The position numbers and the translations under genes are program-made. Of a stretch of DNA of 39,083 nt, positions 1 through 39,083 are shown piece after piece; positions within the stretch are counted from its first letter, which is position 1, and each line of letters opens with the position of its first letter. The notes below the pieces were generated by a model. It saw nothing but the letters and a program-made list of their open reading frames with translations. It ran no database searches and was not told the origin of the DNA. The stretch spans positions 1 to 39,083 of the forward strand of contig CAJOQK010000172.1 of the NCBI GenBank assembly GCA_905236885.1, read 5' to 3'. Source of the DNA: an uncultured Bacteroidales bacterium. GTDB taxonomy: Bacteria > Bacteroidota > Bacteroidia > Bacteroidales > WCHB1-69.

Positions 1-192
1 AAACTTACGCGCATTTACGCAGTGACAGATTTGATGCGGGTGTAATTTGTTTGAAAAAGGTAAAAAAGTAATCCAACCAACTATGAATCCCGGAAAAGAA
101 ATCTGCATAGGTCTCCGCTAAAAATGTTGCGCCAAAACAACATTTAGGTGAAGTTTAAGTGAACTCGCGAATTATAAGGTGAGAAGAAAAAC

Positions 193-945
193 ATGACACA
201 TACCATTCATTTCGGTGAGGGCTGCGAGGCCTCGTTTTCGGAGGAGGAGGGCAGCGTGTGGTTGATTGACAAGCCGCTGCGCTGGACCTCGTTCGATGTG
301 GTGAACAAGCTGAAACAGGAAATCCGGCGGCAGACGGGGCTGAAAAAGTTCAAGATTGGCCATGCCGGCACGCTCGACCCGCTGGCTGACGGCCTGCTGC
401 TGGTTTGCCTCGGTCGGGCGACCAAGCGGATTGAGGAGCTGCAGTCGATGCCGAAAACCTATACCGGAACCTTTGTGCTGGGAGCCACCACGGCCAGCTA
501 CGATTTGGAGCATCCGGTGGAGCCGGTCTGTTCCGTGGAGAATCTGAGTGCTGAGGAGGTCCGGAAAACCTGTGAGGGGATGAAAGGGGTGCAGCAGCAG
601 GTGCCGCCACTATATTCCGCAGTGAAAGTGGATGGAAAATCCGCTTTCGGCTATGCCCGGAAAGGGGAGGAGGTCGCCTTGAAATCCAAAGAGATAGAAA
701 TATATGACTTCCTGCTGCCCCGGGTGGAGCTGCCTGAGGTGGATTTTGAAATCCTCTGCAGCAAGGGGACCTACATCCGCTCCATCGCCCGCGACCTGGG
801 GGCGGAATTGGGCTGCGGCGCCTATCTGAAGAGGCTGCGCCGTACCTCAATTGGCTCATATACACTGGCTCAGGCTCTGCCGTTGCAGGATTTTTTCCGT
901 CCTAAGGAGGATTTCCAGCCTAAAAAAAGGCGTCTTTTCGAGTAG
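193..945 (+). CDS. truB: tRNA pseudouridine(55) synthase TruB
   Basis: ORF with VWLIDKPLRWTSFDVVNKLK, KIGHAGTLDPLADGLLLVCLGRATK and GTYIRSIARDLG motifs typical of TruB. Confidence 0.95.
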   Translation: MTHTIHFGEGCEASFSEEEGSVWLIDKPLRWTSFDVVNKLKQEIRRQTGLKKFKIGHAGTLDPLADGLLLVCLGRATKRIEELQSMPKTYTGTFVLGATTASYDLEHPVEPVCSVENLSAEEVRKTCEGMKGVQQQVPPLYSAVKVDGKSAFGYARKGEEVALKSKEIEIYDFLLPRVELPEVDFEILCSKGTYIRSIARDLGAELGCGAYLKRLRRTSIGSYTLAQALPLQDFFRPKEDFQPKKRRLFE

Positions 946-1170
946 CAGATATGATTCTGTTTGTGCCGTTCGCGTTTTATTCCGCTTTGTGGTGAAAATA
1001 TTGACAAATCGGGGCGGAAAAATCTTTTTCTGAAGCGGAAAAGATGGGGATAATTATATGAATTATATTGTAAAACACGAAGGAATCCAAACATTTACAG
1101 TGATAAATAATTTGTAAAAAACGGTGAAAAATATATTTGGGAAAAATAATTTTCATAAGGGATAATGTAA

Positions 1171-1178
1171 TACTTTTG
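1171..1178 (+). promoter_or_regulatory. Candidate Bacteroidota -7 element (TACTTTTG) upstream of korA
   Basis: Match to TAnnTTTG about 47 nt before the korA start. No clear -33 TTG at consensus spacing. Confidence 0.5.
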
Positions 1179-1224
1179 CATTTTAAAATACAAATATTTT
1201 CTTAAAGCAAAAATAACAACAATT

Positions 1225-3069
1225 ATGATGCAAGGAGACAAAAAAGTTACTCAAAAAGATGATCTTGTAATCAGATTTGCAGGTGATTCTGGAGACGGTA
1301 TGCAATTGTCGGGAACCTTGTTTTCCGATGCCTCCGCCTTAACGGGCAATGATATTGCGACTTTCCCTGACTACCCGGCCGAAATCAGGGCTCCGCACAA
1401 CACCATCGCCGGTGTGAGCGGTTTCCAGGTGCATGTGGGAAGCCATATTTACAGTTCGGGAGACAAATGCGACATTATTGTCGCCATGAACCCCGCCTCC
1501 CTCAAATCCAATTTGAAATGGGCCAAGAAGGGTGCAACCATCATTGTGGATATTGACACCTTCACCGATTCAGCCATGGAGAAGGCCGGTTACACTGGCG
1601 ATCCTTTCTCCGAGGAGCTGGAGCATGCCTATACGATTGTGAAGGCTCCCATTTCCTCATTTACCGAGCGGATTGGCTCGGAAATGGGCGTGGATAAGAA
1701 GGTTTCTGAAAAGAGCCGCAACATGTTTGCTCTGGGTGTCATTTTCTATATAACCCACAAGAAGTTGGACCAGACCAATGCCTATCTGGCCCGCAAATTC
1801 GCAAAAAAAACGCAGGTTGTGCAACTGAACCAGGCGGTGTTGAGGGAAGGCTATGAGTTTGCCGACAAACTGGAGCTGATCCATTCCCATATTGTGGAAG
1901 TGGCCACCGCCAAAATGCCTAAGGGCCGTTACCGTAACATCACCGGTAACGTGGCTACCGCGTGGGGCTTGCTGGCCGCTTCGGAGCGCAGCGGACGTCC
2001 TTTGTTCTTAGGTAGTTATCCCATTACTCCGGCCACGGATGTGATGGTGGAACTGGCCAAGCATAAGGCGTTGGGCGCAAAGGTTTTCCAGGCTGAGGAT
2101 GAAATTGCAGGTATCTGCTCCGCGATTGGAGCCAGCTATGCTGGCGCGCTGGCCTGCACATCCACTTCCGGCCCCGGCCTCTCCTTGAAGAGCGAGGCGC
2201 TGGGTTTGGCCGTGATGGTGGAACTTCCTTTGGTAGTGGTGGATGTGCAGCGTGGAGGTCCCTCCACGGGGCTGCCCACCAAAACCGAGCAGAGTGATTT
2301 GAACCAGGCCCTGTATGGCCGCAACGGAGAGGCTCCGCTGATTGTGGTGGCAGCCTCCAGCAGCGCCAACTGTTTCTATTGGGCCTATACCGCCGCCAAA
2401 CTGGCGTTGGAGCACATGACCCCTGTCATCCTGATGACCGACGGTTATCTGGGCAACGGCTCCCAGCTGTTCCGTATCCCCAAGGTGGCCGATTTGCCGG
2501 GCATTACACCGCGTCTGGCCAAACCGAACGATCCCAATTACCGTCCTTTCCGCAGGGATCCCGTCAGTTTCGCACGTGAATGGGCGTTGCCGGGTATGGA
2601 AGGCTTGAGGCACCGTGTGGGCGGCTTGGAGAAATGTCCGGACGGACCGCTTACCACCGATCCTGAAAACCATGCCCTCATGGTCTACAACCGTCAGGAA
2701 AAGGTGAACCGCGTGGCCAATTACATACCCGACCAGGAGGTGACCGGCAATCCCGACGGTGACCTGCTTGTCGTAGGTTGGGGCGGCACCAGCGGCGCAC
2801 TTACACTGGCTGTCGAGGAGATGAACAACGAAGGCAAGAAAGTGGCCTATACCCATTTCAACTATATCTGTCCGCTGCCGAAGAACACGGGCGACATCTT
2901 ACGCAAGTACAAGAAAATTGTGGTCTGCGAGCTGAACAACGGACAGTTCGCCGGTTATCTGCGCACCCAGTTCCCTGAATGTCCGATGCGTCAGTATAAC
3001 AAGGTGATGGGTCTGCCTTTCGAAGTAGGTGAATTAAAAGAGGCGTTTAACAAAATTTTGGGAGAGTAA
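1225..3069 (+). CDS. korA: 2-oxoacid:acceptor (2-oxoglutarate:ferredoxin) oxidoreductase, fused gamma-alpha subunit
   Basis: N-terminal gamma-type domain (DLVIRFAGDSGDGMQLSGTLF) followed by alpha domain (GSYPITPATDVMVELA, FQAEDEIAGICSAIGASYAGALACTSTSGPGLSLKSEA). Confidence 0.93.
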   Translation: MMQGDKKVTQKDDLVIRFAGDSGDGMQLSGTLFSDASALTGNDIATFPDYPAEIRAPHNTIAGVSGFQVHVGSHIYSSGDKCDIIVAMNPASLKSNLKWAKKGATIIVDIDTFTDSAMEKAGYTGDPFSEELEHAYTIVKAPISSFTERIGSEMGVDKKVSEKSRNMFALGVIFYITHKKLDQTNAYLARKFAKKTQVVQLNQAVLREGYEFADKLELIHSHIVEVATAKMPKGRYRNITGNVATAWGLLAASERSGRPLFLGSYPITPATDVMVELAKHKALGAKVFQAEDEIAGICSAIGASYAGALACTSTSGPGLSLKSEALGLAVMVELPLVVVDVQRGGPSTGLPTKTEQSDLNQALYGRNGEAPLIVVAASSSANCFYWAYTAAKLALEHMTPVILMTDGYLGNGSQLFRIPKVADLPGITPRLAKPNDPNYRPFRRDPVSFAREWALPGMEGLRHRVGGLEKCPDGPLTTDPENHALMVYNRQEKVNRVANYIPDQEVTGNPDGDLLVVGWGGTSGALTLAVEEMNNEGKKVAYTHFNYICPLPKNTGDILRKYKKIVVCELNNGQFAGYLRTQFPECPMRQYNKVMGLPFEVGELKEAFNKILGE

Positions 3070-3072
3070 ATC

Positions 3073-4107
3073 ATGACAAAAAGACATTTTGTCCCTAAAG
3101 CGGACATAGACTATACAAAAGCTGACTTTACCAGCGACCAGATGGTGAAATGGTGCCCGGGCTGCGGTGACCATGCGATTTTGGCATCTTTGCTGAACGT
3201 GTTTCCGAAAACACACCACAAAAAGGAGAACATCTGCATGGTGTCCGGTATCGGCTGTTCCTCCCGTATCCCATATTATGTGGATACTTACGGATTCCAC
3301 AGCATCCACGGACGTGCCTGTGCGGTGGCCACCGGTGTGAAACTTGCCAACCCTTCGTTGAGCGTATGGATTAACATGGGCGACGGCGACTCCATGGCCA
3401 TTGGCGGTAACCATCTGATTCACATTGTGCGTAGAAATCTGGATGTGAATGTGACCATTTTCAACAACGAAATTTACGGTTTGACCAAGGGTCAGTACAG
3501 CCCGACCACCAAGTTCGGCCAAATCACCAAAACCTCTCCGTTCGGAACCATTGACTATCCGTTCAATCCGGGCGAGCTGATTATGGGTGCGCAGGGAACA
3601 TTCTATGCACGTGCCTTGGATGTGATGCCTCCGTTGACCACGGAAATCATGTTGAAGGCCGCCCAGCACGATGGGACCAGTGTGGTGGAAGTGCTTCAAA
3701 ACTGTATGATTTTCAACGATAAGGCACATGCAGCCATTACTGACAAGGCGGTGCGTGACGACAAAATCATCATCCTGGAGCATGGCAAACCTATGATTTT
3801 CGGCAAGGAGCGCAACAAGGGTCTGCGTTTCAACGGACGCTGCCTTGAGGCTGTGACTATCGGTGAGAACGGTGTCACCATGGACGACATCATGATTCAT
3901 GATGAGACCACCGAGGATACCGGCATCCACATGATGCTGGCCCGCATGAAGGGTGACCTTCCGGTGGCCATCGGTGTGATCCGCAACGTGGTCAAACCCA
4001 CCTACACCGAGCTTTATGAAGACCAGATGGATGAGTGCAAGGCCAACGGCAAATACAAATGCGTGGATGACCTGCTCAACAGCGGTGACACTTGGGAAGT
4101 GGAATAA
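3073..4107 (+). CDS. korB: 2-oxoacid:ferredoxin oxidoreductase beta subunit
   Basis: TPP-binding motifs KWCPGCGDHAILASL, GIGCSSRIPYY, GDGDSMAIGGNHLIH; 3 nt after korA. Confidence 0.93.
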   Translation: MTKRHFVPKADIDYTKADFTSDQMVKWCPGCGDHAILASLLNVFPKTHHKKENICMVSGIGCSSRIPYYVDTYGFHSIHGRACAVATGVKLANPSLSVWINMGDGDSMAIGGNHLIHIVRRNLDVNVTIFNNEIYGLTKGQYSPTTKFGQITKTSPFGTIDYPFNPGELIMGAQGTFYARALDVMPPLTTEIMLKAAQHDGTSVVEVLQNCMIFNDKAHAAITDKAVRDDKIIILEHGKPMIFGKERNKGLRFNGRCLEAVTIGENGVTMDDIMIHDETTEDTGIHMMLARMKGDLPVAIGVIRNVVKPTYTELYEDQMDECKANGKYKCVDDLLNSGDTWEVE

Positions 4108-4138
4108 TATCCGTTCCTGAAAATAATATTCTATTTTT

Positions 4139-4169
4139 AAGGGGTGCAGGTTTTTGCACCCCTTTTTTT
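4139..4169 (+). terminator. Rho-independent terminator after korB
   Basis: AAGGGGTGCA-GGTTTT-TGCACCCCTT perfect stem followed by a T run. Confidence 0.9.
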
Positions 4170-4285
4170 AGAAGTCCCCCATATTTTGATGCCCGATTCG
4201 GGATAATGGTTTTCCTTCCCCTTAAAGTTTTGAGTCCCTCATAAAAAATAGAAACGGAATATGGTGAACGTATCGTTATTTCATG

Positions 4286-4293
4286 TACCTTTG
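4286..4293 (+). promoter_or_regulatory. Candidate Bacteroidota -7 element (TACCTTTG)
   Basis: Exact TAnnTTTG match 25 nt upstream of the TPR/SH3 ORF start and downstream of the korB terminator. Confidence 0.6.
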
Positions 4294-4317
4294 CATTTGG
4301 TAAAAAAATAGAGGAAT

Positions 4318-5076
4318 ATGCGAAAATTGTTTTTTATACTCCTGTTAATATGTGCTTTCTGTACAAACGGCAAATCCCAGCTGGTGCCGGACTCACTGTT
4401 CAGGCAGGCGAACGCGGCCTATATGGCTAAGGATTATGCTCAGGCACTACAGCTGTACGGGCAGTTGGTACAGGCCGGCTACGTTTCTGCAGAGCTGTAT
4501 TACAATATGGGCAATGCCTGTTACAGGCAGGAGCAGTTGGCCAATGCCTTGCTATGGTATGAGCGGGCGTTGCGGCTGGATCCCTCCAATGCTGACATCC
4601 GGGCCAATATCGCTTTTGTCAATGCCCAGACGGTGGATCAGATGGAGCAGATGCCTGAGTTCTTCCTGCAACGCTGGTGGAAAGCCCTTTCAGCGTTGTT
4701 TTCCTCAACCGGATGGGCGGTGGTCTCGATTGTATGTGCACTGCTTTTTTTTACGGTACTGGCCTTTTTCCTGCTCTCCTCCCGCGTGGAGCGGCGGCTG
4801 CGATTGCTGCTGGCCGCCATCCTGCTGCTGTGTGTGACGGTTCTCAGTGTGGTTTTTGCCTGCAGGCAGTTGCCACAGAACCTTCCGGAGGAGGCGATTG
4901 TGACTGCATACAGTGTGACGGTCAAGAGTACACCTGACGCTTCCGGAACCGATCTGTTCACCGTGCATGAGGGAATGAAGGTGAGGGTCACCGACCGCGT
5001 TGGCGACTGGATGGAGGTGCTGTTCCCCAATGGCAACAAAGGCTGGATCCGTAAAAATCAGGCTGAAATGATATGA
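4318..5076 (+). CDS. BatE-like protein: signal peptide, TPR repeats, TM segments, C-terminal SH3-like domain
   Basis: TPR-like ANAAYMAKDYAQALQLYGQLV / AELYYNMGNACYRQEQLANALLWYERALRLDPSNADIRANIA, two hydrophobic segments, SH3b-like VKSTPDASGTDLFTVHEGMKVRVTDRVGDWMEVLFPNGNKGWIRK. Confidence 0.8.
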   Translation: MRKLFFILLLICAFCTNGKSQLVPDSLFRQANAAYMAKDYAQALQLYGQLVQAGYVSAELYYNMGNACYRQEQLANALLWYERALRLDPSNADIRANIAFVNAQTVDQMEQMPEFFLQRWWKALSALFSSTGWAVVSIVCALLFFTVLAFFLLSSRVERRLRLLLAAILLLCVTVLSVVFACRQLPQNLPEEAIVTAYSVTVKSTPDASGTDLFTVHEGMKVRVTDRVGDWMEVLFPNGNKGWIRKNQAEMI

Positions 5077-6116
5077 GACGGCAGGCGTGGATAGTTGGTC
5101 CTTGTGCTGCGGAATCAATACAGCAACTGTGGGATACGGCGCGTGCAGTATGCCGTTTTCCGGAGGTGGAACTGTTCCGTTGCGGTGTGTGGAAGGCACG
5201 TTCCCAACCTTCCGACTTTGAAGGGATGGGGGAAGCTGCCCTGCCTGTGCTGGAGCAGATTCAAAAGGAGCTGCATCTGCCCGTTTGTGTGGAAATCGCC
5301 TATCCCTGGCAACTGGAAAAAATATTGGAACATGGGATTTCACATGCCTGGATTGGGGCGCGTACAACGGTGAATCCATTCATGGTGCAGGCGTTGGCCG
5401 ATGCCGCCCGAGGCACCGGTTTGCATTTGATGCTCAAAAACCCGCTGGCTCCCGACCTGAAATTGTGGGAGGGCGCGTTCAACCGTTTCAGGGCAGCCGG
5501 ACTGCGTGATCTGAAGGCCGTATACCGTGGCTTTGCCACCTCTTTGCCCACAGTTTACCGTAACCATCCGATGTGGAACGAGTATATCCGCTGGAAAAGC
5601 CAGCATCCCGACATCCCGTTGTATGTCGATCCAAGCCATATAGCCGGCAGGCGCAACCTGATACTGGAAGTGGCTGAAAAGGCGCTGCTGCTGGATTGTG
5701 ACGGTCTTATGTTGGAGGTGCATACCAATCCTGCGGAGGCGTTGAGTGATGCAGGACAGCAGCTTTCGCCAGAGGCATTGGCGGAGTTGATGGCGCATCT
5801 GCCGCTTCAGGGAAGCCGTTCTCTGGATGATGCCCTGGTGGCGCAAAGGGCGGCCATTGACGCTCTGGATACCGATTTGCTGGCCATTTTGTCCAAAAGG
5901 ATGGAAGTGGTGCGGAAAATCGCACGCATCAAGCAGGACAGCCGCCAGCCGTTGTTGCAGGTGGAACGTTGGCAGAAGGTGATGGAACAAGTGCTACAGC
6001 AGGCTGAAAAACTGCATCTTCCGGCAGATTTTGTCACCGAACTGATGCAGTTGGTGCATGCCGCCTCCATTGAAGAGCAGGAGCGGGAATTAAAAAAATC
6101 GCATTCCCCACAATAA
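5073..6116 (+). CDS. Bifunctional 3-deoxy-7-phosphoheptulonate synthase / chorismate mutase (type II)
   Basis: DAHP synthase motifs (IVGPCAAES, GARTTVNPFMVQALADA, LYVDPSHIAGRR, DGLMLEVHTNP) fused to a chorismate mutase helical domain (RAAIDALDTDLLAILSKRMEVVRKIARIKQ). ATGA overlap with the upstream gene. Confidence 0.92.
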   Translation: MRRQAWIVGPCAAESIQQLWDTARAVCRFPEVELFRCGVWKARSQPSDFEGMGEAALPVLEQIQKELHLPVCVEIAYPWQLEKILEHGISHAWIGARTTVNPFMVQALADAARGTGLHLMLKNPLAPDLKLWEGAFNRFRAAGLRDLKAVYRGFATSLPTVYRNHPMWNEYIRWKSQHPDIPLYVDPSHIAGRRNLILEVAEKALLLDCDGLMLEVHTNPAEALSDAGQQLSPEALAELMAHLPLQGSRSLDDALVAQRAAIDALDTDLLAILSKRMEVVRKIARIKQDSRQPLLQVERWQKVMEQVLQQAEKLHLPADFVTELMQLVHAASIEEQERELKKSHSPQ

Positions 6117-6185
6117 AGCGTACGGTTGTTGCGTTCATTATAAAAACCCTGTAATTCATCTGGTAATTTCAATAAACAGAGGAAA

Positions 6186-7064
6186 ATGAAATCTATTCTG
6201 AAAGGCACCGGAGTTGCCCTGATTACTCCTTTTAAATCGGATTATTCTATTGATTTTGAGTCCATCATGACTTTGGTGGAGCAGCAAATTGAGGGCGGAA
6301 CGGACTATGTGGTCGCCCTGGGCACGACTGCGGAGACCCCGGCCATGTCGTTTGCGGAGCGCAAGCAGATACTGCAGACAGTGGTGGAGGCTGTGGACGG
6401 ACGGGTGCCGGTGGTGGCCGGAATAGGCTGCAACAACCCTCTGGAGGTGATTGAGCAGATCCATCTGTTCGATTTGAAAAAGGTGAGCGCCATCCTATCT
6501 GTGGCCCCTTATTACAACAAGCCGAGCCAGCAGGGTTTGCTGACGCATTACCAGATGATTGCCAAGGAATCTCCGCTGCCGCTGATACTTTACAACGTGC
6601 CGGGGCGGACGGGTGTGAATATCGCAGCCTCCACAGTTTTGACATTGGCCAGGCAGTGCCCGAACATTGTGGCGGTGAAGGAGGCCTCCGGCAATCTGGC
6701 TCAGATTATGCGGATTATGGCGGACAAGCCGGCGGACTTTTCCGTCATTTCCGGGGATGACCAGCTCACTTTGCCGTTGCTGGCCTGCGGTTTGGACGGA
6801 GTTATTTCTGTGGTGTCCAATGCCTATCCTAAGGAGATGTCCCAAATGGTGCGGCTTGCCTTGAAGGGGGACTTTGCCGATGCACGCACGCTGCACTATC
6901 GTTTGCTTCCGGTGATGCAGGCTTGTTTTGCCGAAGGCAGCCCGTCGGGGGTGAAAACCTTCTTGGAGGCGCAGGGAAGGGCGGAGGCTCGTGTGCGCCC
7001 GCCGTTGGCTCCCGTGTCGGCTGAGTTGCGCGAACAGATTTGTCAAATGGTAAAAAACTGGTAA
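6186..7064 (+). CDS. dapA: 4-hydroxy-tetrahydrodipicolinate synthase
   Basis: GTGVALITPF, ALGTTAETPAMSFAER, PYYNKPSQQGLLTHY, LYNVPGRTGVNI, VAVKEASGN, VISGDD motifs. Confidence 0.96.
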   Translation: MKSILKGTGVALITPFKSDYSIDFESIMTLVEQQIEGGTDYVVALGTTAETPAMSFAERKQILQTVVEAVDGRVPVVAGIGCNNPLEVIEQIHLFDLKKVSAILSVAPYYNKPSQQGLLTHYQMIAKESPLPLILYNVPGRTGVNIAASTVLTLARQCPNIVAVKEASGNLAQIMRIMADKPADFSVISGDDQLTLPLLACGLDGVISVVSNAYPKEMSQMVRLALKGDFADARTLHYRLLPVMQACFAEGSPSGVKTFLEAQGRAEARVRPPLAPVSAELREQICQMVKNW

Positions 7065-7065
7065 T

Positions 7066-8094
7066 ATGCCGCATAGGGTCATCATAGGAAATTTGCAGAA
7101 AAAGATCTACTATCCCTTCTACCTGTTGGAAGGGGCGGAGCCCTATTTCATCGACAAGATAAGCGATTATTTCCAGAACCATTTTTTTGAGGATGAGGGT
7201 TTGCGGGATTTCAACCAGCAGGTGGTGTACGGGCGTGACGTGCGCATGGAGGAGATTGTCTCCATGGCGAAGGAATATCCCATGATGTCCGACCATCGGT
7301 TGCTCATTGTGCGGGAGGCTCAGGACATTCCCAAGTCGCCAGGGCAAAAGGAGGCGGACTATTTTTCCGTACTGACCCAATATCTGCAGCAGCCGCAAAT
7401 GCAGACCCTGTTGGTTTTCTGCTATAAATACAAGACTGTGGACAAGCGTTCCGCCTTTTTCAAGGCGGTGAACAAGGTGGGCTGCGTGTTTGAGGCGCCG
7501 ACAATCTATGAGGAGCAGCTGCCAAATTACATCAAAATGATGGCACAGGAGCGGCGGCTTCAAATCGATGACCAATCGGCGCTGCTGATGGCCTCCCATA
7601 TCGGTGTGGATTTGTCCCGTATTGAAAAGGAGATGGACAAGTTCACCAATCTTTTACCGCCCGATGGGAAAATACAACCGGCAATGATTGAGGAGCAGGT
7701 CGGCATCAGCCGCGAATACAACGGGTATGAGCTGGCCAATGCCTTATGGGAGAGAAATGAACAAAAAGTATTTGATATCCTTAGCTTTTTCTCCAAAAAT
7801 CCGAAGAATTATCCTGTGATGAAGATTCTCCCTATCGTTTACGGTGCTTTTCAAAAAATCCTGCAATACCACTATGCGGTTGACAAACAGAATTTGAAGG
7901 CGTTGGGTGTTTTTTGGAAATCGGAGGCCATTTTTCGTTCGGCGGTGCGCTATTATAGCTTGCCTGTGACAATACGAATCATCCGTATGCTGAAGGAGTA
8001 TGACTTGAAATCCAAAGGTTACGAAGGTTGCAGCACGGAGGGGACGGAATTGTTGGAAGAGCTCTCTTTCCGTATTATGCATGCTTTGGTGTGA
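7066..8094 (+). CDS. holA: DNA polymerase III subunit delta
   Basis: YPFYLLEGAEPYFIDKISDYF, HRLLIVREAQDI, DLSRIEKEMDKF and overall length fit HolA. Immediately follows dapA. Confidence 0.88.
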   Translation: MPHRVIIGNLQKKIYYPFYLLEGAEPYFIDKISDYFQNHFFEDEGLRDFNQQVVYGRDVRMEEIVSMAKEYPMMSDHRLLIVREAQDIPKSPGQKEADYFSVLTQYLQQPQMQTLLVFCYKYKTVDKRSAFFKAVNKVGCVFEAPTIYEEQLPNYIKMMAQERRLQIDDQSALLMASHIGVDLSRIEKEMDKFTNLLPPDGKIQPAMIEEQVGISREYNGYELANALWERNEQKVFDILSFFSKNPKNYPVMKILPIVYGAFQKILQYHYAVDKQNLKALGVFWKSEAIFRSAVRYYSLPVTIRIIRMLKEYDLKSKGYEGCSTEGTELLEELSFRIMHALV

Positions 8095-8114
8095 CCGTGA
8101 ATGGTTTTTTCCTT

Positions 8115-11100
8115 ATGAAAAGCTGCCGAGGAAACAGAGCTGCATGGAGATGGCTGACATTTTCCTGCCATGTGCCGCTCTTTTTTTTCTGCCTTTTTCC
8201 TCTTTTGTTGCATGCACAACAGGATACAACCGTAAAAATATTTAAACACAAGGATTTAAATCAAATAGAACCGAAACTTTACGACTACAAACGACATTTG
8301 CTGGATCCTCAGGCGGAAGCTGAGCTGTTCGCCCCTTTTGTTTCAGATGAAACACTGCGGACTTCCGGCAGCCTCACGCGGGGCATCACTGTGGGCAGTA
8401 ACAGGGACCTCTCCATGGATGCCAGCCTGAACCTGCAGCTGTCGGGCATGCTTTCGGAGGATTTGTCCATCACCGCCTTCATTAGCGATGAGAACCTGCC
8501 TCTTCAGGCCTCTTCCGCATATTCGTTGCAGGGAAAAGATTTTGACCGTATCTATATCCGGTTGGATTATAAGGACAGGGCGAGCCTTTTGGCGGGTGAT
8601 GTGGATTTGAGTGACTTTGAGACCTATTTTTTGCGTTTTCACAAACAGGGTAAAGGTGGAAAAGGGGAGTTCCGTTGGAGGGATACCGTCCGAAAGATGG
8701 ATTATGCTGTGACCGCTGCCGCTGCTGTAGCCAAAGGTAGTTTTTGCAGGCAGCAGCTGAAAATCATTGATGGAGTGCAGGGTGCTTACAGGTTGCAGGG
8801 AGCTGATGAGGAGCAACAAATTATTGTGTTGTCGGCATCGGAGCGGGTGTATGTGGACGGCGTGCTGGTGGAACGGGGTGAAAATGCAGATTATACTATT
8901 GACTACAATCTGGCGGAAATTACCTTCACGGTACGGCAGCCGATGACTGCCGACAAAAGGGTGGTGGTGGAGTTTGAATATTCGGACCAACACTATGTAC
9001 GGATGCTGACCCATCTGCAGAGCGCGATAACACGCAGACACTGGCAATGGAATTTTGCGTTTTACAATGAACAGGATCTGAAACGGCAATCCAACCAGCT
9101 TGAATTGGATTCGGCTACGGTGGCCTTTTTGCGCCGGATGGGAAATGCAGGTTCATCCGGCTATTATCCCATGGCGGACAGCATCGGTTTCCTGTCGGAA
9201 GAGGTGTTGTACAAGCGGATTGACAGCGTTGTGTCGGGACAAAGGTATGATTCCGTGTATGTATATTCTACAAATAAGGACAGTGCCTGCTACCGGTTAC
9301 GCTTTTCCTACATGGGTGAGGGGAAGGGAAATTACGTGCGGCTGCAGAGCGGTGTGAACGGACAGGTGTATGCTTGGGTGGCGCCTGTGAACGGGGTTCC
9401 GCAGGGAAGCTATGAGCCGGTGGTGCCTCTTTTTGCCCCCAAGCGTTTGCAGCAGTACACCACCCGTTTGCAGTTTCGGGACAGCAACCGGCTATTCAGG
9501 GTGGAGGCGGCGTTGTCCAATAATGACCCCAACACATTCGCCTCCAATGACTCTTCTTTAGTGGGTGCGGCGTTGCGTGCACAATGGCAGCGACGGTTTT
9601 GTTGGGGAAAAGGGGTGCGCCCGTGGAGCCTTTTGCCTGATTTGTACGGAGAATGGAAAGGGGCGGGCTTCATGCCGGTGGAATCCTACCGCGATGTGGA
9701 ATTTGTCCGGAATTACAATCTGGCGGACAGCCTGACTGCCAACAGGTCGGAGTTTTTTATGCAGGCAGGTTGGCAGATGTGCAGCCCTTGGATGGACAGG
9801 CTTTCTTGGCAGAGCGTGTTGTACCGCATTCCCCGTTCGGAATGGGAGGCATTCCGGCACCGCCTGCAATGGAATTCCCATCATGCCGTGTGGGAAAGCC
9901 GTGCGGACATCCGTTTGCTGCAAAGCCAAACAGCCGAATACAATACCCGTTTTTGGCAGGCCGACGGACAGATTGCCCTGAATGTATGGAAAATGCGTAT
10001 GGAATTGTGGGATGGGATGGAGTGGAACACTTATCGTTCCTCCACCGGTTCCCTCATGCCTGAAAGCCAGTCCTACAATGAGTGGAAACTCTCTATGCGA
10101 CAAAGGGACACCAATGCCGGGCAGTGGCAATACAGGTTGGCCTATGCCCAGCGCAAACAGTGGGTGGCGGGAGAGCAGCAGTTGCAGGCCGGTGGTTTTT
10201 CCCGCCACCTGCAGGCGGATTTGGATTGCCGGCGCTGGCGCGAACATCCGTTACAATTTTCCCTGGTTTACCGTTCAATGGAGGCAAAGGATAGCGCCTG
10301 GATGACGCTGCCGCAGGAAAACACGCTTTTGGGAAGTCTGCGCTACAGTGGAAAATGGGCAAAAGGGGCCGTTCAAACCAATTTTTATTACCATACTGGT
10401 ACGGCGATGGAGGAGAAGGTTGCCTATACCTATTTGAAAGTAGCTGACGGACAGGGAGTGTACCAATGGAACGACTACAATGGTAACGGAGTGGAGGAAC
10501 TTGATGAGTTTGAACCTGCCCTGTATCGGGACAAGGCCAATTACATCAGGATTTACCAGGTTTCGCAGGAATATGTCAGGGTGTATGCCAACAGTTGCAC
10601 ATACAGCCTTATTTTGCGTCCGGCAGCAGTATGGCAGCAACGGCACGGCTGGCGTAGGACCCTCTCCCGTTTCAGCTACACCGGCACTTTCCAGTCCCAG
10701 TTGAAGAAGGACAGGGATTTGGTACGGAATTCGGATGCTCCGTTGTGGCAGATTCTGAATCCATATCATACTCAGCTGGAGGACAGCCTTTTGAACACCG
10801 CAAACCTGCAATGGAGAAATCTGCTTACTTTCAATCAGTCCCATCCTGTGTTCGGTGCAGAGGGAATTTTTTCACGAAATATGAATAAATATTTGACAGT
10901 AAATGGATTTGAATATAATGCCTCCACGATTTGTCAGGGAAGTGTCCGCTATCGTATCTGTAAGATTTTGCAGACGAAATGGATGTACAAGTATTCGCAG
11001 ACGGAGGCACATTCGCGTTACATGTCTTCCAAAAACTATTGGTTGGATGCCAGTGAAGTCAGTTGCCAATGGCAGTTCCCATACCGGCTACACTTTTCGT

Positions 11101-11441
11101 TTGGAGGTTCCTATACCTATAAGGATCAAAATAATACAATAGGTGAGGAGCGTGCTTTCACACATCAGCTTATGGCTGAGATGACCTGCCGCATTCCGCA
11201 GCGTGGCAGTCTGAGCCTGCAGTGCCGTTACCACCATATCCTGTTCCATGGTGAGGAGAACAGTTCGGTCGCTTATCAGATGATGGAGGCTCTCTCCAAT
11301 GGCAGTAATGCTGTTTTCAATGTTATCTGCCAGCTCAAATTGGGAGAATTTTTGCAGATGGACCTTAATTACGAGTGCCGGATTGGTGAGCACCTCACCC
11401 CACAACAGCTGGGTGGTATAGCATTCAGGGCATTATTGTAG
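8115..11441 (+). CDS. Large predicted outer-membrane/cell-surface protein (about 1108 aa)
   Basis: ORF 8028..11441. Start placed at ATG 8115 because [36 protein letters not shown] is a plausible signal peptide and earlier starts overlap holA. [45 protein letters not shown] and [52 protein letters not shown] resemble a widespread Bacteroidota surface-protein family. Confidence 0.75.
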   Translation: [1108 protein letters not shown]

Positions 11442-11514
11442 TTTTCCATTATCTCTTATTTCCTTTTTTTTCAAAAAAAGTGGAAAATGTAATGCCGTGA
11501 ATGCGGATTTTGAT

Positions 11515-11522
11515 TATTTTTG
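11515..11522 (+). promoter_or_regulatory. Candidate Bacteroidota -7 element (TATTTTTG)
   Basis: TAnnTTTG match ending 4 nt before the ATG at 11527. No -33 TTG recognised. Confidence 0.4.
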
Positions 11523-11526
11523 CAGC

Positions 11527-14085
11527 ATGAAACGAGTGATTTGTTTGTTATGTTTGCTGCCGCTGTTCATGGCGGTGGCGGAGGCGCAACCGGAAGGCAG
11601 ACCTAACCCTTCAGGTGGTCGTCCGTCCGGCATGCCTAAAGAGCGGAACGCCTCATCGGGTCGGGAACAGGCCTCCTCCCGCAATCTGACAGGAGAGTGC
11701 AAGCTGCGCGGTGTTCTGGAGGACAGTGAGAGCGGGGAACCGTTGGAATACGCGAATGTGGGACTTCTGTTTTTGAAGGACAGTGCTTTCCTTAAGGCGA
11801 CAGTTACCGATGAAAAGGGAACGTTTGAAATGACCCGTTTGCCGGAGGGTGAGTTTCTGCTTCGGGCCACATCAGTGGGCTATGAACCCTTATATCTTCC
11901 TGTCACTGTGAAGAATTTGGTCTCGCTTGGAAAAATCCGTATGCGGCCGGTCTCCTCTAATTTGACAGAGGTGACAGTGACGGCTGACCGTCCAATTTAC
12001 AGTGTGGACGGGGAGAAAACGCTCTATAATGTCTCGGAGGATCCTTCAATTCAGACAGGAACCACCATGGATGCTCTGCAGAATGCGCCCGGGGTGGAGG
12101 TGGACATCGAAGGGAATGTCACCTTGCGCGGAATATCCTCCGTGGAGATTTGGATCAATGACAAACCGTCCAAACTTACGGCGGAGAACTTGAAAACCTA
12201 TTTGGAAATTCTGCCTGCCAACACCTTGGAGCGCATTGAAACCATCACCAACCCTTCAGCCAAATATGACACGGATGCGGAGGCCATCATCAATATTGTC
12301 ACTACGGCCAAAATCAAAAGGAACCATTTCATCAGTTTCGGACTCAACGGCAGTTCCCAACCTTCGGTAAGCCCCTGGTTCTCATACGTGCGCGCCAACG
12401 ACAAATGGTCGGTCAGTATTTATGAGAGTTTGCGCTATTCTTACCGTGAAAATGCCTCGGACGGATATGCCATCCAGCGGAAAAACGATTCCCTTGGTGG
12501 CTATGACACTATCCAAAGGGAGGACTTCACCTCAGCCTCAGACAATAAAAACTGGAGCTCCTTTACCTCTTTGAATGTTAATTATATCATTGATTCCATG
12601 TCGGATATCAATGGCTCCCTCTCATTGAACTACAATGGCAGTTCCTCTTATTCATTGCGTAGTGAATTGAGGGATAACCAGTTTACGGGAGGTGACCTGT
12701 ATGAGTATTTTACACGGAATGAGGGCGGATCGCGAAATGTCAGTGGAATGCTCCATACAACCTATTCCCGCCGTTTTGACAACAAGGGGCACAATATGCG
12801 CTGGAATCTCATGGGCTCCCTGAATGACAACCATTCTGATAACAATTATTTGCGGGATTACACGATCTATAATGACTTGGACCAGAATAAATACAATGTC
12901 TCAGATGCGGGAGGCGGCGGTTTTTCCTTATCGGGAAACTACAATCGTCCCATCTCATCTGGCCGGGAATTGTCCGTAGGTGCCAACTACAGTTATGACA
13001 CTTACCGTGTTGTTGCTGAACGACTCATCTGGGATTCCATTTCCGGCGGCTACACATTGCAGGATACGCTGCGCAGCTGCATTTTTGAGACTGCCAACCA
13101 TCAGGTGGGCGCCAATGCCAACTGGACGCGTCGTTGGGGTAGTTTTACCATGCAGGCGGGTTTGGGAGTCAATTACAGTCTCAAGAACCTTGCTTATGAG
13201 AATGCCTGTTATCCTGATGTGAGGAAAGTCGGGTTTTTCACCGCACGGCCCACTTTGCACTTGAGTTACAGGACTAAAAGCATGCACACGTTTCGGGCGA
13301 GCTATTCGTTGCGTATGAACAACCCCTCGTCCAGCCAGCTTTCGCTTTACCGCGATTACGGTGAGGATTCCTACAGTACCGGCAACCCGTCGTTGAAGTC
13401 CTACCATACCCACAATGCGGAGATGGGTTGGACCAAGTATTTCAACCGGTTCGGTTCGGTGGGGGTGGAGGGCTACGGACGGTATTCCACCCGGGAGATA
13501 TCCTCCATTTCTGATGTCACGGATGAAGTTGACCCTTATATCGGACGAATGGTCCAGTTTACCATGCCCTACAACATGGGTTCCACCTACCGTTATGGGA
13601 CTTCATTCAATGCAACCTATAGACCTACAGGTTTTTTCAACCTCCGTTTCTATGCTAATGTGTACCATGCTGTGTATGAGATGGACTATCCCAAAACAGG
13701 TCGGGTCAGGACAGTCAGCGACGCCTATTCTTTGAGGCTGAATGCCTGGGCCAAACTGTTTAACCAGTACCAGCTGCATGCTTCCGCACGTTACTCGTCC
13801 CCTTCAAAATCGCTCTTTTCGGAGAGCAAGGCCACCTATTCGCTTAACGCCGGTCTGCGCTCCGATTTCTTCAACCGGAAAATGTCTGTATTTGTCAATG
13901 TGCAGGACATCTTCAATTGGGGGAAAAAGCGGGGCAGCGGCAGCGGCTCCACCAATCCTTATTACATCAGCTACAGCAACCAGAAGGTTATGAACAGCCG
14001 TTACATCAGTGCAGGTCTGACCTTCCGTTTTGGCAAAATGGAATTGGAAAAAAATGCCTCTTCTGGTGAGGGTGATTCGGAATGA
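11527..14085 (+). CDS. TonB-dependent-receptor-like outer membrane beta-barrel protein with N-terminal carboxypeptidase-regulatory-like domain
   Basis: Signal peptide MKRVICLLCLLPLFMAVAEAQ, CarboxypepD_reg-like LRGVLEDSESGEPLEYANVGLLF...GTFEMTRLPEGEFLLRATSVGYEPL, plug-like SIQTGTTMDALQNAPGVEVDIEGNVTLRGISSVEIWINDKP, then aromatic beta-barrel sequence. The ORF track start at 11497 is probably too early. Confidence 0.88.
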   Translation: MKRVICLLCLLPLFMAVAEAQPEGRPNPSGGRPSGMPKERNASSGREQASSRNLTGECKLRGVLEDSESGEPLEYANVGLLFLKDSAFLKATVTDEKGTFEMTRLPEGEFLLRATSVGYEPLYLPVTVKNLVSLGKIRMRPVSSNLTEVTVTADRPIYSVDGEKTLYNVSEDPSIQTGTTMDALQNAPGVEVDIEGNVTLRGISSVEIWINDKPSKLTAENLKTYLEILPANTLERIETITNPSAKYDTDAEAIINIVTTAKIKRNHFISFGLNGSSQPSVSPWFSYVRANDKWSVSIYESLRYSYRENASDGYAIQRKNDSLGGYDTIQREDFTSASDNKNWSSFTSLNVNYIIDSMSDINGSLSLNYNGSSSYSLRSELRDNQFTGGDLYEYFTRNEGGSRNVSGMLHTTYSRRFDNKGHNMRWNLMGSLNDNHSDNNYLRDYTIYNDLDQNKYNVSDAGGGGFSLSGNYNRPISSGRELSVGANYSYDTYRVVAERLIWDSISGGYTLQDTLRSCIFETANHQVGANANWTRRWGSFTMQAGLGVNYSLKNLAYENACYPDVRKVGFFTARPTLHLSYRTKSMHTFRASYSLRMNNPSSSQLSLYRDYGEDSYSTGNPSLKSYHTHNAEMGWTKYFNRFGSVGVEGYGRYSTREISSISDVTDEVDPYIGRMVQFTMPYNMGSTYRYGTSFNATYRPTGFFNLRFYANVYHAVYEMDYPKTGRVRTVSDAYSLRLNAWAKLFNQYQLHASARYSSPSKSLFSESKATYSLNAGLRSDFFNRKMSVFVNVQDIFNWGKKRGSGSGSTNPYYISYSNQKVMNSRYISAGLTFRFGKMELEKNASSGEGDSE

Positions 14086-14156
14086 TTTGTAAACCAGTAT
14101 ATAATGATATAGAAAAATATTTTTACAAAATAAACTTTTTTTTGCTGTATTTTATA

Positions 14157-14164
14157 TACCTTTG
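14157..14164 (+). promoter_or_regulatory. Candidate Bacteroidota -7 element (TACCTTTG) upstream of recQ
   Basis: Exact TAnnTTTG match in an AT-rich intergenic region, about 100 nt before the recQ ATG. Confidence 0.6.
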
Positions 14165-14264
14165 CAAATAGGCTTTTGCACTTTCCGCCTTGTTGAAAAA
14201 GGAGGGGCAGGTGCAGCGGTGAGTTTGTTTAAATGTTTGAATATTACTAAATTATTGTAGGTTA

Positions 14265-16481
14265 ATGCCCAAAAAAACGAAATTTGATTTACAAAGACCG
14301 TTGAAGGAAATTTTCGGTTTTGACCACTTTAAGGGAAAACAGGAAGATATAATACGCTGTCTCCTTTCGGGGAAGGACTGTTTTGTGATTATGCCCACAG
14401 GAGGAGGAAAATCCTTGTGCTACCAGTTGCCTGCCATGATGCTGGAGGGTACGGCCATTGTGATTTCCCCATTAATTTCTCTGATGAAGAATCAGGTGGA
14501 TTCCATCCGGAACTATACCTCACAGGAGGATGTGGCCCATTTTTACAACTCCTCCCTGACCAAGGCGGAAATGCGGCAGGTACGTCAAAACCTGCTTTCG
14601 GGTCTTACCAAGCTGCTCTACATTGCGCCGGAATCCCTTATCAAGGAGGATAATGTCTCCCTGCTACAGAAAATCAAGATTTCTTTTTTCGCCATTGATG
14701 AGGCGCACTGCATTTCGGAGTGGGGGCATGATTTTCGTCCCGAATACCGACGCATCCGTGACATCATAGACAACATCGGACAGAAGGTGCCTATTATGGC
14801 GCTCACCGCCACAGCCACCCCCAAGGTGCGCAATGATATCCAAAAGAATTTGAAAATGATGGATGCCGAGGTTTTCCTCTCCTCATTCAACCGTCCCAAT
14901 ATCTATTATGAAATCCGTGAAAAAACTGCTGATGTGGACAAGGAGGTGCTGAAAATCATTCGAGCCAATACTGGAAAATCGGGCATCATATACTGTTTCA
15001 GCCGTAAAAAGGTGGAGGAACTGACTGAATTCCTGAAAGCCAACCATGTGAAGGCATTGCCCTACCATGCCGGATTGGAGGGAGGTGTAAGGGTGAAGAA
15101 TCAGGACGATTTCCTGATGGAGGAGGCTGATGTTATTGTGGCCACCATCGCCTTTGGCATGGGCATTGACAAACCTGACATCCGTTATGTGATCCATTAT
15201 GACATACCCAAGAGTCTGGAGGGATATTATCAGGAAACAGGTCGTGCCGGTCGTGACGATGGGGAGGCCAAGTGTATCGCCTTTTATGATTATGAGGACT
15301 TGAACCGGTTGGAAAAACTGGTCAAGGGAAAACCGGTGGCGGAGCAGGAAATTGCGCAGCAGCTGCTCTCGGAGGTGATGTCCTATGCGGAATCCAACCT
15401 GTGCCGCCGGCGCCATCTGCTTTTTTATTTCGGGGAAACCTACGACAAGGAGAATTGCGGTTGCTGTGATAACTGTCTGCATCCCAAACCTACAATGGAG
15501 GGGAAGGAATATGTCATCGTGCTGTTGAATTGCATCAGGGAATTGAAACAGCAGTTCAAGGACAAGCATATCATCAACATCATCAGGGGAGTGACAACCA
15601 ATGACATCAAAAAGTTCAAGCATGACAAGCTTGCCTCGTTCGGAGAAGGGGTCGAGGAGGATGAGAAATTTTGGGAATCCGTCATTCGCCAGGCACTTTT
15701 CGCAAAACTGCTGGTCAAGGAGATTGAGAATTATGGTATCTTGAAAATCACTTCGTTAGGAGAAAAATTCCTGAAACGACCCTATTCCATCCCATTGCCT
15801 GCGGTACACAAGAAGGGTGTGGATGCGGAGGATTTGGATGATGATGACGACTCGTCCGAAATGATGATGGGACAAAAGGGAGGTGTTGTTGACAAAGTGC
15901 TGTACACCATGCTGAAGGACATGCTTAAAGCCTTGGCGAAAAAGGAAAATCTGCCGCCATATGTCATTTTTCAGGAGAGTTCCCTGGAGGACATGTGTGT
16001 GCAGTATCCCACCAATTTGGAGGAGATGACCCAAATTACCGGTGTCGGATCCGGAAAAGCGCAGAAATATGGCAAGCCGTTCATTGATTTGATTCGTAAG
16101 TATGTGGAGGATAATGAAATTGAACGTCCGCAAGATTTGGTGGTGAAATCCCCCATCGACAAGTCCGGACTGAAAGTCTACATTATCCATAACATTGACC
16201 GGAAAATTGATTTTGAGGATATTGCCATTGCAAAAAAACTTTCCATGGATGAGCTGCTGACCGAAGTGGAGTACGTCGTCAATTCCGGCTTCAAGTTGGA
16301 TATACAATATTATATTGATGAATGTATTGACGAAACCCATCAGGAGGAGATTATGGACTATCTGCAGTCGTCCGAAAGCGATGATTTGGAGGTGGCCCTG
16401 CGTGAATTGGGAGAGGATGAGTACACAATGGAGGAATTACGGCTGATGCGCATAAAATTCATTTCAGATGTAGGAAACTAA
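14265..16481 (+). CDS. recQ: ATP-dependent DNA helicase RecQ
   Basis: Helicase motifs MPTGGGKSLCYQLPA, AIDEAHCISEWGHDFRPEY, ALTATATPKVRNDI, GRAGRDDGEAKCIAFYDYED; zinc-binding cysteines (NLCRRRHLLFYFGE...NCGCCDNC); HRDC-like C-terminus. Confidence 0.96.
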   Translation: MPKKTKFDLQRPLKEIFGFDHFKGKQEDIIRCLLSGKDCFVIMPTGGGKSLCYQLPAMMLEGTAIVISPLISLMKNQVDSIRNYTSQEDVAHFYNSSLTKAEMRQVRQNLLSGLTKLLYIAPESLIKEDNVSLLQKIKISFFAIDEAHCISEWGHDFRPEYRRIRDIIDNIGQKVPIMALTATATPKVRNDIQKNLKMMDAEVFLSSFNRPNIYYEIREKTADVDKEVLKIIRANTGKSGIIYCFSRKKVEELTEFLKANHVKALPYHAGLEGGVRVKNQDDFLMEEADVIVATIAFGMGIDKPDIRYVIHYDIPKSLEGYYQETGRAGRDDGEAKCIAFYDYEDLNRLEKLVKGKPVAEQEIAQQLLSEVMSYAESNLCRRRHLLFYFGETYDKENCGCCDNCLHPKPTMEGKEYVIVLLNCIRELKQQFKDKHIINIIRGVTTNDIKKFKHDKLASFGEGVEEDEKFWESVIRQALFAKLLVKEIENYGILKITSLGEKFLKRPYSIPLPAVHKKGVDAEDLDDDDDSSEMMMGQKGGVVDKVLYTMLKDMLKALAKKENLPPYVIFQESSLEDMCVQYPTNLEEMTQITGVGSGKAQKYGKPFIDLIRKYVEDNEIERPQDLVVKSPIDKSGLKVYIIHNIDRKIDFEDIAIAKKLSMDELLTEVEYVVNSGFKLDIQYYIDECIDETHQEEIMDYLQSSESDDLEVALRELGEDEYTMEELRLMRIKFISDVGN

Positions 16482-16493
16482 AAGATAATTATA

Positions 16494-17258
16494 ATGGAAG
16501 AGTTTAAAGACGAGGCTTTTGTAAATGAGGAGCCGGAAAAGGAAAAATTTGTGGTTGAAACGCCGGAGCGGTCGGTGACGGAAGAGAATGTTCAGGAAAC
16601 GGAAAAGCCGGAGGCATGTGGCTGCCAACCCAAACGTCAGAAGTGCATTTGGACCACCATCGGATTTATAGTGCTTTTCGCGGCGATTATTGTGCTGTTC
16701 TGCGTGGTGTTCTCAATGAAAGGCGGCAACAAGCCGCAGAATGCCGCATTGCAGGCGAAAATGGAATCAGGTGAGGTCCCTTTTATGCTGACGGTCAATA
16801 ACGATTCCATTGTGGCACGTTATGTCCTTGTGGAGATTCTGACAAACGATTTGGAGGAGGAGTCCGCGCGTTATCAGAAGGAATTGCAGAGCAAGCAGGC
16901 CACATTTGAGGAGAAATATAAGAACTATCAGATTAATGTGCAGAACCAGGTGCTGACCAAAACACAGATGGAGAATGCCGAAGTGCAGCTGACCAATGAG
17001 GCTCAGGCTTTGAAGGCACTACAGGAGAAATATGCCACCATTTTGGCCAATAAGCAGGCATCGGTACAAAAGGAGATAGCTGATTCAATCATTGCGGTGA
17101 CCACCCGTATCAACGACAGCCGCTACCATGCCAAGTATGTGCTTGCCACGGCAACGGGTTCCGCAATTGTGTACAACAGTCCGGAATATGACATCACGGA
17201 GGAGGTGATTGCGGAATTGAACGCCACTTACGAGAAAAACCATAAGAAAAATGAATAA
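16494..17258 (+). CDS. Membrane-anchored Skp/OmpH-like coiled-coil protein
   Basis: Acidic N-terminus, TM segment TTIGFIVLFAAIIVLFCVVF, then VNNDSIVARYVLVEILTNDLEEESARYQKELQSKQATFEEKYKNYQ...GSAIVYNSPEYDITEEVIAELNATY resembling the OmpH/Skp pattern. Confidence 0.65.
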   Translation: MEEFKDEAFVNEEPEKEKFVVETPERSVTEENVQETEKPEACGCQPKRQKCIWTTIGFIVLFAAIIVLFCVVFSMKGGNKPQNAALQAKMESGEVPFMLTVNNDSIVARYVLVEILTNDLEEESARYQKELQSKQATFEEKYKNYQINVQNQVLTKTQMENAEVQLTNEAQALKALQEKYATILANKQASVQKEIADSIIAVTTRINDSRYHAKYVLATATGSAIVYNSPEYDITEEVIAELNATYEKNHKKNE

Positions 17259-17706
17259 AGTAGGGTATCTGTGGGTTGCAGCCGCCTTTTTGTCGCTGTT
17301 GGTCTCATGCAAACGTCAGTTTGACAGTCAGGTGGTGGAAAGTTATGCGGACGGTCGTCCCAAAGTTGTCCGGGAATTTGTGCTTTCCAATCAGGAGGAC
17401 ACACTACTGACAAAGGAAATCTTCTATTTTCCGGGAGAGAAAAAATACATGGAGAAACAGTATGATGCCCAAGGGAAACCGGAAGGCGTGTGGGTGAGCT
17501 GGTATGAGAACGGTAACAAGAACAGTCAGGGAACCTATGAAAACGGCAAATGGCAGGGTCTTTACCGCGTGTGGTATCCAAACGGAAAATTGCATTATAC
17601 TGGAGAGTATGACAAAGGCGTCAGGGTGGGGGTCTGGAAGTTTTATGACTCTACCGGCACTCTGGTCCGCAAAGAGGAATTGACCTTGGTGGAAAGGCCG
17701 ATGTAA
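17251..17706 (+). CDS. MORN-repeat-type lipoprotein
   Basis: Lipobox-like signal (FLSLLVSC) and MORN-like units GVWVSWYENGNKNSQGTYENGKWQGLYRVWYPNGKLHYTGEYDKGVRVGVWKFYDSTG. Overlaps the upstream gene by 8 nt. Confidence 0.8.
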   Translation: MNKVGYLWVAAAFLSLLVSCKRQFDSQVVESYADGRPKVVREFVLSNQEDTLLTKEIFYFPGEKKYMEKQYDAQGKPEGVWVSWYENGNKNSQGTYENGKWQGLYRVWYPNGKLHYTGEYDKGVRVGVWKFYDSTGTLVRKEELTLVERPM

Positions 17707-17744
17707 ATTTTTGAAAAAAATATAAACAATAAAAAATAACAGAC

Positions 17745-18770
17745 ATGAAAGAGATTGATTGGAAAAATTTGTCATTCGGTTACATGAAGACCGACTACAA
17801 TGTTAGATGCTACTACCGTGACGGAAAATGGGGTGAGCTGGAAGTTTCCTCTTCTGAAGAGATTCCCATCCACATGGCGGCCACCTGCCTGCACTATGGT
17901 CAGGAGGGTTTTGAGGGCTTGAAGGCTTTCCGTGGCAAGGACGGCAAAGTGCGGGTCTTCCGCATGGACGAGAATGCCAAACGTTTGGCCTCCACCTCGC
18001 ATGGCATCATGATGGCCGAATTTCCGCTTGAACTTTTCCGCAAAGCGGTTGATATGGTCGTGCGGCTGAACAAGGACTACATTCCACCTTACGGTACAGG
18101 CGCTTCGCTCTACCTTCGTCCGCTGCTGATCGGTACTGGAGCCCAGGTTGGTGTAAAGCCTGCCAACGAATATCTGTTTGTCATCTTCGTGACGCCGGTC
18201 GGACCTTACTTCAAGGGAGGTTTCACCGCCAATCCTTATGTGATTACCCGCAAGTATGACCGTTCTGCACCGCTCGGAACCGGCATTTATAAAGTGGGTG
18301 GAAACTATGCTGCAAGCATGCGTGCCCATATTGAAGCCTGCCACGGTGGAGAGTATGCCTGCGAGTTCTATCTGGATGCCAAGGAGAAACATTACATTGA
18401 TGAGGCTGGTGCCGCTAATTTCTTCGGTATCAAAAACAATACCTACATCACACCTCTTTCCACCTCTATTCTGCCCTCCATCACCAACAAATCCCTGATG
18501 CAGTTGGCGGAACACCTCGGAATGAAGACCGAACGCCGTCCCATTCCGATTGAGGAGCTGGAAACTTTCGAGGAGGCTGGAGCTTGCGGAACCGCCGCTG
18601 TCATCAGCCCGATCCAGCGCATTGACGACTTGGACAACAACAAGTCCTATGTCATATCCAAGGACGGCCAGCCAGGTCCATGGTGCAAGAAGCTCTATAC
18701 TGCCTTGCAGCAGATCCAATATGGGGAGGCCGAGGATGTTTTTGGTTGGTGTGATATTATTGATTTATAG
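17745..18770 (+). CDS. ilvE: Branched-chain amino acid aminotransferase
   Basis: HYGQEGFEGLKAFRGKDGKVRVFRMDENAKRL, YLRPLLIGTGAQVGVKPANEY, DEAGAANFFGIKNNTYITPL, EEAGACGTAAVISPI motifs. Confidence 0.94.
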   Translation: MKEIDWKNLSFGYMKTDYNVRCYYRDGKWGELEVSSSEEIPIHMAATCLHYGQEGFEGLKAFRGKDGKVRVFRMDENAKRLASTSHGIMMAEFPLELFRKAVDMVVRLNKDYIPPYGTGASLYLRPLLIGTGAQVGVKPANEYLFVIFVTPVGPYFKGGFTANPYVITRKYDRSAPLGTGIYKVGGNYAASMRAHIEACHGGEYACEFYLDAKEKHYIDEAGAANFFGIKNNTYITPLSTSILPSITNKSLMQLAEHLGMKTERRPIPIEELETFEEAGACGTAAVISPIQRIDDLDNNKSYVISKDGQPGPWCKKLYTALQQIQYGEAEDVFGWCDIIDL

Positions 18771-18791
18771 TGTTTTTAGGTTAATATTGGA

Positions 18792-18820
18792 GCAAGGAGC
18801 GTGCGCAGCGCGCTCCTTGC
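18792..18820 (+). terminator. Strong GC-rich hairpin between ilvE and lpdA (possible terminator/attenuator)
   Basis: GCAAGGAGCG...CGCTCCTTGC inverted repeat followed by ATTTT, 19 nt before the lpdA ATG. Confidence 0.6.
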
Positions 18821-18839
18821 ATTTTAAAAACAAGGAACT

Positions 18840-20234
18840 ATGCAATATGATTTGATAGTGGTAGGCAGCGGCCCCGGCGGTTATGTGGCTGCCATCAAGG
18901 GTTCGCAGTTGGGTATGAAAACTGCGGTTGTGGAACGTGCCGAATTAGGCGGCATCTGCCTGAACTGGGGCTGTATCCCCACCAAGGCGCTGATGAAGTC
19001 GGCCCAAGTGTACACCTATATGAAACATGCCGCCAATTATGGTGTGCAGGTGGAAGGGGAGGTGAAGCCCGATTTTCCCGCCATGGTGCAGCGAAGCCGC
19101 GGCGTGGCGGAAACCATGAGCAAAGGTATCCAGTACCTTTTGCAAAAAAACAAGGTGGATGTGATAGCCGGTACCGCCAAACTTACAGGCAACCATGAAC
19201 TTGAGGTGACGGACAAGGAGGGTGGAAAAGCCACCTATACTGCCTCACATATTGTTCTGGCCACTGGCGCCCGTTCCAGAGTGCTGCCCAACCTGCCGCA
19301 GGACGGCAAAAAAATTATCGGATACCGCGAGGCATTAACATTGCCCGAGCTTCCCAAGTCCATGGTGATTGTGGGCTCCGGAGCCATTGGCAGCGAATTT
19401 GCCTTCTTCTATAACAGTTTGGGTGTGCAAACCACTCTGATAGAGCTGTTGCCGCACATTCTTCCTGTGGAGGATGAGGAAATCGCCAAACATGTGGACC
19501 GCGCTTTCCGCAAACAAGGCATGAAGGTCATGGCTGAGGCAAATGTGGAGAAGGTGGAGGTGGACAACGATGTCTGCCATGTATATGTCAAGGACAAACG
19601 GGGCAAGGAGAGCCAGATTGACGCCGACATTGTGCTTTCGGCAGTCGGTGTGCAGACCAATTTGGAAAACCTCGGTTTGGAGGAACTGGGTATTAAGGTG
19701 GAACGTGGCAAAGTGGTGGTGGATGACTTCTACCGCACCAATGTTGAGGGCGTGTACGCCATAGGTGATATTGTGCATGGTCCCGCCCTGGCTCATGTCT
19801 CTTCCCAAGAGGCCTTGGTATGTGTGGAAAAAATAGCCGGTAAAAATCCTGAACCAGTGGATTATACAAATATTCCTGGCTGCACCTACACTTCGCCTGA
19901 GGTGGCTTCGGTCGGTCTGAACGAGCAGAAGGCATTGGAGGCCGGTTATGAGATAAAAGTGGGCAAATTCCCCTTTACCGCTTCCGGAAAAGCAACTGCG
20001 GCTGGCAATCGTGACGGTATGGTGAAGGTGATTTTTGATGCCAAGACCAACTTGCTGTTGGGCTGCCATCTGGTTGGTGACAATGTTACGGAAATGATTG
20101 CCGAGGCGGTTGCTATCCGTAAGGCTGGCCTGACTGCCGACGATATCCGCAATGCCATCCATCCGCATCCCACCATGTCCGAAGCTGTCAAGGAGGCGGT
20201 TGAGGCTGCCTACGGTGAGGCAATCCATGTGTAG
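18840..20234 (+). CDS. lpdA: Dihydrolipoyl dehydrogenase
   Basis: FAD motif VVGSGPGGYVAAIKGSQLG, redox disulfide ELGGICLNWGCIPTKALMKSA, C-terminal AIHPHPTMSEAVKEAVEAAYG. Confidence 0.95.
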   Translation: MQYDLIVVGSGPGGYVAAIKGSQLGMKTAVVERAELGGICLNWGCIPTKALMKSAQVYTYMKHAANYGVQVEGEVKPDFPAMVQRSRGVAETMSKGIQYLLQKNKVDVIAGTAKLTGNHELEVTDKEGGKATYTASHIVLATGARSRVLPNLPQDGKKIIGYREALTLPELPKSMVIVGSGAIGSEFAFFYNSLGVQTTLIELLPHILPVEDEEIAKHVDRAFRKQGMKVMAEANVEKVEVDNDVCHVYVKDKRGKESQIDADIVLSAVGVQTNLENLGLEELGIKVERGKVVVDDFYRTNVEGVYAIGDIVHGPALAHVSSQEALVCVEKIAGKNPEPVDYTNIPGCTYTSPEVASVGLNEQKALEAGYEIKVGKFPFTASGKATAAGNRDGMVKVIFDAKTNLLLGCHLVGDNVTEMIAEAVAIRKAGLTADDIRNAIHPHPTMSEAVKEAVEAAYGEAIHV

Positions 20235-20289
20235 TGTGTCTTCAATAGTCCTTCATTTGTATAAATAAAAATTTAAACAGACTGATTTT

Positions 20290-21171
20290 ATGAAAGCATA
20301 CATGTTTCCCGGTCAGGGAGCGCAGTTTGTTGGGATGGGGAAAAATTGGTACGACCAGAATCCGAAAGTGAAAGCCCTGTTTGAGCAGGCCAATGAAATT
20401 TTGGGTTTCCGCATTACCGACCTGATGTTCTCCGGCACGGATGAGGATTTGAAGCAGACCAAGGTTACGCAGCCTGCCATCTTCCTGCATTCTGTGGCGT
20501 TGGCTTTGTGTGTTGTTGAACCGTTTGCACCGGACATGGTGGCGGGACACTCATTAGGTGAGTTTTCCGCGTTAGTTGCCAATCGCTGTCTTTCGTTTGA
20601 AGACGGGTTGCGTCTGGTCTCCCAACGGGCCCAGGCCATGCAGAAAGCCTGTGATTTGGCACCGTCCACCATGGCGGTGGTGTTGGGCCTGTCCAACGAC
20701 AAAGTGGTGGAGGTTTGTAAGGAGGTGAAAGATGAGGTTGTGGTTCCTGCCAATTTCAACTGCCCCGGACAGGTGGCTCTTTCCGGTTCAATTGCCGGAA
20801 TTGAAAAGGTGGCGGAACTGATGAAAGCTGCCGGAGCCAAGCGGGTGCTGCCGTTGAAGGTTAGCGGAGCTTTCCATTCCCCATTCATGGAACCTGCCCG
20901 ACTGGAACTTGCTGAGGCGGTGGACAAAACGGAGTTCCATGCGCCCATCTGCCCAATTTACCAGAATTGTACTGCCGCTGCCACTACGGATGTGGCGCAA
21001 ATACGGGAGAACCTTAAGGCGCAGCTGACTGCTCCGGTCAAATGGACCCAAAGTGTTGAGGCTATGGTTGCCGACGGTGCGGACACCTTTGTGGAACTGG
21101 GACCTGGCACTGTGTTGCAGGGACTGGTGCACAAAATCAATCCCGATGTGCAGACGGAAGGGGTGAGTTAG
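20290..21171 (+). CDS. fabD: Malonyl-CoA:ACP transacylase
   Basis: MFPGQGAQFVGMGKNWYD, VAGHSLGEFSALVAN, SGAFHSPFMEPAR, VELGPGTVLQGL motifs. Confidence 0.95.
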   Translation: MKAYMFPGQGAQFVGMGKNWYDQNPKVKALFEQANEILGFRITDLMFSGTDEDLKQTKVTQPAIFLHSVALALCVVEPFAPDMVAGHSLGEFSALVANRCLSFEDGLRLVSQRAQAMQKACDLAPSTMAVVLGLSNDKVVEVCKEVKDEVVVPANFNCPGQVALSGSIAGIEKVAELMKAAGAKRVLPLKVSGAFHSPFMEPARLELAEAVDKTEFHAPICPIYQNCTAAATTDVAQIRENLKAQLTAPVKWTQSVEAMVADGADTFVELGPGTVLQGLVHKINPDVQTEGVS

Positions 21172-21206
21172 CCCGCGTTTTTTGGAGAGCAAGTCCTCTT
21201 AATTTG

Positions 21207-21238
21207 AAATCGGGTGCCGGGAAGGCATCCGATTTTTT
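21207..21238. terminator. Terminator hairpin between convergent fabD and the DUF2520-like gene
   Basis: AAATCGGGTGCC-GGGAA-GGCATCCGATTTTTT: near-perfect stem with one G-T pair and a T run. Confidence 0.85.
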
Positions 21239-22010
21239 ATTGCTGTTTTGACGTTTCTTCAATGCAGCGGGTCATTATCCGGTAAATTTCTTCCCATTCG
21301 GGGCATGTTCGGGAAATCAGGGCCAGTTGTTGCCGAATCACGTTTTCGTCATGCCGCCGGGCAGGGCCGGTTTGAGCCTCTTTTGGAGTTATTCGTGTCA
21401 CTTTCAGTGCGGTTTCCAAAATCAGTCCGTGCAGCAGTTCCGGTGGTATTCCGGCTTTTTCCACCATGTCAAATGCGATACGGTAGAGCGCATTGCTGAA
21501 ATTGTTGGCGAAAACTCCCGCCAGATGGAGTTGTTGGCGTTGCCCCTCCTTGAGCCAGTATGTTTCGTCACTAATGAGCCGTGCGGTCGCTTCCAAAGTT
21601 GTCCGCGCGCTCTCCGTTGTCGCTTCCAGGCAGAGCGGCAGTTTTTGTGAAGCCAATTCCACGCCCCGGGTGCAGGTTTGGAAAGGGTAGAGGACTCCGC
21701 AGTTTTCGCTGATGCCTTCAAACAGATTGAGCGGCAGGGTGCCTGAAGTGTGCAGCATCACGCGGTTCCGGTGCGGAAAATGCGGAAGCACCTCTTCATA
21801 GCATTGGTCCTGCAGGGTGAAAATATATACATCGGCATCTTCGGGGATGGTTTCCCATGAATGGTGTGAAGGGCAGTGCCAGCGGGCGGCCAGGCTTGCG
21901 GCCTTTTCGGGGTCTCTTCCGAAAACGCCATGTAGTGTGCCGGCAGTTCGGACAAGTCTTTCCCCTAATATCCAGGCAATGTTTCCGGTTCCCAATAAAA
22001 ATACTTTCAT
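21237..22010 (-). CDS. Rossmann-fold + DUF2520-type oxidoreductase-like protein
   Basis: N-terminal MKVFLLGTGNIAWILGERLVRTAGTLHGVFGRDPEKA, VMLHTSGTLPLNLFE, LYPFQTCTRG and helical C-terminus (HLAGVFANNFSNALYRIAFDMVEKAGIP). Confidence 0.85.
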   Translation of the reverse strand: MKVFLLGTGNIAWILGERLVRTAGTLHGVFGRDPEKAASLAARWHCPSHHSWETIPEDADVYIFTLQDQCYEEVLPHFPHRNRVMLHTSGTLPLNLFEGISENCGVLYPFQTCTRGVELASQKLPLCLEATTESARTTLEATARLISDETYWLKEGQRQQLHLAGVFANNFSNALYRIAFDMVEKAGIPPELLHGLILETALKVTRITPKEAQTGPARRHDENVIRQQLALISRTCPEWEEIYRIMTRCIEETSKQQ

Positions 22011-22052
22011 GGCGAGTGCTTTTTATTCCAAATCGTTTGATTGACAGAAATT

Positions 22053-22070
22053 ACCTCATTACAATGAGGT
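22053..22070. other. Perfect inverted repeat ACCTCATT-AC-AATGAGGT
   Basis: 8-bp arms directly beside the terminator hairpin in the 22011-22128 intergenic region. Confidence 0.5.
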
Positions 22071-22071
22071 T

Positions 22072-22104
22072 CAAAAAAGAGGATGACGCCATGTCATCCT
22101 CTTT
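22072..22104 (-). terminator. Terminator of the minus-strand DUF2723 gene
   Basis: Read on the minus strand: AAAGAGGATGAC-ATGGC-GTCATCCTCTTTTTTG, perfect 12-bp stem with a T run, 25 nt after the stop at 22129. Confidence 0.88.
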
Positions 22105-22128
22105 GGGTTTTATTAACAATAAACTGTA

Positions 22129-25100
22129 TTAATTGCTGTAAGCCAATGCTTTTTCACTCAATTCGGTCAAAGCATTATTGCTGTTGCAGGCTTTTGCCGT
22201 CTCATCGTTTTCGGCCATCTGTTTGACAAAATTGCCAATCTGATAGCAGAAAGCGCGGTTGCGTTCCCAGTCACTGCGGTAGTAGTCGGAGCGTTTGCCC
22301 TTGAATTTGGCATAATAGAGGTTCTCCAGATGCATCTGTTCCACGTAGTCGTTGAAAAGTGCCACACCCTTTTCAATGCCCTCCTTGGTGGAGGTGTGGA
22401 AATACATTTGGCCCAAATAGAAATCCAAATTGTCATAGGGGATGGTCTCCTTCGGGAACCATGTGTAGCATTTTTCCAGCACCTGCAGGGCATTTTCCGG
22501 CTTTTTGCTGGCGATAAAGGCGTCGGCGCAGCGCAGGAAGAAGAGTTTCATGTTGGTGACACTGCGCGTGTAGTCCTCGCTCAGATAGACTTCCGGATTG
22601 GCATACTCGGCCAGGTCAAATTTTTGGATATTCTCCCAAAGCACTTCGGGGTTAACCCGACCGTAGAGGCCGCCGCCCATGTTGTTGGGCAGATGGTCGA
22701 GAACCGGAACCAGCCGGTAGGCCAGACCCTCCACCTGGAAATATTTGTCCAGTCCGAAGAAAGCGTCGGAACCTGTGGTGGAGACATAGTAGATCGGGCG
22801 TTCCCAGTTGTTGTGGGCGATGATGTCCATCATGGCGATGTAAGCCTTGGAAACCAACATAATAGTGTCGTTGCCATTGGTTTGGTAGATGTTGTCGGAA
22901 GGCATGACCCAGTCCAGATGGTCCACAATGTAGGCGGTGTCGGAAGGATGCACAGTGCCGTTGGCAATCACTTTGTTGCGGTCCACATCCAAGGTGAAAT
23001 GGATGCTGCGGATGTAGGCCTCACGTTTGTTGTTGTTGGGGTTGTACATCACATCCTTCATCACATTGACCAGATTTTGAGGTGTTTTAATCTCATTTCG
23101 GGCAATCAGCAGGTCGCGGGTGCCCTGTTTGTACATCTCCTTGGTCATTTTCATCGGGACAGGTTTGCCTTCGTAGGCCTGGCATTTCATCTGGTCGAGA
23201 TACCAGTCGGTGCCGGCCAATGACAAATTGAATACCCTGACATCGGTGCGGTAGCCTTCTACCTCCTGCATGTACCAGAGAGGGAAGGTGTCGTTGTCCC
23301 CGTTGGTGAACAGGATGGCGTTTGGTGCGCAGGAGTCCAGGTAGGCTTTGGCAATTTCGCGGGTCAGGTAGCGGTTGGAACGGTTGTGGTCGTCCCAGTT
23401 CTGGGCGCACATGATGGCCGGCACACATACGCAGACGGCGGTTGCCACCACTGCGGAGGCATGCTTGTTCAGCTTCTTTTGCAGCAGGTCATAAATGGCA
23501 TATACTCCCAAACCGATCCAAATCGCAAAGGCGTAGAAGGAGGCGGCGAAGGCATAGTCCCTCTCACGCGGCTGGTAGGCGTACATGTTCAGGTAGATGC
23601 CGATGGCGATGCCTGTCATGAAGAAGAGGGCTAGCACCACCATGCCGTTGTGGGAATCTTTTTTGAACTGGAAGAAAAGCCCAACCAAACCCAAAATCAG
23701 CGGCAGGAAATAGTATTTGTTGTTGCCCGGGTTTTTCATGTGCTGCGGCATGTCCTGCGGGCCGAGGCGCGCCTCGTCGATGAATTTGACGCCGGAAAGC
23801 CACGCGCCGGAGGTTTTCCCTCCAAATCCCTGGTTGACTGTCTGTCTGCCGACAAAATTCCACATGAAGTAGCGTCCGTACATATAGCCCATCTGGTAAC
23901 GCCAGAAGAATTTCAGGTTCTGTCCGAAAGTGGGTGTGCGCGGCACACGCTGTCCGTTGGCATAGGTGTAGTCGTCCCCTTTGATGTCTGCCCAATGCTT
24001 GTATTGGCGGATGCGGGGGCTTTCACGGTTCCACATGCGGGGGAAAAGGGTGCAGTAGTCTCCGTCATAAATCACTTCAGAGTTGCTTTTGTCATCCCCG
24101 ATCACGTACCTGCCCTTGATTTCCAGTTTTCCATTGCTGTAACGCTCACCATTCACCTCCATGAATTTTTCCGCCTCCCGTTTGGAGAAGAAGGAACCCA
24201 CCTGTTGTCCGTTGAAAAATACAATGTAGTTTTTCACGTATGAGGGTTTCCCGTCTTCGTAGGATTTGACCGGTGTGTTGTAGTAGGGTCCGTAAACCAG
24301 CGGAGTTTTGCCGTATTGGTCACGGTTCAGGTAGGAGAGCAGCGCCACGGCGTCTTCCGGATTGTTCTCGTCCAGCGGCGTGTTGGCGTTGGAGCGGATG
24401 ACTAGGATAAAGAAGGTCGAATAGCCGATCAATATGAAGGCAAAACAGAGGGTGATGATGTTCAGTAGCCTCTTCCGGCGTTTTTCCGAATATATCAGCC
24501 CCCACAGTATCAAGGCGAAAATCAGCAGGAAATAGATAATGGTGCCGCTGTTGAAAGGCAGGTGGAAGCCATTGACGAAAACCCGTTCGAATCCGCCGGA
24601 GAGTTTCACAATCCAAGGCACTATACCCCACAGGATGAGACCAATCATCACAAATGAGAGCAGAAGTGCGTAGATGACGCCTTTCGTGGTCGGTTTGTAC
24701 TTGCGGTAGTATACCACCAGCACCATGGCGGGCAACGTCAGCAAGTTCAGCAGGTGCACGCCGATGGAGAGGCCGATCAGGTAGGCAATCAGTATTAGCC
24801 AACGGTAGGAACCGTCCTCGTCCGCAACCTCTTCCCATTTCAGAATAGCCCAGAACACCAAGGCTGTGAAGAAGGAGGACATTGCGTAAACCTCACCCTC
24901 CACAGCAGAAAACCAGAAGGTGTCGGAAAAGGTGTATGCGGCAGCTCCGATGAGGGCGCATCCGAAGACGGCGATCATTTTGGAGGCTTCCCATTCGCCA
25001 CCGTTCCTGAGCGCGATTTTTTTCGCGAAGAGTGAAATGCTCCAGAAAAGGAACATGATGGTTAGGCCGCTGCACAATGCCGACATTGTGTTGATGCAGA

Positions 25101-25329
25101 TGGCGATGTTGGCGGCGTCTTTTGCAAACAGGGCGAAAAGGCAGCCAATCAGTTGGAAAGTGGGTGCCCCTGGAGGGTGACCGACCTGCAATTTGCATGC
25201 GGTGGCAATGTATTCACCGCAATCCCAAAAACTTACGGTAGGTTCGGCCGTCAGTATGTAAACCATGCTGGCTAAGATACCTACGAGCCAACCCATTGTT
25301 GTGTTGATGATTTTGAACTTTTTATTCAT
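22129..25329 (-). CDS. DUF2723-family large membrane protein (putative glycosyltransferase)
   Basis: 1066 aa. N-terminal YILTAEPTVSFWDCGEYIATACKLQVGHPPGAPTFQLIGCLFALFA is characteristic of DUF2723; many TM segments; large soluble C-terminal half. Confidence 0.85.
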   Translation of the reverse strand: MNKKFKIINTTMGWLVGILASMVYILTAEPTVSFWDCGEYIATACKLQVGHPPGAPTFQLIGCLFALFAKDAANIAICINTMSALCSGLTIMFLFWSISLFAKKIALRNGGEWEASKMIAVFGCALIGAAAYTFSDTFWFSAVEGEVYAMSSFFTALVFWAILKWEEVADEDGSYRWLILIAYLIGLSIGVHLLNLLTLPAMVLVVYYRKYKPTTKGVIYALLLSFVMIGLILWGIVPWIVKLSGGFERVFVNGFHLPFNSGTIIYFLLIFALILWGLIYSEKRRKRLLNIITLCFAFILIGYSTFFILVIRSNANTPLDENNPEDAVALLSYLNRDQYGKTPLVYGPYYNTPVKSYEDGKPSYVKNYIVFFNGQQVGSFFSKREAEKFMEVNGERYSNGKLEIKGRYVIGDDKSNSEVIYDGDYCTLFPRMWNRESPRIRQYKHWADIKGDDYTYANGQRVPRTPTFGQNLKFFWRYQMGYMYGRYFMWNFVGRQTVNQGFGGKTSGAWLSGVKFIDEARLGPQDMPQHMKNPGNNKYYFLPLILGLVGLFFQFKKDSHNGMVVLALFFMTGIAIGIYLNMYAYQPRERDYAFAASFYAFAIWIGLGVYAIYDLLQKKLNKHASAVVATAVCVCVPAIMCAQNWDDHNRSNRYLTREIAKAYLDSCAPNAILFTNGDNDTFPLWYMQEVEGYRTDVRVFNLSLAGTDWYLDQMKCQAYEGKPVPMKMTKEMYKQGTRDLLIARNEIKTPQNLVNVMKDVMYNPNNNKREAYIRSIHFTLDVDRNKVIANGTVHPSDTAYIVDHLDWVMPSDNIYQTNGNDTIMLVSKAYIAMMDIIAHNNWERPIYYVSTTGSDAFFGLDKYFQVEGLAYRLVPVLDHLPNNMGGGLYGRVNPEVLWENIQKFDLAEYANPEVYLSEDYTRSVTNMKLFFLRCADAFIASKKPENALQVLEKCYTWFPKETIPYDNLDFYLGQMYFHTSTKEGIEKGVALFNDYVEQMHLENLYYAKFKGKRSDYYRSDWERNRAFCYQIGNFVKQMAENDETAKACNSNNALTELSEKALAYSN

Positions 25330-25430
25330 TTTATTGGATTGTTATTTGTTTCAAAAAATTGTTTTAAATATTGTATGTGTTCTATAAAATTTTTTATATG
25401 TTATCCGGATGGTTGAAAGATGAGTTTTGT

Positions 25431-26441
25431 TTACAGTGATTCAAACTGTGACAAAAACCTCAAATCGTTCTCGAAGAATAGCCGGATGTCTTTGGTCTTG
25501 TAAAGTTGTTGTGTGGTGCGTTCAACACCGATGCCAATGGCGAATCCGCTGTATTTTTCAGGGTCGATACCGTTGAGCGACAAAACATTGGGATCCACCA
25601 TGCCGCAGCCTAGGATTTCCACCCAGCCGCTACCTTTGCAGATGTTGCAGCCTTTTCCTTTACAGATGTCACAACTGATGTCCATTTCAGCCGAAGGTTC
25701 CGTGAAGGGGAAATAGGAGGGACGCAGCCGGATTTTGCGCTCTTTTCCGAACATCTCTTTCACAAAAAAGTCCAAAGTCTGTTTGAGGTCGGCGAAGGAG
25801 ATGTGCTCGTCCACGCATAGGATTTCCACCTGATGGAATATGCAGTGCGCCCTGGCGGTGATGGCCTCGTTGCGGAACACCCGTCCGGGGCAGACCACGC
25901 GGATGGGCGGCTGGTGGTTCTCCATCACCCTCGACTGTACCGGTGAGGTGTGGGTGCGCAGCAGTATTCCCGGTTCCACAAAAAATGTGTCCTGCATGTC
26001 GCGGGCAGGATGCTCCGGTGTAAAGTTCAGAGCCCCGAAGTTGTGCCAGTCGTCTTCAATGTCGGGTCCTTCGGCAATTGTGTAGCCGATTTTTTTGAAC
26101 ACGTCGCACAGCTGTTTGGTCACAATGGAGATGGGGTGTCGCGCACCAAGCGTGATGCGGTCGGCAGGACGGGTCAGGTCGGCTGGGACACGCTCCTTCT
26201 GCTGCGCCTGTTCGTACTTTTCTTTCAATTCGGCATATTTTTCCAATACTTTTTGTTTCAAAATATTGATGCCTTGACCGAAATCCTTCCTTTCCGCTGC
26301 GGGAATGTTCTTAATTTCATTGAAAAGGGAGACAAGCGAACCTTTTTTGCCCAAAAACTTGGCACGGAAAAGTTCGATCTCCTCTAACTTGTCGGAAGCA
26401 AATGCTTCAATCTCTTTGCGGTACTCCTCTAAATTGTTCAT
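25431..26441 (-). CDS. pheS: Phenylalanyl-tRNA synthetase subunit alpha
   Basis: GARHPISIVTKQLCDVFKKIGYTIAEGPDIEDDWHNFGALNFTPEHPARDMQDTFFV, LLRTHTSPVQSRVM, PGRVFRNEAITARAHCIFHQVEILCVDE motifs. Start at the second Met (MNNLEEYRKEI) preferred over 26453. Confidence 0.95.
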   Translation of the reverse strand: MNNLEEYRKEIEAFASDKLEEIELFRAKFLGKKGSLVSLFNEIKNIPAAERKDFGQGINILKQKVLEKYAELKEKYEQAQQKERVPADLTRPADRITLGARHPISIVTKQLCDVFKKIGYTIAEGPDIEDDWHNFGALNFTPEHPARDMQDTFFVEPGILLRTHTSPVQSRVMENHQPPIRVVCPGRVFRNEAITARAHCIFHQVEILCVDEHISFADLKQTLDFFVKEMFGKERKIRLRPSYFPFTEPSAEMDISCDICKGKGCNICKGSGWVEILGCGMVDPNVLSLNGIDPEKYSGFAIGIGVERTTQQLYKTKDIRLFFENDLRFLSQFESL

Positions 26442-26475
26442 TCCTTGTTCCAATGATTATATTTCCCAAAACTTG

Positions 26476-26483
26476 CAAAAGTA
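26476..26483 (-). promoter_or_regulatory. Candidate Bacteroidota -7 element (TACTTTTG on minus strand) upstream of pheS
   Basis: CAAAAGTA on the + strand is TACTTTTG on the - strand, 34 nt from the preferred start. Confidence 0.55.
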
Positions 26484-26518
26484 CTAAAAAAAACGATACT
26501 GTTTCGCAAAAATTGGCA

Positions 26519-27226
26519 TTATTCTTCCATTACCTGTATGGAGATGATTTTCACATCTTCCGTTGGTCTGTTGTTGGGGTCGGTGGGGACAGAGGCAATC
26601 TTGTCAATCACCGACATTCCCTCAATGACTTCGCCAAACACAGTGTAGTTCATGTCCAGCCACGGCGCACCTCCGATGGTGCGGTACATGTTGCGCTGTT
26701 GCGGGGTGAACTGCAGGTGGAGCTGGTTGGCCATCATGTCAAGTTGGTCATCGGTGTAGGTTTTTCCCTGAACAATATAGAATTGGGAACCGGAGGACTT
26801 TTTGTCAGGATTGACGGCATCCCCTTCACGGGCAGCTGCAAGAACCCCTTTCTTATGATAATATTTTGGGTTGAATTCTGATGGTATGTAGTATCCGGGG
26901 CCGCCGTTACCCAAAAGTTGTCCTGGAGCTGCGGTTTTGGAGTCGGGATCCCCGCCTTGGATCATGAAACCCTTGATGACGCGGTGAAAGAGGGTTCCGT
27001 CATAGAATCCCTCTTTGGCCAGTTTGATGAAATTGTCGCGATGCTGCGGTGTCTCATTGTACAATTTTACTGTCATGCTACCCTTGTCGGTTACAATTTT
27101 TACTTTCACTTCCTTCTCTTTTTGGGGCGTTGCGGGTTGCGTTTTGGCCTTATTTTGTGCGTCAACGCAGGTGCAAATACCCATGAAAACAATGCTAAAG
27201 GTTAATAAATTCAGTGTGTTACGCAT
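26519..27226 (-). CDS. Cyclophilin-type peptidyl-prolyl cis-trans isomerase, exported
   Basis: Signal-peptide-like N-terminus; VKLYNETPQHRDNFIKLAKEGFYDGTLFHRVIKGFMIQGGDPDSK, GSQFYIVQGK, VFGEVIEGMSVIDKIA motifs. Confidence 0.94.
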   Translation of the reverse strand: MRNTLNLLTFSIVFMGICTCVDAQNKAKTQPATPQKEKEVKVKIVTDKGSMTVKLYNETPQHRDNFIKLAKEGFYDGTLFHRVIKGFMIQGGDPDSKTAAPGQLLGNGGPGYYIPSEFNPKYYHKKGVLAAAREGDAVNPDKKSSGSQFYIVQGKTYTDDQLDMMANQLHLQFTPQQRNMYRTIGGAPWLDMNYTVFGEVIEGMSVIDKIASVPTDPNNRPTEDVKIISIQVMEE

Positions 27227-27286
27227 GTTGTTACCTTTTATGTTAAAAAAAAATCTCCCAAATGGTGATGATGTCTCTTTTTTCTG

Positions 27287-27294
27287 TACTTTTG
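27287..27294 (+). promoter_or_regulatory. Candidate Bacteroidota -7 element (TACTTTTG)
   Basis: Exact TAnnTTTG in the divergent intergenic region, 92 nt before the 27386 ORF. Confidence 0.45.
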
Positions 27295-27385
27295 CATGTT
27301 TGAAAAAGTGTGCAATATTAGCATTTTTTTGAACACAAAAAGGTCGTAGGGCCGATTATTTTTTTCAACATGGATTAACATAGGC

Positions 27386-27760
27386 ATGAAGATGAGAAAA
27401 CATTGGAAATTAGGAATGACAATCAGTGGATTGATGATTGTTTGCGGCTGTTTGGCCGCCTGTTTCACCGCTTGTCGCAAGGAGGCGGAATGCAGGGCCA
27501 TCATAACGGTCAGACTGTTGCAGGGAACGGATGATTCCCAAGTGGTTCCTGGTTGCAGGGTCACTTTTGGCGAGGTGGGATACTCTGACAGTGTCTATTT
27601 TGTAGGGGAGACCGATGCCAGCGGAAGGATTGACCACACTTGGCGTAATGAGGCCAAACTGAAGGCGGTGGCCACTCATGGCGACCGTATGGGTGTGGCC
27701 ATGATAACATTGGTGAAAGGGGAGACCGTCAAGCAGGATATCCTGATTCCTGTGAATTGA
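27386..27760 (+). CDS. Small predicted lipoprotein of unknown function
   Basis: Hydrophobic leader with lipobox-like FTAC, mature ~95 aa beta-rich domain (AIITVRLLQGTDDSQVVPGCRVTFGEVGYSDSVYFVGETDASGRIDHTW); TGATG overlap with hemW. Confidence 0.7.
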   Translation: MKMRKHWKLGMTISGLMIVCGCLAACFTACRKEAECRAIITVRLLQGTDDSQVVPGCRVTFGEVGYSDSVYFVGETDASGRIDHTWRNEAKLKAVATHGDRMGVAMITLVKGETVKQDILIPVN

Positions 27761-28905
27761 TGCCGGGGCTTTACATTCATTTCCCTTTTTGCCGGCAAAA
27801 ATGCACCTATTGCGGATTTTATTCCGTGACGCGGGTGGCGTTTGTGCCTGATTTTTTGGCAGCCCTGAAAAAAGAGATCCGCCTGCGGGCGGATACTTTT
27901 GTTTTCAAGCCGTTTGACACGCTTTATATAGGTGGAGGAACACCATCGTTGCTGCATCCGGATGAGATTCAGGATATCATAAATTGTGTTGAAGAGCATT
28001 ACGGACTCACAAATGATGCGGAAATAACCATTGAGGCCAATCCAAACCATCTGACGGATGAATATTTCAAGGCTTTGCGGCAGACAAAGGCCAACCGGTT
28101 GAGCATCGGCATACAGTCCTTTTTTGACGAGGATTTGAAGGCAATTCATCGCATACATAGTGGCAAGGAGGCGGAAAAATCATTGGAACTGGCGGAAAAA
28201 TATGGTTTCAACAATCTCTCTGCCGATTTGATTTATGGATTGCCCGGTTCCTCTTTGTCACGATGGAAGGCCAATTTGGAGAAGGTGGCGCATCTGCCTC
28301 ACTTATCCTGTTACCAGCTGACGTTGGAGGAGGGGAGCGTTTTGTATCGGCAGGTATCTCAGGGCCATGTGCGGCTGCCGGATGAAGAGGAGGTTGAGGA
28401 ACAGTACCGCTGTCTGATGGATTTTGTCGCAGCCCATGACTTTTTGCAGTATGAGGTTTCAAATTTCTGCAAGGGTAATGCCTTTTCCCGTCACAACACG
28501 GCCTACTGGAAGGATGAACCATATCTCGGCCTCGGTCCCGGAGCGCATGGCTACCAGCTGGACTGCCGTATCTGTAACCTGCCTGATGTTCCGGGCTATA
28601 TCCGGATATTATCCCAAATCCGGTCTGCGGAGGAATGGCGTTGCCAGGAGCAGCTGCTTTTTGAGAAGGAGATGCTTACGCCGCAAATGAAATATAATGA
28701 ATATGTAATGACCTCATTGCGCACCTGCTGGGGCTGCGATTTGACCCGTCTGCGTGAAAAATGGGGCTCAAGTTATGAACAATATTTGCTGGAGCAGTTA
28801 AGACATGTTCCTGAGAACCATTATATAATAAAAGATTCAAAACTTATTCTCACCCATCAGGGGCTTCGTTTAGCGGATGGCATTGCCGCCACGCTGTTTG
28901 TATGA
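27760..28905 (+). CDS. hemW: HemW-like radical SAM protein (coproporphyrinogen III oxidase-like)
   Basis: GLYIHFPFCRQKCTYCGFYSVT radical SAM cluster, LYIGGGTPSLL, EANPNHLT, RLSIGIQSF, DLIYGLPG, GLGPGAHGY. ATG at 27760 preferred over the TTG at 27757. Confidence 0.92.
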   Translation: MPGLYIHFPFCRQKCTYCGFYSVTRVAFVPDFLAALKKEIRLRADTFVFKPFDTLYIGGGTPSLLHPDEIQDIINCVEEHYGLTNDAEITIEANPNHLTDEYFKALRQTKANRLSIGIQSFFDEDLKAIHRIHSGKEAEKSLELAEKYGFNNLSADLIYGLPGSSLSRWKANLEKVAHLPHLSCYQLTLEEGSVLYRQVSQGHVRLPDEEEVEEQYRCLMDFVAAHDFLQYEVSNFCKGNAFSRHNTAYWKDEPYLGLGPGAHGYQLDCRICNLPDVPGYIRILSQIRSAEEWRCQEQLLFEKEMLTPQMKYNEYVMTSLRTCWGCDLTRLREKWGSSYEQYLLEQLRHVPENHYIIKDSKLILTHQGLRLADGIAATLFV

Positions 28906-28924
28906 CGGGACTTGTTCACCGTTT

Positions 28925-30190
28925 TTATTCGTAAATATCACTGTCACAGATATTGATAAGTTTATATACCTTGTCGCTGCGCCGTACGGTGCCGGAAACA
29001 GGAATTGAGCAGACCGTTCCTTTGGAGGCGCATGCCACCGGTTGGAGCTCCACCCTGATTTCCCGAATCTGTTCCTCCATCACTCCTGTGGTGGGGCCGA
29101 TAATCAGAATTTCATCGCCGGTTTGCATGCTTTCGTTTTCCATGAGTATTTCCGCCACCTGCTTGCGTGAGAAAAAGTTATTCACTTTTCCAACGTAAAT
29201 TTTTGTCTTACGGGCTTGTGAACCATATCTTTCTGTCCATTCACCAAGTTTTCTGCCCAAGTAGTATCCGTCCCAGAAGTCGCGGTTGTACACTTCGCGC
29301 AGCCGACGGGTCCAATCCTTCACTTTCTCCTCTCCGTAGGTATGGTCGCGGCAGGCTTCCACCGCTTCCTTGTAGCAGCAGGTCACCCTCTTCACATATT
29401 CGGGGGAGCGTCCCCTTCCTTCAATTTTCAGAATTGAAACTCCGGCGTACAGTATCTTGTCCAAAAAGCCGATGGTGCACAAATCCTTAGGGGAGAGAAT
29501 GTATTTGCCGTCAACCAGCAGTTCCGTCCCCTCTTCGGCATCCCTTACGGTGTATTTGCGGCGGCATAGCTGCAGGCAGGCGCCCCTGTTGGCTGAGGCA
29601 TGCAGGTTGTCCAGGCTCAGGTAGCACTTTCCGGAGATGGCCATGCAGAGGGCTCCGTGTGCGAACACTTCAATTTTCACCAGTTCCCCACTTGGTCCTT
29701 TTATCCGCTCCTTCCGAATGCCCTCCACAATCTCTTTCACCTGTTTCAGATTCAGCTCCCTGGCTGTCACCATCACATCGGCGAATTGGGCGTAAAAACG
29801 AACTGCTTCCAGATTGGTGATGTTACATTGGGTGGAGGCATGGATTCTGAGACCGATTTTTTGAGCCTTCGTTATGACTGCCCAATCGGAGGCGATAACG
29901 GCTGTCACACCTTCTTTCCTGGCGGCATGCAGCAGCTCCCTCATCTCATCCGTTTCATCGGAATAGACAATGGTGTTTACTGTGAGATAGGTGTTGGTCT
30001 GGTGTTTGCGGCAAATACTGACAATCTCCCGCAGGTCATCCAGTGAAAAGTTTGCGGTGGAACGTGCCCGCATGTTCAGTTTGCCTATGCCGAAATAGAC
30101 CGAGTCCGCACCGGCCTGGATGGCTGCCTGCAGGGATTCGAAGGAGCCGACGGGAGCCATAATTTCCACTTTTTCTTTGATTTCTTCCAT
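28925..30190 (-). CDS. Peptidase U32 family protein (TrhP/YegQ-like)
   Basis: IMAPVGSFESLQAAIQAGADSVYFGIGKLNMRARSTANFSLDDL, GLRIHASTQCNITN, VFAHGALCMAISGKCYLSLDNLHASANRGACLQLCRRKY (U32 signature), ILKIEGRGRSPEYV. Confidence 0.9.
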   Translation of the reverse strand: MEEIKEKVEIMAPVGSFESLQAAIQAGADSVYFGIGKLNMRARSTANFSLDDLREIVSICRKHQTNTYLTVNTIVYSDETDEMRELLHAARKEGVTAVIASDWAVITKAQKIGLRIHASTQCNITNLEAVRFYAQFADVMVTARELNLKQVKEIVEGIRKERIKGPSGELVKIEVFAHGALCMAISGKCYLSLDNLHASANRGACLQLCRRKYTVRDAEEGTELLVDGKYILSPKDLCTIGFLDKILYAGVSILKIEGRGRSPEYVKRVTCCYKEAVEACRDHTYGEEKVKDWTRRLREVYNRDFWDGYYLGRKLGEWTERYGSQARKTKIYVGKVNNFFSRKQVAEILMENESMQTGDEILIIGPTTGVMEEQIREIRVELQPVACASKGTVCSIPVSGTVRRSDKVYKLINICDSDIYE

Positions 30191-30366
30191 GGTCTGCTTA
30201 TGTTCAATCGGTCAAATAACGCAAAATGAGGCGTAAAATTTTGTGATGTCCGTAAAATCATCAAAAAACTCCCTCCAAATAGAACTTTTTATGGCTGGTT
30301 TGCGTATAATGTATGGGTGCAAAAAATATTTTACATTTAAATAGCATTTGATGTTAAAAAAAAATA

Positions 30367-30374
30367 TACCTTTG
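30367..30374 (+). promoter_or_regulatory. Candidate Bacteroidota promoter (-7 TACCTTTG; TTTG at 30347-30350)
   Basis: Exact TAnnTTTG 20 nt upstream of the PorP-family ATG, with TTTG 16 nt further upstream (shorter than consensus spacing). Confidence 0.6.
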
Positions 30375-30393
30375 CGAATTAAATAGGAATCAA

Positions 30394-31413
30394 ATGGGTA
30401 GAGAACTGAAAGTTATATTAATCGCCTTATTATCAGTACTTTTCAGTACAGGTGCCTTATATGCACAAGATGTGCATTTTTCGCAATTCTATGCAAATCC
30501 CCTCTATTTGAATCCCGCTTTTTCAGGAACACGTGTATGTCCGCGCATTATTGCCAATTTTAGGGAGCAATGGCCCAGTGTTACAGGAGACTTCATGTCT
30601 TATTCAGCCTCTTTTGACCAGCATTTTGAGGCTATACACGGAGGTTTGGGCGTGTTGTTCCTGGGAGATCAGGAGGCCATAGGAACAGTGAGAACCAATG
30701 CTTTCAGTTTGATTTATGCCTATCATGCGAACCTTACCGAAAAGCTGTCCATGCGTTTGGCTTTGCAGGGTACGTTCCAGCAAAAAACGTTGGATTGGGA
30801 CAAACTGACATTTGGCGACATGATTGACCCCAAATTCGGTTTTGTATATGAGACTCAGGAGCATTTGAACTACCTTAGCAAGGGATTGCTTGACTTTTCC
30901 TTTGGTGCCCTCTTTTATGCGGAACGCTTTTATGGAGGTTTTACTGCCAACCATTTCACACAACCCAAAGAGGGTTTCCTAGTGAGTGGGGATCAGAACG
31001 CCTGCCGTCTGCCCATGAAACTGACGGTGCATGGCGGTGCAGTCTTCAATATCAAGAGGGAGTCAAAAATGCACAACAGCTATGGTGACATGTCCATTTC
31101 CCCCAATTTGGTCTTCCAGTACCAGTCGCGCCTGTCGGGTGGGGCTGCCTATACGACGCTCAATTTGGGAACCTACTACAATGTCTATCCTTTGTCGGTG
31201 GGTGCATGGTACCGGATGGGATTCAACAATCCTGATGCCTTGATTCTTTTGTTTGGGATAGAATATTTAAATGTAAAGATGGGATATTCCTACGACATCA
31301 CTATCAGCGAATTCTCGGAAACGGGAGGTGCCCATGAGGTCTCCCTGCAGGTGCAGCTGCCTTGTCCGGAAAAGGGTCCTCGTACTCGTCCTATCAAATG
31401 TCCCGTATTTTAA
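30394..31413 (+). CDS. PorP/SprF family type IX secretion system-associated membrane protein
   Basis: Signal peptide then QDVHFSQFYANPLYLNPAFSGT...RIIANFREQWPSV...YSASFDQ, C-terminal RPIKCPVF; typical PorP/SprF pattern. Confidence 0.92.
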   Translation: MGRELKVILIALLSVLFSTGALYAQDVHFSQFYANPLYLNPAFSGTRVCPRIIANFREQWPSVTGDFMSYSASFDQHFEAIHGGLGVLFLGDQEAIGTVRTNAFSLIYAYHANLTEKLSMRLALQGTFQQKTLDWDKLTFGDMIDPKFGFVYETQEHLNYLSKGLLDFSFGALFYAERFYGGFTANHFTQPKEGFLVSGDQNACRLPMKLTVHGGAVFNIKRESKMHNSYGDMSISPNLVFQYQSRLSGGAAYTTLNLGTYYNVYPLSVGAWYRMGFNNPDALILLFGIEYLNVKMGYSYDITISEFSETGGAHEVSLQVQLPCPEKGPRTRPIKCPVF

Positions 31414-31448
31414 CAATTAATGGAATAATAACTCAAAATAGTGATAAG

Positions 31449-32936
31449 ATGAAGCGTCAAAGAACATTACTGGTATTAGGTGCAATGCTTTGCACAATGG
31501 CATTCTTCGGTTGCAGCAAGGAGGTTTCCAGAACAACCGGATGGGAATACAACAATGCCAAAAACGGCGGTTTTGAGGTTCGCCCCTATCAGGAACAAAT
31601 CACAGGACCGGGACTGGTCTTTATCGAAGGTGGCCGCTTTACCATGGGCGCCGTGGAAGAGGATGTGATGCGTGAGTATAACAATGTGCCGAGAACGGTT
31701 ACGGTCTCCTCCTTCTATATGGATGAAACCGAAGTCACCAATATTGCCTATCTGGAATATTTATGGTGGTTGAAAAGGGTGTTTGTGCCTGCGGACTTTG
31801 TTTCCGTCTATACCAACGCCTTGCCTGACACCACGGTGTGGAGGGAACGTCTTACTTATAATGAACCCTATGTCGAATATTATCTGCGTTATCCGGACTA
31901 CAGGAATTATCCGGTGGTTGGTGTCTCCTGGACACAGGCCATGAACTATTGCACATGGCGTACCGACCGTGTGAACGAACAGCTGCTGGTGGATGCCGGT
32001 CTGATTAACATGACCAATGAGCCGACGGTTGAGGGCTATTTCAGCACCGAAGCCTATCTCTCCTATGCTGATTACGAGCAGAACAGTGACAAGCGGTTGC
32101 AATATATCTCCACAGGTGAGGAACGGAATGCCACGTTGGAGGATGGTATCCTGCTGCCGCGCTATCGTCTCCCGACAGAGGCTGAATGGGAATATGCTGC
32201 TTTGGCCTTGGTGGGCAATACTTTGGATGGCCGTGTGCTGGAAAGGAGAACCTATCCGTGGAACGGTCAGATTACCCGTACCGATGACAAGAAATATTAT
32301 GGTGAGTTTGTTGCCAATACCCGTAGGGGCAGGGGTGACTACATGGGTATTGCAGGTGACCTGAACGATGGCAGTGTATATACCAATGATGTCTATTCCT
32401 ACTGGCCCAATGATTTTGGGTTGTACAACATGGGCGGCAATGTGGCCGAATGGGTGCTTGATGTCTATCGTCCTATGAGCAGCCAGGATGTGGATGAACT
32501 GAACCCTTTCAGGGGCAATGTCTATATGACTAAGAAACTGGATGATGAAGGTGCCATTGAGGAACGCGATTCCATTGGTAATGTGCCGATGATTCCGGTT
32601 TCCGATTTCAAGAATGACAGACGGAGGAACTACCGTTCTGCTGATAACCGCAACTACCTGGATGGTGACTGGGGCTCCAATCTGGATCAGGAGCAATGGA
32701 AGAACAAACCCAGCGAGGAATCCACTACCAATATGTATGACAAGTCCAGCTATCCTTCAGGCACCTATTCTCTGGTAAGCGACAATACGCGAGTATACAA
32801 AGGTGGTGACTGGAGGCATATCCAGTATTTTGCCAGTCCTGGCACCCGCCGTTATCTTGATCAGGATGAGAGTGCAGCTTACATCGGTTTCCGTTGTGCG
32901 ATGGCACGCATGGGAAGCTCTGTAAAGCGTAAATAA
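31449..32936 (+). CDS. gldJ: GldJ-like SUMF1/FGE-domain lipoprotein
   Basis: ORF 31362..32936; start placed at 31449 (MKRQRTLLVLGAMLCTMAFFGC, lipobox). GPGLVFIEGGRFTMGAVEEDVMREYNNVPRTVTVSSFYMDETEVTNIAYLEYLWWLKRVF and C-terminal TRVYKGGDWRHIQYFASPGTRRYLDQDESAAYIGFRCAM match the GldJ/SUMF1 type. Confidence 0.85.
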   Translation: MKRQRTLLVLGAMLCTMAFFGCSKEVSRTTGWEYNNAKNGGFEVRPYQEQITGPGLVFIEGGRFTMGAVEEDVMREYNNVPRTVTVSSFYMDETEVTNIAYLEYLWWLKRVFVPADFVSVYTNALPDTTVWRERLTYNEPYVEYYLRYPDYRNYPVVGVSWTQAMNYCTWRTDRVNEQLLVDAGLINMTNEPTVEGYFSTEAYLSYADYEQNSDKRLQYISTGEERNATLEDGILLPRYRLPTEAEWEYAALALVGNTLDGRVLERRTYPWNGQITRTDDKKYYGEFVANTRRGRGDYMGIAGDLNDGSVYTNDVYSYWPNDFGLYNMGGNVAEWVLDVYRPMSSQDVDELNPFRGNVYMTKKLDDEGAIEERDSIGNVPMIPVSDFKNDRRRNYRSADNRNYLDGDWGSNLDQEQWKNKPSEESTTNMYDKSSYPSGTYSLVSDNTRVYKGGDWRHIQYFASPGTRRYLDQDESAAYIGFRCAMARMGSSVKRK

Positions 32937-32955
32937 TTGCAATGTTTTAAGGAGT

Positions 32956-32988
32956 AGCCTCCACGTTGTTGGAGGCTTTTCTTTTTTA
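32956..32988 (+). terminator. Rho-independent terminator between gldJ and murF
   Basis: AGCCTCCA-CGTTGT-TGGAGGCT perfect stem followed by TTTCTTTTTT. Confidence 0.88.
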
Positions 32989-33001
32989 GGAGGATCCGAT
33001 T

Positions 33002-34285
33002 ATGCAAATTTCTACATTATATCAAATATACAAATCCCATCCGCAAGTTTGCACCGATACCCGTAACATTATTCCGCAATCCCTTTTCTTTTGTCTGAAG
33101 GGAGAGCGTTTCAACGGCAATCTTTTTGCGCAGGCCGCTTTGGAGAAAGGGGCGGCCTATGTGCTGACGGAGGAGCCGCAAAGCAGGGAGGATGAACGGT
33201 TCATTATTGTGGACAATGTGTTGGAAACGTTGCAGAAGCTGGCGCAGTATCACCGTTTGCAGTTGGATATACCGGTGATAGGCATTACCGGCACCAACGG
33301 TAAAACCACCACCAAGGAGCTTGTCACGGCGGTTTTGTCAAAAAAATACCGCGTGACCGCCACCCAAGGGAACCTGAACAACCATATCGGGGTTCCGTTA
33401 ACTCTTCTCTCCATCCCTCCGGACGCGGAAATGGCTGTGGTGGAGATGGGGGCGAACCATCCGCATGAGATTGCGGAGCTCTGCCGGTTGTCCCAGCCCA
33501 ATTTCGGACTTATCACCAACATCGGCAAGGCACATTTGGAGGGTTTTGGCAATGTGGAGACAATAATAGCTACAAAAACTGCCCTGTATGAAGCGGTCAG
33601 GCAGCGTCAGGGAACCTTGTTCGTTCATGCGGACGACACCCTGCTTATGCAGCAGTCTGAGGGCTGTCGTCGCTTTACCTATGGAAGCTGCGCGTCGGCT
33701 GATGTGAAGGGGGAATTGCTTCCCGGCTCCGTACAAATGTGTTTCAATGAAAATGTTGGAGGGGGAAGGATTCAGACGCAACTGGTGGGTGATTACAATT
33801 TTCCTAATGCCATGGCTGCATTGGCGGTGGGTTGTTATTTCAATGTCGGATTGGAGCAATGCAGGGCTGCCTTGACGGATTATGAACCCGGCAATGGCCG
33901 TTCCCAAATTCTAAAAAAAGGCAAAATACATTTTATTATAGACGCATATAATGCTAATCCGAGCAGCATGTCGTTGGCCATACGGAATATGGCACAACTC
34001 TCCTCGGAACATAAAGTGTTGGTTTTGGGAGATATGCGGGAGTTGGGTCTTGAAAGTTTACGGGAACACCAGCAAATGGTTGATCTTATAGAATCCCTAC
34101 ATTTTGAGTCTGTTTTTTTGCTGGGAGATGAATTTGGAAAAACCACAGCACCGGACAGTTGGAAATTTTCCACCATGGAAGCGCTTAAAGATGCGCTGAA
34201 ATCCTGCCTGCAGCATAAGAATACATCGGTGTTGGTCAAGGGTTCCAGAGGAATGCGTATGGAACGTGTTTTGGAATATTTTTAA
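33002..34285 (+). CDS. murF: UDP-N-acetylmuramoyl-tripeptide--D-alanyl-D-alanine ligase
   Basis: VIGITGTNGKTTTKELVTAVL, TQGNLNNHIGVPLTLL, MAVVEMGANHPHEIAELC, IIDAYNANPSSM motifs. Confidence 0.95.
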   Translation: MQISTLYQIYKSHPQVCTDTRNIIPQSLFFCLKGERFNGNLFAQAALEKGAAYVLTEEPQSREDERFIIVDNVLETLQKLAQYHRLQLDIPVIGITGTNGKTTTKELVTAVLSKKYRVTATQGNLNNHIGVPLTLLSIPPDAEMAVVEMGANHPHEIAELCRLSQPNFGLITNIGKAHLEGFGNVETIIATKTALYEAVRQRQGTLFVHADDTLLMQQSEGCRRFTYGSCASADVKGELLPGSVQMCFNENVGGGRIQTQLVGDYNFPNAMAALAVGCYFNVGLEQCRAALTDYEPGNGRSQILKKGKIHFIIDAYNANPSSMSLAIRNMAQLSSEHKVLVLGDMRELGLESLREHQQMVDLIESLHFESVFLLGDEFGKTTAPDSWKFSTMEALKDALKSCLQHKNTSVLVKGSRGMRMERVLEYF

Positions 34286-34325
34286 TATTAATTTCTTTTA
34301 TTTTAATATATTATTTTAAATTTAA

Positions 34326-35408
34326 ATGAAGTTAACCGAATGCTCTATTGTGGGGATGATGTCGGGAACCTCCTTGGATGGTTTGGATATTGCCTGCTGC
34401 CGTTTTAGCATGAAGGACAAACAATTGCTGCAATATGAAATTCTCCGGGCGGAAACCGTTCCCTATCCTGACTTCTGGGAACAGCGCCTGCGGGCGTTGG
34501 ATGCGGATACGCCTGCCCTGGAGCTGGCAATGGCGCATGTGGAATTGGGGCATTGGATGGGGAGGCAGCTTCATGATTTCGTGAAGCGGAACCGGCTGCA
34601 TCCCGATGCTGCGGCTTCGCACGGCCACACTGTTTTTCATCAGCCTGAAAATGGGATGACCTTGCAAATTGGTGATCCTGCGGCTATTGCGGTGGAGTCC
34701 GGTTTGCCCTGTATCGCCGATTTCCGCTCAGGGGATGTGGCCTTAGGCGGCCAGGGTGCGCCTTTGGTGCCAATCGGGGATATAAGACTGTTTGGCGAAT
34801 ATGACGCCTGCCTGAACATAGGAGGCATTTCCAATATCTCTTTCCGAAGCAAAGTGGGGGAGAAAAGGCTGATGGCCTTTGATGTCGCTCCGGCCAACAT
34901 GGTGCTGAACTTGCTGGCCCGCAGGGAGGGACAGCCTTATGACAGGGATGGGGAACTGGCCGCATCCGGCAAGGTGCTGCCGGAACTGTTGGAAAAACTG
35001 GAGGCCTTGCCCTATTACCGGCAGCCTGCCCCAAAATCGTTGGGAAAGGAATGGGTGGAGCAATGTTTCCTGCCGTTGTTGCCGTTGGAGAAGACCTCTA
35101 CAGCGGATTTGCTGGCAACTGTAACCCTGCACATTGCACGGCAGATTGCGTCGGTTTGTAATGAAAACGGTTTGTCTTCCGTGCTGTTGAGCGGCGGAGG
35201 CGCGAAAAACGGGCATTTGCGTGCCTGTTTGCAGCAGTGTGCTCCCCAGAGCCGTTTCGTATTGCCGTCAGAGGAGGTTGTGGATTACAAGGAGGCGCTG
35301 GTTTTCGCCTTTTTGGGGCTTTTGCGCCTCACGGAATCGGACAACTGCCTGCGTGATGTGACGGGTGCCTTGCGAAACCATTGCGGCGGAGCAGTTTATC
35401 TTCCGTAA
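34326..35408 (+). CDS. anmK: Anhydro-N-acetylmuramic acid kinase
   Basis: IVGMMSGTSLDGLDIACCRF, ASHGHTVFHQPENGMTLQIGDPAAIA, DFRSGDVALGGQGAPLVPIGD, LNIGGISNIS, LLSGGGAKNGHL. Confidence 0.93.
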   Translation: MKLTECSIVGMMSGTSLDGLDIACCRFSMKDKQLLQYEILRAETVPYPDFWEQRLRALDADTPALELAMAHVELGHWMGRQLHDFVKRNRLHPDAAASHGHTVFHQPENGMTLQIGDPAAIAVESGLPCIADFRSGDVALGGQGAPLVPIGDIRLFGEYDACLNIGGISNISFRSKVGEKRLMAFDVAPANMVLNLLARREGQPYDRDGELAASGKVLPELLEKLEALPYYRQPAPKSLGKEWVEQCFLPLLPLEKTSTADLLATVTLHIARQIASVCNENGLSSVLLSGGGAKNGHLRACLQQCAPQSRFVLPSEEVVDYKEALVFAFLGLLRLTESDNCLRDVTGALRNHCGGAVYLP

Positions 35409-35525
35409 CAGTAATACTTTCAATCTCAATTGCTGAATTGTAAAAAATCGATTTACAGAATAATAGTTTTATAGATATAAACAAGTTTCAGTTGTTCCAC
35501 CAATGATGTTGTAAAAAGAGGAGAC

Positions 35526-36272
35526 ATGGTAAGTGTACGTTATATATATCACAGCTGCTTTATGGTGGAGACGGAAAGTCTTCTGCTTGTTTTTGACTAT
35601 TGGAGGGATGATGCTTCCGGAACGCTGCACCGTCGGTTGTCCGAAACGCACAAACCAGTGTATGTGTTCGCTTCACATTTCCATGAAGACCATTATCAGC
35701 CCGAAATTCTGACATGGAAAAACGGTTTGGGCGAGCCGGTCTCCCTGTTGCTCTCTTATGATATTGTCAAAAGGAGGGGAGTGGACAAAAGCCTGTTAAA
35801 GGCTGTTTTGCGCCCTGGTGTCGCTTTTCAGGACGAGTATCTGAAAGTGATGCCGTTCCGTTCCACTGATATAGGCGTTGCGGTGGCGGTTTGGCTGCCG
35901 GACGGCACTGTCGTTTTCCATGCCGGGGATTTGAATAACTGGTATTTTCCTGATGACCCGTCGCATTTGAAGGTGAGTGTCAAGGAGATGGAGGGACTGT
36001 TCCTCTCTGTTATCCGTGAGGTGCGAAAAAAATGCGGTCGGGTGGATTATCTGATGTTTCCGGTGGATTCCCGCCTGGGTGCGGAGATGTGCCGGGGGTT
36101 GTCACAATGGCTTAAACAGGTTCCCACAGGTCATGTTTATCCCATGCATTGTTGGGAAGCCGAATCGGAGGTGGCTGAGGCGTTGGTTCCGCTGCAAGAC
36201 CTGTATCCAGGGTTGGAGATGCACAAACGAGAGGATTTGGCTATAAATTTAAAGGAAATGGATAGGGATTAA
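35526..36272 (+). CDS. MBL-fold metallo-hydrolase-like protein
   Basis: VFASHFHEDHYQPEI (HxHxDH-like), VVFHAGDLNNWYF, and GHVYPMHCWE near the C-terminus. Confidence 0.75.
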   Translation: MVSVRYIYHSCFMVETESLLLVFDYWRDDASGTLHRRLSETHKPVYVFASHFHEDHYQPEILTWKNGLGEPVSLLLSYDIVKRRGVDKSLLKAVLRPGVAFQDEYLKVMPFRSTDIGVAVAVWLPDGTVVFHAGDLNNWYFPDDPSHLKVSVKEMEGLFLSVIREVRKKCGRVDYLMFPVDSRLGAEMCRGLSQWLKQVPTGHVYPMHCWEAESEVAEALVPLQDLYPGLEMHKREDLAINLKEMDRD

Positions 36273-36288
36273 AAAATGTAACTAACTG

Positions 36289-36303
36289 ATATATATATAT
36301 ATA
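36289..36303. repeat. (AT)7 dinucleotide tract
   Basis: ATATATATATATATA just after the MBL-fold gene, about 54 nt upstream of a candidate -7 element. Confidence 0.85.
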
Positions 36304-36356
36304 GTAATTTTTGAAGAAAAATAAGAAAAAAGATGCAATCGTATCCGTTAAATGAT

Positions 36357-36364
36357 TACTTTTG
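36357..36364 (+). promoter_or_regulatory. Candidate Bacteroidota -7 element (TACTTTTG)
   Basis: Exact TAnnTTTG 19 nt upstream of ATG 36384 and 43 nt upstream of ATG 36408. Confidence 0.55.
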
Positions 36365-36383
36365 CAAAATGAAATGACAAGTG

Positions 36384-39083
36384 ATGAAGAACATAAAAAA
36401 GAATACCATGAAAAGAAGAATCCTTCTGTCAGTAATATATTTTCTCGCCCTGATGCCTTTGTTACGTGCACAGTGTCCGAACTTGGACTTCAGCAATTGT
36501 AATTTTAACGGCTGGGAATGCTACACGGCAAAAAGTGGGTATTACGATAGTAATTGGGTATTTAATTGTAATGGAACCTATTATGATACTCTGGCATGGA
36601 AACTGGAATTGGCTCCCATTTCAGGAAGGCATACCATCATATATGATCCGTATGGAACGGATAATAATACATATTGTGGAACTTACAATGGCTTGCTGTT
36701 GATACCGAACGGTTATCGCTATAGTGCCCGCATCGGAAATGACAACGTTGGTGGAGAGGCTGAGAGCATCCGTTACAGAATTGCAGTGGATTCCACCAAT
36801 TTTTGGGTGACTGTGCATTATGCCGCTGTCTTGGAATTTGCCCAGCATTGGAGTGAAATGGAATCACCACGTTTTGGTATCCGTTTTCAGGATACTACTG
36901 GAAAACCTCTTCCTGTCGGTAATTTGGAGCTTTCTGTCAAGGATACTGCGCAATTGATAAAATGCAGTGGAGTATATTGGAAAGATTGGGATGTGCTGGC
37001 AGTGAACCTTTCCCCATGGATAGGGCAGACGGTAGAGTTGGTGATATATTCCATGGATTGTGGAAAGGCCGGTCATTTTGGCTACGGGTATGCGGTGTGC
37101 GAGTGCGGTGTGAAGGGTAATGTACGCTATTGCAGCAATTCTTCCGTTGCGGAATTGTCTGCACCGTTCGGTTTTTCTTATTATTGTTGGGTGGACAGTG
37201 CAGGCAAGGTGCTGGATACTGTTCAACGTATAAAAATCATTAATCCCCAAATAGGGACTGAATACCGATGCTTTATGAGTAATGTGCAGGGAAGTAAGGA
37301 CACCATTTCTCTGCGGATTCGCCAAACGCTGATATCACCTTCAATTATGTGCCAAAGGGACAGTCTTACACCATTCATCCGTTTGGCAAATAGGTCCGTT
37401 ATAAGCGGAAGCAGATTGGCGAACCAGATCTGGCATATAAACAGACCGGGTGTTGGCACGGAATACATAAGCCGTGATTCTGTGTTTGATTATTGCTTCA
37501 AGGATACTGGTATGTATGAGGTGATTTTGACAGTGTATGCGGAAAACGGCTGTTCTGACACCTGTTTTCGCAGGTTCATGGTGGCTCCAGTTCCTACGGA
37601 TGTTGAGAATGTGAAACTGCTTTCCGTGCGGCCTGATGCGGACAGCCTGGAGGGAGGCAACCTGACCTTTCCGAGGGTGGTGCTTTGCAACACCGGCCGT
37701 GACAGTATGAAAAACATCGGGTTGGAGGTGCTGGTGGTTGACAAGTACGACACGGTGGTCGCCCATCTGCGGGACACCATTGCCGCCATTCCTGGCGGAG
37801 ACACGGCGGAACTGGCCTTCCGCAGCCGTTACACGGTGCCGGACTACACCGGCAGCTACCGGCTGAAAGCGGTTTATGGCACCGACACCATTGTCTCTGT
37901 CGCCCACTGCATATACCGCCCGGACACCTGCGACATCAGCATGCTCTCCGTGCGTCCGCAGCAGGATTCTTCTTTTGGCATCGTGAAACCGGTCGTGCGC
38001 TACACCGGATACCGGAACAGATACACCTATGCGGTGAACCATTGGGACTATGTATATGTATGCCTGTACGACAGCAACAATGTCCGTCTGGGCATGGTCA
38101 ATTACAATGACTACCTCAATTACAAGGATACCACTGTCGTAATGTTCTCCAAAGGCATCAAGGTGTTCAACTATACGGGACGCTACCGGCTGGTGGCCTA
38201 TGTCAGTTACCATGCCTCTAAAAACATGATCCGGTCCAACGACACGGTGTCATGCACGGGCTATTGCACCGGAGACACCATTGACATCCGGATGCTTTCC
38301 GTGCGGCCCAGCAAGGATTCTGCGTTCGGGGAGACGAAGGTCACGCCGGTCTTAAACACATACTATCGCCATCCGGATTTGGTAAACTCCTTTGTGGATG
38401 TCTGCGTGCAGATGTATGACAGCTCGCATGTCCTTCTCCATCAGTTCAAGGATGAAATATTTGTCAATTGTAACACGACGGAGAATAAGGTGATGTCCTA
38501 CGTGGATTGGAAGGTACCCGACTATACGGGGGTGTACTACCTGAAGGCCTTTTTTGTGAATCTGAAAAAAGAGGAGAACCTTTCAACTGCCAACGACACG
38601 GCGTTTTTCAAGGCCCATTGCATCAGGCACCTGAAAACGGACGTGCAGCTGGTCTCCGTGAGGCCGCAGCATGACAGTGCGGAGGCCGGGAACTGGACCT
38701 CCCCTGTGGTTGTGGTTAAGAATGTGGGGGATTTCGATGTGAAGAATATTGTGGTGAATGTTCAGGTGGACACTAACCAAGTCGGCCATTCGTACACCGG
38801 AAAGTTTGCCTGTTATTGGGACACCATCCCCTTCCTTGCAGCCGGCGATTCGGTGAAATGGGTCCTGTCCGCCCGCTACCAGGTGCCGGATTGTTGGGCA
38901 GGCTCATATTATCGCATGTATGCCTGCATTGCTGTGGAGAATGACGAAGTCAGCACGAACGATGATGCCGCTTATAATGCCAACTGTCACAAAACTGTTG
39001 ATTTCAGGCTTGTTTCGTTCCAGATGCCTTCGGACACCTTGTGGGGCGGGGTGCCCGTCTATCCCAAGGTGCGGATTGTCAAC
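36384..39083 (+). CDS. Large secreted multidomain surface protein, 3' end truncated by the window; not in the supplied ORF track
   Basis: Manual translation is open from ATG 36384 (alternative ATG 36408, MKRRILLSVIYFLALMPLLRAQCPNLDF, good signal peptide) to the last codon (39081-39083) with no stop. N-terminal Cys/Trp-rich domain, Ig/PKD-like segment (HINRPGVGTEYISRDSVFDYCFKDTGMYEVILTVYAENGCSDTCFRRFMV), then tandem repeats with LLSVRP/MLSVRP/LVSVRP. Confidence 0.9.
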   Translation, partial: MKNIKKNTMKRRILLSVIYFLALMPLLRAQCPNLDFSNCNFNGWECYTAKSGYYDSNWVFNCNGTYYDTLAWKLELAPISGRHTIIYDPYGTDNNTYCGTYNGLLLIPNGYRYSARIGNDNVGGEAESIRYRIAVDSTNFWVTVHYAAVLEFAQHWSEMESPRFGIRFQDTTGKPLPVGNLELSVKDTAQLIKCSGVYWKDWDVLAVNLSPWIGQTVELVIYSMDCGKAGHFGYGYAVCECGVKGNVRYCSNSSVAELSAPFGFSYYCWVDSAGKVLDTVQRIKIINPQIGTEYRCFMSNVQGSKDTISLRIRQTLISPSIMCQRDSLTPFIRLANRSVISGSRLANQIWHINRPGVGTEYISRDSVFDYCFKDTGMYEVILTVYAENGCSDTCFRRFMVAPVPTDVENVKLLSVRPDADSLEGGNLTFPRVVLCNTGRDSMKNIGLEVLVVDKYDTVVAHLRDTIAAIPGGDTAELAFRSRYTVPDYTGSYRLKAVYGTDTIVSVAHCIYRPDTCDISMLSVRPQQDSSFGIVKPVVRYTGYRNRYTYAVNHWDYVYVCLYDSNNVRLGMVNYNDYLNYKDTTVVMFSKGIKVFNYTGRYRLVAYVSYHASKNMIRSNDTVSCTGYCTGDTIDIRMLSVRPSKDSAFGETKVTPVLNTYYRHPDLVNSFVDVCVQMYDSSHVLLHQFKDEIFVNCNTTENKVMSYVDWKVPDYTGVYYLKAFFVNLKKEENLSTANDTAFFKAHCIRHLKTDVQLVSVRPQHDSAEAGNWTSPVVVVKNVGDFDVKNIVVNVQVDTNQVGHSYTGKFACYWDTIPFLAAGDSVKWVLSARYQVPDCWAGSYYRMYACIAVENDEVSTNDDAAYNANCHKTVDFRLVSFQMPSDTLWGGVPVYPKVRIVN
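37617..39083 (+). repeat. Tandem protein-coding repeats, 108-120 aa each (CARDB-like), at least 5 units (last truncated)
   Basis: Repeat starts at 37617 (LLSVRPDADS), 37941 (MLSVRPQQDS), 38292 (MLSVRPSKDS), 38649 (LVSVRPQHDS), 39009 (LVSFQMPSDT): spacings 324, 351, 357, 360 nt. Second shared motif VPDYTGSYRLKA / FNYTGRYRLVA / VPDYTGVYYLKA / VPDCWAGSYYRMYA. Confidence 0.85.

Follow-up and report, generated by a model that had tools for sequence, protein, structure and literature searches.

A contig-terminal gene for a putative type IX-secreted surface protein with an undescribed jelly-roll head and a stalk that looks recently exchanged between Bacteroidales species

Results

A protein-coding gene cut by the end of its contig

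The window analysed here is the entire contig C172 (39,083 bases) of a draft genome of an uncultured Bacteroidales bacterium (G000; 2.21 Mb in 188 contigs). Its plus strand carries a reading frame that begins at 36384 or 36408 and runs to position 39083 without any stop; since the window is all of C172, the stop is missing because the contig ends. The chance of 900 open codons at the local base composition is about 6e-21, and of the six frames this one agrees best with the codon usage of the neighbouring genes (mean log-likelihood -4.09, versus -4.29 to -4.46). The original prediction had proposed an unlisted gene here, open for about 900 codons, and had not taken the listed antisense ORF at 37341-38213 for the real frame. 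Both points hold: the terminal frame is a real protein-coding gene lacking its 3' part, and the antisense ORF is spurious, because codon usage is best matched on the plus strand.

ATG 36408 agrees with the starts of the homologues better than the alternative upstream ATG 36384. The -7 promoter element of Bacteroidota is TAnnTTTG, and TACTTTTG at 36357-36364, 43 bases 5' of ATG 36408, fits this element; it has no clear -33 partner.

Domain layout of the predicted protein

The encoded protein (P0001) is composed of a signal peptide, a head domain, Ig-like and PKD segments, and a stalk of repeats (Table 1). A modular surface protein with a signal peptide and a PKD-like segment had been anticipated from the sequence, and this layout is supported by a homologue of the same architecture (P0002, see below). 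In the PKD segment, the family profile matched solved structures (ColH, E 4e-8, was the best, followed by 1l0q, 7e-7, and 6aem, 4e-6); as a single sequence the segment falls under the Pfam cut-off. In relatives, the Ig_7 match is weak.

Table 1. Features of the terminal gene and of its counterpart in a second species
Feature	Position	Strand	Basis
Protein-coding gene, 3' part absent	36408..39083	+	open frame; start agrees with P0002 and P0003 starts
Signal peptide, residues 9-29, MKRRILLSVIYFLALMPLLRA before QC	36408..36470	+	by eye; likewise ..RAQ and ..HAQ in the two homologues
Head domain, CBM-like jelly-roll (predicted), residues 30-244	36471..37115	+	38-39 aligned sequences; AlphaFold; Foldseek to CBM61/28/27/16/11
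Ig-like beta segment, limits approximate	37116..37319	+	beta-rich part of 383-residue model, pLDDT 91.5
PKD domain, limits approximate, segments end at about residue 402	37320..37589	+	family profile versus solved PKD structures
Stalk repeat 1, residues 410-514	37611..37925	+	repeat HMM iE 3e-32; 93% identity to P0003 unit 1
Stalk repeat 2, residues 516-631	37929..38276	+	repeat HMM iE 1e-30; 48% to P0003 unit 2
Stalk repeat 3, residues 633-749	38280..38630	+	repeat HMM iE 7e-33; 45% to P0003 unit 3
Stalk repeat 4, residues 752-871	38637..38996	+	repeat HMM iE 3e-32; weak CARDB match, E 0.023; 75% to P0003 unit 4
Stalk repeat 5, first 29 residues, ends with contig	38997..39083	+	repeat HMM iE 5e-8; 97% to P0003 unit 5
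P0003 gene	L077:4262-7423 (G001:C35)		counterpart of window 37611-39083; near-identical and divergent blocks alternate

The stalk begins at residue 410 and contains four full copies and one partial copy of a unit of about 115 residues. The tandem repeats that had been predicted are thus present in the protein but not in the DNA, where we found none in the window; they are not visible there because the units are only 25-40% identical to one another as protein. The single CARDB (PF07705) match in P0001 scores 15.3 bits, under the cut-off of 22.7, and FxLYD (NF038353) is matched in P0002 only (23.8 bits versus a cut-off of 23).

Complete homologues and the missing C-terminus

Two complete homologues were found in other genomes of the same genus. 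P0002 (genome G003; 1,422 aa) shares the head and the Ig/PKD part with P0001 and has eight repeats, and in P0003 (G001; 1,053 aa) the signal peptide is joined straight to eight repeats and a tail, without a head. At the C-terminus each carries a type A sorting domain (TIGR04183; 27.3 bits in P0002 and 35.3 bits in P0003, cut-off 23). They sit elsewhere in their genomes and are not strict orthologues of the window gene.

The alignment with P0003 reaches the last residue of P0001 and leaves 538 residues (about 540), which gives a full length of about 1,440; by this homology the protein would be expected to carry a type A sorting domain behind about eight repeats. A search of its own genome with the complete homologue retrieved the orthologous 3' piece from no contig; what it did retrieve were paralogous tails, on C114, C24 and C43. 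The remainder lies in an assembly gap, and the sorting domain of the window protein itself is a prediction.

The description of the protein as giant has to be withdrawn at this predicted size. The true giants of this genome are the frames on C114 (L006:9803-19999), C24 (L008:7868-19999) and C43 (56-1015), which run to about 3,900-4,200 codons and have similar sorting domains and a related tail region; on C114 and C24 two stalk-type repeats lie ahead of the tail.

An undescribed head domain with a familiar fold

The family of the N-terminal domain had gone unrecognised at the outset, and it matches no model in Pfam, NCBIfam or PHROGs and no CBM model, though the domain is widespread and its fold is CBM-like. 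An InhA-like MAM model matched weakly in three of 38 members of the head family (alignments A1 and A5, 38-39 sequences). Structure prediction, as originally suggested for this domain, returned a jelly-roll for residues 30-244 (AlphaFold, pLDDT 93.9, pTM 0.91). Its nearest Foldseek neighbours are the phage K2-2 tail-spike protein and CBM61, CBM28, CBM27, CBM16 and CBM11, and the top non-phage PDB neighbour is CBM61 with beta-1,4-galactotriose (TM 0.65 by target, 0.47 by query). The fold scores against CBMs are modest (query TM <=0.47, rmsd >=5.5 A, about 8-14% identity), and ephrin-receptor ligand domains appear in the same list.

Matches to P0001, mostly in the head region, occur in 69 of 148 related genomes, and relatives of the head module are encoded in 217 stretches of a species-level collection. 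Nearly all of the 80 best-matching stretches among these 217 belong to metagenome-assembled genomes of Bacteroidales and Flavobacteriales, sampled from the rumen, the gut, digesters and elsewhere. Among 50 complete head-bearing proteins in named genomes, TIGR04131 was found in 35, TIGR04183 in 16 and CHU_C in 37; the head is therefore a general cassette of type IX secretion system (T9SS) surface proteins. Searches of the open-access literature turned up neither this head nor a T9SS adhesin with a CARDB stalk. The family to which the head belongs is undescribed; its fold is familiar.

Several further head genes were noted. A second head paralogue in the window genome (L005:5259-5516, contig C9), 3' of an lpxB-like gene, ends with its contig after 86 codons. 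Contig ends interrupt head genes unusually often (G001:C40, C45 and C50; G003:C87; G041:C61 and C143; G000:C9 and C172), and at L082 the last 160 residues are almost identical in two adjacent genes; near-identical paralogues therefore probably break assemblies. In genus g8 the head sits on proteins of about 760 aa (L090:1734-4028; L091:2130-4403 and 6108-8420). The L090 protein showed no T9SS tail in a Pfam scan and has a weakly Lcl_C-like end (E 0.18), and both L091 proteins end similarly.

A type IX secretion system in the same genome

The genome encodes SprA (2,438 bits, E=0) and, on C126, a PorU-like C25 peptidase of 1,276 codons with PorV (435 bits versus a cut-off of 250) immediately downstream. 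Sorting domains are numerous, with 61 of type A above the cut-off and four of type B. The type A anchoring mechanism is known from Porphyromonas gingivalis. Cargo of this type passes from PorV to PorU, which cuts away the tail and attaches the protein to lipopolysaccharide (PMC10202324; PMC9143113). The early suggestion that the protein might be T9SS cargo is supported by this machinery and by the tails of both complete homologues, its own tail being predicted.

A stalk of alternating near-identical and divergent blocks

Stretches of stalk DNA match the gene of the head-less P0003, from another species (G001), at 95-100% identity, and a divergent block separates them. Residues 435-509 are nearly identical to P0003 at the DNA level (four-fold sites the same at 40/42); identity falls to about 50-68% in residues 510-737 (20/46), rises to about 79-88% in residues 738-864 (39/46) and reaches 93-100% in residues 865-900 (17/18), while the first 25 stalk codons are 79% identical. 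As background, murF, anmK and an MBL-fold gene of the same two genomes show 57-62% protein identity, with four-fold sites the same in 30-39%; three neighbours of the G001 copy gave 45-59%.

The flanking genes place each contig in its own genome, and the position of the gene differs between the two. The surroundings of the G001 copy are not syntenic with the window: the genes beside it have their counterparts on C187 of the window genome, and C187 lacks the stalk gene. Over its length the stalk DNA is common only to G001 among 104 genomes of the family, and of the loci compared, the G001 homologue alone contains the final bases of the window. An RHS-repeat-like gene lies 5' of the G001 stalk gene (L077:8724-10475), and pieces of it are 80-86% identical on C87 and C99 of the window genome, a level higher than the background set by ordinary genes.

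Amino-acid selection behind the divergent block was considered and rejected, as synonymous sites there diverge about as much as in the background genes. For a phage or plasmid origin, we found no protein match in phages and no match of the stalk DNA in plasmids.

Discussion

The pattern of identity along the stalk and the jump in third-position GC at the head/stalk junction suggest that species have recently exchanged stalk segments in a mosaic fashion and that a block was replaced. It is possible, and we propose it tentatively, that heads and stalks of T9SS proteins are swapped as cassettes: the stalk would have come recently from a G001-like donor and been fused in frame to a resident head, and repeats 2-3 would have been replaced by a divergent allele. 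The same near-identity to another species could also arise in an assembly chimera, in which a resident head gene was joined to stalk reads of a G001-like species and the sequence is not one natural gene. The contig does end 1.5 kb beyond the join, the closest stalk, P0003, is without a head, and third-position GC steps from about 0.45 in the head to 0.68-0.77 in the stalk at about residue 405 (in P0002 it goes from 0.545 to about 0.60 only). Yet the reading frame is kept across the join, which coincides with a domain boundary, the 79% identity of the first stalk codons leaves no long shared word there, and in P0002, encoded by a single intact gene of another genome, the head likewise precedes the stalk. 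Because the in-frame join falls at a domain boundary without a long identical word, we judge a chimera less likely than exchange, and improbable.

As for function, we consider it probable from the predicted fold and the tails of the homologues that P0001 is a T9SS-exported, surface-anchored, glycan-binding adhesin of a Bacteroidales bacterium; its part in adhesion is what we infer. The main rival reading keeps the T9SS surface protein and has the head bind a protein (of the host, a sister cell or a partner subunit) in place of a glycan. Jelly-rolls can bind proteins too, protein-protein adhesion often involves jelly-roll and Ig/PKD modules, and the fold neighbours include ephrin-receptor ligand-binding domains and NCAM/CD2-type chains. 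But the head alone ranks CBMs and glycan-binding phage proteins before ephrin receptors, and the source habitats are rich in polysaccharide, which makes a protein ligand rather unlikely in our view. That the protein is instead a secreted enzyme with an accessory CBM is very improbable: CBM-like folds often go with glycoside hydrolases and GH85 enzymes appear in the Foldseek list for the head module, but neither the window protein nor its homologues contain a Pfam or NCBIfam catalytic domain (head, Ig/PKD, repeats and tail only), and for P0002 this reading is already largely refuted.

The window protein shares with T9SS type A cargo (TIGR04183/PF18962) the signal peptide, the extracellular modules, the type A domain of both complete homologues and the SprA/PorU/PorV set of the genome; it differs in that its stalk repeats fall under the CARDB cut-off, its head family is undescribed and its own tail lies beyond the contig end. 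In relatives, the same head is found on many SprB-like/CHU_C gliding or surface adhesins (type B, TIGR04131) with PKD and SprB repeats. In contrast, the homologues of the window protein have type A tails, and SprB repeats and a type B tail, present in other head bearers, are absent from P0002, P0003 and the part of P0001 within the window. The head resembles CBM61, CBM28, CBM27, CBM16 and CBM11, its best non-phage PDB neighbours, in its predicted jelly-roll beta-sandwich, but it is longer (215 residues), shares 8-13% identity with them and has no sequence-family match. The grappling hook protein GhpA of Aureispira is likewise a large multi-domain surface protein, and Foldseek ranks its fragment 6 first when queried with the 383-residue head module; at TM 0.23 and 12% identity the likeness is one of domain type, not of the whole protein.

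We propose that the signal peptide would carry the protein across the inner membrane, and that the C-terminal type A sorting domain, predicted from the two homologues, would carry it through SprA. PorV and the PorU transpeptidase may then cut off the tail and attach the protein to the surface, by analogy with characterised type A cargo. About eight CARDB/FxLYD-like beta-sandwich repeats would form the stalk, which would hold outward, as a head, the N-terminal jelly-roll followed by the Ig-like and PKD segments. Judging from its fold, the head would most likely bind a glycan or polysaccharide, whether on feed particles, in mucus or on other cells.

Apart from a stalk that looks recently exchanged, the window protein is ordinary in kind for these gut bacteria. 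With it, the T9SS surface proteins of uncultured Bacteroidales from rumen and gut gain one more type of head domain, widespread and so far undescribed. The part that deserves a second look is the suggested, possible case of recent head/stalk exchange between species; if cassette swapping is true, these proteins would form a variable surface system whose parts are reshuffled by horizontal transfer, and the pressure behind it might come from phages, protozoa or the host.
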